Positions 1-50,382 of a DNA stretch of 50,382 bases are shown here, piece after piece. Source of the DNA: Planctomycetota bacterium. Its GTDB lineage: Bacteria; Planctomycetota; UBA1135. The notes beneath the pieces were generated by a model, which was given only the letters and a program-made list of their open reading frames with translations, searched no databases and was not told the origin of the DNA. Location: contig JASMKM010000014.1 of the NCBI GenBank assembly GCA_030749235.1, positions 1-50,382 on the forward strand, given 5' to 3'. Every line of letters begins with the position of its first letter. The first letter of the stretch is position 1. The translations under genes were made by a program, and so were the position numbers.

Positions 1-2
1 CA

Positions 3-668
3 ATCGGTTGGTTCCGCGATACCAACAGCCAGGGCAAGTCCGGCGACGAGTCCACCGCTTTCACCGGTCGCGTGGTTTACCGTCCCTACATCGAGAACAA
101 GGGTGAGCGCCTGATGCACTTCGGCCTGTCTGCCTCGCAGCGCAACACTGAAGGTGGCGTGGATTACGATGCCCGCCCCGATAACCACCTCATCGCCAAG
201 TTCGTCGACACCGGTGCCGTCACCGCCGAAGACGCCATGTTGATTGGCTTTGAGGCTGCCATCCAGGAAGGCCCTTTCCATGGCATGATTGAATACGCGC
301 AGGCCGACGTCAGTGCCGGCACGGGTGCCGACCCGAGCTTCTCCGGTTGGGCCGCCCAAGCCGGTTGGTTCTTGACTGGTGAAAGCCGTGGCTACAAGAC
401 CGGCCATGCGGTGTTCGACCGTGTCAAGCCGAAGCGCAACGCCTTGGAGGATGAAGGCGGTATGGGCGCATGGGAAGTCGCAGCACGCATTTCCAACCTC
501 GACCTTACCGAGGCTGCTGCTGTGACCGATGAGCTGGACACGATGACCGTAGCGCTGAACTGGTACGTCAACCCCAACACCCGATTCATGTTTGATGTGA
601 CTCAAGCGGATCTGGATAGCTTGGACTCGACCACCATCATCGCGATGCGCGTCGCTTTCGACTTCTAA
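3..668 (+). CDS. Phosphate-selective-type porin, C-terminal part (cut by window start)
   Basis: The reading frame is open from the first bases of the window, so the N-terminus is missing; about 221 residues remain. The sequence is a run of alternating polar and aromatic beta strands ending in VAFDF, the terminal phenylalanine typical of outer-membrane barrels inserted by the BAM machinery. The strand and loop pattern (for example GWAAQAGWFLTGE and the closing NTRFMFDVTQ strand) resembles the OprP/OprO-like Porin_O_P family, which forms anion-selective channels. The family call is from pattern recognition; substrate specificity cannot be read from this half. A terminator-like hairpin follows the stop codon, so this gene ends its transcript. 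Confidence 0.7.
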   Translation: MGWFRDTNSQGKSGDESTAFTGRVVYRPYIENKGERLMHFGLSASQRNTEGGVDYDARPDNHLIAKFVDTGAVTAEDAMLIGFEAAIQEGPFHGMIEYAQADVSAGTGADPSFSGWAAQAGWFLTGESRGYKTGHAVFDRVKPKRNALEDEGGMGAWEVAARISNLDLTEAAAVTDELDTMTVALNWYVNPNTRFMFDVTQADLDSLDSTTIIAMRVAFDF

Positions 669-693
669 GACAGACAAGCGACTTCTTCAGTCT

Positions 694-728
694 AGGCCGT
701 GGGATGCGAGGGTTTCCTACGGCCTTTT
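694..728 (+). terminator. Rho-independent terminator after the porin
   Basis: A perfect 7-bp stem AGGCCGT (694-700) / ACGGCCT (719-725) encloses an 18-base loop and is followed by a short T run. Confidence 0.65.
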
Positions 729-799
729 CGTATGCGCCTGAGCATTGCTGATTCCCATCTGCCGCAGCGCTCGCCATAGGGGAGTCGCATCCGCACCGT

Positions 800-805
800 T
801 AGACT
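800..805 (+). promoter_or_regulatory. Candidate -10 box (TAGACT) for the arylsulfatase
   Basis: TAGACT lies five bases before the ATG at 811. There is no Shine-Dalgarno sequence, so the transcript would start at or next to the start codon. The spacing is one base shorter than in the other leaderless candidates of this window. Confidence 0.45.
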
Positions 806-810
806 CCGCT

Positions 811-2262
811 ATGGCTGCCGGTTCGATCTTCCGTTTTGCTGTGCTTGCAAGTCTCCTATTTGCCTGCAGCGGCACCCCAAAAAACGAAGCTACAACTCCT
901 CTTGGGCCGCCCAACATCGTGCTGGTCTTCGTCGATGACTTAGGCTTCGGCGACTTGGGTTGCACTGGTGGAGCCTATCGCACCCCGAATATCGATCGAC
1001 TGGCCACCGAGGGAGCCTTCTTCACCGACTTCAGCGTCGCGCAGCCGGTCTGTTCGGCTTCGCGTGCGGCCTTATTGACCGGCTGTTATCCGAATCGCCT
1101 CGGCATCCACGGCGCGCTTGGTCCGAGCAACCGTCATGGATTGGACCCCGACGAGACCACCCTAGCTGAGATGCTGAAGGAACAAGGTTATGCCACTGCC
1201 ATTTATGGCAAGTGGCACTTAGGCCTGCAAGAAGAGGTACTTCCTACCCGCCAGGGCTTCGATCATTTCGCCGGCATTCCATACTCCAATGACATGTGGC
1301 CACAGCACCCAGAGAGCGACGCCTATCCGCCGTTGCCTTTATTCGAGCAGGAACAGATCGTCGAATATGATCCCGATCAGAGGCAATTCACGCTCGGCTT
1401 CGCGCGCCGTGGCGTGGAGTTTCTCCGCGCCAGCGTGGCGCAGCAACAACCCTTCTTTCTTTACCTTCCGCAGCCGATGCCCCATGTACCCTTGTTTGTG
1501 TCGGAGGCCTTCGAGGGGCATAGCGGCAAGGGTCTCTACGGCGACGTCGTCGAGGAGATTGATGCTGCCGTCGGCATGATTCTGCAGACCTTGGAGGAAC
1601 TGGATGTGGCCGAGAACACCATGGTGATTTTCACTAGCGATAATGGACCGTGGCTTTCCTATGGCGATCATGCTGGCTCCACTGGTGGCCTACGTGAGGG
1701 CAAGGGCACCGTCTTCGAAGGAGGCGTGCGTGAGCCGCTGTTGGTGCGTTGGCCTGCGCGCATCCCTGCTGGCTTGAGGGTCCAGGAAGCCACCATGGCG
1801 ATCGACATTTTGCCGACCATCGCCACCTTCACCAGCGCGGGTTTGCCACAGCGTCTCATCGATGGGCGCGACATCAGTGCCTTATGGACCGGCGCCAGTG
1901 AAAGCCTCGATCCAGACTTCCCTTATTACTATTGGTATCGCAGCAACGAGCTCCAGGCCATGCGTTCGGGCAAGTGGAAGCTGCACTTCCCGCATGGCTA
2001 TCGCACGATGCAGGGGCGCGAGGGCGGCAGCGGAGGCATTCCCGGCAAGTACGACTATTCTGCCAAGACCGGATTGGAACTGTACGACCTATCCACCGAC
2101 CCGAAGGAACAGCATGACGTCGCCGCCGATCATCCCGAGGTAGTCGCCGCCATGGATGCCGCGGCCGAGATTATGCGAGGTCGGTTGGGCGATAAGTTGC
2201 AGGGGTGCGTTGGCAGCGAGGTTCGCGAACCTCGACGTTTCGACGGCGATTTCGGACGCTGA
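811..2262 (+). CDS. Lipoprotein arylsulfatase (sulfatase family, formylglycine type)
   Basis: The enzyme should hydrolyse sulfate esters, probably on polysaccharides, outside the cytoplasmic membrane. Residues 1-19 form a lipoprotein signal with lipobox LFAC (Cys19). The sulfatase core starts with NIVLVFVDDLG (metal-binding Asp42/Asp43) and has the modification site CSASRAALLTG, where Cys81 would be converted to formylglycine; GKWHLG and FTSDNGPW are further family motifs. The site has Ala where most aerobic sulfatases have Pro (CxPSR); CxASR is tolerated by some radical-SAM maturases. I chose ATG 811 because it gives a clean signal peptide; an upstream TTG at 745 would add 22 unlikely residues. 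The gene stands alone; no carbohydrate-use genes are adjacent, so its substrate is unknown. Confidence 0.88.
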   Translation: MAAGSIFRFAVLASLLFACSGTPKNEATTPLGPPNIVLVFVDDLGFGDLGCTGGAYRTPNIDRLATEGAFFTDFSVAQPVCSASRAALLTGCYPNRLGIHGALGPSNRHGLDPDETTLAEMLKEQGYATAIYGKWHLGLQEEVLPTRQGFDHFAGIPYSNDMWPQHPESDAYPPLPLFEQEQIVEYDPDQRQFTLGFARRGVEFLRASVAQQQPFFLYLPQPMPHVPLFVSEAFEGHSGKGLYGDVVEEIDAAVGMILQTLEELDVAENTMVIFTSDNGPWLSYGDHAGSTGGLREGKGTVFEGGVREPLLVRWPARIPAGLRVQEATMAIDILPTIATFTSAGLPQRLIDGRDISALWTGASESLDPDFPYYYWYRSNELQAMRSGKWKLHFPHGYRTMQGREGGSGGIPGKYDYSAKTGLELYDLSTDPKEQHDVAADHPEVVAAMDAAAEIMRGRLGDKLQGCVGSEVREPRRFDGDFGR

Positions 2263-2345
2263 GCTGAGCCCTCAGCACAATCTCGCGCGTCTCATCTCTG
2301 GGCCGATCCTCTGTTTGCAGTGGTACCCACAAGGCCGAGCGCGAT

Positions 2346-2621
2346 CTAGCGATCGCCACTGCGGCGCATCGCGCCACCTCCGGAAGGACCGGAGGGGCCT
2401 TGTCCGCCGCTACTGCCGAGGTCATTGCTCGTTCCGGTGGCGCCATGGGTTCCGCCGTCGCCGACGATCTCGATGGTGCCATCCTCGATGAGCTTCTTTA
2501 CCGGCGGATGCTCGGAAGCCTTGGCGGTGATCTGGCCAGTTTTGCCAGGACCAAGGCGCAGGACCTTGCCGCCAGGCAGTGAAATCTTCAGGGGGCGGGG
2601 GGTCTTGTTGTGGATGTCCAT
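2346..2621 (-). CDS. Small conserved-looking hypothetical protein
   Basis: The protein has 91 residues. The first ~50 (MDIHNKTPRPLKISLPGGK through IEDGTIEIVG) look like a compact beta-rich domain with repeated Gly-Pro-Gly-Lys turns; the rest is a low-complexity Gly/Ser/Pro tail ending GGGAMRRSGDR. I do not recognise a named family. A -10-like TATGCT (2631-2636, minus strand) lies nine bases before the ATG, supporting a real short gene. It converges on the arylsulfatase and is codirectional with the ThrE-like gene upstream. Function unknown. Confidence 0.6.
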   Translation of the reverse strand: MDIHNKTPRPLKISLPGGKVLRLGPGKTGQITAKASEHPPVKKLIEDGTIEIVGDGGTHGATGTSNDLGSSGGQGPSGPSGGGAMRRSGDR

Positions 2622-2711
2622 GACAAGTGCAGCATACCTGTCTTTCGACTGGGCTGCAGGTTGGCGGCAGGAATTCTGCTGCCGCAGGCAACGAGGTCAA
2701 TTACCGGTACC

Positions 2712-3941
2712 CTACAACGCCTTCCGCGGCGGCAGGACGGCGTTCGATACCAGGAAGCCGGTGACCAAAGCCGTGGCGGTCATCAATACCCGCACCATGG
2801 CTTGCATGCCTTCGAGCACGTCGCCGTTGGCCAGATCGCCCAAGGATAGGAAGCCGGTCGCGCCTGGGACCAGGATCAGGATTCCGGGCAGGCGCACGAT
2901 CAACGATGGGCGGTCCTTCCAGCGTGCGAAGACGTTGGAGAACACTCCGGCGATCAAGGCACCGAGGAAGATGCTTGCTTCCAGGCCCAAGTCGGCGATA
3001 CCCAACTGGAACGCCAGATAGGGCAGCATGACCGCGGCTACGGTCCACGGCAGGTCGCGGCGCGCGGCCTTGAACAGGATTCCCAAGGTGGTGCCGGCGA
3101 CCAGCAAGGCCATCGGCTCCACCCAACCGGGTAGTGCTGCCGGAGTGAAATCGGCAGCGGCATCCACACCCCAGAAGGATGTGATCTGTTGACCGAACAT
3201 GACGCCCATGGTCAGCATCAGGAAGGTCACCATCGCCCCGGCCAGGCGCGCGACGCCGGAAGCGGGATGGCCGAGCGCGAGTTCGGTGGCACCGATGGCG
3301 ATGCTGAAGCCAGGCACCAACACGATGATGCCGGCCAGCGTGGCGATGTCGGAAGAAGCGCCGAGCGTACCGGCCAAGGACAAGGCGGTGATGCTGACCA
3401 ATAAGGCACCGAGTGGTTCGAACAGGCGACCGATGGTCTCGTTGGCGGCAGCCCACAAGTACAGCAATCCCAAGACGCTGCCGGTCGCGCCGGACAACAG
3501 CATCTCGGCGAAGCCACCACCGAAGAAGGTGGAGGCCATGGCCGACGTCAGCCCGAAGCACAGGAAGGTCAACCACTTCTTATAAGGAGGCGGGTCAGCG
3601 GTGATCTCATCGACGCGTTTCGCTCCATCGACCAAGGAGACGGTGCCAGCCCAGACGTCGTTGAACAGGCGATCCAACTGCGACAACTTGGAGAGGTCCA
3701 GATCCTTGTTGTAGACCCGCTGCAGCCGCGCGAAACCGCGTTCGCCAGGAAGGTCGTAGGAGTAGAAGATTGCCGACGGAGTACTGAAGAAGTTTCCCTT
3801 TAAGCCCAGTTCTTTCGACAGGAAAACCAGGACTTGATCAAGACGATTGGCCGGAGTTCCGTAACGTTGCAGGGCGCCACCGAGCTTCGCCACGAAGGCG
3901 ATTGCTTGCTGATAGCGGTCGTTTTCTTGTTCCGGAGTCAA
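2712..3941 (-). CDS. ThrE-family threonine/serine exporter (fused two-domain form)
   Basis: This is an integral membrane protein of about 409 residues from the TTG at 3941 (455 if read from a GTG at 4079). An N-terminal soluble segment (RYQQAIAFVAKLGGALQRYG, typical of the ThrE/YjjP first domain) is followed by about ten hydrophobic segments, matching the fused arrangement of Corynebacterium ThrE rather than the split YjjP/YjjB pair. The family exports small amino acids such as threonine and serine; substrate here is inferred. The outer GTG start would overlap the divergent transporter's promoter and start codon, so I prefer the internal TTG just before the conserved domain. A TACAAT box on the minus strand (3983-3978) would start a transcript about 30 bases upstream of that TTG. 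Confidence 0.75.
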   Translation of the reverse strand: MTPEQENDRYQQAIAFVAKLGGALQRYGTPANRLDQVLVFLSKELGLKGNFFSTPSAIFYSYDLPGERGFARLQRVYNKDLDLSKLSQLDRLFNDVWAGTVSLVDGAKRVDEITADPPPYKKWLTFLCFGLTSAMASTFFGGGFAEMLLSGATGSVLGLLYLWAAANETIGRLFEPLGALLVSITALSLAGTLGASSDIATLAGIIVLVPGFSIAIGATELALGHPASGVARLAGAMVTFLMLTMGVMFGQQITSFWGVDAAADFTPAALPGWVEPMALLVAGTTLGILFKAARRDLPWTVAAVMLPYLAFQLGIADLGLEASIFLGALIAGVFSNVFARWKDRPSLIVRLPGILILVPGATGFLSLGDLANGDVLEGMQAMVRVLMTATALVTGFLVSNAVLPPRKAL

Positions 3942-4049
3942 TGTTTTGAAGGAGGGTTGAGGGCTTTGGAACCGCGCATTGTAGTGCTGGAATCCCAAAG
4001 AGGAAGCCCAGTCCTTGAACCGCCATTTTGCCCGACGCTCGCGGGTCAC

Positions 4050-4055
4050 TAGACT
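4050..4055 (+). promoter_or_regulatory. Candidate -10 box (TAGACT) for the OPT transporter
   Basis: TAGACT lies seven bases before the GTG at 4063, with no Shine-Dalgarno sequence between, suggesting a near-leaderless transcript. Confidence 0.45.
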
Positions 4056-4062
4056 ACTTCTC

Positions 4063-5922
4063 GTGGAACAGAAACCCACCTACCGCGAACTCACGCCCGC
4101 CTCGTTGATTGGCGGGGTTTGCGTCGGGGCGCTGCTCAACATGGGCATCTGCTTCGCCGGCCTCCAGATCGGCTTCACGATTGTCGGCAGTACGGTCGCT
4201 GCGGTGATTGGCTTCGGCATCCTGCGCGGCATCCTGCGCAAGGGCTCGATCCTGGAGGTGAATATCTTCCAGACTGTGGCCAGTTCGGTGAATACCGTCA
4301 ATGCCGGTGTGATTTTCACGGTGCCGGTGTTGTTCCTGCTGGGCTTCGAGGAGAATATCGATTACACGGCCTTGTTGCTGGCGTCGGTAGCCGGTTCGGC
4401 GCTGGGGGTGATGTTGATTATCCCGTTGCGAAAGCAGATTATTGATTTCGAACGGCTGCGGTTCCCCGAAGGCACCGCTGTCGCGACCATCCTGCGTTCG
4501 CCCGGCGCTGGCGTCGAGAAGTCGCGCCTGCTAATCGCCGGCATCCTGGTCTCGGCAGTCACCATTGTGATGGTCAAGGAGAAGGTCTGGGGTGAGACGG
4601 TGGACTTGGGCGAGATCGTCGGTGTGCCCGCCACCTTCAACCTGATCCTGGCGGTCAGCCTGTTGAGCTTGGGCGCCGGATTCTTGGCCGGGCGCGGTGG
4701 CTTGGTGGTGCTTTATGGAACGCTCCTTAACTACTGGATCCTAATCCCGGCCGCCTTGCTGCTGGGTTGGTTGCCCGACGATGTTGGCAGCACCGAAGAG
4801 ATGTTGGTCGACGTATCGAGCCTGACTTCGCTCGAGCATGGTGCAGCGGCGGAGACGTTCTTCGGCAAGTTCAGTCACTTCACCTCACGCCACGTAGGTA
4901 TCGGCATGATCCTCGGTGGCGCGCTCGCGGGCATCATGTTGGCTGCACCGGCATTGAAGGCCGCGCTCGCCAGCCTTAAGCAAGGTGGTGGCGAAGGTGG
5001 CAAGAGCGAGGAAGTCTCGCTCAATGTCTTGAAGATTGGTTCCACCTTTGGCCTGCTGTTATTGCTGTTCGCCACCAAGCTCGCCGGCGGCGATAGCGTT
5101 AGTTGGGGCCAAGCGGTGATGGTCATGATTGCCGGCGGTGTATGGCTATGGGTGGCTGGCTTGGTGGTCGCACAGACCACCGGACGCACCGATTGGTCGC
5201 CGTTGTCCGGGTTGGCCTTGATCGCCATCGCCATCATGATGGGAATTCTCGGTACCGGTAGCGGCTCGATTGTGCCGGCGGTCACCGTAGGTGCGGCAAT
5301 CTGCGTGGCCACCTCGATGTGCGCCGACATGATGGCCGATTTGAAGACCGGTTATCTGGTCGGCAGTCGCCCGGCCAAGCAGCAGCTGGCACAGATCCTC
5401 ACCTGTTGGATTGGACCGGCAATCGCGGTGGCGACGGTGGTTCTGCTGTGGAAGGCTTATGGCTTCGGCCCAGATCAAGCGGGCGTGCTTTATGAACGTG
5501 CCCACACCGCCGGCGGCGCCACCTTGGAAGCCTTCGAAGCCGCCGGTGGAACCGAGGTGAACCTTCCCGACGGCGTGCCGAAACTCGGTGCGCCCCAGGC
5601 TGGCGCTCTTGAATCGGCGATTAAGATTGTGCAGTCCGGAGATGTCCCGCTAGGCAAGTACATCGCTGGTGCTCTGATTGGCATCATCGCATCTTTGTTG
5701 ATCTCACCCGGCATCGGCGTAATGGTCGGACTGTCGCTCTACCTGCCTTTCGAATACATGGCAGTGTTCGGCATCGGCGGCATCATCGCGCTGTTGCTGG
5801 CGCGCTGGAAAGGCCCGCACTGGACCGAAGACAAGGGAGTGCCTGTGGCTGCCGGACTTATTGTCGGTGACGCACTGGTCAACATCATCTACGCCGTCAA
5901 GGACGTTGCCCAATCGCTGTAG
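4063..5922 (+). CDS. OPT-family oligopeptide/metal-chelate transporter
   Basis: This is a polytopic inner-membrane transporter of 619 residues with about 14-16 hydrophobic segments. The opening YRELTPASLIGGVCVGALLN and the following NMGICFAGLQIGFTIVGST are hallmarks of bacterial OPT (oligopeptide transporter/YSL-like) proteins, and the later MCADMMADLKTGYLVGSRP is the conserved family stretch near the middle of the second half. Substrates in the family are small peptides or metal-chelator complexes; nothing here narrows it. I start at GTG 4063 (VEQKPTYREL) because a -10-like box sits immediately upstream; an ATG at 4015 would add 16 Arg-rich residues. It is followed after 11 bases by a small membrane protein that is probably cotranscribed. 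Confidence 0.88.
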   Translation: MEQKPTYRELTPASLIGGVCVGALLNMGICFAGLQIGFTIVGSTVAAVIGFGILRGILRKGSILEVNIFQTVASSVNTVNAGVIFTVPVLFLLGFEENIDYTALLLASVAGSALGVMLIIPLRKQIIDFERLRFPEGTAVATILRSPGAGVEKSRLLIAGILVSAVTIVMVKEKVWGETVDLGEIVGVPATFNLILAVSLLSLGAGFLAGRGGLVVLYGTLLNYWILIPAALLLGWLPDDVGSTEEMLVDVSSLTSLEHGAAAETFFGKFSHFTSRHVGIGMILGGALAGIMLAAPALKAALASLKQGGGEGGKSEEVSLNVLKIGSTFGLLLLLFATKLAGGDSVSWGQAVMVMIAGGVWLWVAGLVVAQTTGRTDWSPLSGLALIAIAIMMGILGTGSGSIVPAVTVGAAICVATSMCADMMADLKTGYLVGSRPAKQQLAQILTCWIGPAIAVATVVLLWKAYGFGPDQAGVLYERAHTAGGATLEAFEAAGGTEVNLPDGVPKLGAPQAGALESAIKIVQSGDVPLGKYIAGALIGIIASLLISPGIGVMVGLSLYLPFEYMAVFGIGGIIALLLARWKGPHWTEDKGVPVAAGLIVGDALVNIIYAVKDVAQSL

Positions 5923-5933
5923 GAGGAATAGGC

Positions 5934-6485
5934 TTGAAGTACATCGCACAACTACTCTTCATTGGCGGCTTCTGCGTCGCCACTGTCGGCGGCGCCGGCT
6001 TCTCTGATCCGCTCGAGGAAAGCGCTTTGATGATGTTCATCGGCGGATTGGTCTTGGTGTTGGTCGGCGGCATCATGCTGCGCCGCGCGGTGCATGCCGA
6101 GGCGCATGAGAAGGTTGCGGATGGCCTTAGCGAGGAGGGTTTGGCGAAGGCCATCGAAGGCATCGCCGCCGACGTGCGTGGCTTGATCGACGAAGCCTCG
6201 GGCTTGGATGGTAAGCAGCTTTGCACCCGTATCGACACCATCTTGCAGGGATCATTCTTCGACATCGGCAGCCGCAATGAGGATTACATGCGCGTGCTCG
6301 GAAACACGGTCTATACGCGTTACTGGGATGGCTTTGCGGTAGGTGAACGCCTGCTCGCGCGATCCTGGAGCATGGCCGCCGACGGTGCGGTCGCGGAAGC
6401 CGTGGCGGAATTGCCAGGAGTGCTGAAGAACATCGAGCGCGCCACGCGACGCCACTTCCAGGCAGAGTTGACTACCATTCGGTAG
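5934..6485 (+). CDS. Small membrane protein with C-terminal soluble domain, downstream of OPT transporter
   Basis: The protein has 183 residues. It has two N-terminal transmembrane segments (about 4-24 and 31-49, the latter VLVLVGGIMLRR) and then a helical cytoplasmic or periplasmic domain with no motif I recognise. A strong ribosome binding site (AGGAGG) lies eight bases before the TTG start, and the gap from the transporter is only 11 bases, so the two are almost certainly one operon and the protein may be an accessory subunit. Function unknown. Confidence 0.75.
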   Translation: MKYIAQLLFIGGFCVATVGGAGFSDPLEESALMMFIGGLVLVLVGGIMLRRAVHAEAHEKVADGLSEEGLAKAIEGIAADVRGLIDEASGLDGKQLCTRIDTILQGSFFDIGSRNEDYMRVLGNTVYTRYWDGFAVGERLLARSWSMAADGAVAEAVAELPGVLKNIERATRRHFQAELTTIR

Positions 6486-6495
6486 AGATTCCTCC

Positions 6496-6501
6496 TACAA
6501 T
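6496..6501 (+). promoter_or_regulatory. -10 box (TACAAT) for a leaderless moaA transcript
   Basis: TACAAT is followed by exactly six bases and then the GTG start of moaA, so transcription would begin at the start codon. No Shine-Dalgarno sequence is present. Confidence 0.55.
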
Positions 6502-6507
6502 GGCAGC

Positions 6508-7536
6508 GTGGATGCCTTTGTAGACCGCCATGGTCGACCACTTCGGTCACTGCGCTTGTCGGTGACCGATCGTTGTAATTTCCGCTGCACCTACTGCATG
6601 CCGGAGCAGGAGTATCGCTGGCTGCCACGCACCGACATCCTCAGCCTCGAAGAGATGGCACGCCTGGTCCAGGTCTTCGCCCATGCAGGAGTAAGGCGCG
6701 TGCGTTTCACTGGGGGCGAGCCCTTGTTGCGTCGCGAGATCCATGCCTTAATCGCGATGGTCGCGGGCATCGTCGAAATCGACGATATTGCGCTGACCAC
6801 CAATGCCCGTTTGCTTGCCGACCAAGCCGCCGACTTGCGGAAGGCTGGCCTGCAACGCTTGAACATCAGCTTGGATAGCTTAAAGCGCAATCGCTTCGCC
6901 AAGCTCACCCAGCGCGATGCACTGCATAAGGTCCTTGAAGGGATCCGCGTGGCGCGGGAAGTCGGCTTCACCGGCACCAAGATCGATACGGTCATGATGC
7001 GCGGCAAGAACGATGACGAGATCATCGACCTGCTCGAATACGCCGAAGCCAACGAGCTGAAGTTGCGCTTCATCGAGTACATGGACGTCGGTGGTGCCAC
7101 GCAATGGTCGGAAAGCCAAGTGCTCGATCGCGACGGCATCCTGCAACGCGTCGAGGATCATTACGGTGCAATCGAGGCGCTGGAACCACTCGACCCGTCG
7201 GCACCGGCACGGATCTACAAGCTCAAGAATGGCCAGGAGTTCGGCATCATCGCCTCGACCTCCGCGCCCTTCTGCGGCGAGTGCGATCGCAGTCGCGTCG
7301 CCGCCGATGGCACTTGGTATTCCTGCCTCTACGCCAACCATGGTGTGAGCCTGCGCGAGTTGCTGCGCGATGGCCGCGACGATTACAGCCTAGCCGAGGC
7401 CATCGCCGATTTGTGGCGTGCGCGCGAGGATCGTGGCGCGGAGCAACGCAAGGCTCAGGAGCAACGTGGACCGGCGGTGGATCTAGAAGATCTGCTGGCC
7501 GACCCGCGTCTTGAGATGCATACGCGTGGAGGCTGA
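6508..7536 (+). CDS. moaA: GTP 3',8-cyclase MoaA (molybdenum cofactor synthesis)
   Basis: MoaA is the radical-SAM enzyme that, with MoaC, converts GTP to cyclic pyranopterin monophosphate, the first step of molybdopterin synthesis. All key features are present in 342 residues: the N-terminal 4Fe-4S motif CNFRCTYC (Cys23, 27, 30), the SAM-binding FTGGEPLLR, the C-terminal cluster Cys256-x2-Cys259-x13-Cys273 (FCGECDRSR...YSCL) and the terminal double glycine (RGG) needed for activity in characterised enzymes. It heads an operon with the histidine kinase and sigma-54 regulator and sits beside the molybdoenzyme narGHI, whose cofactor it would help supply. No other moa/moe gene is in the window. 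Confidence 0.95.
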   Translation: MDAFVDRHGRPLRSLRLSVTDRCNFRCTYCMPEQEYRWLPRTDILSLEEMARLVQVFAHAGVRRVRFTGGEPLLRREIHALIAMVAGIVEIDDIALTTNARLLADQAADLRKAGLQRLNISLDSLKRNRFAKLTQRDALHKVLEGIRVAREVGFTGTKIDTVMMRGKNDDEIIDLLEYAEANELKLRFIEYMDVGGATQWSESQVLDRDGILQRVEDHYGAIEALEPLDPSAPARIYKLKNGQEFGIIASTSAPFCGECDRSRVAADGTWYSCLYANHGVSLRELLRDGRDDYSLAEAIADLWRAREDRGAEQRKAQEQRGPAVDLEDLLADPRLEMHTRGG

Positions 7537-7544
7537 GCCGACGC

Positions 7545-9818
7545 GTGCGTGATCCCCTCCATTGGCTTTCGATCCGCTACAAGCTGGCTTTTGGCTTTGT
7601 CGGTCTGTGCCTGATCGCCTTCGGTGTTGGCGGTTACTTCATATCGCAGGTTGCCAAGGGCACGCTGGAGGCGGAGATCCTGAAGCGCCTGGAATTTCAA
7701 AGCCAAGCCTACGCCACTGACCTGCACGCCAGTTTGGAGATGCTGACACGGCGTACCGAGGACTTCGCTTCCGACGGTTATATCCGTGACCACTTGGCGC
7801 GCATCGTCAACGAGCAGGACCAGGTCGTCGCCGACTTGTTGCGCGGCGAGTTACGTCGTCACCTGCAGGTCAACAAGCTGCCGTTGGAAGCCGCTTTCAT
7901 GGACCTCACCGTAGTTGATGCGGTCGGCTCCGTCGTCGTCGCCCTGGCTGACGAGAGCAGCAGGAACGCGCGCGACTTGGCTTTGTGGTCGAAGGATCAA
8001 CCGACCTCCATGACTAGCAACGTGTTCGCCGACCCCCAGGACGGTTCGGCTGGACTAGTAATCTCCACGCCAGTCTATGGTCTTCTTTCGGGCAAACCGA
8101 TCGGACGCCTGTTGGCCAAGGTGCGCGCTGGAATTTGGATCTCGCGCGCCATGCAGACTGATCGCCTTGGACGTAATCGCACCGTCGAGGACGTGCGCCT
8201 ACGCCTGAACGACACCGCCGGCGGCTGCCTGCTGGTGCCAACCACCTTCCTGAACTACACCGGACCCGCCGAGTCCACCCTGCCGATCCTCGAAGGCCGT
8301 GGCCTTGAGGTTTTACCACCCGGCCAGGAGGGAGTCATCGATGAGGATGGCGACGACGATGGTCGAATCTACAGTCAGCGCTTCCCGATTGGTGGCAGTG
8401 GATGGGAAGCTGAGGTGCGAATCCGCGCCAGCCGCGCACTGGCGCCGGTATCGGGCTTGCAGAGTGAGTTCCTGATTGTCGGCGGCTTGCTGGCGGTGTT
8501 CTCCTTGATGCTGCTGTACTTCCCGATGCACTTTCTGGCACGCCCCTTGGTGATGTTGCGTCTTGCTGCCTTGCGCATCCGCGAAGGTGATTTTTCGGCG
8601 CGTGTCGACGTGAGCACCGAGGATGAGATAGGGGACTTGGGACGTGCCTTTAACCTGATGGCCGAGGCGGTCGAGAATAACACCACCGCCTTGGAGGGTG
8701 CCGCCAAGGATCTCAAGGAGCGCCAAGCCGAGGTCCAGGCCCAGCGTGACCGCTTGGAGCGAGTGATTTCGACAATGCGAGATGGCCTCGTGGTGGTTGA
8801 TCATCACGGTCGTGTTTTGTTGTCGAACCACGCCGCCGGCCCCTTGTTGGAGCTACTGCCGGACTCCCAATCCTTGGGTAAGTCACGACCGGAATCGAGC
8901 CCAGTGCGACGTCAATGTTCGCGCGATCAGATGCTCAACCATGATGGCGCCCAAGGTTGTGGCGAGTGTCTGATGGACAACAAAGCCGGCCCACATTCCT
9001 GCACCTTGGAGTTCGGCAAGATGGTCCTTGAAGTGCACGCCACGCCCTTGCCGCTGGGCACCAACGGTCATACCGGTCGCATCCTGGTGGCGCGCGACGT
9101 CACCTTGCGAGTGGCCCGCGATGAGAGCGAGAACCACCAGGAGCGTCTGGTGGTGCTCGGCGAGGTGGCTGCCACCATGGCGCATGAGTTGAACAACCCG
9201 TTGGCCTCGATCAGCATGTTCAATCAGATGATGGAGGCTAAGCTGCCGAAGGATTCCGAGCTGCTAGAAAACGTCGATGTGATTCGCCGCAATACTCAGA
9301 CCTGCAAGAGCGTAATCTCGGAGCTGCTGAACTATGCGACCACCGCCGCACCGGAAAGCGGTCTGGTGGACATCCATGGCATCTTGGAGGATGCCAGCCG
9401 CTTCCTGCGCCCATTGGCGGAGCGTCGCAGCGTCGAGTTTGAATGGCAGCTTGATGCCGAGGCCGTCGAGGTTCGGGGCGATGAGGTGCAGCTGCGCCAG
9501 ATTTTCGTGAACCTTGTCATCAACGCAATCCAGGCAGTGGAAGGTGGCGGCATCGTTACTCTCTGCAGCATGCAACAAGGCGACATGCTGCTAATCGACG
9601 TGCGCGACACCGGTTGCGGTATCCCTAAGGAGCAGCAGGCCGACATCTTCCGTGCTTTCTTCACCACCAAAGCCCATGGCGAAGGCACTGGTCTCGGCTT
9701 GCCTACCGCTAATCGTATCGCCGAATCGCATGGCGGCGGTATCGAGCTGCTCGAGAGTTCTGCGCAGGGCACCTGTTTCCGCGTACGCCTACGCCTAGCC
9801 ACGGAGACCGTAGTCTGA
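7545..9818 (+). CDS. Membrane sensor histidine kinase with HAMP and Cys-cluster PAS domain
   Basis: The protein has 757 residues: TM1 (~14-36), a large extracytoplasmic sensor region (~37-305), TM2 (~307-331), HAMP (~332-385), a coiled linker, a PAS domain (~405-520), HisKA with phosphoacceptor His547 (MAHELNNP) and an HATPase domain (N-box Asn656/Asn660, DTGCGIP, GEGTGLGL). The PAS domain carries Cys458, Cys472, Cys475 and Cys486 in a C-x13-C-x2-C-x10-C pattern, suggesting a metal or redox site. Its stop codon shares a base with the start of the NtrC-type regulator (TGATG), so the two are a cognate pair. Given the sigma-54 promoter of the adjacent nar operon, the signal may be nitrate, nitrite or redox state; that is inference. 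Confidence 0.92.
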   Translation: MRDPLHWLSIRYKLAFGFVGLCLIAFGVGGYFISQVAKGTLEAEILKRLEFQSQAYATDLHASLEMLTRRTEDFASDGYIRDHLARIVNEQDQVVADLLRGELRRHLQVNKLPLEAAFMDLTVVDAVGSVVVALADESSRNARDLALWSKDQPTSMTSNVFADPQDGSAGLVISTPVYGLLSGKPIGRLLAKVRAGIWISRAMQTDRLGRNRTVEDVRLRLNDTAGGCLLVPTTFLNYTGPAESTLPILEGRGLEVLPPGQEGVIDEDGDDDGRIYSQRFPIGGSGWEAEVRIRASRALAPVSGLQSEFLIVGGLLAVFSLMLLYFPMHFLARPLVMLRLAALRIREGDFSARVDVSTEDEIGDLGRAFNLMAEAVENNTTALEGAAKDLKERQAEVQAQRDRLERVISTMRDGLVVVDHHGRVLLSNHAAGPLLELLPDSQSLGKSRPESSPVRRQCSRDQMLNHDGAQGCGECLMDNKAGPHSCTLEFGKMVLEVHATPLPLGTNGHTGRILVARDVTLRVARDESENHQERLVVLGEVAATMAHELNNPLASISMFNQMMEAKLPKDSELLENVDVIRRNTQTCKSVISELLNYATTAAPESGLVDIHGILEDASRFLRPLAERRSVEFEWQLDAEAVEVRGDEVQLRQIFVNLVINAIQAVEGGGIVTLCSMQQGDMLLIDVRDTGCGIPKEQQADIFRAFFTTKAHGEGTGLGLPTANRIAESHGGGIELLESSAQGTCFRVRLRLATETVV

Positions 9819-11254
9819 TGAGTCTCGACCGTTCCAAACTGGATATCTCGCAACTGCGTGTCCTGATCGTCGACGATGAAGCCGACCTCCGCCTCGGCTT
9901 GATGCGCTTGGTCGAAACCCTTGGCATTAAAGCGCAGCAGGCCGCTGACGGTCGCGAAGCTCTTGCCGCCTTCGATCAGCAGGAATGGGACCTAGTCCTG
10001 ACCGACCTGATGATGCCGGGTATGACCGGTGCTGAGTTGTTGGTCGAGATCAAGAAGGTGCAACCACAGACGGCGGTGGTGTTGTTGACTGGTTTTGGTT
10101 CGGTGCAGACTGCGGTGCAGTGCCTGCAGGATGGCGCCTCCCATTTTCTGACCAAACCCTTTGACAATCAGGATGTGTTGAACATCATCCAACGCCTCGG
10201 TTGCCAATTGCTCGCCCGACGTCAGCCGCGTGAAGTCGGTGTGGCGATGGTCGCTGAGGACCCAGCCACCCAACGCATGTTGGATCTGGTCCGCCAAGTA
10301 GCTCCGCGCCAAGTGCCGGTGCTGGTCGAAGGCGAAAGTGGTACCGGCAAGGAAGTGGTTGCGCGTGCCTTGCATCGTTGGTCCTCGGTATCGGAAGCCA
10401 AGTTTGTGGCGGTGAACTGTGCGGCGGTCTCCGACACCCTACTGGAGAGCGAGCTGTTTGGTCATGTGCGCGGTGCCTTCACCGGCGCCGACCGTGATCG
10501 CTCCGGTGTCTTTGCTGAAGTCCAGGGCGGCACCGTCTTCCTAGACGAAGTGGCGTCGATGTCACCGGCCTTCCAGGGCAAGTTATTGCGGGTCTTGCAG
10601 GAGAAGGTAGTACGCCCGGTTGGCGCGGACCGCGATATCCAGGTGAATTTCCGCCTAATCGCGGCTACCAATCGCGACCTGGAGGAACTGGTCGCTAAGG
10701 GAGAATTTCGCGAGGACCTCTACTTCCGTCTGCGTGTGGTGCCGGTTTACATTCCGCCGCTGCGCGAGCGTCAACATGACATCCTGCCCTTGGCACTGCA
10801 CTTCCTGTTGCGCGAGACCAAGGTTTGTCTGGGTTCCGACGCTCCGCCACCGGAGTTCGCCGCCGAGACCATCGAACGCCTGATGCAACATGCATGGCCC
10901 GGCAACGTGCGCGAGTTGGAGAACTGCATCATGCGTGCCATGATTGTAAGTGGTGGACAACGCATCCTGTCGCATCATCTGGGTCTGGATGAGAGCGGTT
11001 GGCGTCAGGAAAAGCAGGAATCGGCTGCAGGGGATGAGGCAATCGGCAGTAATCAAACCAGCCAGATCGAAAGCGACGATTACGCCGAAGCCAAGCGCCA
11101 GACGGTGGAGCGTTTCCAACGTGAATTCGTCGAACGTGCCTTGGAGCATTCGCATGGCAATGTTTCGCAGGCGGCGATGGACTGCGGGCTGACCCGCGCG
11201 GCCTTCCAGAAAATCCTGCGCCAGCTCGGCGTTGATCGCGGTTCCTTTTCTTAG
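9818..11254 (+). CDS. NtrC-family sigma-54-dependent response regulator
   Basis: The protein has 478 residues: receiver domain with acidic pocket Asp19/Asp20 and phosphoacceptor Asp63 (LTDLMMPG), AAA+ domain with Walker A GESGTGKE (172-179), the sigma-54-contacting GAFTGA loop (219-224), Walker B FLDEV (Asp243, Glu244), and a C-terminal Fis-type helix-turn-helix (NVSQAAMDCGLTRAAFQKIL). Such proteins activate only sigma-54 promoters, from enhancer sites upstream. The only clear sigma-54 promoter I found in the window is 0.8 kb downstream, in front of narC, making the nar operon the probable target. The stop codon overlaps, on the opposite strand, that of the convergent selenoprotein gene (11251-11254). 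Confidence 0.94.
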   Translation: MSLDRSKLDISQLRVLIVDDEADLRLGLMRLVETLGIKAQQAADGREALAAFDQQEWDLVLTDLMMPGMTGAELLVEIKKVQPQTAVVLLTGFGSVQTAVQCLQDGASHFLTKPFDNQDVLNIIQRLGCQLLARRQPREVGVAMVAEDPATQRMLDLVRQVAPRQVPVLVEGESGTGKEVVARALHRWSSVSEAKFVAVNCAAVSDTLLESELFGHVRGAFTGADRDRSGVFAEVQGGTVFLDEVASMSPAFQGKLLRVLQEKVVRPVGADRDIQVNFRLIAATNRDLEELVAKGEFREDLYFRLRVVPVYIPPLRERQHDILPLALHFLLRETKVCLGSDAPPPEFAAETIERLMQHAWPGNVRELENCIMRAMIVSGGQRILSHHLGLDESGWRQEKQESAAGDEAIGSNQTSQIESDDYAEAKRQTVERFQREFVERALEHSHGNVSQAAMDCGLTRAAFQKILRQLGVDRGSFS

Positions 11255-11805
11255 GGATTCGGCGCCATGAAGTCTTCCAAGTCCACGCCTAAACCGTCGG
11301 CCAGACGATTGACGTAGTTGAAGTAGGCTACCACCTGTGCGGCATCATGTACCTCGAGGTCGGACCAACCGGCATCTCGTAGCTGCTGCACGTCTGCCTC
11401 GGTCATCGCCCCGGGAGTGAGAGTGAGCTTCTCGGCCCAAGCGCACATCGCCCTCTCGGCTGGGGATAGGGCCGCGCCTTGCCAGCCCTTAGCCACCAAG
11501 TAATCGGCCAGCTCCTCTTCTTCACCTTCGACACGGAGGGTGAGTGCATGGGCCAGCGTTCAGTAGTGGCAGTGGTTGGCGCGGCTCACCACCACGGCAA
11601 GGGTCTCGCGCAGGCGGACGGAAAGTGAGGTGTCCTGGTGCATCACCGAGCCATAGATGCCGAGGTGGGCGAGGGTTGCTTTGGGGTTGATGCCGGTCAG
11701 TTTGATGATGTTCCAGACCCTGCCAGCGCGCTGGAACGAGTCCTGGTAAATCTTCTTGAGCAGGCCTCCGGCGGCCTCGATTTCAGTCTGTGGAATGTAT
11801 GCCAT
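11251..11805 (-). CDS. AhpD-like peroxidase-related selenoprotein (CxxU; in-frame TGA at 11562-11560)
   Basis: Two open segments on the minus strand, 11805-11563 and 11559-11251, are in the same frame and separated by a single TGA. Together they give 184 residues matching the carboxymuconolactone decarboxylase/AhpD-like 'peroxidase-related enzyme' family from end to end: PQTEIEAAGGLLKKIYQ at the start and the diagnostic VVAYFNYVNRLADGLGV near the end. The family's redox motif is NxCxYCxxxH; here it reads N-H-C79-H-Y-TGA82-T-L-A-H86, so the stop replaces exactly the second catalytic Cys. Cys-to-Sec exchange at this site is known in AhpD-like selenoproteins. A candidate bacterial SECIS hairpin follows. 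The predicted role is thiol/selenol peroxide reduction in the cytoplasm. The alternative is a nonsense mutation or sequencing error (TGC or TGT to TGA), but both halves look intact. Start ATG 11805 precedes the conserved MAYIPQ; an ATG at 11886 would add an unlikely 27 residues. It is divergent from the nar operon. Confidence 0.85.
11522..11562 (-). promoter_or_regulatory. Candidate bacterial SECIS element downstream of the Sec UGA
   Basis: Reading from the UGA (11562-11560), after 16 bases there is a stem TCACC (11543-11539) / GGTGA (11526-11522), a single C-A mismatch, a 2-bp stem TC/GA and a six-base loop CGUGUC with G at its second position. The apical loop lies 24 bases after the UGA, in the range expected for SelB-binding bacterial SECIS hairpins. 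The fold was made by eye, and the stem is short. Confidence 0.5.
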
Positions 11806-11901
11806 GGGACTTTTTTGGAGCGTTTGGATGGTAACGAGGCGCCTGTCACCCGATGCGGAGGGATCTCTGCTTACTTTTGTATGCACCCCTAAGACTTTTC
11901 A

Positions 11902-11913
11902 AAACAAATGTTT
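11902..11913. promoter_or_regulatory. Palindrome AAACAAATGTTT in the narC/selenoprotein intergenic region
   Basis: AAACA-AA-TGTTT is a perfect 12-bp dyad in the AT-rich divergent intergenic region, about 160 bases upstream of the predicted narC transcription start. A similar dyad TTGTAAACAA lies near 11962-11971. They are possible activator or repressor sites, with no assigned protein. Confidence 0.25.
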
Positions 11914-11985
11914 ATGACCAATTCTCAAATAGGTGCATCTTTTGGTATGCAGTGTCAGGTTTTGTAAACAAGTGGCCAATTCTAC

Positions 11986-12012
11986 GTAAGCTACGCTTTT
12001 ATGGCGACTTAC
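11986..12012. promoter_or_regulatory. Possible enhancer site (GTAAG...CTTAC inverted repeat) for the sigma-54 activator
   Basis: An inverted repeat GTAAG (11986-11990) / CTTAC (12008-12012) with partially symmetric interior lies about 60-90 bases upstream of the predicted sigma-54 start site, a normal position for NtrC-type enhancers. This is pattern evidence only. Confidence 0.25.
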
Positions 12013-12047
12013 AGATAAATAGATAAAAATACTTCATACTCCGTACT

Positions 12048-12063
12048 TGGCACGCCTTTTGCT
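12048..12063 (+). promoter_or_regulatory. Sigma-54 (RpoN) promoter of the nar operon
   Basis: TGGCACGCCTTTTGCT matches the -24/-12 consensus TGGCACG-N4-TTGCW at every defined position, with GG (12049-12050) and GC (12061-12062) separated by the required 10 bases. Predicted transcription start is near 12074, just ahead of narC at 12087. An NtrC-type activator gene lies immediately upstream on the same strand. Confidence 0.85.
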
Positions 12064-12086
12064 CTTGCGCGGGCGGAGACTGAAAA

Positions 12087-12920
12087 TTGCGTTTACCCAC
12101 CCTCTTCTTAACCCCTGTCCTGCTGCTCGGAGCCACCTCGATGGCATTGGCGCAGGAGCAAGATGCTGAGCAGTATTTCAACGCCCACTGCAAGGCTTGC
12201 CACACGATCGGCGGCGGCCCGATCCTCGGTCCAGACCTAAAAGGCGTTCTGGATCGCCAAAGTCGCGAGTGGCTGGTCGAGTTTATTGTCGATCCGGATT
12301 CCAAGCTGGACAGCGATCCTTATGCGCAAGAAATGCTGGCGGCGACGCCTGGTGGTGCGGTGCGCATGATCTCGATCCCAAGCATGACTCCGCTGATCGC
12401 CAACTCGCTGCTCGATTACATCGTGGCGAAGTCCGGTGGCGACGCAGGCCCGGTTGCTCCAACCGAAGAGTTGCTGCCCTTCACCGCCGAACAACGCGAG
12501 CTCGGCATGAAGTACTTTACCGGTGAAGAGCCTTTCCGCGCTGGCGCTCCTTCATGCTCCTCTTGCCACACCACTGCCGGTCTCGGCGCTTGGGGTGGTG
12601 GAGCGCTAGGCCCGGACTTGACCCAGGTGATGTCCCGCCTCGGTGGCCGCGTCGGCCTTACCGGTTGGCTTGCCACCCCAGCATCCTTGACCATGCAGCC
12701 CGTGTTCAAGGATCACAAGCTCATACCGGAAGAGATTGACGCCCTCGTCGCCTTCCTGGAGAGCGAGAGTGAGAACACCGAGGACGCCCCATCCGTCACG
12801 GCCTCCTTCCTCGGCGTGGGTGTGATTGTCGCGATTGCAATCCTCGCCCTGTTCGGCTTCCTCTGGAAAGACCGATACACCGCCACCCGTATCCCGCTGG
12901 TGGAGAAATCGAAGCGATGA
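12087..12920 (+). CDS. narC: Membrane-anchored di-heme cytochrome c (NarC-like)
   Basis: This periplasmic electron carrier of the nitrate respiratory chain has 277 residues: a signal peptide (1-22, GATSMALA), two c-type heme motifs CKACH (35-39) and CSSCH (157-161), and a C-terminal transmembrane anchor (~240-260) with a short cytoplasmic tail. The two heme domains are related to each other (both continue with GPDL), suggesting internal duplication. A di-heme cytochrome as first gene of a nar operon is the Thermus narC arrangement, where it is needed for nitrate reductase assembly and electron delivery. The TTG start is supported by GGAG nine bases upstream. Its TGA overlaps the narG start (ATGA), so translation is coupled. 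Confidence 0.85.
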
Positions 12921-15900
12921 ATACCGAAAATTCCCTTTCCTGGATCCAAGATTCTTCCGAGCCAGAAACCCGCGCTTGGGAGGAGTTCTACCGCAACCGT
13001 TGGCAGTACGACAAGGTCGTGCGCTCCACCCACGGCGTCAACTGCACCGGCTCCTGCTCCTGGCAAATCCACGTCAAGGACGGGATCGTCACTTGGGAGA
13101 TGCAGGCGGTTGACTATCCGTTGATCGATAAGGAGATTCCACCGCACGAACCTCGCGGTTGTCAGCGTGGCATCTCCTACAGCTGGTACCTCTACAGCCC
13201 GTTGCGTGTCAAGTACCCATACGTACGTGGCGCTCTGCTCGATTTGTGGAAAGATGCCAAGGCCGAGAACAACGACGACCCGGTCGCTGCTTGGAAATCG
13301 ATCCAGGCCGATCCGGTCAAGCGCGAGCGTTATCAGCGCGCCCGCGGTAAGGGCGGTTTCCGCCGCACCACTTGGGATACATCCAAGGAGATCATCGCGG
13401 CTTCCGCGGTGCACACCATCCAGGACTACGGCCCGGACCGCATCGCCGGTTTCTCGCCGATTCCGGCCATGTCGCAGATCTCCTACGCTTCGGGCGCACG
13501 CATGCTGCAGCTGATGGGTGGCTTGGCACTGTCCTTTTATGACTGGTATTGCGATTTGCCTTGCGCCAGCCCTGAAATCTGGGGCGAGCAGACCGACGTC
13601 AACGAGTCGGCCGACTGGTACAACGCCAAGATGCTGGCAGTCATGGGGGCGAACCTCAACATGACTCGCACTCCTGACGTGCACTTCGCTGCCGAAGCGC
13701 GCCATAACGGCACAAAGATGGTGGTGTTCGCGCCTGACTTCAACCAAGTTGCCAAGTACGCGGATGAGTGGGTCTCCCTCAACGCCGGACAGGATGGCGC
13801 ATGGTGGATGGCCGTCACGCATGTGATCCTGACCGAGTTCCATCACCAGCGCCAAGTGCCTTACTTCATGGAGTATGGCCAGAAATACACCGACGCACCT
13901 TTCCTCGTCGAATTGACCGAGGGTGAAGGTGGTTGGGAAGCCGGCCAGATGTTGCGCGCCAGTCGCCTAGCCGGTTACGTCAATGAAGAGAATGGTGAGT
14001 GGAAGTTCCTGCAATGGGACAAGAACGACAACCGTCCGAAGATGCCGATGGGTACTTCCGGCTATCGCTGGGGGAAACCAGGACAGTGGAACTTGCTACC
14101 AAAGGACGGCAAAGATGGATCTGACATCGACGCGGAAATGACCTTCTTGGAGTCGCATGAAGGTGAAGTACAAGTCCGTCTCGATGACTTTGCAGAAGGC
14201 GAATCACGTTATCGCGGCGTTCCTGTACGCACCATCGATACCGCCGACGGCAAGAAGGTGACGGTCACCACCGTCTACGATCTGCTGATGGCGCAGTTTG
14301 GCGTGAATCGCGGCCTCGGCGGCGAGTACCCGAATAGCTACGATGATGACGCGGTCTACACTCCGGCATGGGGTGAGCGCTACACCGGCATCGCACGCAA
14401 GAACATCATCAAGTTCGCACGCGAATGGGCCAGCACTGCCGAACACACCAACGGCAAGTGCACCGTAATCATCGGCGCCGGTATCAACCACTGGTATCAC
14501 GGCAACCTGATGTACCGCGCGGCGATTCAATCGCTGATGTTGTGCGGTTGCGTCGGCGTCAATGGTGGTGGGTTAGCTCACTACGTAGGTCAAGAGAAGC
14601 TGGCTCCTGGCGAGCCTTGGGGCAACATCGCATTCGGCAAGGACTGGGTCCCTGCCTCGCGCCTGCAGAACGCTCCTTCCTGGCACTACGTCAACACCGA
14701 CCAGTGGCGCTACGAGCGCACCTTCGCCGATTACCACACGGTGCCGCCGAACCAGCCCGAGAACAGCTTGGCCGTCGGTCACACCATCGACGCCAACATC
14801 CGTGCGGTCAAAAACGGTTGGTTGCCGTTTTACCCGCAGTTCGATCGCTCCTCGATTAAGTTGGTCGACGATGCGCGCGCCGCAGGTGCTTCTGATGAGG
14901 CGGGCGTCGTGAAGTATGCGGTCGACAGCCTCAAGGACAAGTCGATGAAGTTCGCGATCGAGAAGCCTGACGCTTCCGAATGCTGGCCTCGTCTGTGGTT
15001 CATCTGGCGCGGTAACGCGCTGATGAGTTCCGCCAAGGGTCATGAGTACTTCCTCGACCACTACCTCGGAACCCACAACAACAAGATCGCGACCGAGATC
15101 GCCGAAGGCCACACCAAGTCGGTGGAGTTCCTGAAGGAAGCCCCGAAAGGCAAGATGGACTTGGTGGTCGACCTGAACTTCCGAATGGATACTTCGGCGT
15201 TGTACTCCGACATCGTGCTGCCGGCGGCGACCTGGTACGAGAAAGATGACATCAACACCACCGACATGCATGCTTACGTGCACCCACTGTCGGAAGCTGT
15301 CCCTCCTTGTTGGGAATCGAAGTCCGACTGGGACATCTTCGGTGAGATTTCGAAGGCTTTCGCCGAGCTGGCCGAAGTGCACTTCCCCGATGGCGTCGAC
15401 GACCTAGTTGCCACGCCACTGGCGCACGATACTCCTGCCGAGATTTCGCAGACGCAGATGCTCGATTGGGATAAAGACGAGGTCGACGCCATCCCCGGCA
15501 AGACCATGCCCGGCATGAAACTGGTCCATCGCGACTACAAGAACCTATACAACATGTATACGTCCTACGGTCCGCTGGCTCGCGAGAACGGCATCGGCGC
15601 GCACGGCACGCACTACATGATCGACGACTTCTACGATGAGATGGTCGAGCATGGCAAGGTTTCGCAGTGGGAGGGCAAGAAGTACCCCGCACTGAAGACC
15701 GGCAAGCAGGCCGCCGACGCGATCCTCAACCTGGCTTCAGTCACCAATGGCGAGCTGGCCTATCGCTCCTACAAGAATATGGAGAAGAAGGTCGGCCTGC
15801 CGCTCGCCGATGACCTGGCCGGTGGCGACCGCCACGTGCGGATGACCTTCAACGACATCCAGTCGCAACCACGTCGTCAGCACAACTCGCCGATGTGGTC

Positions 15901-16561
15901 GGCGGTAATCAACTCCGGAAGGGCCTACTCGCCATTCTCCTACAACGTCGAGAAGATGGTGCCATGGCGGACTTTGACTGGTCGTCAGCACTTCTACCTT
16001 GATCACCCTGGTTACATCCAGTTCGGTGAACATTTCCCGACCTACAAGCCGAAGCCGCTGCCTGCTGAGTACGGCGACATGCGAATCAGCGAGCGCGACA
16101 GCAACACGCTGTGCCTCAACTACCTTACCCCGCACGGCAAGTGGCACATCCACTCGACCTACGGCGATAACCATCGCATGACGACTCTGTCGCGTGGCGT
16201 CGAGCCGTTTTGGATCAACGACAAGGATGCGGCCTCAATCAACATCAACGATAACGATTGGGTCGAGGTGCACAACGACCACGGCGTCGTCGTCACACGC
16301 GCCAGCGTTAGTGCCCGTATCCCACGGGGCATCTGCATCATCTACCACTCGCCGGAACGAACCTTCTCAGTTCCGAAATCACCGTTGCGCGGCAATCGTC
16401 GCGCTGGCGGCCACAACAGCCTCACGCGCACGCGCCTGAAGCCCAGTCACATGGTGGGTGGCTACGGCCAGTTCACTTACCACTTCAACTACTGGGGACC
16501 GATCGGTTGTAACCGCGACACCCACATCCTCGTCCGCAAGCTCCCTGAGCTCGTCTGGTAA
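12917..16561 (+). CDS. narG: Respiratory nitrate reductase alpha subunit NarG
   Basis: This is the catalytic subunit, binding bis-MGD molybdenum cofactor and the FS0 4Fe-4S cluster, and reducing nitrate to nitrite on the cytoplasmic side. It has 1214 residues, close to E. coli NarG (1247). FS0 ligands are visible as His39, Cys43, Cys47 ([12 protein letters not shown]) and Cys82 (RGCQRG). The Mo-ligand Asp lies in FYDWYCDLP (Asp213), followed by the diagnostic [15 protein letters not shown]. There is no Tat signal, unlike archaeal-type NarG, so the subunit should face the cytoplasm. The NarG-type motif and the following narHJI genes argue against a periplasmic nitrite oxidoreductase. The gene is complete, with no frameshift. 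Confidence 0.97.
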
Positions 16562-16587
16562 CCCCAATAGTAATAGGAGAAATAAGA

Positions 16588-18075
16588 ATGGAAGTCCGTT
16601 CACAAATCGCGATGACGTTCCACTTGGACAAGTGTATCGGTTGCCACACTTGCAGCATCGCCTGCAAGAACATCTGGACCGATCGCCAAGGTACCGAGTA
16701 TATGTGGTGGAACAACGTCGAGACCAAGCCGGGTACCGGATACCCGACGCGCTGGGAAGACCAGACCAACTACAACGGTGGTTGGGAACTGCAGAATGGC
16801 AAGTTGCAGCTCAAGTCAACGAGCCGCAGCAAAATCGTTCCTAACATTTTCCACAATCCGTCCATGCCCACCATGGATGATTACTACGAGCCCTGGACCT
16901 ACAAGTATCAGGAGCTCTTCGATGCGCCGGAAGGCGACGACCAGCCTACCGCACGGCCAATCTCTATGGTCACCGGTGAGCACATCGACATCGAGGCGGG
17001 ACCGAACTGGGATGACGACATGTCGGGTTCCCCGGTCTACGCCGAGAACGACCCCAACCTTGACGCCTTGTCGGCCGACGTGCGTCAGCAGATGTTCGAG
17101 ATCCAAAGGCTCTCGTTCTTTTATCTGCCGCGCATGTGTAACCACTGTTTGAACCCCGCCTGTGTGGCATCGTGCCCATCGGGCGCCTTGTACAAGCGTG
17201 GTGAAGACGGCATCGTGCTGGTTAACCAACAACGTTGTCGCGCTTGGCGCTCCTGTATCGCCGCTTGCCCATACAAGAAGGTTTACTTCAACTGGTCGAC
17301 TGGCAAGTCCGAGAAATGCATCCTGTGCTACCCGCGCCTTGAAACCAAGCAGCCACCGGCTTGCCACCACTCATGCGTCGGCCGGATTCGTTACTTGGGC
17401 AACGTGCTCTATGACGCCTCGCGCATCGAAGAGGTCGCCAGCGTACCAAAGGAACAACTAATCGAGGCGCAGCGCAGTCTGATTCTGGATCCGAACGACC
17501 CAGAGGTCATCAAGGCAGCCAAGGAGAATGGCATCCCTGACGGCGTAATCACGTCAGCGCAGGAGTCGCCGGTCTACCAGTTCGTCAAGAGTTGGAAACT
17601 GGCGGTGCCGCTGCACGCCGAGTTCCGTACCTTGCCGATGTTGTTCTACGTCCCACCGCTTTCGCCGGTGATGTCGGGCAGCGACGGTGACATAACCTCC
17701 AACGAGACCGAGGACCTGTTCCATGAAATCAAGGAATCGCGCGTACCGATTCAATACATGGCCGAAATCCTGGGCACGGGTGCTACCGCTCCGGTCGAAT
17801 ATGCGTTGCGCAAGCAGTTCGCCGTCCGCATGTACCGTCGTCAACTGACGGTGGGGGATGTCGATGAGGCCACTGCGGATCGCGCCTTGTTCGAGGCCGA
17901 CTGCACCCGCGAAGAAGCCGAGGCAATCTACCGTCTCACTTCGCTGGTTAAGTACGAGGACCGTTTCGTCATTCCGCCGGCCCAACGCGAGCAGGCCATC
18001 GAGATGATTAAGGACCCGCTCGACCACAAGCAGAGCACCGGCTTCGGCTTCAGTAGCCCACCGATGAGGGTGTGA
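16588..18075 (+). CDS. narH: Respiratory nitrate reductase beta subunit NarH
   Basis: This electron-transfer subunit links the NarI hemes to NarG through three 4Fe-4S clusters and one 3Fe-4S cluster. It has 495 residues with four cysteine groups: Cys16/19/22/26 (CIGCHTCSIAC), Cys184/187/192/196 (CNHCLNPACVASC), Cys217/223/227 (CRAWRSCIAAC) and Cys244/247/259/263. In the third group Trp220 occupies the usual second-Cys position, the classic NarH signature of the 3Fe-4S cluster. A good ribosome binding site (AGGAG) precedes the ATG. The stop overlaps a possible narJ GTG start. Confidence 0.97.
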   Translation: MEVRSQIAMTFHLDKCIGCHTCSIACKNIWTDRQGTEYMWWNNVETKPGTGYPTRWEDQTNYNGGWELQNGKLQLKSTSRSKIVPNIFHNPSMPTMDDYYEPWTYKYQELFDAPEGDDQPTARPISMVTGEHIDIEAGPNWDDDMSGSPVYAENDPNLDALSADVRQQMFEIQRLSFFYLPRMCNHCLNPACVASCPSGALYKRGEDGIVLVNQQRCRAWRSCIAACPYKKVYFNWSTGKSEKCILCYPRLETKQPPACHHSCVGRIRYLGNVLYDASRIEEVASVPKEQLIEAQRSLILDPNDPEVIKAAKENGIPDGVITSAQESPVYQFVKSWKLAVPLHAEFRTLPMLFYVPPLSPVMSGSDGDITSNETEDLFHEIKESRVPIQYMAEILGTGATAPVEYALRKQFAVRMYRRQLTVGDVDEATADRALFEADCTREEAEAIYRLTSLVKYEDRFVIPPAQREQAIEMIKDPLDHKQSTGFGFSSPPMRV

Positions 18076-18077
18076 CC

Positions 18078-18611
18078 ATGAGTGTCGATTGCAAGGTCTA
18101 CGACGCGCTTTCGCGCTTAATCGGCTATCCACGTGCAGGTTTTGGGGAAGCCTGCGAAGAGTGGGTGTCGATCGTGCGCGAACAGTCCCCCAAGGCGGGT
18201 GAAATCCTCGACGAGTTCCAGGCATTCCTGGCGACCCATTCGGTCGAAAAGCTTGAGGAGTTCTACACCCGCACCTTCGACAACAGCCAATCGGCCGCAT
18301 TGGAGATTGGCTGGCACCTGTTCGGCGAATCCTACGAGCGTGGAGCACACCTAGTGCACATGCGTTCGTTGTTGCGCGAACTGGATATCGAAGAAGGTGG
18401 TGAGTTACCTGATCACCTCAGTAGCGTCCTGGCGATTTTAGCTCGCTGCGATGCGCCCCTGGCCCGCAGCATGGCAGAAGAGATGGTCGAACCGGCCGTC
18501 AAAAAAATCTGCATCAGCCTGGCCGCCGACCAAAACCCATACGAATCGGTGCTGGACGCCGTTCTCGAAATCATCAACCTACACGTCCAGGAAACCAACG
18601 GCTGTATCTGA
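18078..18611 (+). CDS. narJ: Nitrate reductase assembly chaperone NarJ
   Basis: NarJ is a cytoplasmic chaperone that holds the NarGH apoenzyme during cofactor insertion before membrane attachment. It is an all-helical protein of 177 residues of the TorD/NarJ family: opening LSRLIGYP, central LEEFYTRTFDNSQSAALEIGWHLFGESYERG with the conserved YxxTFD...LExxxHLxGEx pattern. It is shorter than E. coli NarJ (236). I prefer ATG 18078; a GTG at 18072 overlaps the narH stop. Its position between narH and narI confirms the identity. Confidence 0.93.
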   Translation: MSVDCKVYDALSRLIGYPRAGFGEACEEWVSIVREQSPKAGEILDEFQAFLATHSVEKLEEFYTRTFDNSQSAALEIGWHLFGESYERGAHLVHMRSLLRELDIEEGGELPDHLSSVLAILARCDAPLARSMAEEMVEPAVKKICISLAADQNPYESVLDAVLEIINLHVQETNGCI

Positions 18612-18613
18612 CC

Positions 18614-19303
18614 ATGCTCGACACCCTACTCTTCGTCGTCTTGCCATACGTGGCGCTGGTTCTTTTCTTCCTGGTGGGCATCGCGCGTTACCGCAAGCGT
18701 CCATTCAGCGTCACGAGCCTCTCCTCGCAGTTTCTAGAGAACAAGAAGCACTTCTGGAGCACTGTCCCTTTCCACTACGGAATCCTCGGTGTGCTCGCCA
18801 TCCACCTGGCTGGCTTGCTAATCCCGGACGCCATCCTGTCTTGGAACGCCGCCCCAGCGCGATTGCTGTTCCTCGAGATTACCGGTTTGGCCCTGGGCAT
18901 CATCACCCTCATCGGCCTGTTCAACTCGATTATGCGTCGCATCCGCTTGCCACGGATGGCAGTGGTGACCAACAAGTCCGACTGGGTCTTACTTACCTTG
19001 CTGATGGTGCAAATTATCCTCGGCATCTTGGTGTCGATTTTCAACGGCTGGGGTAGCTCTTGGTTTGCCTCGAGCGCATCACCTTGGTTGTGGTCGCTTT
19101 TTACCTTGTCGCCCGACGTCTCCTATGTCGCGGCGATGCCTTTGCTGGTCAAGCTTCACATCATCAACGCTTGGCTAATCCTCGGCTACTTCCCATTCAC
19201 GCGCTTAATCCACGTGCTGGTCATCCCGAATCCATATCTCTGGCGCAAGACCCAAGTGGTCATGTGGCACCGTGACCGCAAATCCGTCCGCGTGAAGGAC
19301 TAG
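18614..19303 (+). CDS. narI: Respiratory nitrate reductase gamma subunit NarI (cytochrome b)
   Basis: This membrane cytochrome b oxidises quinol and passes electrons to NarH. Its 229 residues and five transmembrane segments match the E. coli protein (225). The four heme ligands are recognisable: His54 and His64 (FHYGILGVLAIH), and His182 and His200 (KLHII...FTRLIH) with the same 18-residue spacing as E. coli His187/His205. It starts three bases after narJ. Confidence 0.95.
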   Translation: MLDTLLFVVLPYVALVLFFLVGIARYRKRPFSVTSLSSQFLENKKHFWSTVPFHYGILGVLAIHLAGLLIPDAILSWNAAPARLLFLEITGLALGIITLIGLFNSIMRRIRLPRMAVVTNKSDWVLLTLLMVQIILGILVSIFNGWGSSWFASSASPWLWSLFTLSPDVSYVAAMPLLVKLHIINAWLILGYFPFTRLIHVLVIPNPYLWRKTQVVMWHRDRKSVRVKD

Positions 19304-19341
19304 TCAACCCTGTCTCCCCGTAAGTCTTAGAGGACATTTCG

Positions 19342-20853
19342 ATGGCTCCTAACTCAGCCAAGAAGTTCAATCCCTTCCAGTTCCTGTCGTTCAGCGGTCC
19401 CTACCGGATCCTGCACATGACATGGTTCGCCTTCTTCCTTACCTTCATGGCCTGGTTCAACATGGCACCGCTCGCCGCTGCCATGAAGGACGACCTGAAC
19501 CTGACCGACAGTGACCTGAAGGTATTGATGATCTGCAACGTGGCGTTGACGATTCCAGCACGAATCATCATCGGAATGTTGCTCGACAAGCTCGGTCCGA
19601 GGAAGGTCTTCTCTGGTCTGCTGATTATCATGTCGATTCCGTGTTTCGTGTTTGCGATGGCATCGTCGTTCACACAACTGGTCATCACGCGACTGTTTCT
19701 CGGCGTCATCGGCGCAGGCTTCGTCATCGGCATCCGCATGGTCGCGGAATGGTTTCCGCCCAAGGATGTGGGCGAAGCCGAAGGCATCTATGGTGGTTTC
19801 GGCAACTTTGGCTCGGCCGCATCGGCATTCCTATTGCCGACCATCGCAATGACCGTGTTCGGCGGCGAGGACGGTTGGCGATGGGCCATTGCGATGACAG
19901 GTGCGACCTGCTTCATCTACGGCTTCGTCTACTACGCGAGCGTCACTGATACGCCTCCCGGCAAGACCTATCATCGTCCTAAACAGTCCAGTGCGATGGA
20001 GGTTACATCAATGGCTTCCCTGTTCGGCTTAATCTTCATGCAGCTGCCGATGCTCCTGGCCTTGGGCGTGCTGGCATGGAAGCTTTTCAGCATCGGTTTT
20101 CTGCCTACCCAAGGCAAGCACGTGGTCTACGGTGTCCTCGCTGCGGTGTTCTGCTTCCAAGTCTGGAAGGCTTGGACCGTCAATGTGCCGAATATAAAGA
20201 TGGGCTACGAGGAGAACGACAAGTATGAGTTTCGCCAAGTGGCTATCCTTGACCTGGCCTACTTCGTGACCTTCGGTTCCGAGTTAGCGGTGGTCTCGAT
20301 GCTGCCGCTGTTCTTCAAGAACACCTTCGACTTGAGCCTTGAGCAGGCCGGCATGATCGCGGCGAGCTTCGCCTTCATGAACCTGGTCGCTCGTCCCACC
20401 GGCGGCTTTTTGTCCGACCGCCTCGGCTCGCGTCGCCGCACCTTGAGCTTCCTGCTGGGTGGCTTGGCGGTCGGTTATTACCTGATGAGCAGCATCACCT
20501 CGGAGTGGCCGATTCCATTGGCGATTGCCTCTACGATGCTATGCTCCTTCTTTGTTCAGGCCGGTGAAGGGGCGGTGTTCGCCGTGGTTCCACTGGTCAA
20601 GAAACGTGTGACCGGGCAGGTCGCCGGCATGGTCGGCGCTTACGGAAACGTCGGTGCCGTGTGCTTCCTCACTATGTTCAGTCTCTACAAGCCTGAGACT
20701 GCAGCGAGGAACTTCTTTCTAACTATCGCCAGTTGCGCGATCTTCTGCCTGGTCGCCTCACTCTTCCTGAAGGAGCCTAAGGGATCCTTCGCCGACCATC
20801 ACCACGACGAGGTCGAGCCTGACGGCTTCGCCCCAGCTGGAGCAACCGCATGA
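19342..20853 (+). CDS. narK: NarK-type nitrate/nitrite transporter 1 (MFS)
   Basis: This major facilitator superfamily transporter has 503 residues and 12 predicted transmembrane segments. It has the NarK/NRT2 features: FFLTFMAWFNMAPLA in the first helix and a glycine-rich nitrate signature GGFGNFGSAASAF in the middle, with a second one MVGAYGNVGAVCF near the C-terminus. It would import nitrate or exchange it for nitrite. A long hydrophilic insert sits between helices 6 and 7. SD-like AGAGGA precedes the ATG. Its last codons overlap the next transporter's start (ATGA). Confidence 0.93.
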   Translation: MAPNSAKKFNPFQFLSFSGPYRILHMTWFAFFLTFMAWFNMAPLAAAMKDDLNLTDSDLKVLMICNVALTIPARIIIGMLLDKLGPRKVFSGLLIIMSIPCFVFAMASSFTQLVITRLFLGVIGAGFVIGIRMVAEWFPPKDVGEAEGIYGGFGNFGSAASAFLLPTIAMTVFGGEDGWRWAIAMTGATCFIYGFVYYASVTDTPPGKTYHRPKQSSAMEVTSMASLFGLIFMQLPMLLALGVLAWKLFSIGFLPTQGKHVVYGVLAAVFCFQVWKAWTVNVPNIKMGYEENDKYEFRQVAILDLAYFVTFGSELAVVSMLPLFFKNTFDLSLEQAGMIAASFAFMNLVARPTGGFLSDRLGSRRRTLSFLLGGLAVGYYLMSSITSEWPIPLAIASTMLCSFFVQAGEGAVFAVVPLVKKRVTGQVAGMVGAYGNVGAVCFLTMFSLYKPETAARNFFLTIASCAIFCLVASLFLKEPKGSFADHHHDEVEPDGFAPAGATA

Positions 20854-22454
20854 GCAACCTTGAAAAGTGGGATGTCGAAGACCCGACATTCTGGGAATCT
20901 ACCGGTAAGAAGGTAGCGAGCCGCAATCTGTGGATCTCTATCCCTAGCCTGCTGTGCGGCTTCGCCGTGTGGTTGATGTGGGGCATCATCACGGTGCAGA
21001 TGAAGAACCTCGGATTCGATTTCGACCAGAGCGAGCTCTTCACGCTGACCGCCATCGCCGGTCTGACCGGTGCGACCCTGCGTATCCCAAGTACTTTCTT
21101 CATCCGTTTGGCTGGAGGTCGCAACACGATCTTCTTCACCACGGCCCTGTTGATGGTGCCTGCCCTCGGCGCGGCCTTCGCCTTGAAGGACCCGACCACG
21201 CCATTGTGGGTGTTCCAGATCTTGGCCTGCTTGTCTGGCTTAGGTGGCGGTAATTTCGCCAGCTCCATGTCCAACATCAGCTTCTTCTACCCGAAGAAGG
21301 TGCAGGGCTACGCGCTCGGCATGAACGCGGGCTTAGGAAACTTTGGCGTGACCACCATGCAGATCCTGATCCCGCTGTGCATGACCGCGGCGATCGTCGG
21401 TCCGCTGAGCGGCGACTCGATGGAGCTGACCAGCACCAGCGGCACTGTCTTCAAACGCATCGAGGCCGGCTCCCCGACCTGGCTGTCCAGCGCTGGTTTC
21501 GTCTGGATGTACTGGTTGATCCCGTTGGCCTTCCTCGGCTGGTTCAAGACGAACAACATCAAGACCGAAGCGGTGACGCCTAGGCTGAAGAGCCCATTGG
21601 TGAGCTTCGGACGTATCCTGTGGTTGCTGATCATCGGCTTTGCCACCGCGTGCGCCGGCCTGTATTTCATCCTGAAGTTCAGCGACATGACTTGGGTGAA
21701 GTGGGTGGTGCTGCCATGCGTGATCGCCGCTACCGTCATCCTGATGAAGGCGCTTTCGCCTGGCGAGATCAAGGGCAACCTCGATCGCCAGTACAAGATC
21801 TTCGACAACAAGCATACCTGGGTGATGACGATTATCTATACGATGACCTTCGGTAGCTTCATCGGTTTCTCTGCTGCCGTCGGCTTGGCCATCAAGTTCA
21901 TCTTCGGTTTCCAACACATCGAAGTGGATGGCGTCATGACCCACGACCTTGCCAACCCGAATGCACCGGCGACCTTCATGTTCGTGTGGGTCGGTGCATT
22001 CGTCGGTGCCCTGATTCGCCCGATTGGAGGCATCATCGCTGACAAGATGGGGGGCGCGATCGTGACTCAGGTCGTGGCGATTGTCATGATCTTGTCCGCC
22101 ATTGGCGTGGGTTACTACTCGATGCAGGCCTACAGTTCGGCTACACCGGAAGAGTACTTCATGCCCTTCTTCGTGCTGGTCGTAATCCTGTTCGCCGCTA
22201 CCGGCGTCGGCAATGGTTCAACCTTCCGCACCATCTCGATGGTCTTCAACCAGGAGCAGGCCGGCCCTGTGCTGGGTTGGACGTCGGCTGTCGCGGCTTA
22301 CGGTGCATTCCTGATTCCGAAGTTGATTGGTGAACAGATGAAGGCGACCACCCCTGAGATCGCCTTCTATGGCCTTGCCGTGTTCTACGCAGTTTGTGCC
22401 GTCCTGAACTGGTGGTACTACCTCGGCCCGAAGGCTGAGCACAAAAACCCTTAA
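20850..22454 (+). CDS. NarK-type nitrate/nitrite transporter 2 (MFS)
   Basis: This second NarK homologue has 534 residues and belongs to a different subgroup from its neighbour. The N-terminus continues FAVWLMWGIITVQMKNLGF, and the conserved nitrate-signature regions are GLGGGNFASSMSNISFFYPKK plus GMNAGLGNFGVT in the first half. Large polar loops follow. In the tandem NarK1/NarK2 organisation known from denitrifiers, one protein typically favours proton-coupled nitrate uptake and the other nitrate/nitrite exchange; which is which cannot be decided here. It is the last gene of the nar operon, followed by a strong terminator. Confidence 0.92.
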   Translation: MSNLEKWDVEDPTFWESTGKKVASRNLWISIPSLLCGFAVWLMWGIITVQMKNLGFDFDQSELFTLTAIAGLTGATLRIPSTFFIRLAGGRNTIFFTTALLMVPALGAAFALKDPTTPLWVFQILACLSGLGGGNFASSMSNISFFYPKKVQGYALGMNAGLGNFGVTTMQILIPLCMTAAIVGPLSGDSMELTSTSGTVFKRIEAGSPTWLSSAGFVWMYWLIPLAFLGWFKTNNIKTEAVTPRLKSPLVSFGRILWLLIIGFATACAGLYFILKFSDMTWVKWVVLPCVIAATVILMKALSPGEIKGNLDRQYKIFDNKHTWVMTIIYTMTFGSFIGFSAAVGLAIKFIFGFQHIEVDGVMTHDLANPNAPATFMFVWVGAFVGALIRPIGGIIADKMGGAIVTQVVAIVMILSAIGVGYYSMQAYSSATPEEYFMPFFVLVVILFAATGVGNGSTFRTISMVFNQEQAGPVLGWTSAVAAYGAFLIPKLIGEQMKATTPEIAFYGLAVFYAVCAVLNWWYYLGPKAEHKNP

Positions 22455-22480
22455 TCTGCCGCGTGCAGTATTAGGTGCTG

Positions 22481-22514
22481 AAACCGAGCAGGATGACTGG
22501 CCTGCTCGGTTTTG
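22481..22514 (+). terminator. Rho-independent terminator of the nar operon
   Basis: A perfect 12-bp stem AAACCGAGCAGG (22481-22492) / CCTGCTCGGTTT with an eight-base loop, ending in a T run and further Ts downstream. Confidence 0.92.
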
Positions 22515-22659
22515 GCTTTTGTGGGCCCACTTGAAGCCCTCGAACCAGCAGCCCTTCGGCCGAAGTCACCTATTCCCAGGTCGGATCGCCCTGTCCTTGT
22601 GACTTCCATCCATGGTTCAGCACGCCCAGATTCAGGATGTATACCTTTGCAGTAACGAG

Positions 22660-22665
22660 TATATT
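22660..22665 (+). promoter_or_regulatory. -10 box (TATATT) for a leaderless lipoprotein transcript
   Basis: TATATT is followed by exactly six bases (TTGGAC) and then ATG 22672. There is no Shine-Dalgarno sequence. Confidence 0.6.
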
Positions 22666-22671
22666 TTGGAC

Positions 22672-23748
22672 ATGAAATCTATCTTACCCCCCCTGGCCTT
22701 CGCGTTCCTGACCGCATCTCTCTTTCCTTCGTGCCAGAATCCGGACGAAGCCCCGTTGACCTTGACGGGTGATGACGCTGCGGCTGCTTTTGCCGAGTGG
22801 GTCAGCAGCGAAACCTTCCAGCAACCGCTGGATTACCCAGCTCAAGTCCATTTTGATTACGCCTTCGACCTGAAGATGGACATGAGTTCAGCTGGCATGG
22901 TGGATCCTATGGAGATGGACATGACCATGAACGGGGACTACGTTGTCCATGGTGTTCATGATTTCGTGTTGTGGAGCAACCTGAATCTTGGCGCTTTTGT
23001 CGAGGGCGAACGACATCGTCTGAACTTCGATTTTGAGATAGGCGCCGATGGAGAGGGCCTGCGCCTTCTTCTCGACGACCATGGTTTCTTTTTAAAGGAA
23101 TTAGGCACCGAGATTCCCATGGCCTACTCGCTGTCACAGGGTCGTCTCGCAAGCCTAATTACCATGTACAGTGAGCTCATCGAGGAGATGGGTGCCCTTT
23201 ATGGTCAGTCCCTTGTCGATACGTATAGCGGCGTAGAAGGTCTTGGCGATTTGATGCATCCCGGTGGTTTCATGCGTTTCATGGCCAACGCCGATCTCCT
23301 TAACGTCCATGGTTGGCATTCTGCCGATGGCATCGTGGAGATCACGGCAGCACTGGATTCGGAATACATGGAAGGTGCCTTCGATGCCATTACAATGGAC
23401 TTCACCCCCGCGATCTTCAATGACATGGTATTCGAGATTGTGGCCGACATGGAGAGCGGTGTGATGCTCGACTATGCCTTAGAGATGGCGATTCCAATCG
23501 AAGTACCACTCACTCCAGGATCGGACCAAGTCATTGCGATGGACATGGCCGCTAAGATGCGGGTCACCACGGTTGATGTGGATCCAGAGGCTCCGAGGGC
23601 TGAACTTCCTGGAGCAGAAGATGTGATGAACTTGGATGTCCCATTCGATATGTACATGCCCTTAATCGAGGCTGCAATTGACATGCAGAAGCAGCAGATG
23701 CGTCAGATGGCGGGTGATGAGGGGAGTGGGGAAGACTTCGACTTCTGA
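22672..23748 (+). CDS. Met/Asp-rich hypothetical lipoprotein
   Basis: The protein has 358 residues from ATG 22672. It begins with a lipoprotein signal (MKSILPPLAFAFLTASLFPSC, 21 residues counted across the lipobox FPSC). The mature part is strongly acidic and unusually rich in methionine, for example KMDMSSAGMVDPMEMDMTMN around residues 68-87 and a C-terminal MQKQQMRQMAG tail. The alternating strand pattern suggests a beta-rich domain. I do not recognise a family. Methionine-rich segments in exported proteins sometimes bind Cu(I), but these are spread through a folded region rather than in a compact MxxM array, so that is only a suggestion. An upstream in-frame start at 22612 would spoil the signal peptide. 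Confidence 0.75.
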   Translation: MKSILPPLAFAFLTASLFPSCQNPDEAPLTLTGDDAAAAFAEWVSSETFQQPLDYPAQVHFDYAFDLKMDMSSAGMVDPMEMDMTMNGDYVVHGVHDFVLWSNLNLGAFVEGERHRLNFDFEIGADGEGLRLLLDDHGFFLKELGTEIPMAYSLSQGRLASLITMYSELIEEMGALYGQSLVDTYSGVEGLGDLMHPGGFMRFMANADLLNVHGWHSADGIVEITAALDSEYMEGAFDAITMDFTPAIFNDMVFEIVADMESGVMLDYALEMAIPIEVPLTPGSDQVIAMDMAAKMRVTTVDVDPEAPRAELPGAEDVMNLDVPFDMYMPLIEAAIDMQKQQMRQMAGDEGSGEDFDF

Positions 23749-23811
23749 AGTTCGGGGCTTTCCGTGTGCCCACAGCTGGAGAAGTTCACCGACACCCGAG
23801 CACGGATGCGC

Positions 23812-24525
23812 TTACGGGGTTTGCGAAATGGTCACCACGCTAAGGAAAGACTGATTCTGGGTCAGTTGATATGCGTGAATTCGAGGGTGAGTAGGAAGCC
23901 GATGGCGGAGACCATCGAGCCCAATTACCTTCGCGGTTTTTAGGTCACTCCCTGAGCTGGGCTTTGGCAAGAAGCGGATTTCGACGTCATGAAAGGCCAA
24001 GCCGTCGTTATTGATCGGTGACATCGCCTTGTAGACTGCCTCCTTGATGCTGAAAGCCGCCAGGACTTGCTGCGCCTGTTGCTCCTGGCTGTCCGCGGGA
24101 TTGAGCTGTTTTAGCTCCCTCTGGGTGAGGAGCTCAGTAAATAAGGCGGTGCGCAGCGAGCGGATGTCCTCCAGGTCGACACCAAGACCGAGGAGCTGAG
24201 GGCGAGCGGAGGAATCCAAAGCGGCGACGGTGGCCGCGCAGTACCGTCGGCCGTGGCTCAGCGAGCCAAGTACGCCTTGTGGCCAGACCGGGCTACGGTC
24301 AGCGGCTGGCAACAGGGCTTGTTCGGCGTGGCCAAGCTCGGCCAGCAGTTTGCGCGCCAGACAACGGGCAGAGGAGAACTCATTACGACGACTCTCCACG
24401 GCCGACTCCACCAGAACGCGTTCCTCTGGCAGGAGTTCATCGACACGATCGACCACGCTTGCAACATCCAGCAGCACACCGGTCGGCAGCAGCTTCCTGA
24501 GACCACTCAAGTCAAAACTAGGCAT
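23812..24525 (-). CDS. 4'-phosphopantetheinyl transferase (EntD/Sfp superfamily)
   Basis: The enzyme transfers the 4'-phosphopantetheine arm from CoA to a carrier-protein serine, activating acyl, peptidyl or aryl carrier proteins. Its 237 residues carry the EntD-type motifs: RRNEFSSARCLARKLL (45-60), SLSHG (88-92), the Mg-binding GVDLED (Asp117, Glu119) and FSIKEAVYKA (158-167, with the conserved Lys/Glu). No polyketide or NRPS gene is in the window, so the partner carrier protein is unknown. Its start codon lies inside the last codons of a short upstream ORF, so the two are probably translationally coupled. Confidence 0.9.
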   Translation of the reverse strand: MPSFDLSGLRKLLPTGVLLDVASVVDRVDELLPEERVLVESAVESRRNEFSSARCLARKLLAELGHAEQALLPAADRSPVWPQGVLGSLSHGRRYCAATVAALDSSARPQLLGLGVDLEDIRSLRTALFTELLTQRELKQLNPADSQEQQAQQVLAAFSIKEAVYKAMSPINNDGLAFHDVEIRFLPKPSSGSDLKTAKVIGLDGLRHRLPTHPRIHAYQLTQNQSFLSVVTISQTP

Positions 24526-24697
24526 CGCCGTTGCACTGGCTGGCTTGGTGGGTATTGTTCAAAACCTGGAAGATTTTGCTGCCGAGTACCCGCACATGCG
24601 GGTCTCTCTGCTGCAGGACCTCAGAATCCGGATCCTCGCCAGCGGGGGCGAGGAAGGAGGATGCATCCCTGGAAGTATGGAGTGGAGCGCCTGCCAT
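24518..24697 (-). CDS. Short leaderless ORF upstream of and overlapping the phosphopantetheinyl transferase
   Basis: This 59-residue reading frame (starting MAGAPLHTSRDASS, ending NNTHQASQCNGDA) runs into the start codon of the transferase, with eight bases of overlap. Its ATG is exactly six bases after a TAGAAT -10 box (24709-24704, minus strand), the same architecture as seven other genes in this window, so it is the first start codon on the predicted transcript. I recognise no domain. It may be a coupling or leader peptide rather than a functional protein. Confidence 0.45.
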   Translation of the reverse strand: MAGAPLHTSRDASSFLAPAGEDPDSEVLQQRDPHVRVLGSKIFQVLNNTHQASQCNGDA

Positions 24698-24703
24698 CTT
24701 CGG

Positions 24704-24709
24704 ATTCTA
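24704..24709 (-). promoter_or_regulatory. -10 box (TAGAAT) for the short ORF and phosphopantetheinyl transferase
   Basis: TAGAAT on the minus strand is followed by six bases (CCGAAG) and ATG 24697. It is the only good promoter element seen between the transferase and the divergent gene at 24934. Confidence 0.55.
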
Positions 24710-24933
24710 AAGCCCTGAGGCAGGGGCGGCAGTCAGGTGGTCGTAAACGATCTGCACCTCGGGAATCGGCACACCCTCTTTTTCGCACTATCTGCATTTT
24801 CGGGCCGAAAATTGTAGTGGAGTCGGTGATGAAAAACAGCCTCAGGACGGGCTTAGGGATGGTTTTACCAGGATTTCGAAAAAACTCAGCAATTTCCTAA
24901 AGCCGCCTGATTTACCAACGCAAATGGGGGGTC

Positions 24934-25467
24934 ATGAGACACCCCATCTTCTGTGCAGCCATTGTCGGCATTCTCTCCAGCTTGGTGCTGGGATCGGTCG
25001 GCGCCTCCTCCGTTTGCGAAGACAAAGCGGAACTGAGCGACCTGGTCGCCGGTGCCGAGCGTATTTGCGAAGTCGAAGTCCTGTCCGCCGAGTCAGCGAT
25101 GCTGGCGGATGGAAGTATCGAAACAAGGTACAGCTTTTCGACGCTCACTCCGATAAAGGGAACAATGACCTCGATTCAGGAGATTCGAATGCCTGGTGGT
25201 GAGGTCGCTGGTAGGGGTTTCGTCCTGCCAGGGATGCCCGACCTGCGTGTCGGGGATCGCAGCATTCTGTTCCTCAGTCAAGCATCACAAGAGAATCAAT
25301 GGCGTATGCCGGTCGGTCTGGAAAGCGGAGCCGTCAAAGTCCTGCCTTCCACCGTCGCAGGAGAAGCGCAAGTGATTCGTCGCGGTCACGAAAGGGGGCA
25401 GGTTGAGACTCAAGACTATGACCGATACATCGCCGAAATCTTCGCCGAAGTCCAGCGCCAAAGCTGA
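24934..25467 (+). CDS. Hypothetical secreted protein preceding the matrixin protease
   Basis: The protein has 177 residues with a signal peptide (cleavage near VGASS, ~25). The mature part includes CEVEVLSAES and GMPDLRVGDRSILFL, a beta-rich fold I cannot name but which resembles small secreted proteins found beside predicted metalloproteases. A GGGGGG tract just before the ATG can act as ribosome binding site. It overlaps the next gene by about 50 bases in another frame, so the two are cotranscribed and probably work together outside the cytoplasm. Confidence 0.7.
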   Translation: MRHPIFCAAIVGILSSLVLGSVGASSVCEDKAELSDLVAGAERICEVEVLSAESAMLADGSIETRYSFSTLTPIKGTMTSIQEIRMPGGEVAGRGFVLPGMPDLRVGDRSILFLSQASQENQWRMPVGLESGAVKVLPSTVAGEAQVIRRGHERGQVETQDYDRYIAEIFAEVQRQS

Positions 25468-27706
25468 ACTGGACTACGCTGACCGCCGCCCACGCAAATG
25501 GTTGCGTGGCGCGGCGGTGTTCCTTGCATTTGTGGTCGGCTTCGGTGCCGCCGAGGCCTACGTCCGTATTCAGATCAACGGCAAGAACCTGCAATGGGCC
25601 AACCCGTCGATTACCTGGCGCCTCAACGCCAATGGTTCGGATGACATCAACGACGACAGCCATATCGCCGCAATTGAACATGGCTTTCAGGCATGGGAAG
25701 ACATCTCCGGTTCGAACATCGCTTTCACCCGTGGTGCAGACACCAACGATGTGGCCCCTGGCGCTAGCTCGCACATTGTCGCCTTCGATGAGAACAATAC
25801 CTCGGGTTACTTCCCGGGCGGTAGTGGCATCGTGGCGATCACGCCAATCACCTTTGACACGGGCAGCGGCAACATCCTCGATGCCGACATCCTGTTCAAC
25901 GGTAGCCAATACAGCTTCTCGACTGACGGTTCCCCAGGCACCTTCGATGTGCAGGACGTCCTGTCGCACGAGATCGGGCACTTCATCGGTCTTGACCACT
26001 CGCCCCAGATAAGCGGCACCTTGTGGCCTTATGTGAGCAGCCGCCAATGGTTGCATCGTTCGTTGACCACCGACGACCGTTCCGGCGCCATCGCCGTCGC
26101 ACCAAGTGGTGCACAATCCCGTCTTACCGGGCGTGTGCGCCGTGATAGCGATGACACCGTGATCCGTGGTGCCATCGTCAGCGCGATCTCCTCGGCCGAC
26201 GGGCGCCTGGTCGGCATGACCGCCACCACTTCTTCCGGTGCCTTCACCATTCGTGGTGTTCCAGTGGGGAGCTATTGGCTGCACGTGACTCCCTTGGAAG
26301 GCGGCATGACTTCGGGCAACTTAACCGGCAACTCCGCCGTCGATACCGACTTCGCCGCCGACTTCTACGGCAGCTTCAACGCACCAACCACCTTCAGCGT
26401 CACCCAAGGCAACGAGACGGCTTGCGGCACGGTCTACCTGGATGAGGACATCGCGATGAAGGACAACGCCAACGCGGCGATGATCATACGTCGCGGAGAT
26501 TCTTCAATCGTGACCGTCTTCGGCAGTAACTTTGTCGCTGATCAGATGGATGTGGTCTCGAAAAGCCCGAACATCAGCATCAGCAATGTCTCCAGTGCCT
26601 CGAGCTTCGTGCGCGCCACGGTGACAGTTAATGGCGTCGCCGACATCGGTTCCTACGATCTCTACATCCGCCACTCCGGTGGCGATTTCGATGTTGCCAG
26701 TGGCATCATCGAGGTGGTGCTCGATCCGCCGACCATCTTCGGCCTGGATACCACTGCCGGTTCGGTCGCAGGTGGAGAAGAAGTCACAATCACTGGCACC
26801 AACTTCCAGAATGGCGCTTACGTGCTGTTCGGTGGGATTGAAGCCCAATCGGTGGACTTCGTCAACTCGACCACCTTGCGCGTGACCACTCCTGCGGTAT
26901 CTGCCGGCATCGTTGACGTGGCGGTGCATAACGAGGATGGTCAGCAGGTGACCAGCGACAACGCATTCACCTTCCAAGGCACCGCGGTTTACAACTCGAT
27001 GCTGCCGGTTGCGGGCTACACCGAAGGTGGCACGAAGGTTTACATCGTCGGTGATAACTTCAGCCCACAAACCCAAGTCCTGTTCGGCGGGGTCCCCGGC
27101 ATTGTCACCTACAAGACCTCCACGGTCCTGCAGGTGAGGACTCCTGCGCACGCCATCGGCCAAGTGGACTTAATCCTGCGCAATCCGGACTCGCCGGATC
27201 GGGTGGTCAGTGATGCATTTACCTACGTCGCCGAAGAGGATCCGACCATCTCCGCCTTTACTCCTGATAGTGGACCGAAGGCCGGCGGCACCTTGGTTCG
27301 CATCTACGGAAGTAACCTCAGCAAAATTGTCTCGGTGCGCTTCGGAGTGGACTCCGTCAGCGGGCAAGGCGGCAAGCTCGGTACCGCCTTGAGCAAGATT
27401 AATGCTGGTGAGGTCCGTTCGAAGACTCAGTTAAACGCGAATGCAGGTAGTTACGGGATCCTTGTCACCACCGAGACCGGTCAAGCGGCCTTGACCAGTG
27501 GTTACACCTTCGAGAGCGATGGCAGTATCGGTGGCTCCGGCGCATCCTTGAGTGGCGGTGGCGGATGCTCGACGCGCTTCGATGACAGCGTTTACTACGA
27601 CTGGCGCGTCGAGGTTCCTGGTTGGATTCTGCTGTTCGGTGGGGCATGGCTACAACGACGTCGGCAGCGCAGCAAACTCGCGCAAGCCGTTGTTCGGTTA
27701 GACTGA
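25418..27706 (+). CDS. Matrixin-type metalloprotease with IPT/TIG repeats and C-terminal anchor
   Basis: This surface protein has 762 residues. An N-terminal membrane segment (~28-48) is followed by an M10 matrixin-like catalytic domain with zinc motif HEIGHFIGLDH (~184-194). A carboxypeptidase-regulatory-like beta domain (~230-290) and three IPT/TIG immunoglobulin-like repeats (~430-690) follow. The end has GGGGC, then a hydrophobic stretch (VPGWILLFGGAWL) and an Arg-rich tail (QRRRQRS), a tripartite sorting or anchoring signal. The Met-turn region reads GTLWPY instead of the usual xxMYP, so the methionine is replaced. I use ATG 25418; a TTG at 25403 is also possible. It overlaps the preceding secreted protein gene. 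Confidence 0.85.
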   Translation: MTDTSPKSSPKSSAKAELDYADRRPRKWLRGAAVFLAFVVGFGAAEAYVRIQINGKNLQWANPSITWRLNANGSDDINDDSHIAAIEHGFQAWEDISGSNIAFTRGADTNDVAPGASSHIVAFDENNTSGYFPGGSGIVAITPITFDTGSGNILDADILFNGSQYSFSTDGSPGTFDVQDVLSHEIGHFIGLDHSPQISGTLWPYVSSRQWLHRSLTTDDRSGAIAVAPSGAQSRLTGRVRRDSDDTVIRGAIVSAISSADGRLVGMTATTSSGAFTIRGVPVGSYWLHVTPLEGGMTSGNLTGNSAVDTDFAADFYGSFNAPTTFSVTQGNETACGTVYLDEDIAMKDNANAAMIIRRGDSSIVTVFGSNFVADQMDVVSKSPNISISNVSSASSFVRATVTVNGVADIGSYDLYIRHSGGDFDVASGIIEVVLDPPTIFGLDTTAGSVAGGEEVTITGTNFQNGAYVLFGGIEAQSVDFVNSTTLRVTTPAVSAGIVDVAVHNEDGQQVTSDNAFTFQGTAVYNSMLPVAGYTEGGTKVYIVGDNFSPQTQVLFGGVPGIVTYKTSTVLQVRTPAHAIGQVDLILRNPDSPDRVVSDAFTYVAEEDPTISAFTPDSGPKAGGTLVRIYGSNLSKIVSVRFGVDSVSGQGGKLGTALSKINAGEVRSKTQLNANAGSYGILVTTETGQAALTSGYTFESDGSIGGSGASLSGGGGCSTRFDDSVYYDWRVEVPGWILLFGGAWLQRRRQRSKLAQAVVRLD
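27699..27704 (+). promoter_or_regulatory. -10 box (TAGACT) for a leaderless phosphodiesterase transcript
   Basis: TAGACT overlaps the end of the upstream gene and is followed by six bases and then the GTG at 27711 (with an ATG directly after it). Confidence 0.5.
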
Positions 27707-27710
27707 ATAG

Positions 27711-29171
27711 GTGATGACTCGCCTTACTCGCCTGCCTGGCTGGCGTCGCAATCTGCTCGTTAGTGCGGTTGCCGTCGGTGTATTCCCCAGCCTGCTCGCT
27801 TGTAGCGGTGGTAGCGGATCCGACCGTGCGCCGGTGGTGGTAATCGGTGTGGACGGCATGACCTGGGCGGTGGCGGAGCCACTGATGAATGCCGGCAAGA
27901 TGCCGAACCTGCAGAAGTTGGTCGACAATGGCGTCGGCGGCGTGGTGCGCACCGACCTTCCAACCTTCTCGCCGATCCTGTGGACGTCGATTGCCACTGG
28001 CACGCGTGCCAAACAGCATGGCATCGCATACTTCTCCGAGATGGGAGCGAACGGCCAGCCGAAGCCGGGCGGACTGCCTTACACATCGAACTGCCGCAAA
28101 GTGCCGGCAATCTGGGGGTTGGCTGGCGAAAACGACCGCAGCGTCGATTCGGTCGCTTGGTGGGTCTCGTGGCCTGCGGAGGAGGTGCCGAACTCGCGCA
28201 TCGTCGCTAGCTATGCAGCTCAGGCGCAGGCCTTGATGTTGTGGAAACCCTTGGTCCACGATGAAGGCATTCCGTCGTTGACCTATCCGGATTGGCTGCA
28301 GGAGGACATTGCGCCGATTCTTGCCGACGGCCATCCCAGCGGGCCCTTGGTGCAGCAGTACAACCAGCGTTTCGGCAGCGTGCCGACCGACTGGCAGTTT
28401 GCCTTCGAGTTGGACCGCTTTTTCCGCGGCGTCTATCACGCCGACCAAACTCACCAAGATGTGTTCCTAAAGTTACTCGAGGATGATGGCCCAGCCGACT
28501 TGAACTTGGTCTATTTTGGATCGGCCGACGTCAGCGGGCATTACTTCTGGCGTTACCGCCAGCCGGATAAGTTCAAGTACCAGGTGCCGGCCGCCCATGT
28601 GGAGCGACTCGGTCAACATATCGACAAGGCTTATGAACAGCTCGATGTCTGGTTCGGCGAGATCATGGCGAAGTTGCCGACCGATGCCACCATCATGTTG
28701 GTGTCGGATCATGGCATGGTGGCTTCGAACTTGGATGCTCCGCAGCACAAGCAGAGTGGTGGTCACGATGGAGCTCCTCCGGGCACCATGGTGTTGTCAG
28801 GGCCAATGGTCAATAACCGGGGGTTGCTGCCCCAGGGCAAGCGCCTGCTCGGTGGCATCTACGACGTCGCTCCGACCTTGCTGCATTGGTTAGACCTGCC
28901 CTCGGGCAGCTACATGGAGGGAGATGCGCTGCGCCAGCATATGACTGAAGCTTGGCAAGTTGAGCACCCTGCCCTGCCGGCCAAGGATTACCGCCAAGGC
29001 TTCCGTGCAGCCACGTCGCCGCTGGTCCCTGGCGAGGACATGAACCAGGGATTCATCGATGCCCTCAACGAATTAGGCTATATCGGCGAGGACAATCAGC
29101 CCCAAACCCCGCCACCTACGGGCGACCCCAAGCAGGCGGACCTGATTCAGGATCCCGACGGCACGAAGTAG
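27711..29171 (+). CDS. Lipoprotein of the type I phosphodiesterase/nucleotide pyrophosphatase family
   Basis: The protein has 486 residues and belongs to the alkaline phosphatase superfamily. A lipoprotein signal (lipobox LLAC, Cys31) puts it outside the inner membrane. Core motifs: VIGVDGMTW (metal-binding Asp48), MPNLQKL, SPILWTSIATG, where the position of the family nucleophile is Ser87, and VSDHGM later on. Family members cleave phosphodiester or pyrophosphate bonds; the substrate here is unknown. It ends with EALNELGYIGE-like residues (NELGYIGED) similar to the C-termini of the two paralogues at 32028 and 35899. Confidence 0.87.
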   Translation: MMTRLTRLPGWRRNLLVSAVAVGVFPSLLACSGGSGSDRAPVVVIGVDGMTWAVAEPLMNAGKMPNLQKLVDNGVGGVVRTDLPTFSPILWTSIATGTRAKQHGIAYFSEMGANGQPKPGGLPYTSNCRKVPAIWGLAGENDRSVDSVAWWVSWPAEEVPNSRIVASYAAQAQALMLWKPLVHDEGIPSLTYPDWLQEDIAPILADGHPSGPLVQQYNQRFGSVPTDWQFAFELDRFFRGVYHADQTHQDVFLKLLEDDGPADLNLVYFGSADVSGHYFWRYRQPDKFKYQVPAAHVERLGQHIDKAYEQLDVWFGEIMAKLPTDATIMLVSDHGMVASNLDAPQHKQSGGHDGAPPGTMVLSGPMVNNRGLLPQGKRLLGGIYDVAPTLLHWLDLPSGSYMEGDALRQHMTEAWQVEHPALPAKDYRQGFRAATSPLVPGEDMNQGFIDALNELGYIGEDNQPQTPPPTGDPKQADLIQDPDGTK

Positions 29172-29208
29172 GCCGCTGGGCCTCCCGCAACGCTAATCTG
29201 GGGGAGGT

Positions 29209-29694
29209 ATGTTTTCACGCATCCTTCTGGCTACTGATTTCTCCGAGCAAGCTGAGCAGGCCTATCCATGGGCTGCCCGCTTGGCGGTCTCCAACAAGGG
29301 CAAGGTCATCTTGATGCATGCGCTGGAAGATGATTTAGTCGCCACCGCACCGGTGTTCGCCAATTACATGGCACCCGGGGCCCTGGATCTGGGCAACTAC
29401 CGCGCTGAGTTCCGCGCCGGCGCACGTAAGGCACTGGAATCCGCTGCCGATAAGTTGCGCGCCTTAGGGGCCGAAGTGGAGGTGCTGCTGGTTGAGATTG
29501 GCAAGCCCTCGCATGCCATCGTGACTACGGCCAAGGAGACCAGTGCCAGTGTCATCGTAATTTCCACCCATGGCCGTGGTGGTTTGGCACATCTGCTGCT
29601 TGGTTCTACTGCTGAGAGGGTGGTGCGCATGGCTTCAGTGCCGGTACTGACGGTCCACGAAGGCGACCTCGCCCGAGCGGGCGGAGATGAATAG
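29209..29694 (+). CDS. Universal stress protein (UspA family)
   Basis: The protein has 161 residues and a single Usp domain: opening SRILLATDFSEQAEQAYPWA, and the ATP-binding signature G-x2-G-x9-G-S/T as HGRGGLAHLLLGSTAERV near the C-terminus followed by SVPVLTVH. Usp proteins are cytoplasmic and support survival under starvation or anoxia. A strong ribosome binding site (GGGGGAGG) lies just before the ATG and a TAATCT -10 box at 29193-29198. It is three bases upstream of the exonuclease gene, so they form an operon. Confidence 0.92.
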   Translation: MFSRILLATDFSEQAEQAYPWAARLAVSNKGKVILMHALEDDLVATAPVFANYMAPGALDLGNYRAEFRAGARKALESAADKLRALGAEVEVLLVEIGKPSHAIVTTAKETSASVIVISTHGRGGLAHLLLGSTAERVVRMASVPVLTVHEGDLARAGGDE

Positions 29695-29696
29695 GC

Positions 29697-30431
29697 ATGA
29701 GCGCACAATCCCCTAAGACCGAGACCGCCGACGCGATGGACAGCAATCTTCGCGCTCCGGTGGTGGCCTTCGATATCGAAGTCGCCGGCCTGGAGTGGGA
29801 GGAGGTCGATGAGGCCACCCGCCATTACCTGATGGCGCGCAAGCGCGGCGAATCCACGGAAGACCTGCAGAATCGGTTGGCCTTCGTGCGCGGCCTCGGC
29901 CGTGTGGTCTCGATTGCCATGTGGAACATGCAGAAGGACCAAGGCGCCGTCCTGGTTCATGGATCGGGTTGCCGCTGGGATGATTTTTCCGAAGTGCCCG
30001 GCACGCGCGTCTTCCGTGGCAATGAACGCGAGATCCTTACCGAGTTCTGGCGCCTCGCCGCCGAGTGGGGCACCGTTGTCACCTACAACGGTCGCGGCTA
30101 CGACGGCCCGGTATTGATGACCCGCTCTGCCATGCTCGATGTGAAGCCGAGCCGCCAACTGGCCGGTTATCGCTACAGCGTGCGTGAGCATTGCGACTTG
30201 ATGGAAGTGCTCAACTTCTTCGGCGCCGCACGTGAGTCCTATTCGCTGGACTATTGGTGCCGACGCTTCGGGGTGGAATCGCCCAAGGGCAAGATGGATG
30301 GTTCAATGGTGGCCCAGAAGGCGCGCACCGGCCGTTACGACGAGATCGCCGAATACTGCCTACGCGATACGCGTGCTACGGCCGACTTGTTCCTGCGTCT
30401 GCGCAACACACTGATTCCGCTCTACAAGTAA
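29697..30431 (+). CDS. Predicted 3'-5' exonuclease, DEDDy type (PolB-like)
   Basis: The protein has 244 residues with an RNase H-like fold of the bacterial PolB-exonuclease-like group. The four acidic residues and tyrosine are visible: FDIE (Asp26, Glu28), TYNGRGYD (Asp136) and YCLRD (Tyr220, Asp224), which defines the DEDDy class. It probably trims 3' ends of DNA or RNA; no biological role is established for this subgroup. It has no polymerase domain. The stop is immediately followed by the GTG of the flippase gene. Confidence 0.85.
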   Translation: MSAQSPKTETADAMDSNLRAPVVAFDIEVAGLEWEEVDEATRHYLMARKRGESTEDLQNRLAFVRGLGRVVSIAMWNMQKDQGAVLVHGSGCRWDDFSEVPGTRVFRGNEREILTEFWRLAAEWGTVVTYNGRGYDGPVLMTRSAMLDVKPSRQLAGYRYSVREHCDLMEVLNFFGAARESYSLDYWCRRFGVESPKGKMDGSMVAQKARTGRYDEIAEYCLRDTRATADLFLRLRNTLIPLYK

Positions 30432-31961
30432 GTGAATAGCCTCGCGCGGAACACCATCTTCCTGACGCTCGCCAAATTCTCGAGCGTCGCGATTTACGCG
30501 GTCTTCGGCTTCGTGCTGCCGATTTTCGTCGAGACCGGCGAGAACGGCGTCTACAGCCTGATGACCACGCTGATCTTCTTCGCTGGGATGATCTCGTCCT
30601 TTGGCGTGCCCGTGGTGATTACGCGCCAGGTCGCGCGCGACAAGTCCAACGCCGCGCAGATGTACGCCGACGGCCGCCTAGCCATGGTGCTCGGCACCCT
30701 CATCGCCGGCATCGCCCTCGGTGCCTTCTTGCTGTTCGAATCCTATGGCATGAGTCGTGAGGAGCAGTTCGATCGTTATCTGCTGTTCGGCATCGCTTTG
30801 TTGATTACCTTCGCCGACGCCATGGGCGGACTCGGTGATTCGCTGTTCCAGGCCCATGAGCGTATGGCCAAGACCTCGGTTATTGAGGTCCTCACCGGCC
30901 TGATCCGCGCTGGCGGCGCGATGCTGGCGATGGTTTTGTTGCCGGTCGAATACCGCGTGCTTGGGGTCTTCATGATGTTTCTGGTTGGTGCCATCTTCCG
31001 AGGTTGGTTGGTGCCATATATGGTGCGCTCGGAACTGCTTGCCGGACAAAGCTTGCCGGGCACCAGCGTGGTTCGCTCCCTGATTTTATTCAAGCAAGCT
31101 GGGTTCATCGCCGTTTTCCGCATGCTGCGCATGTTGCGCAACCGCCTCGATATTCTCCTAATGGGGATCCTCTACGTGAGTCTGGTGCCGGGCTTCGAAG
31201 GCGAAGCCGACATCGACTCGGCACGTGGTCTTTATGCCCAGGCGATGCGCGTGGCAATCGTCTTTCACACCATTACCATGGCCTTCAACACGGCCTTGTT
31301 CCCGCGTCTGGCCAAGATGACCGGCGGCGCCGACAAGCATGAGGCCACCAAGTTGCTCTATGGCCGCGCCGTCAGTTGGCAGGCCTTTTGGGCCGCCCCG
31401 ATGGCAGCGGGAGTCTTCCTCTACGCCCACACTGTGGCTGGTTGGTTCGGCGAGGAATACCTCCATGGAATGCCCCAGAGCGGCATCCTTCACACCACCG
31501 GCCAGGTGCTACGGGTCCTGCTGATCTCGGTGTTCTTTGACTGCATCGGCGGACCGGTCGGTTTCCTGATGATTAGCCATAAGGAGATGGAGCGGAAAGT
31601 GCCACTCCTGGGTGGTTTCGTGGCTCTTTGCAGTGTGGTTCTGAACATCATCCTGATTCCCCGTCACGGCATCCTGGGGGCCGCATGGGCTTCCACGATT
31701 ACTGCAGGAGTGGAGTTCGTCGCCAAGATGTTCATCGTCAGCCGCATGTACGGCAACCCATTGCCGGCGCTGGCGCGCACCCTGCCCTACTATGCCATCA
31801 CCGCTGCCATGATCGGCCTGGTGATGGTCGTCGGCCTGCAGGACAACCCCTTCCTGGGCGGCCTTTTAGGTGCGATCTTCTACACCGTGGCCACCTTGCT
31901 CACGCGTCAGGTCGACCCAGCAGTGGTGATGATCCTGAAGCGCAAGTTGAAGCGAGCCTGA
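30432..31961 (+). CDS. Polysaccharide flippase (Wzx/MATE-like, MOP superfamily)
   Basis: The protein has 509 residues and about 12-14 transmembrane helices, opening with NTIFLTLAKFSSVAIYAVFGF as in O-antigen/teichoic-acid-type flippases. It would move lipid-linked glycan units across the inner membrane. Supporting context: phosphodiesterase-superfamily proteins, a PIG-L deacetylase and a Wza-like exporter follow within 6 kb. The GTG start directly abuts the exonuclease stop. MurJ is a less likely reading because the sequence lacks its typical N-terminal pattern. Confidence 0.85.
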   Translation: MNSLARNTIFLTLAKFSSVAIYAVFGFVLPIFVETGENGVYSLMTTLIFFAGMISSFGVPVVITRQVARDKSNAAQMYADGRLAMVLGTLIAGIALGAFLLFESYGMSREEQFDRYLLFGIALLITFADAMGGLGDSLFQAHERMAKTSVIEVLTGLIRAGGAMLAMVLLPVEYRVLGVFMMFLVGAIFRGWLVPYMVRSELLAGQSLPGTSVVRSLILFKQAGFIAVFRMLRMLRNRLDILLMGILYVSLVPGFEGEADIDSARGLYAQAMRVAIVFHTITMAFNTALFPRLAKMTGGADKHEATKLLYGRAVSWQAFWAAPMAAGVFLYAHTVAGWFGEEYLHGMPQSGILHTTGQVLRVLLISVFFDCIGGPVGFLMISHKEMERKVPLLGGFVALCSVVLNIILIPRHGILGAAWASTITAGVEFVAKMFIVSRMYGNPLPALARTLPYYAITAAMIGLVMVVGLQDNPFLGGLLGAIFYTVATLLTRQVDPAVVMILKRKLKRA

Positions 31962-32004
31962 GACACCCCTAGATAGGAGGTTGAGCGACCCGCTATCCTG
32001 ATAC

Positions 32005-32019
32005 GGGAGCATCGCTCCC
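32005..32019 (+). other. Hairpin GGGAGC-ATC-GCTCCC in the leader of the phosphodiesterase gene
   Basis: A perfect 6-bp stem with a three-base loop lies nine bases before ATG 32028, downstream of a TATCCT box (about 31994). It occupies the ribosome-binding region, where there is otherwise no Shine-Dalgarno sequence. Confidence 0.4.
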
Positions 32020-32027
32020 CGACCCCA

Positions 32028-33698
32028 ATGAGTAACGGCAAACGTAAGCGTGTAGTCATCGCCGGTATCGACGGCGCCACCTGGGACATCATTGACCCTA
32101 TGATCGCCGACGGCAAATTGCCGAACCTCGCGGCAATGGTCAATGAGGGGGCGACTGGTGTTCTGGCCAGCACCACGCCGCCGAACTCGTCGTTGGCCTG
32201 GACTTCCTTCATGACCGGGGTCGAACCCGGCAAGCACGGCATTTTCTTTTTTCGTGAGCAGCGCCATGGCAGCTACCAGCGTCCGGTGGTGTCAATGGAC
32301 TCGGTGATGGCGCCCACGGCCTGGCGCTTGGCTTCGGATCATGGCAAGAAGGTCGCAGTGATTACCGTGCCACTGACCTTCCCTGTCGAGAAGGTCAACG
32401 GTTGCATGATTGGCGGCTTGCTCACTCCTGACCGTAACGCCGATTTCATCCACCCGCCGGAGTTACGTCAGGAGCTCGAAGAGGCCATCGGCGACGTGCC
32501 GGCCGACAACGAGCCCGAGATTCTTTTCCATAGCGCCAACGAGGAGGCCGCCGCCAAGTGCATGATGCATGTGGTCGAGCAGATCACGCGCATGGGCGAG
32601 CACATTCTCGAGAAGCATGATCCCGACCTGTTCTGCCTGGTCTATCGCCAGGTCGACCTGACTTCCCACCAAGCCTGGTGTTTCCAGGATCCAGAATGGC
32701 AGAAGGCCAACCCGGGAATGTGGGAGAAGCGTCAGCACGTGCTGGCCGAGGTCTATGAGGCAGTCGACGCCGCTTTTGGTCGCATCCGCGATAAGGCCTT
32801 GGCGATGGACGGCGAAGTCGCTTTCGGCACTTGCTCGGACCATGGTTTCGGTCGCATCACCTACCGTTACTTCATGAACAAGTGGTTGCTCGATGAGGGC
32901 TACCTGGTGTTGAAGTCTTCGGCTGCGGCGATGAAGCGCAAAATGTGGCTGCAGCGAAAGTGGAATGGCTTGCTGCGTCGCACCGGCATCCTGCGCATCT
33001 TGGTCAAGCGCGGCCGCAAGCTCGGCAAAGGCCAAGAAGAGACCATCATGGACATGATCGATTGGTCGAAGACACGTGCCTACTCGAGCTTCTCCGGTGG
33101 CGAGGACATCGTCCTGATTAACCTGAAAGGGCGCGAGCCTGAAGGCGCCGTCGAGCCCGGCGCGGAGTACGAGGCACTGCGCGACGAGATCATCGCCAAA
33201 GTCACCGACATCAAAGCCGAGGACGGCACGCGGATCATCGATCGCGCTTACAAGCGTGAGCAACTCTGGCATGGTGAGCAGCTGCACAATGCTCCCGACA
33301 TCCAGTGCGTTACTGTCAATACGGCCTGCAACATGTCGCCCCATCCGTTGGCACCCGTTCACGCCCAACCGGCGGTAGAAGGTCGCCCCGCGATGCATCG
33401 CCCCAACGGCATCTTCGGTTGGGAAGGCAAAGGCATCATCAAGGAAGGCGTGCGCACCGATCCTTCACAGATCGCTGACATGACCCCGATGATGCTCCAC
33501 TTGCTTGGCCTGCCGGTCGAAGATTACATGGATGGTCGCGTGATGGAGGATTGCCTCACCGACGAATACCGGGCGGCGAATCCGGTGCAAGTGCGTGAAG
33601 GCCATATCGAACTGAAGCCGCGCACCACCGGCGATGCGGTCGAGGATGATGACGAGAAGCTAATCGAGACTATGAAGGCTCTCGGTTATATGGAGTAG
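32028..33698 (+). CDS. Type I phosphodiesterase/nucleotide pyrophosphatase-family protein without signal peptide
   Basis: The protein has 556 residues, is in the alkaline phosphatase superfamily and is a paralogue of the gene at 35899. Motifs: VVIAGIDGATW (metal-binding Asp15), LPNLAAMV, SSLAWTSFMTG with Ser54 at the nucleophile position, GTCSDHGFG, and the C-terminal ALGYME. No signal peptide or transmembrane segment is visible, so it should be cytoplasmic, unlike the lipoprotein paralogue at 27711. It is followed after five bases by a PIG-L deacetylase and preceded by a flippase, pointing to a role on a sugar-nucleotide or lipid-linked glycan; this is inferred from context. Confidence 0.85.
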   Translation: MSNGKRKRVVIAGIDGATWDIIDPMIADGKLPNLAAMVNEGATGVLASTTPPNSSLAWTSFMTGVEPGKHGIFFFREQRHGSYQRPVVSMDSVMAPTAWRLASDHGKKVAVITVPLTFPVEKVNGCMIGGLLTPDRNADFIHPPELRQELEEAIGDVPADNEPEILFHSANEEAAAKCMMHVVEQITRMGEHILEKHDPDLFCLVYRQVDLTSHQAWCFQDPEWQKANPGMWEKRQHVLAEVYEAVDAAFGRIRDKALAMDGEVAFGTCSDHGFGRITYRYFMNKWLLDEGYLVLKSSAAAMKRKMWLQRKWNGLLRRTGILRILVKRGRKLGKGQEETIMDMIDWSKTRAYSSFSGGEDIVLINLKGREPEGAVEPGAEYEALRDEIIAKVTDIKAEDGTRIIDRAYKREQLWHGEQLHNAPDIQCVTVNTACNMSPHPLAPVHAQPAVEGRPAMHRPNGIFGWEGKGIIKEGVRTDPSQIADMTPMMLHLLGLPVEDYMDGRVMEDCLTDEYRAANPVQVREGHIELKPRTTGDAVEDDDEKLIETMKALGYME

Positions 33699-33703
33699 AT
33701 CCC

Positions 33704-34978
33704 ATGGGGCGCTTCTTCCCGTGTCCGCTTGGTCGTCCCCAGAACGTCCTGGTGATGCCCGAGGTCGGCGAATGCCTGCCCACCCAACGTCCCGGCTTCC
33801 TGCATGGTGATCCACGCTTGTGGATCCCAGGCACTTTCCAGTTGATCGAGACCCAGGGGGGGCAAGCACCCTTGCCTTGGACCGCTGAATCCGACCTGCT
33901 GCTGGCGCCAGCGCCAGCGCCAGGCCCCGAGACCGACTCCCTGCGCACGGTGCTGAAGGGCCTGCCGAAGGATTATCCAGTGGCCCTCTACGAGCGCGAC
34001 ATCCCGGTTTGGCCCAACCTGTTGCTGTCGGCTGAAGGTCAAGATGGCGGCCTGCATTTCACCAATGCTGCCAACGGCTTGCGTGGTTATCGCTCCGCCT
34101 TCCGCCACCGCGGTCGGGGTGGGGCCGAGGCACTTCTGGTAATGCCAACGCAGTTCCACCTGAATCTGCTCGACCGCTCTTGGCGGCTGGAGCTCCTTCC
34201 CCGGTCCGGTAAGGACCTCTTGAATCGGCGCCATCTAGCGACCGCCTTGGATCATCAACGCAGCCTGGTCGAGGTGGTCAACTCCCGGCATAAGAGCAAG
34301 CTGCAGCCGGTGAGTCGGATCGCCGTCGTCATGCCACACTTCGACGACGACATCCTGCAATGCGGCGCCGCCATGTTGCAGGCCTTGGATGCTGGTACCG
34401 AGGTGCGCATGATCTGGCTCACCGATGGCCGTAAGGGCATCACCACGGTGTCGGAGGAGGAGTCGGCGCGGATCCGTCATCAGGAGGCCAAACGTGCGAT
34501 GGACATCCTCGGCGTGACCGACATGCACTTCCTTGATGCACCGGAGACCGAGCTAAAGAAGCGCGGTCCATGGACGGCGAAGCTGCATGAGCTTCTCAAG
34601 GATTATCGGCCCGAGCGCGTCTTCACCGTTTGGTGGGCCGACAACAACATCGACCACTTTGAGGCCAATCGCGTGCTGCAGGCGGCATGGCCATCCGAAC
34701 TGGATGCCACCATCGCGGCATCGGGCTTGTGGCAGCCGCTGCCGCTCACTTGCGGCGTGGCTATCGATGCCGACTTGCGCGCGCGTAAGGATGAGGCCTT
34801 GTTGGCTTATGCTTCGCAGATCGCCGAGGTCGACTATCTGCGTGTGGACCATGGTCTTGGTCGCTGGTATGCGCGCGACAGTCAGGCAGACTGGCTGGAG
34901 GCCTTCTGGGAATTGCCGGCCAATGAGTACTGGAAGGCATTCAAGCGCTCCGGCTGCCCGAAGCGCCTGTTCTTGTAG
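33704..34978 (+). CDS. PIG-L family deacetylase with N-terminal extension
   Basis: PIG-L/LmbE-like proteins are zinc hydrolases that remove acetyl groups from N-acetylglucosamine-containing substrates. The catalytic domain occupies about residues 200-424: MPHFDDD (His212, Asp215) and the distal DNNIDH (His318) form the zinc site. The first ~195 residues are an extra domain I do not recognise; it is beta-rich with a Pro/Ala spacer (LLLAPAPAPGPE). The usual PHPDDE motif is varied to PHFDDD. No signal peptide. It starts five bases after the phosphodiesterase gene, so both are probably cotranslated and may act on the same glycan precursor. Confidence 0.85.
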   Translation: MGRFFPCPLGRPQNVLVMPEVGECLPTQRPGFLHGDPRLWIPGTFQLIETQGGQAPLPWTAESDLLLAPAPAPGPETDSLRTVLKGLPKDYPVALYERDIPVWPNLLLSAEGQDGGLHFTNAANGLRGYRSAFRHRGRGGAEALLVMPTQFHLNLLDRSWRLELLPRSGKDLLNRRHLATALDHQRSLVEVVNSRHKSKLQPVSRIAVVMPHFDDDILQCGAAMLQALDAGTEVRMIWLTDGRKGITTVSEEESARIRHQEAKRAMDILGVTDMHFLDAPETELKKRGPWTAKLHELLKDYRPERVFTVWWADNNIDHFEANRVLQAAWPSELDATIAASGLWQPLPLTCGVAIDADLRARKDEALLAYASQIAEVDYLRVDHGLGRWYARDSQADWLEAFWELPANEYWKAFKRSGCPKRLFL

Positions 34979-34980
34979 GT

Positions 34981-35004
34981 GCAGGCGGAGTGCCTGCTTC
35001 TGTT
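34981..35004 (+). terminator. Possible terminator after the PIG-L gene
   Basis: GCAGGC (34981-34986) / GCCTGC (34992-34997) with a five-base loop, followed by TTCTGTT. It sits in the 59-base gap between convergent genes. The T run is imperfect. Confidence 0.45.
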
Positions 35005-35037
35005 GCATACCTTTGCAGCAGCTTCGTGCCGTACGGC

Positions 35038-35811
35038 CTAGCCGTCTTCGTCGAGGTCGCCCTGTAGGGCTTCCGAAGTACGTGGAGCGTTGAGAATCAC
35101 ACGTTCGGCGAAGGTCATCGCGCGCAAGGTGTCCGACACCGTCTGCAGGTGCTGGTTGTAGACGGCTTCACCGGTCTTCACCACGTAGATCACATCACCG
35201 GACTGCACATAAGGGATGGCCGAGCGCACGTTGATGTCGTCCGGCGCGAACAACATGTCCAGGTCGAAGTGCTTGATGGTCATGATGCCATCCACCTTGC
35301 GAGCAATCAGTACGCCAGTCTTATCGCCATCAGGACCGAGACCGCCGGCGGAGGCGATTACGTCGAGGATGGTGGTGCGCGGGTTGGTCAGCGGCAGGAC
35401 CGCGGTGCGCATGACCTCGCCCATGACGGTGACCTTACGATTCGGCGAGAATTCCACGTCGACGAAGACGATGGGGTTGACCAGATACTTGGCGTAGGCG
35501 TCAGTCAGGCTGTCCTCGAATTGATCGCGGGTTTGACCCTCGGCGCGCAATTTCCCGACCAGAGGCAGGTTGACGGTGCCGTCAATGCGAACCTTGTAAG
35601 TGCGCGACAACTCCGGGTTCTGGTAGACGTCCAGGGCCACTTTGTCTTCGGCGCCAAGGAAAAATTCACCGTTGGCGACTTCGGATTCATAGTCTAGAGG
35701 AAGGATTCCAATGTTCTCATTGAGACTCGGACCTTCCGTATACGGAGAAACAGTGCAGGCCGCAACGGCGACCGGCATCAGAAACAGCAATTGTGAGAGG
35801 CGTAGTTTCAT
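35038..35811 (-). CDS. Polysaccharide export lipoprotein (Wza/KpsD-like)
   Basis: The protein has 257 residues with a lipoprotein signal ending VAAC (Cys19). It contains a Poly_export domain (about 50-130: GAEDKVALDVYQNPELSRTY, IDGTVNLPLVGKL) and one SLBB-type segment (VTVMGEVMRTAVLPL ... ILDVIASAGG). Such proteins form the outer-membrane channel for capsule or exopolysaccharide. It is shorter than Wza and lacks obvious extra SLBB repeats. I start at ATG 35811; the upstream in-frame start would destroy the signal peptide. It is transcribed divergently from the phosphodiesterase gene at 35899. No Wzc-type kinase is in the window. Confidence 0.88.
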   Translation of the reverse strand: MKLRLSQLLFLMPVAVAACTVSPYTEGPSLNENIGILPLDYESEVANGEFFLGAEDKVALDVYQNPELSRTYKVRIDGTVNLPLVGKLRAEGQTRDQFEDSLTDAYAKYLVNPIVFVDVEFSPNRKVTVMGEVMRTAVLPLTNPRTTILDVIASAGGLGPDGDKTGVLIARKVDGIMTIKHFDLDMLFAPDDINVRSAIPYVQSGDVIYVVKTGEAVYNQHLQTVSDTLRAMTFAERVILNAPRTSEALQGDLDEDG

Positions 35812-35898
35812 GCTCAGTTTGGGGCACTTACAGTTGGCTATTGTCTCAGAACCCCGCGCCGGGTCAAATGGGGGCCTGAGGAAATCCAACCTACAGCC

Positions 35899-37560
35899 AT
35901 GACACGTTTAGCCATCGTCGGAATTGACGGCGCAACCTGGACGATCATCCGCCCGATGATCGAGGCCGGGGAGTTGCCGAATATCGCTCGTATCCTCCGT
36001 GAGGGAGTGTCGGGCGTGCTTGAATCGGAAAAACCACCGATGACCCCACCTGCTTGGACTTCGATGTTCACAGGACTGAATCCTGGCAGACATGGGGTTT
36101 TCCACTTCATCCGCCGCGATCTCGGCACCTATGGGGTGCTGCTGAACGATAGTCGAAACTATGCAGGCAAGGACATGATGTCGCTGTTAAGCGGCCGCGG
36201 CTGGAGCGTCGGCTGCCTGTCGGTTCCCATGACCTACCCTCCATATCCGGTCAAGGACGGTTATATGGTGTCGGGAATTCCGATGCCGCTGGCGGGGGAT
36301 TCAATCGCTTGGCCGCCCGGGTTGACCGATGAGATGACCGAAGTGCTCGGCCATCCTTATGAGCCCGACGTGGAATATGGCACCTACGATGGCGATACCG
36401 AGACTGATTCGGATGACCTGGCCAAATACGCGGTGCTGCGTGATCACCTGTTCAAGATCGAGCGTGAGCGCCTCGACCTGCAGCGCCACCTACTGAAGAC
36501 GCGGCCGACGGATTTCTACTTCACGGTAATTTCGGTCACCGACCGCTGCCAGCACTACTTCTGGAAGTTCCAAGACCCTACCCACGCCGGTTATACCGAA
36601 GAGGGCAACCGCCTCTATGGCGAGGTCATCAAGGATTCCTATCGCCTGGCGGACGAGTTTGTCGGCGAGGTGCGCGAACAGATCGGCGACGACGTACCGA
36701 TCTCGCTAGTCAGTGATCATGGCTTCGGTCCGCAGTACACGGATTTTCATGTCAACGCATGGCTCGAGCAGGCCGGTTTCTTAAAGCGCAAGAAAACGCC
36801 GCGTTGGACCTTGGGCATGTTGCCGCTGAAGTATGCCTTTGCCAAGATCGGCTTGGCAGGTGTGGGCAAGGCGCTTGGGCCGCTGGGCAAGATTGTTTTG
36901 ATGCGCCCAAAGATCAAAAAGTATCCCGACATGCGGGATGTGGTCTGGTCCGAGACGCGTGCCTTCGCCACCTTGCATGGCATCTGTATCAATCGCAAGG
37001 GGCGCGAGCCAATGGGCATCGTCGATGGCGATGCGGCCTATCGACAGACGGTGGATGAAGTACTGAATGCTCTGAGCCAGATCAAGATGCCTGATGGTTC
37101 CCAGGCGGTGGATCTTTCTGGAGTCAAGGAAGACATCTACAAGGGTCCGCGCACGCCGGAAGCGCCTGACATCCAGTTCCAGATGGCCGGACTCAGCTGC
37201 GTGACCAAGGAGAGCTGGGGCGACAGCGAGTTGTTCGGCACCCGCAAGAACGCGCCCATCTCTGGACAGCACCGTTTCGACGGGATCTTTGCCTATTCGG
37301 GCCCCAATGCCAAGGCTGGCCATCAGCTACAGGGCATGCATATCCAGGACACTACGCCCACCTTGCTCTACGCCACTGGCGAGGCGGTGCCGAAGTGGAT
37401 GGATGGGCGGATTCGCGGCGACATCTACGAGAATCCCGAGGAGCCGAGGTGGGATGACTCTCCGGAACCGGGTTCCGGGGGCGAAGGCGGCGACAGTTTC
37501 TCCGACGAAGAGAGTGCCGCTATCGAGGAATCGCTACGCGGCTTAGGCTACTTGCAATAG
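35899..37560 (+). CDS. Second cytoplasmic-type phosphodiesterase/nucleotide pyrophosphatase-family protein
   Basis: The protein has 553 residues, paralogous to the gene at 32028: LAIVGIDGATW (metal-binding Asp10), LPNIARIL, MTPPAWTSMFTG with Thr49 at the nucleophile position, VSDHGFGPQ, a long central insertion, and the C-terminal ESLRGLGYLQ. No signal peptide. It differs from the 32028 protein in the nucleophile residue (Thr rather than Ser), suggesting a different reaction or substrate. A terminator-like hairpin follows. Its position beside the Wza-like gene supports a surface-glycan role, but that is inference. Confidence 0.85.
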   Translation: MTRLAIVGIDGATWTIIRPMIEAGELPNIARILREGVSGVLESEKPPMTPPAWTSMFTGLNPGRHGVFHFIRRDLGTYGVLLNDSRNYAGKDMMSLLSGRGWSVGCLSVPMTYPPYPVKDGYMVSGIPMPLAGDSIAWPPGLTDEMTEVLGHPYEPDVEYGTYDGDTETDSDDLAKYAVLRDHLFKIERERLDLQRHLLKTRPTDFYFTVISVTDRCQHYFWKFQDPTHAGYTEEGNRLYGEVIKDSYRLADEFVGEVREQIGDDVPISLVSDHGFGPQYTDFHVNAWLEQAGFLKRKKTPRWTLGMLPLKYAFAKIGLAGVGKALGPLGKIVLMRPKIKKYPDMRDVVWSETRAFATLHGICINRKGREPMGIVDGDAAYRQTVDEVLNALSQIKMPDGSQAVDLSGVKEDIYKGPRTPEAPDIQFQMAGLSCVTKESWGDSELFGTRKNAPISGQHRFDGIFAYSGPNAKAGHQLQGMHIQDTTPTLLYATGEAVPKWMDGRIRGDIYENPEEPRWDDSPEPGSGGEGGDSFSDEESAAIEESLRGLGYLQ

Positions 37561-37561
37561 A

Positions 37562-37595
37562 GCGCTGCACTCAGCCTCTGCTGCAAGCGCCTTTT
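37562..37595 (+). terminator. Terminator after the second phosphodiesterase gene
   Basis: GCGCTGCA (37562-37569) pairs with TGCAAGCGC (37582-37590) with a one-base bulge and is followed by CTTTT. The convergent gene's stop codon overlaps its last bases. Confidence 0.6.
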
Positions 37596-38706
37596 AGCTC
37601 CGTCTCAAGCCAAGCGGCTTGGCCAATACCGCTTGGCCAGTCAGGTCGATTACGAAGTCTGATGGCATTGCGTTGTCGACGGTGAAACCATGGTTTTGGA
37701 GCTGTGCGATTGTGAGCCCCACGGCAGTGGCGTCGGCGGCAGTGGCCGGCTGACCTTCGCCTAAGACGATCTCCACAAAGGCTTGCTGTTGCTTCCTGCC
37801 AAAGCGCAGGATGCGCGCTGCTGGCAGCTCCAACAGTTCCAACTCATACAGCAAGCGATAAAGGCCTTTGGCCCCGGCCTCATTGGCGCAGCTCAATCGT
37901 TGCGGTTCTCCTGCCGGCACTTCTTCGACGCGCTCCACACCATCTCCGGTAGGGGAGAAATCGCGGGTACGTCGCAAGCATCGGCGGCTTTGGCGACGCA
38001 GGCTCTCCAAGCGCCAGATCTTGGCATGGTGCAACAACTCCTCGGTGGGCAAGCAATCCATCTGCTCGCGATAAGCGTCGAGGATGGCCGCCCCCAAGGT
38101 TAGGCGCCGCGCCTCGGACCAACCACCGAGCAGATGTTTCAGGTCGCGAAAGCGTGCCTTGGCCGGGGCTTGGCGACCTTCATGCAACAACGCATGGCCT
38201 AGGTCTAAAGGCAGAAGCTGCGCCTGTTTGTTCAGCACTAAATCGGCATGGGCAAGATCCGGGTCGCTCCAACCCAAGCGGTGCAAGTTTGCCAATCCTG
38301 AGCCGATCGCGGCGGCATCCTCGAGGGTCCAGAGATCGCCGTGGCGCCCCTCCATCCATGGGCGTGCCAGCAGGCCATTGGCCGCGTCGAGTTGCTCGGC
38401 ATGAATCTCCACTGGCACAGATGGCAACTTCAAGCCGAGTTGGCGCAGGTGTTTGGCTTCACGCAATAAGGAAGGCTGGCGCAGACGTCGCCGCAGCCGT
38501 TCGAAGCTGCGTTGTGGACTATCCAGCTTCAGGACCCAAGTCTTCTCATCCAAGGCATGCTTCAGCACCACGCGCCGTGCCGACAGGCGCAGCAATTGAC
38601 CATGCCCGGCCAGGCTGGCATCTAACAGCTGGCGCAACAGCGGATCCTCGAGCTTGTCGGCCTTCGCCGCAATGCGTTCCACGATCTGTGAAGCCAATCG
38701 ATGCAC
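37594..38706 (-). CDS. Lipopolysaccharide kinase-like protein (Kdo/WaaP kinase fold)
   Basis: The protein has 370 residues with a small-molecule kinase fold in its first ~190: WVLKLD (Lys60, possible ATP-binding lysine), LLREAKHL (Glu in the alpha-C position), catalytic loop HADLVLN (His153, Asp155, Asn159) and PLDLG (Asp168) as metal-binding motif. The spacing resembles KdkA/WaaP-type LPS kinases that phosphorylate Kdo or heptose in the inner core. The ~180-residue C-terminal part is not recognised. It is divergent from lptF/lptG, which fits an LPS role. The GTG start is exactly six bases after a TAGCCT box. Confidence 0.65.
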   Translation of the reverse strand: MHRLASQIVERIAAKADKLEDPLLRQLLDASLAGHGQLLRLSARRVVLKHALDEKTWVLKLDSPQRSFERLRRRLRQPSLLREAKHLRQLGLKLPSVPVEIHAEQLDAANGLLARPWMEGRHGDLWTLEDAAAIGSGLANLHRLGWSDPDLAHADLVLNKQAQLLPLDLGHALLHEGRQAPAKARFRDLKHLLGGWSEARRLTLGAAILDAYREQMDCLPTEELLHHAKIWRLESLRRQSRRCLRRTRDFSPTGDGVERVEEVPAGEPQRLSCANEAGAKGLYRLLYELELLELPAARILRFGRKQQQAFVEIVLGEGQPATAADATAVGLTIAQLQNHGFTVDNAMPSDFVIDLTGQAVLAKPLGLRRS

Positions 38707-38712
38707 ATTAGA

Positions 38713-38718
38713 AGGCTA
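38713..38718 (-). promoter_or_regulatory. -10-like box (TAGCCT) for a leaderless LPS-kinase-like transcript
   Basis: TAGCCT on the minus strand is followed by six bases (TCTAAT) and the GTG at 38706. It is part of a divergent pair with the lptF promoter. Confidence 0.4.
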
Positions 38719-38804
38719 ACAGAATCTAGGCTTTGGGCCGAATACGTCGGCATTTCTTCCTTCGCCAGCACATGCCGGCGGCGAAGTCGGCCATGCGCAG
38801 ACGC

Positions 38805-38810
38805 TAGAAT
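38805..38810 (+). promoter_or_regulatory. -10 box (TAGAAT) for a leaderless lptF transcript
   Basis: TAGAAT is followed by six bases (CCCGCA) and ATG 38817. There is no Shine-Dalgarno sequence. Confidence 0.6.
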
Positions 38811-38816
38811 CCCGCA

Positions 38817-39926
38817 ATGATTCTCACCAAGGCCTATCTCCGGGAGATTCTGCAGCGCCTCTTCATGGTGCTCGCAGGGGTAATCTTCCTGGTCGGATTA
38901 GGTGCCGCGATTCGCGCTTCCGCCACCAGCCAAGGGGCACCGCTTTGGGTGCCCTTGAGCCTGGTGCCGTTGATCGTCGGCCAAGCCTTACCCTATTTCC
39001 TGCCGGTCGTTCTTTTGGCTGGGGTGGTGCTCACCTATGGGCGCATGTCCTCGGACTTGGAGCACATCGCTGCCTTCGCAGCCGGCAAGAGACCGCAACG
39101 CTTGTTGACAGCCGCAATGTTGGCTGGCGCATTGATGTCGGCGATTTCCTATCCCTTGGCTGCCGAAGTGGTGCCTAGCCTGTACCGCAACATGCGCAGC
39201 TTGGTGAACCGCGTGCCGGTGGCGGCGCTCGAGAACACCAACCCCGGATCCAGTGAGCTGCAATACGCCGGCCTGTATCTTTCTTGGCGCGGACGTAGCG
39301 GCCCGGGGTTGTTCCACAACGTCTTGCTGAGCTTGAACGACGTCAGCGGGGTCGGCGGTTCCGCCAAGGCTTACAGCGATGGCGACGGCGAGGAGCAGCT
39401 GCGCTTGCGTGCTGACAGCGCCCATATGACTGTGACCGACAACACCTTGTCCTTCGCATTCGATGGTCTTCGCACCTTTCGCGATACGCGAGGCCTGTTT
39501 ACCAATCCGGGCCGCTCTTGGTTGACCTTTAACCTGTCGGAGATGCATCAAAGACAAAGCGATCGCTTGCGCGCCAAGGACATGCAATCGTCGATGTTGC
39601 TGCAGGAGATTCGCAACGAGGAAATCGACACCGACAAACGCGATCACTATCGCTTTATCTTCTGGCAACGTTGGTCGATGTCCTTGTCGTCAATCCCGCT
39701 GGCCTTGGTTGGCGCTCTGCTCGGTTGGCGTTTGAGGAGGGGGGGCTTCCTAGCGGCCTTCGCGGCCACCCTAGGCCTGTTGTTGTTCCTGTACTTCCCG
39801 GTCTTCTTCCTATGCGACAGCCTCGAGGAAGTGGGCGCTTTACCGCCGCTGGCGGCGGCTTGGCTCCCGTTGTTCAGCCTGGTGCCGGTGGGCGCCTTTC
39901 TGATGTATAAGGAGCAACGCGCATGA
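38817..39926 (+). CDS. lptF: LPS export permease LptF (YjgP/YjgQ family)
   Basis: The protein has 369 residues: an N-terminal membrane part with three helices (about 14-34, 48-70, 98-118), a large periplasmic beta-jellyroll-like domain (~130-270) and three C-terminal helices, the LptF/LptG layout. With LptB and the partner permease it extracts LPS from the inner membrane. Characteristic segments: LPYFLPVVLLAGVVLTYGRMSSDLE region and RWSMSLSSIPLALVGALLG. Assignment as F rather than G follows the usual gene order and is not certain. It overlaps the next gene by four bases (ATGA). Confidence 0.85.
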   Translation: MILTKAYLREILQRLFMVLAGVIFLVGLGAAIRASATSQGAPLWVPLSLVPLIVGQALPYFLPVVLLAGVVLTYGRMSSDLEHIAAFAAGKRPQRLLTAAMLAGALMSAISYPLAAEVVPSLYRNMRSLVNRVPVAALENTNPGSSELQYAGLYLSWRGRSGPGLFHNVLLSLNDVSGVGGSAKAYSDGDGEEQLRLRADSAHMTVTDNTLSFAFDGLRTFRDTRGLFTNPGRSWLTFNLSEMHQRQSDRLRAKDMQSSMLLQEIRNEEIDTDKRDHYRFIFWQRWSMSLSSIPLALVGALLGWRLRRGGFLAAFAATLGLLLFLYFPVFFLCDSLEEVGALPPLAAAWLPLFSLVPVGAFLMYKEQRA

Positions 39927-40993
39927 TTCAGCGATTCGACCGCTACGTGCTGCGCAGCTTCATCAACCATTGGTTGGTAGTCTGTGCGGCTTTCGTCGGC
40001 TTGTTCACCGTGCTCGAGGTTCTGGTCAATACCGACGAGTTCCAGGAAGCGATGGACAAGGAGGGTTTGAGTATCGGTGGCGGCGACATCTTGTTTTATT
40101 ACTGCATCAACGCGCCCTTCCTGCTGATGCAATTCGCACCGTACATCACCATGTTGTCCGGGCTTGGCACGGTCACCCAGCTGCTGCGTAATCGCGAATG
40201 GACGCCGGTGTTGGCCGCCGGCCGCCCGGCCTGGCGCGCCTTCCTGCCAATCATGGTGGCGGCAGCGTCCATTTCCCTTGGCTTGAGCGTGGCCAAGGAG
40301 ACTTTCATGCCTTCCCTGCTGGGCAAGCATGAATCGCTGCAGCGCAATCTATTCAGCCAGCGCCATTGGCAGCCGAACGATTTGTGGGCTCGTGGCGTCG
40401 GCGACGTCCGCCTGCATGCCGACGTCTTTAAGCCAGAAGCCGACCCGCCGCAGATTGTTGGTTTGGAGGTCTTCGCCACGTCGGTCTCCGGCGATGACGA
40501 GCGAATTATCGCGCGCAGCGCCGAATGGCAAGGCAGTGCATGGGGATTGGAGGATGGCCTGCGAATCAGGAGTGGCGTCGAGGAACCGCTCTACAGTTTC
40601 TCCCTCCAGGGTCTGAAGCCGGAAGACCTGGAGCGGGCCTATTTCAGTCATTGGCGTCCGCTGGACTTGTCCTCTAAGGATTATCATGGCTTGTTGGCTG
40701 GCGACCCAGACCACCGCCAGGCCGAGACCATGTTGTGGGGCCAGCGCAGTGCGCCTTTCGTGCCGTTGATTCTGCTCGCCCTCGGTCTGCCCTTCGCCTT
40801 GAGTTTCGAGCGCCGCACATCCCTTGAGGGCATCGCCAACGGCTTGTTGCTTTGCGCACTGTTTTTCGTAGCTGAACTGTTGTTACGTGACCTGGGCGGA
40901 CGTGGGGCCCTGAGCCCGTGGCTGGCTGGGATGGCGCCGATTCTATGTTTCGGCAGCCTAGGGATCTGGGCCTACGGGCGTATGCCGACCTGA
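39923..40993 (+). CDS. lptG: LPS export permease LptG-like (YjgP/YjgQ family)
   Basis: The protein has 356 residues with the same architecture as its neighbour: the conserved opening FDRYVLRSFINHW, then three membrane segments, a periplasmic domain (~115-260) and three C-terminal helices. FLLMQFAPYITMLSGLGTV and the following RNREWTPVLAAG match the cytoplasmic coupling-helix region that contacts the LptB ATPase. Translation is coupled to lptF through the ATGA overlap. No lptB or lptC is in the window. Confidence 0.85.
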   Translation: MIQRFDRYVLRSFINHWLVVCAAFVGLFTVLEVLVNTDEFQEAMDKEGLSIGGGDILFYYCINAPFLLMQFAPYITMLSGLGTVTQLLRNREWTPVLAAGRPAWRAFLPIMVAAASISLGLSVAKETFMPSLLGKHESLQRNLFSQRHWQPNDLWARGVGDVRLHADVFKPEADPPQIVGLEVFATSVSGDDERIIARSAEWQGSAWGLEDGLRIRSGVEEPLYSFSLQGLKPEDLERAYFSHWRPLDLSSKDYHGLLAGDPDHRQAETMLWGQRSAPFVPLILLALGLPFALSFERRTSLEGIANGLLLCALFFVAELLLRDLGGRGALSPWLAGMAPILCFGSLGIWAYGRMPT

Positions 40994-41074
40994 GATCGCT
41001 GCGTCAGAGGCATTTTCCTGTTCTTCGGCACAGAAGCGGCGGAATTCACGCAGGACATTCTGTGGCGGTGGCGT

Positions 41075-41080
41075 CACAAT
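41075..41080 (+). promoter_or_regulatory. -10 box (CACAAT) for a leaderless TPR-lipoprotein transcript
   Basis: CACAAT is followed by six bases (AGCTTC) and ATG 41087. No Shine-Dalgarno sequence is present. Confidence 0.5.
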
Positions 41081-41086
41081 AGCTTC

Positions 41087-42325
41087 ATGCGACGTCTCTC
41101 CGTATTGGGCTTGCTCGCCGTCATCTCATGCCAAGCGACCACCATCGAGGATGGTGATTCGATGTTCCGCCGTGGAAACTACCCACAGGCGCTGCAAGTC
41201 TATTCTGACCTAGCCGCCGAAAGCCCCTCTAGGGAGCTGGATCGGCGTGTGGAGCGCACGCGCTACTTCCTGATGGAGCAAGGCGTGCGCAATCTTTTGC
41301 ATCTGGATCGTTCCGAGGATGCCCTCGAGATTCTCGATTACATTGAAGGAGTGGCTCCGGTGGATCGTGTCGAGGTTGTGGCTGGCTTGCGAGCCCGCAC
41401 CCTGAAGCAGATTGGACGACGCCATTACGACCTTGGTTTCGAGTACTACGAAGCCACCCTGATTGAAGCCGCTGCCCGCGAATACGTTTTGTGCCTCAGC
41501 TGGGATCCGGAGAACGAGGCTGCCAAGACCAGTCTGGCACGCTGTGAGCAGTGGTTGGCCACGCGCGAGATCTTAGCCGAGGACTATTACTTCCAAGGCA
41601 TGGAGCACCTGCGCAAGGATCAGGACCTGCGCGCCCGTACCTCCTTTATGCACGCTGCCACCTTGTTGGAAGATGATGACAGTCAAGCCGCCGAGCGCCT
41701 GGCCAATCTAACCGCTAGTCTGGCGGAAGAGAGCCGCGAGAAGAGTCTCCTCTACATGGAAGCCGGGCTCACCGGACAGGCTTGGGTGGCCGCACAGGAT
41801 GCCGTCTACTTGGCTCCAGATGATCCGCGCAACCAGGAGCTAGCCAAGCATCTCGCTGACACGGTGCTGAGCAACGCCTATCTGGTTGCCGCCGATGTCG
41901 CTCGCCGTGGGGGCGAGACTTCCGCTGCCGATGAGTTTTTGCAGAAGACCCGCGAGTTAGGCGTAGTCCAACATCGTGAACGGATCCGCACCGTCGCCGA
42001 GTTGAATCAGGATCGCAAGAACAGTGATCACTATGCCCGCGCCCGCGCCTATGAGCTGGACAATCAGATGGTCCATGCACGTGACCGATACCAGGAGATC
42101 CTCGATGACGAGGGTGGTTTAGGTTGGCGCGATGTCAAGCAGCGCCTGACCGCAATCAGCGCGCGCTTGACCGATGCTGAGCAGAAGATGACCGCTGCCC
42201 AAGTGGCCCGCAACGCTGGCGACATCGATGGCTACGTTAAGGGGCTCCAGGAGGTGCTGCGCTTGAGCGTCGACTTCCCCGATGCCATGGAGCAGTACCG
42301 CGCGTACTTGGCTGGTAAGGAGTGA
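41087..42325 (+). CDS. TPR-type lipoprotein of unknown function
   Basis: The protein has 412 residues. A lipoprotein signal (lipobox VISC, Cys15) is followed by helical repeats resembling tetratricopeptide units (for example MFRRGNYPQALQVYSDLAAE and YYEATLIEAAAREYVLCLSW), running nearly to the C-terminus. Such proteins usually scaffold envelope complexes. The upstream lptF/lptG genes suggest an envelope context, but it has its own promoter. No specific role can be assigned. Confidence 0.75.
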   Translation: MRRLSVLGLLAVISCQATTIEDGDSMFRRGNYPQALQVYSDLAAESPSRELDRRVERTRYFLMEQGVRNLLHLDRSEDALEILDYIEGVAPVDRVEVVAGLRARTLKQIGRRHYDLGFEYYEATLIEAAAREYVLCLSWDPENEAAKTSLARCEQWLATREILAEDYYFQGMEHLRKDQDLRARTSFMHAATLLEDDDSQAAERLANLTASLAEESREKSLLYMEAGLTGQAWVAAQDAVYLAPDDPRNQELAKHLADTVLSNAYLVAADVARRGGETSAADEFLQKTRELGVVQHRERIRTVAELNQDRKNSDHYARARAYELDNQMVHARDRYQEILDDEGGLGWRDVKQRLTAISARLTDAEQKMTAAQVARNAGDIDGYVKGLQEVLRLSVDFPDAMEQYRAYLAGKE

Positions 42326-42331
42326 TTCAGC

Positions 42332-42407
42332 TGGTGGAGACGAGGGGATTCGAACCCCCGACCTTCGCATTGCGAACGCGATACTCTCCCAACTGAGCTA
42401 CGTCCCC
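42332..42407 (-). tRNA. tRNA-Ala (anticodon CGC)
   Basis: On the minus strand the 76-base sequence folds into a full cloverleaf: acceptor GGGGACG/CGTCTCC, D-stem GCTC/GAGT, anticodon stem TCGCG/TGCGA around loop TTCGCAA (anticodon CGC, reads GCG), T-arm with GGTTCGAATC and encoded 3' CCA. The G3-U70 wobble pair, the identity element for alanyl-tRNA synthetase, is present. Confidence 0.96.
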
Positions 42408-42421
42408 ATCTGAACCCAAAA

Positions 42422-42436
42422 CTGAGATAATCTCAG
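42422..42436. promoter_or_regulatory. Palindrome CTGAGA-TAA-TCTCAG between tRNA-Ala and the nitrilase gene
   Basis: A perfect 6-bp dyad with a three-base centre lies eight bases before the TAGGAT -10-like box (42444-42449) of the nitrilase gene and just upstream of the divergent tRNA. It could be an operator for either. Confidence 0.35.
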
Positions 42437-42472
42437 GCGGCGATAGGATAATGACTGCACGAGAGTTCGTCC

Positions 42473-43273
42473 ATGCACAAGCATAAAATTGCGGCCTTCC
42501 CATTCGACGTTCGCCCCGGCGAAGTCGCGACTAACTTGAGGTCCGCCTTGGCTGCGGTGGAACAAGCTGCAAGTTCCGGCGCTGAGTTGTTGGTGTTGCC
42601 GGAGAAGTGGACGACTTCCTTCCTGCCGAGTTTTTCTACGGCCATGCGCGAAGACAGCGAAGCGGCCCTGATGGAGTTGCACAAGTTCGCGCTGTCCAAG
42701 GACCTGACGGTGGTCGGCTCCGCACCTGGTGGGGACGGCGACAAGCCTAGCAACGAGTTGCACTTCCTCGGTGCTGCCGGCGACTTGCGTCCTTATCGCA
42801 AGCGCATGTTGTTCTCACCGACGGGGGAAGGGCGTCAGGTGAATCGTGGCACCGAGATGCCCGCCACCATCGAGACCCCGATTGGCAAGGTCTGCGCCCT
42901 AATCTGTTACGACCTGCGCTTTCCAGAAGTTTGCCGCCCAGCTCTATACGACCAAGCTGACCTACTGGTGTGCTGCGCGCAATGGCCCAACCCGCGTGTA
43001 AGTATCTTCGAGTTGATGTCGCGCAGCCGCGCCGCCGAGAACCAGTTGTGGACGATCAGCTGCAATCGCGCCGGCATCGCCGGCCTCGACGAGAAGTTGA
43101 TGGAGTTCCCGGGCATGGCCCTATGCGTGGATCCTCTCGGCGAGATCAGCGCCCGTGTTGACGATGGCAGCCTATTGATCTGCGAAGTCGATTACGCCCA
43201 AGCCGACAAGGTGCGCAAGATCTTGCCGCTGGCTCGCGACCTGCAGAAAGCAGGCCTGTGGGCGCGGGATTGA
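42473..43273 (+). CDS. Carbon-nitrogen hydrolase (nitrilase superfamily, omega-amidase-like)
   Basis: This cytoplasmic amidase has 266 residues. The Glu-Lys-Cys catalytic triad is clear: Glu44 (LPEKW), Lys110 (YRKRML) and Cys145 (ICYDLRFPE). The motif CYDLRFPE and the overall length are typical of the Nit2/omega-amidase group that hydrolyses dicarboxylic-acid monoamides, but substrate cannot be fixed by sequence. It has its own promoter-like TAGGAT box with a short leader. Confidence 0.9.
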   Translation: MHKHKIAAFPFDVRPGEVATNLRSALAAVEQAASSGAELLVLPEKWTTSFLPSFSTAMREDSEAALMELHKFALSKDLTVVGSAPGGDGDKPSNELHFLGAAGDLRPYRKRMLFSPTGEGRQVNRGTEMPATIETPIGKVCALICYDLRFPEVCRPALYDQADLLVCCAQWPNPRVSIFELMSRSRAAENQLWTISCNRAGIAGLDEKLMEFPGMALCVDPLGEISARVDDGSLLICEVDYAQADKVRKILPLARDLQKAGLWARD

Positions 43274-43418
43274 GTCTCCGAGATTCAGCTAGGGGCGGAT
43301 GTCTTCGCTCACCGCACCACCACAAAAATGCACTGTTTAAAGGTAATAGACGCGCTTCCGAATAGGCGACGCGACGGTAGGATATGCGGTTGATTCGACA
43401 TCACCCTGCCTCGAAATC

Positions 43419-44603
43419 ATGACTGAAGTCTACATCGTTAGTGCTTGTCGCACGCCCATCGGCCGCTTCCAAGGCGGCCTCTCCAAGTTCAAGGCACCTG
43501 CTTTGGGTGGCTTGGCCGTCAAGGAAGCACTTAGCCGCGCCGGTGTCGCCCCGGAAAAGGTCGATGAAGTGATTCTCGGTAATGTCCTGCAGGCGGGTGT
43601 GGGGCAGAACCCCGCTCGTCAAGCCGCACGCGCAGCCGGAATCCCAGACACCGTCGCTCCTTTCACAGTCAACAAGGTCTGTGGATCCGGCCTCAAGGCC
43701 GTGATGCTCGCTGCCCAGTCAATCAAGGCTGGCGATCACGACATCGTCGTTGCCGGTGGCATGGAATCGATGAGCTTAGCTCCTTATCTGTTGCCTTCAG
43801 CGCGTACCGGCGCTCGTTTGGGCGACACTCAGTTGGTCGACGCCATGGTCCACGACGGCCTATGGGATGTCTATTCCAACCAGCACATGGGCATGACTGG
43901 TGAGCTGGTCGCCGACGAATACGAAATCGATCGCGATGCCCAAGATGCCTTCGCTGCCGCTTCGCATCAGAAGGCTGCCGAAGCCTGGGCTGCGGGCAAG
44001 TTTGACGCGGAGGTCTTCTCCGTCGAAGTACCACAACGACGTGGCGAACCAGTCATCGTTAAGTCCGACGAAGGCGTACGTGGCGAGACCACAGCCGATT
44101 CGTTGGCCAAGCTGCGCGCTGCCTTCAAGAAGGATGGTTCGGTGACCGCTGGTAACGCCTCGCAGATTTCCGATGGTGCTTGTGCCTTAGTCATCGCCTC
44201 GGCCGCTGCGGTCGAGAAGTACGGCCTCAAGCCTTTGGCCAAGATCACCGGTTACGCTGCCGGTGGCATGGCTCCTGAGTGGGTCATGATGGCACCGAAG
44301 GCTGCGGTCGAGAACCTCGAGCAAAAGACTGGCATCAGCCGCCAGGACTTCGACTTGATCGAGATGAACGAAGCCTTCTCCTCTGGCGCTTGCGCTCTGA
44401 TGAAGACTTTGGAGCTCGACCCCAACAAGGTCAACGTCAACGGCGGCGCCGTCGCCATCGGTCACCCGATCGGTGCTAGCGGTGCACGCATCCTGACCAC
44501 CCTAATCTATGCTCTCAAGGATCGCGGCCTCAAGAAAGGGCTCGCGGCCTTGTGCCTCGGCGGCGGCAATGCCGTGGCCACCTCGATTGAAATCTGTGAC
44601 TAG
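43419..44603 (+). CDS. Acetyl-CoA acetyltransferase (thiolase)
   Basis: The enzyme makes or cleaves acetoacetyl-CoA/3-ketoacyl-CoA. Its 394 residues include the acylation Cys88 (VNKVCGSGLK), GHPIGASGA with His349 and the C-terminal CLGGGNA with Cys379. The length and short loops fit biosynthetic-type thiolases (AtoB/PhaA-like). Six bases upstream of the dehydrogenase gene, it forms the first step of a four-carbon acyl-CoA pathway. A TAGGAT box lies at 43378-43383, leaving a leader of about 30 bases. Confidence 0.95.
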   Translation: MTEVYIVSACRTPIGRFQGGLSKFKAPALGGLAVKEALSRAGVAPEKVDEVILGNVLQAGVGQNPARQAARAAGIPDTVAPFTVNKVCGSGLKAVMLAAQSIKAGDHDIVVAGGMESMSLAPYLLPSARTGARLGDTQLVDAMVHDGLWDVYSNQHMGMTGELVADEYEIDRDAQDAFAAASHQKAAEAWAAGKFDAEVFSVEVPQRRGEPVIVKSDEGVRGETTADSLAKLRAAFKKDGSVTAGNASQISDGACALVIASAAAVEKYGLKPLAKITGYAAGGMAPEWVMMAPKAAVENLEQKTGISRQDFDLIEMNEAFSSGACALMKTLELDPNKVNVNGGAVAIGHPIGASGARILTTLIYALKDRGLKKGLAALCLGGGNAVATSIEICD

Positions 44604-44609
44604 AGAATC

Positions 44610-45464
44610 ATGACTGAATCCCTCAAAGTAGCTGTTATCGGTGCCGGAACCATGGGGAACGGCATCGCCCAAACCTTCGCCGCCTCTGGTCACACCGTGA
44701 ACCTGGTGGATGTAGCGCAGGATGGTTTGGATCGCGGTCTGGCCACGATCCGCAAGTCGCTGGATCGCTTTGTCAAGAAGGAGAAGCTGACCCAAGAGCA
44801 AACCGACGAGATCTTCGCGCGCATCAGCGGTTCCCTGGACATGGAGGCTGCAGTCTCAGATGTTGACATGGTGATCGAAGCTGTGTTCGAGAACGAGGCA
44901 GTGAAGAAGGACATCTTTGCCAAGCTGGACAAGGCCGCGCCTACGGGCTGCATCCTGGCGACCAACACTTCGTCGATTTCGATCACCTCAATCGCCAGTG
45001 CCACCAACCGGCCGCAGGATGTGGTCGGCATGCACTTCATGAACCCGGTGCCATTGATGAAGTTGGTGGAGTTAATCCGCGGCGAGAAGACTACCGATGA
45101 AGTGGTCGCGCGCACCAAGGCGATCGCCGAGGGCGTGGGCAAGACTGTCGGTGTAGCCGAGGATTACGCTGGCTTCATCGCCAACCGCATCCTGATGCCA
45201 ATGATCAACGAGGCCGCCTTCAGCCTTTACGAGGGTGTGGCTACCCGCGAGGACATCGACATTATTATGAAGCTCGGTATGAACCACCCGATGGGCCCGC
45301 TGACCCTTGCCGATTTTATCGGCATCGATGTTTGCGTGAACATTCTGGATTACATGTACGAGCAGTTCGGTGACCCGAAGTTCCGTTGCGCGCCGAACAT
45401 GCGCCGCATGGTCGCGGCTGGCAAGCTCGGACGTAAGGCTGGCGAAGGCTTCTACTCCTACTAG
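44610..45464 (+). CDS. 3-hydroxybutyryl-CoA dehydrogenase
   Basis: This NAD-dependent enzyme converts acetoacetyl-CoA and 3-hydroxybutyryl-CoA. Its 284 residues carry a Rossmann motif GAGTMG (11-16), the catalytic-His segment GMHFMNPVP, and the C-terminal 3HCDH domain (DYAGFIANRILMPMINEA, NHPMGPLTLADFIGID). It is a single-function protein without a crotonase domain. It is cotranscribed with the thiolase and ends at a shared bidirectional terminator. A crotonase to complete the cycle is not in the window. Confidence 0.94.
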   Translation: MTESLKVAVIGAGTMGNGIAQTFAASGHTVNLVDVAQDGLDRGLATIRKSLDRFVKKEKLTQEQTDEIFARISGSLDMEAAVSDVDMVIEAVFENEAVKKDIFAKLDKAAPTGCILATNTSSISITSIASATNRPQDVVGMHFMNPVPLMKLVELIRGEKTTDEVVARTKAIAEGVGKTVGVAEDYAGFIANRILMPMINEAAFSLYEGVATREDIDIIMKLGMNHPMGPLTLADFIGIDVCVNILDYMYEQFGDPKFRCAPNMRRMVAAGKLGRKAGEGFYSY

Positions 45465-45508
45465 GCAAGGCCAGTCATCCTTGCTTGAGGGTGATTGCTC
45501 GGAATGCG

Positions 45509-45537
45509 AAAAGCCGCAGTCGCAGCTGCGGCTTTTT
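45509..45537. terminator. Bidirectional terminator between the dehydrogenase and the sulfatase-like gene
   Basis: AAAAGCCGCAG (45509-45519) / CTGCGGCTTTT with a six-base loop; A run on one side and T run on the other, so it can end transcripts from both convergent genes. Confidence 0.92.
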
Positions 45538-45563
45538 CTATTGGATGCTTCGATCGAGGCGCT

Positions 45564-47480
45564 CTACTCGACGTAACCGAGTTGGTCGAAGGCCGCCTGC
45601 TGAAATGCCGAACGTTCGATGCCGGTTTGTCGACCAGCCCAAGTGTCGCGGTCGACGTAGGTACCGATCAGCGGCAATATGCTATTGGCCGCGTCGGGAT
45701 CCTTGAGCAGCAGGTTGGTACCTTCGGTCGGGTCGGCGTTGAGATCGAACAAGGCGGTGGCTTCGACGAAACCATCGCTATCCTCGTTCTCCTTGGTCCA
45801 GTTGCCAATCCACTTCATACCGGTGCCGTCATAGACTGCAATCTGTCGGTTATCGGTGGCGACGAAGGGGCGCACCAACGGCGGCAACAGCATCGAGCGG
45901 CCGGCCATGCCTTGTGGAGATTCGATGCCCGCTAGGTGCAGCAAAGTGGCTGGAACATCATCCACTCCTGGAATGGTGCCCTGCAATTCACCTGGAGTCA
46001 CGCCCTTGCCCCACACCATGAAGGGCACCTCGAGGTTCTTCTGGAACATCGAGTTAGCATGCTCCATGAAATCGTGTTCGCCGAACTGCTCGCCATGGTC
46101 GCCTGTGAACAGCACCACATAGGGACGCTTGCTTGCGTCGGCGCGCGCAAAGATTTCCTTCAGCTTGTTGTCGACGTGGATCATCTCTTCGAGATAGACC
46201 AGCCGGTAATACTCCAAGGTGGCAGCGGCGACTTCTGCGCTGATCTCGTCGTGTTGCAGGGCGTGCTCCAGGTCACGCACCATCTCGAAGGAGATTTTGG
46301 CCTGGTTGTTTGGCAGGAATCGTTCGGGAACGGCAGCGGCAGCACCATTCGAGAGCACACCGCGGATGTGCGGTGGTGGTCCATAAGCCACATGCGGATC
46401 GAGCATGTGGATAAAGTAGAAGAATGGCCGCTCGTTGTTGTAGAAGGCGTCGAGTTGCGGCATCACCACGTCGGTCACGCGATCGGCGAAGGGGATGGCC
46501 TTCACCTTGACCATTTCGCGCGCGAAGATGCCGGCAAACAGTCTGCCGGCGCTGTCCGGTGACACGAACATGCCCAGCCATGTGTGCGGCGCGACGGTGG
46601 TGCTGATCAACTCAGAATAGACCGCCAGACCGATTGGCTTGTCCGAGAAGATGTCGAAACCGCGGTGCATGCCGGTGGCCGACGAAATCAGTGCATTGGA
46701 AATCACCGCAGCGGTATTCCAACCGGCTTCCTGGAAAACTTCGGAGACCAGCGGCAAGGATGGATCCGGCAGGTCGATGTTGGAGCGCACCCCATGTTCC
46801 ATGGCATCCACGCCGGTTAGCATGCCGACATGCCCAGGCAGGGTTTGGTTGCTACACGACAACGCATAGGTGGCCCACATTGATTCGCCAATCTTGCCCT
46901 GCAGGAAGGGCAGGGGGGCGGTGGAATCGCCCTCGAGATTGGGGTCATCGACAATCACGTCGGCCCGCAAGGTGTCGATGCTGATTAGAAAGACGTCGAT
47001 ACCGGTCGGTATCGGGCGCGGATCGCTGGCTGCGACATAGGTGTTGGGCGTCAGGCTGGTGGCCGAGCTGGGCAAAAAAGGGCTAATTGCGACGAAGCCC
47101 ATGCAAAATAGGGTGAAGCAGACCCGGACCGGGCCGACCGGCGTAAAGTGTTTGCTAATGGGGAAATAACCGATTCCACTTAGCAGGGCTGCGGCAAAAA
47201 AATTGTATGGACTTGGGATCCATGCCATCAACAGCGGTGCCAGACCGATGGCGATGCCCACCCAGAAGGCCACATGGCCGACATCCTTGAGGCATTTCGC
47301 CAGGACCAGCAGCATTAGGTAGGCCGGTACCGCAGCAGCCCACGCGCCAATCAAGGCGAACCCCATCAATTCGCGGCGCAACAAGACCTGCGGGGAGGAG
47401 AACTGGAAGCAGCCGTCAATCAAGGCGATTACGGAGCATCCCGCCAACAGGGCGAAGCCGGTCGTCAACAAGGTCTTCAT
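45564..47480 (-). CDS. Membrane-anchored sulfatase-like hydrolase (alkaline phosphatase superfamily)
   Basis: The protein has 638 residues. About four N-terminal transmembrane segments (~5-25, 38-62, 68-88, 92-108, and a further one near 118-135) are followed by a periplasmic sulfatase-fold domain (~160-560): FLISIDTLRAD (metal Asp169), and a nucleophile region CSNQTLPGHVGMLTG in which Thr213 occupies the place of formylglycine, so it is not a formylglycine-type sulfatase. The layout resembles phosphoglycerol or phosphoethanolamine transferases, though shorter in the membrane part. Later motifs are FTGDHGEQFGEHDFMEH (metal ligands) and a C-terminal FDQLGYVE. The ATG is six bases after a TAAGAT box. 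It is convergent with the acyl-CoA genes and not obviously linked to them. Confidence 0.8.
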   Translation of the reverse strand: MKTLLTTGFALLAGCSVIALIDGCFQFSSPQVLLRRELMGFALIGAWAAAVPAYLMLLVLAKCLKDVGHVAFWVGIAIGLAPLLMAWIPSPYNFFAAALLSGIGYFPISKHFTPVGPVRVCFTLFCMGFVAISPFLPSSATSLTPNTYVAASDPRPIPTGIDVFLISIDTLRADVIVDDPNLEGDSTAPLPFLQGKIGESMWATYALSCSNQTLPGHVGMLTGVDAMEHGVRSNIDLPDPSLPLVSEVFQEAGWNTAAVISNALISSATGMHRGFDIFSDKPIGLAVYSELISTTVAPHTWLGMFVSPDSAGRLFAGIFAREMVKVKAIPFADRVTDVVMPQLDAFYNNERPFFYFIHMLDPHVAYGPPPHIRGVLSNGAAAAVPERFLPNNQAKISFEMVRDLEHALQHDEISAEVAAATLEYYRLVYLEEMIHVDNKLKEIFARADASKRPYVVLFTGDHGEQFGEHDFMEHANSMFQKNLEVPFMVWGKGVTPGELQGTIPGVDDVPATLLHLAGIESPQGMAGRSMLLPPLVRPFVATDNRQIAVYDGTGMKWIGNWTKENEDSDGFVEATALFDLNADPTEGTNLLLKDPDAANSILPLIGTYVDRDTWAGRQTGIERSAFQQAAFDQLGYVE

Positions 47481-47486
47481 CTCAGA

Positions 47487-47492
47487 ATCTTA
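47487..47492 (-). promoter_or_regulatory. -10 box (TAAGAT) for a leaderless sulfatase-like transcript
   Basis: TAAGAT on the minus strand is followed by six bases (TCTGAG) and the ATG at 47480. Confidence 0.55.
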
Positions 47493-47566
47493 TCATTCCC
47501 GCATTGTGGGCAGTCGAGGCTGATAGGCAGACGTACAATGACTGTCTTTCCTAAGCTGGAATAAAC

Positions 47567-48703
47567 ATGGAATTCGACCTCTCAGAAGACCTTGAAATGA
47601 TCCGCGACTCCGCCCGGGAGTTCGCCGATCGCTCGCTCCGTCCCCACGCTGCGCGTAGGGATGCGGAAGAAAAATTCCCAACAGAAGCCATCCAAGAGGC
47701 AGCCGAAAACGGTTTTTTGGGTCTGACCGTGCCGGAGGAGTTTGGCGGCGCTGGCCTCGGCAACCTGCATGGTGCGGTGATGCTCGAGGAACTCAACGCG
47801 GCCGATGCCTCGGTCGGCGTGACCATCTCGGTGCACATATCCCTGGTCTGCTCCTTGCTGGCCAAGCATGGCACGCCTGAGCTGCAGGCCAAATACCTGC
47901 CACGTCTTGCCACTGGCGAAATGGTCGGCGCCTACTGCCTGACTGAACCGCAAGCTGGCTCCGACGCTGCTTCGGTGCGCACCGCCGCTAAGCGTGTCGA
48001 CGGTGGTTGGGAACTTACAGGTACCAAGTCGTGGATCACTACTGGTGAGACATGCGGGCTAATGGTGGTCTACGCAGTCACCGATTCCAACGTCAAGCCT
48101 GGCTCTGGCATCACTGCATTCATGGTCGAGAGGTCCTACGACGGCGTTTCTGTCGGCAAGAAGGAGGAGAAGCTCGGCTTGCGTGCATCCTCGACCACCG
48201 AGATTATTCTCGATGGCGTCTTTGTGCCGGACGAGAACATCGTCGGCGAGGTCAACAGGGGCTTCAAAATTGCCCTCGACACGCTCGATGGCGGTCGCAT
48301 CGGCATCGCTTCGCAGGCCATCGGTATCCACCGCGCCTGCTTGGAGGCCTCGATCAAGTACGCCAGTGAGCGCGAGCAGTTCGGCAAGCCGCTTGACCGG
48401 TTCCAGGCCGTGAGTTTCATGCTGGCTGACATGGCGACGGAGTTGGACGCCGCCCGCCTGTTGGTGCATCGCGCCGCTTGGCTGCGTGACCAAGGCAAGG
48501 TGGCTACCAAGGAATGCTCGATGGCCAAGCTGTTTGCTTCCCGTGCCTGCAACAAGGCCGCGATCGACGCCGTACAGATTCACGGTGGTGCCGGCTACAC
48601 CAAGGAGTTCGATGTGGAGCGCTACTACCGCGACGCTCGCATCACTGAAATCTACGAAGGCGCTACCGACATCCAGCGTATCGTCATCTCGAGGAACCTG
48701 TAG
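47567..48703 (+). CDS. Acyl-CoA dehydrogenase 1 (short-chain/butyryl type)
   Basis: This FAD enzyme introduces the alpha-beta double bond in acyl-CoA. Its 378 residues show the family signatures: YCLTEPQAGSDA (FAD/substrate loop), SWITTG, and the C-terminal RYYRDARITEIYEGATDIQR with the catalytic-base Glu in IYEGA, the position used in butyryl-CoA dehydrogenases. A TACAAT box lies about 24 bases upstream of the ATG. Followed after 12 bases by a paralogous dehydrogenase, together with which it likely serves fatty- or amino-acid-derived acyl-CoA oxidation. Confidence 0.94.
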   Translation: MEFDLSEDLEMIRDSAREFADRSLRPHAARRDAEEKFPTEAIQEAAENGFLGLTVPEEFGGAGLGNLHGAVMLEELNAADASVGVTISVHISLVCSLLAKHGTPELQAKYLPRLATGEMVGAYCLTEPQAGSDAASVRTAAKRVDGGWELTGTKSWITTGETCGLMVVYAVTDSNVKPGSGITAFMVERSYDGVSVGKKEEKLGLRASSTTEIILDGVFVPDENIVGEVNRGFKIALDTLDGGRIGIASQAIGIHRACLEASIKYASEREQFGKPLDRFQAVSFMLADMATELDAARLLVHRAAWLRDQGKVATKECSMAKLFASRACNKAAIDAVQIHGGAGYTKEFDVERYYRDARITEIYEGATDIQRIVISRNL

Positions 48704-48715
48704 GAGACTTCGATC

Positions 48716-49879
48716 ATGGAATCCATCCAAACGAACTTTGACCTGACCGAAGAGCAGGAGATGATCCGCGACACCGTGCGGCGTTTTGCCAACGAGGTCG
48801 TCGCCCCGGGTGCCGCCTACGCCGATGAACACAAACAGCTCAACGAGGAAGCGTGGAAAGGCATGTGTGAGTTGGGATTGGCTGGCCTGCCTTTTTCTGA
48901 GGAGTGTGGCGGTACCGGGCTCGACAACCTGTCCTACATCATTGCGGTGGAGGAATTGTCACGAGTGTGCGGCAGCACCGGCCTGACCTTGGCCGCGCAT
49001 GTGTCGCTCGGTACTTGGCCGATTTACGAGTTCGGCTCGCAGGCGCTGAAGGATCGCTACCTGCCCGGCCTGTGCAGCGGCGAGTTCATGGGTGCCTATG
49101 GCTTGACTGAACCCAACGCTGGATCGGATTCAGCTGGCACCCAGACAACCGCGGTCCTGGACGGCGATGAATACATCATCAACGGTGCCAAGTGCTTCAT
49201 CACCAACGGTTCCTATGCCAAGAGCTTTGTAATCACCGTTCAGACCGACAAGTCGCTCGGTGCCAAGGGCATTATGGCGATGGTCATCGACCGCGATCAA
49301 CCTGGCTTCACTATCGAGAAAGGTGAGGAGAAACTTGGCATGCGAGGTTCCGATTGGGTCAACCTGATCTTCAAGGATTGCCGTCTGCCGAAGGATGCAG
49401 TACTCGGGGAAGAAGGCAACGGTTTCGCCACCTTCATGAAGACTCTCGAGGGTGGTCGCATCTCAATCGGTGCGTTGAGCTTGGGCATTGCCCAAGGCGC
49501 TTTGGATCAGGCCTTGAAGTATGCCAACGAAAGAATCCAGTTCGGCAAGCCATTGGCGCACCACCAGGCGGTCGCCTTCAAGCTGGCCGATATGGAAACC
49601 GAGATTCAGGCTTCGCGCCATATGGTCTACCACGCCGCGCGCCTGAAGGATGCAGGTCGTCCTTATGGCATCGAGGCTTCGGCAGCCAAGTACATGGCGT
49701 CGGAAGTCGCGATGCGCTGCACCTACGAGGCGATTCAAATCTTCGGCGGCAACGGTTACTCGCGTGAGTACCCGGTCGAGCGCATGTACCGCGACGCAAA
49801 GCTGTGCGTAATCGGTGAAGGCACATCCGAGGTCCAGAAGATCATCATCTCGCGCGACCTGTTGCGCCGGCTGAAGTAG
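48716..49879 (+). CDS. Acyl-CoA dehydrogenase 2 (isovaleryl/short-branched type)
   Basis: This second flavin dehydrogenase has 387 residues and the same domain order: [19 protein letters not shown], and the C-terminal [20 protein letters not shown]. The GEGTSE variant of the active-site segment is common in isovaleryl- and branched-chain dehydrogenases, whose catalytic Glu often lies on another helix; specificity is therefore uncertain. It starts 12 bases after acyl-CoA dehydrogenase 1 and is followed after five bases by a metallo-beta-lactamase-fold gene. Confidence 0.93.
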
Positions 49880-49884
49880 ACGCG

Positions 49885-50382
49885 ATGGCTTCCCGTACGA
49901 TCCAGATTGGTGATTTCCGCATCACTGCGTTGAGCGACGCCAACTTCGCGCTCGACGGCGGCGCAATGTTCGGCGTGGTGCCTCGCGTGATGTGGGAGCG
50001 GATGACTCCAGTCAACGAGGACCACACGATCCCCCTGGCCACCAACCCCTTTCTGGTCGAGGGGAACGGTGTCAGGGTTGTCGTGGAGCCTGGCATGGGG
50101 CAGCGCTGGCCCGAACGTCAGCGCAAAATGTTCCACATCGACGGCACCGATGGACTTGAACTGACCGAATCGCTGCGCGCCGCTGGCGTGCAGCCTGAAG
50201 AGGTCACGCATTGCCTAATGTCGCACTGTCATTTTGATCACATCGGTGCTGCATGCGATGCCAAGGGTGAGCCGGTGTTTGCCAACGCCGAGCATTGGGC
50301 CGCCGAGATTGAGAAGCAGGCCATTCTGGCCAGCGCGCATCTACGCAAGGCTTCCTATCGCATTGAGGACCTGCAGCCGATT
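49885..50382 (+). CDS. Metallo-beta-lactamase-fold hydrolase, N-terminal part (cut by window end)
   Basis: The frame is open from ATG 49885 to the end of the window (166 residues). It contains the zinc motif SHCHFDHIG (His114, His116, Asp118, His119), preceded by TNPFLVEGNGVRVVVEPGMG, as in the quorum-quenching lactonase/MBL hydrolase group. It starts five bases after the acyl-CoA dehydrogenase gene, so it is in the same operon and may hydrolyse a thioester or lactone; the substrate is not determinable. Confidence 0.85.
   Translation, partial: MASRTIQIGDFRITALSDANFALDGGAMFGVVPRVMWERMTPVNEDHTIPLATNPFLVEGNGVRVVVEPGMGQRWPERQRKMFHIDGTDGLELTESLRAAGVQPEEVTHCLMSHCHFDHIGAACDAKGEPVFANAEHWAAEIEKQAILASAHLRKASYRIEDLQPI

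Follow-up and report, generated by a model that had tools for sequence, protein, structure and literature searches.

The nitrate reductase operon narCGHJI-narK1K2 of this planctomycete is very likely transcribed from a σ54 (−24/−12) promoter that is switched by an adjacent kinase–regulator pair acting through two upstream palindromes. Comparison of related genomes indicates that this arrangement is conserved in many planctomycetes, unlike the FNR/NarXL control of model bacteria. Textbooks present respiratory nitrate reductase as a standard example of FNR/NarL-type control. The window, by which we mean the whole 50,382-nt stretch of DNA analysed here, represents one whole 50-kb contig of the host genome, which comprises 2.4 Mb and is ~90% complete. 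The features of the locus are the following:

7545–9818, + strand: membrane sensor histidine kinase (Pfam HAMP, PAS, HisKA and HATPase; orthologue alignment)
9818–11254, + strand: NtrC-type response regulator, predicted activator (Pfam REC, σ54 AAA+ and weak Fis-type HTH; invariant columns in the alignment)
10472–10489, + strand: codons of the GAFTGA σ54 contact loop, residues 219–224 (sequence and alignment)
11868–11885, + strand: predicted distal upstream activator palindrome TGCTTACTTTTGTATGCA, 11/12, centred 172 bp before the −24 GG
11934–11951, + strand: predicted proximal upstream activator palindrome TGCATCTTTTGGTATGCA, 11/12, centred 106 bp before the −24 GG
12048–12063, + strand: σ54 (−24/−12) promoter element (consensus match, kept in relatives)
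12074–12086, + strand: predicted leader of 13 nt with GGAG at 12075–12078
12087–12920, + strand: narC, membrane-anchored di-haem cytochrome c (CKACH, CSSCH) with a TTG start (sequence; Pfam Cytochrom_C)
12917–16561, + strand: narG, catalytic subunit of respiratory nitrate reductase (TIGR01580, 1455 bits, cut-off 1084)
16588–18075, + strand: narH (TIGR01660, above cut-off)
18072–18611, + strand: narJ (PF02613)
18614–19303, + strand: narI (TIGR00351, above cut-off)
19342–20853, + strand: narK-type nitrate/nitrite MFS transporter 1 (TIGR00886, above cut-off)
20850–22454, + strand: narK-type nitrate/nitrite MFS transporter 2 (TIGR00886 and NarU models, both below cut-off)

The products of narG, narH and narI all exceed the cut-offs of their equivalog models, identifying a NarGHI respiratory nitrate reductase, and narC is predicted to be the first gene of the controlled operon. 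The kinase and regulator genes are preceded by the molybdenum-cofactor gene moaA at a gap of 8 bp, so that the three genes are probably co-transcribed. The sequence-only reading had placed the activator just upstream of narC; the gene does lie upstream, but it is not adjacent, as the two are separated by 832 bp that contain a minus-strand AhpD/CMD-like gene (11251–11805) absent from that reading. In this peroxidase-related gene, codon 82 is an in-frame TGA that occupies the C-x-x-U position (CHY-TGA). The TGA is kept in the related locus L042, where codon differences downstream of it number 12, 12 and 38 at positions 1, 2 and 3. The genome encodes tRNA-Sec and SelB, and the gene product is a probable selenoprotein; SECIS folding of the gene returned no significant structure. 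Elsewhere in the window, three proteins of the type I phosphodiesterase/nucleotide pyrophosphatase family (PF01663; 27711–29171, 32028–33698 and 35899–37560) form a cluster that also holds a polysaccharide-synthesis protein, with an LptF/LptG-type permease further on.

The regulator combines a receiver domain, a σ54 AAA+ domain and a Fis-type HTH, the build of an NtrC-family response regulator (bEBP), with the HTH_8 match being marginal at 21.9 bits against a cut-off of 22. Its GAFTGA loop is intact, and the phospho-acceptor Asp and the Walker motifs are conserved in the orthologue alignment. An intact GAFTGA loop in an NtrC-type activator paired with a membrane kinase is what had been proposed from the sequence alone, and both proteins bear it out. 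Relatives in the PDB are NtrC4, NtrC1 and ZraR, and the regulator scores below the cut-off of every NCBIfam model for a named equivalog (NtrC, ZraR, AtoC and the others listed), the best being TIGR01818 (ntrC) with 377 bits against 559. The genome encodes five convincing σ54 activators, the regulator and four others, together with an intact rpoN, whose product ends in the RpoN box ARRTVTKYRQAL.

The promoter element TGGCACGCCTTTTGCT reads TGGCACG-CCTT-TTGCT on the + strand and agrees with TGGCACG-N4-TTGCW in 12/12 positions; GG at 12049–12050 and GC at 12061–12062 are separated by N10, confirming the perfect match and GG-N10-GC spacing reported before narC. The element lies 25 nt before the TTG start codon at 12087. 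From standard σ54 geometry we infer a transcription start near 12074, 12 nt past the −12 C. The predicted leader would be very short and begin at the GGAG ribosome-binding site, so that translation would begin almost at the 5′ end. The spacing of TTG start and leader (window 12074–12090) is identical in L042.

The exact consensus match taken alone is marginal: suggestive, and no proof. It occurs once in the window against an expectation of 0.06, and at least one exact match was obtained in 6 of 100 shuffled windows. Genome-wide there is a single further exact match (C19:37860), located within an open frame of 847 codons. In view of these shuffles and of the intragenic copy, we rejected the promoter match by itself as proof. 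Allowing up to one mismatch, the genome holds 44 consensus matches compared with 11 for the reversed control pattern, from which we conclude that genuine σ54 promoters probably exist in this genome.

The shuffles leave room for a fortuitous −24/−12 match, with nar being transcribed from a housekeeping-type promoter under FNR/CRP- or NarL-type control, and FNR/NarL control is indeed the usual rule (PMC8139620). The sequence argues against this explanation: the best match to the FNR box TTGAT-N4-ATCAA reaches only 7/10, the + strand between 11230 and 12110 holds no σ70-like site, and a CRP/FNR-type HTH above cut-off was not found in the ~90% complete genome, which yields one sub-threshold HTH_Crp_2 match. 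The decision falls to the comparative evidence, in which the σ54 element follows the regulator across families and is absent where the regulator is absent. A fortuitous match with conventional control therefore appears very improbable to us.

Among 199 related genomes searched, 27 relatives encode orthologues of the regulator at 51–88% identity. With the window's own genome, this makes 28 regulator-bearing genomes, all of which (28/28) belong to the 39 of 199 with a close NarG (hypergeometric p ~1.6e-25). Kinase and regulator genes lie immediately upstream of nar in ~22 genomes, sometimes with a narK-type gene first. In three genomes (G108, G180 and G100), nar is located several to 47 kb from the regulator on the same contig, and in three others (G131, G138 and G021) the contigs end before the arrangement can be read. 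These linkage counts are approximate, as the assemblies are fragmented.

We scored the −24/−12 element with the textbook consensus, unfitted to these sequences. Scores of at least 10/12 were obtained for 28 of 34 nar/narK promoters in regulator-bearing genomes and for 0 of 12 nar promoters in genomes or operons without the regulator. Element and palindrome occur together in 23/34 promoters with the regulator and in 0/12 without (Fisher p = 7e-5, with related promoters being statistically non-independent). G110 contains two nar operons, and the elements are found only at the operon adjoining the regulator; G158 encodes a close NarG and has neither regulator nor sites. Within the genus, TTGGCAyG and TTGCT are kept in four genomes, while the remaining upstream DNA has diverged. 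In several relatives the −12 element reads TTGAT, TTGAA or TTGTT, without the usual GC. The comparison of related genomes that the sequence-only reading had suggested as a check thus finds the element kept within the genus, in the same place across families and missing at nar promoters without the activator. With rpoN present and the pair travelling with nar across families, the comparison supports a dedicated RpoN promoter and kinase–activator pair for narCGHJI. Planctomycetes also contain a second and more distant NarG lineage, 58–60% identical (L184 in G110:C43, L182, L183, L185 and L186), which has narC and is without regulator, palindrome and promoter.

Comparing the promoters also uncovered the palindrome TGCATA-N6-TATGCA, likewise absent from the earlier reading. 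Both window copies, as predicted sites, fall within the 60–180 bp before the promoter that we set for an upstream palindromic site, and palindrome-plus-promoter composites number 2 in the real window compared with 2 in 60 simulated windows. As the palindrome consensus derives from the very promoters that were scored, only genome-wide scans count as independent evidence. Such palindromes occupy three places in the host genome, two of them the window copies; the third, a near-perfect palindrome at C13:21992, was rejected as a target because of its position within a long open frame. A scan of 49 genomes gave 11 exact copies of the palindrome, spread over nine regulator-bearing genomes. All of them lie at nar promoters or at a narK-type gene between regulator and narC, and none elsewhere.

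With one mismatch allowed, we found 8 scattered matches in 20 genomes without the regulator; regulator-bearing genomes contain ~26 at nar/kinase loci and ~15 elsewhere. Of eight one-mismatch places that were fetched, three have a σ54 site 50–71 bp downstream (scores of 12/12, 11/12 and 10/12), and each of these composites leads into a narK-type transporter. Those in G135 and G115 are located on contigs away from nar and the regulator, and that in G100 is divergent from the kinase gene. Other one-mismatch palindromes in relatives (L216–L220) have no σ54 site downstream and were set aside as background. The genome-wide scan of palindromes and promoters thus yields a small predicted regulon consisting of nar plus narK. 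The palindrome is not recognizable in L076, from the same genus and with a perfect promoter, and it is weak in L079, L089 and L093. Helical phasing of the palindrome distances was not relied on: a period of 11 bp fits (Rayleigh p ~6e-6), but it was picked from several, the promoters are related, and a period of 10.5 bp does not fit (p ~0.1).

Binding of the regulator to the palindromes is predicted, and the genome offers four further convincing σ54 activators; a different enhancer-binding protein or an unrelated palindrome-binding factor might thus act at nar, with the linked kinase–regulator pair controlling something else. We consider the chance of this slim. Palindrome and regulator have the same distribution among genomes, nar genomes without the regulator lack the palindrome despite encoding other NtrC-like proteins, and the palindrome is retained where regulator and nar are 11–47 kb apart or on different contigs. 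That the palindromes mainly serve the divergent AhpD-like gene (start 11805) instead of narC is extremely unlikely: they do lie 63–146 bp upstream of its ATG, but the window and L042 are the only loci found with this gene in the regulator–narC interval, most relatives have the palindromes without it, and no σ54 composite was found on the minus strand.

The reading we favour, a σ54 promoter switched by the linked pair, suggests the following sequence of events. The kinase would sense a respiratory cue, become phosphorylated and act as phosphate donor for the NtrC-type regulator. Once phosphorylated, the regulator would bind the two TGCATA-N6-TATGCA-type palindromes, assemble an AAA+ ring and loop to RpoN polymerase positioned at −24/−12. 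ATP hydrolysis by the regulator would then open the RpoN polymerase, allowing narCGHJI-narK1K2 to be transcribed. More speculatively, the signal may be oxygen loss, read by an Fe–S cluster on four PAS cysteines, together with a periplasmic ligand.

The four cysteines, a feature missing from the earlier reading, are C458, C472, C475 and C486 with the spacing C-x11+-C-x2-C-x10-C. They are invariant in the alignment, as is the motif R70-x2-DFASDG-x2-R81 in the N-terminal periplasmic-type region: all 25 aligned kinases (25/25) keep both, and a non-nar kinase relative in G191 is without the PAS segment. In the staphylococcal kinase NreB, nar is controlled through an O2-labile [4Fe-4S] cluster bound by four cysteines of the PAS domain (PMC4601167). 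By this analogy, we regard it as an even call whether the PAS domain is an NreB-like Fe–S oxygen sensor; zinc is the alternative for the four cysteines. The N-terminal region gives a weak dCache_1 match, which makes a small periplasmic ligand plausible, perhaps, and this is speculative, nitrate or nitrite. The R-x2-DFASDG-x2-R motif (residues 70–81, window 7750–7790) has no close Pfam match and is a possible new ligand-binding signature.

A broader proposal is a dedicated nitrate-respiration regulon across many planctomycete families, in which the kinase integrates an Fe–S oxygen signal with a periplasmic ligand and narCGHJI/narK depend solely on σ54, replacing FNR plus NarXL; we put this forward tentatively, as somewhat doubtful in its full extent. 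If true, the passage to nitrate respiration in this large and mostly uncultured phylum is under an all-or-none, ATP-driven and kinase-gated switch. The operator, the promoter and the small regulon of nar and narK are predictions that can be put directly to the test, and the kinase PAS domain is a candidate new Fe–S oxygen sensor.

The system resembles NtrBC, ZraSR, AtoSC and DctBD in (i) the domain plan of kinase and regulator, (ii) the GAFTGA loop, (iii) the −24/−12 promoter and (iv) the upstream palindromic sites, and NtrC, AtoC and ZraR are the best profile/structure relatives of the regulator. It differs from these named NtrC-family systems in its target, respiratory nitrate reductase, its operator, its four-Cys PAS domain and its position below equivalog cut-offs. 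With NarXL and NarQP it shares a membrane kinase and a response regulator controlling nar, whereas the N-terminal sensor of the planctomycete kinase gives just its weak dCache_1 match. NarL and NarP carry a GerE-type HTH and act independently of σ54.

NorR is a GAF-domain NO sensor without a receiver domain. The planctomycete regulator has a receiver domain, and its operator is TGCATA-N6-TATGCA, not GT-N7-AC, which sets it apart from NorR. NorR is alike in being a σ54 activator of nitrogen-oxide metabolism with tandem upstream palindromes and unlike in its site core GT-N7-AC and in its targets, genes of NO detoxification (PMC1274295). NreB is cytoplasmic, whereas the planctomycete kinase sits in the membrane and has a large sensor region at its N terminus. 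NreC is not a σ54 activator. Two-component control of nar and a four-Cys PAS kinase are common to staphylococcal NreBC (PMC4601167) and the planctomycete pair, where the Fe–S cluster is putative. Thermus narCGHJIKT has the same order narC-G-H-J-I with two MFS transporters and regulator genes (dnrST) just upstream, but these encode the CRP-like DnrT and the GAF protein DnrS, and control is not by σ54 (PMC6282519). At Nitrospira nxr loci, genes of a NarG-family enzyme likewise adjoin σ54-dependent regulators, but the enzyme is nitrite oxidoreductase and the regulators are of more than one kind, including a NifA-like one; a description of promoter sites was not found in the available part of the source (PMC6606698).

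A review of the transcriptional control of nitrate respiration leaves RpoN/σ54 unmentioned (PMC8139620), nar is not reported in the available part of a recent σ54 regulon survey that includes planctomycetes (PMC12316311), and a search of the open-licence literature for rpoN/σ54, narGHJI and denitrification together returned nothing. Nar control in these planctomycetes is apparently a new, previously undescribed variant of NtrC-family/σ54 regulation.
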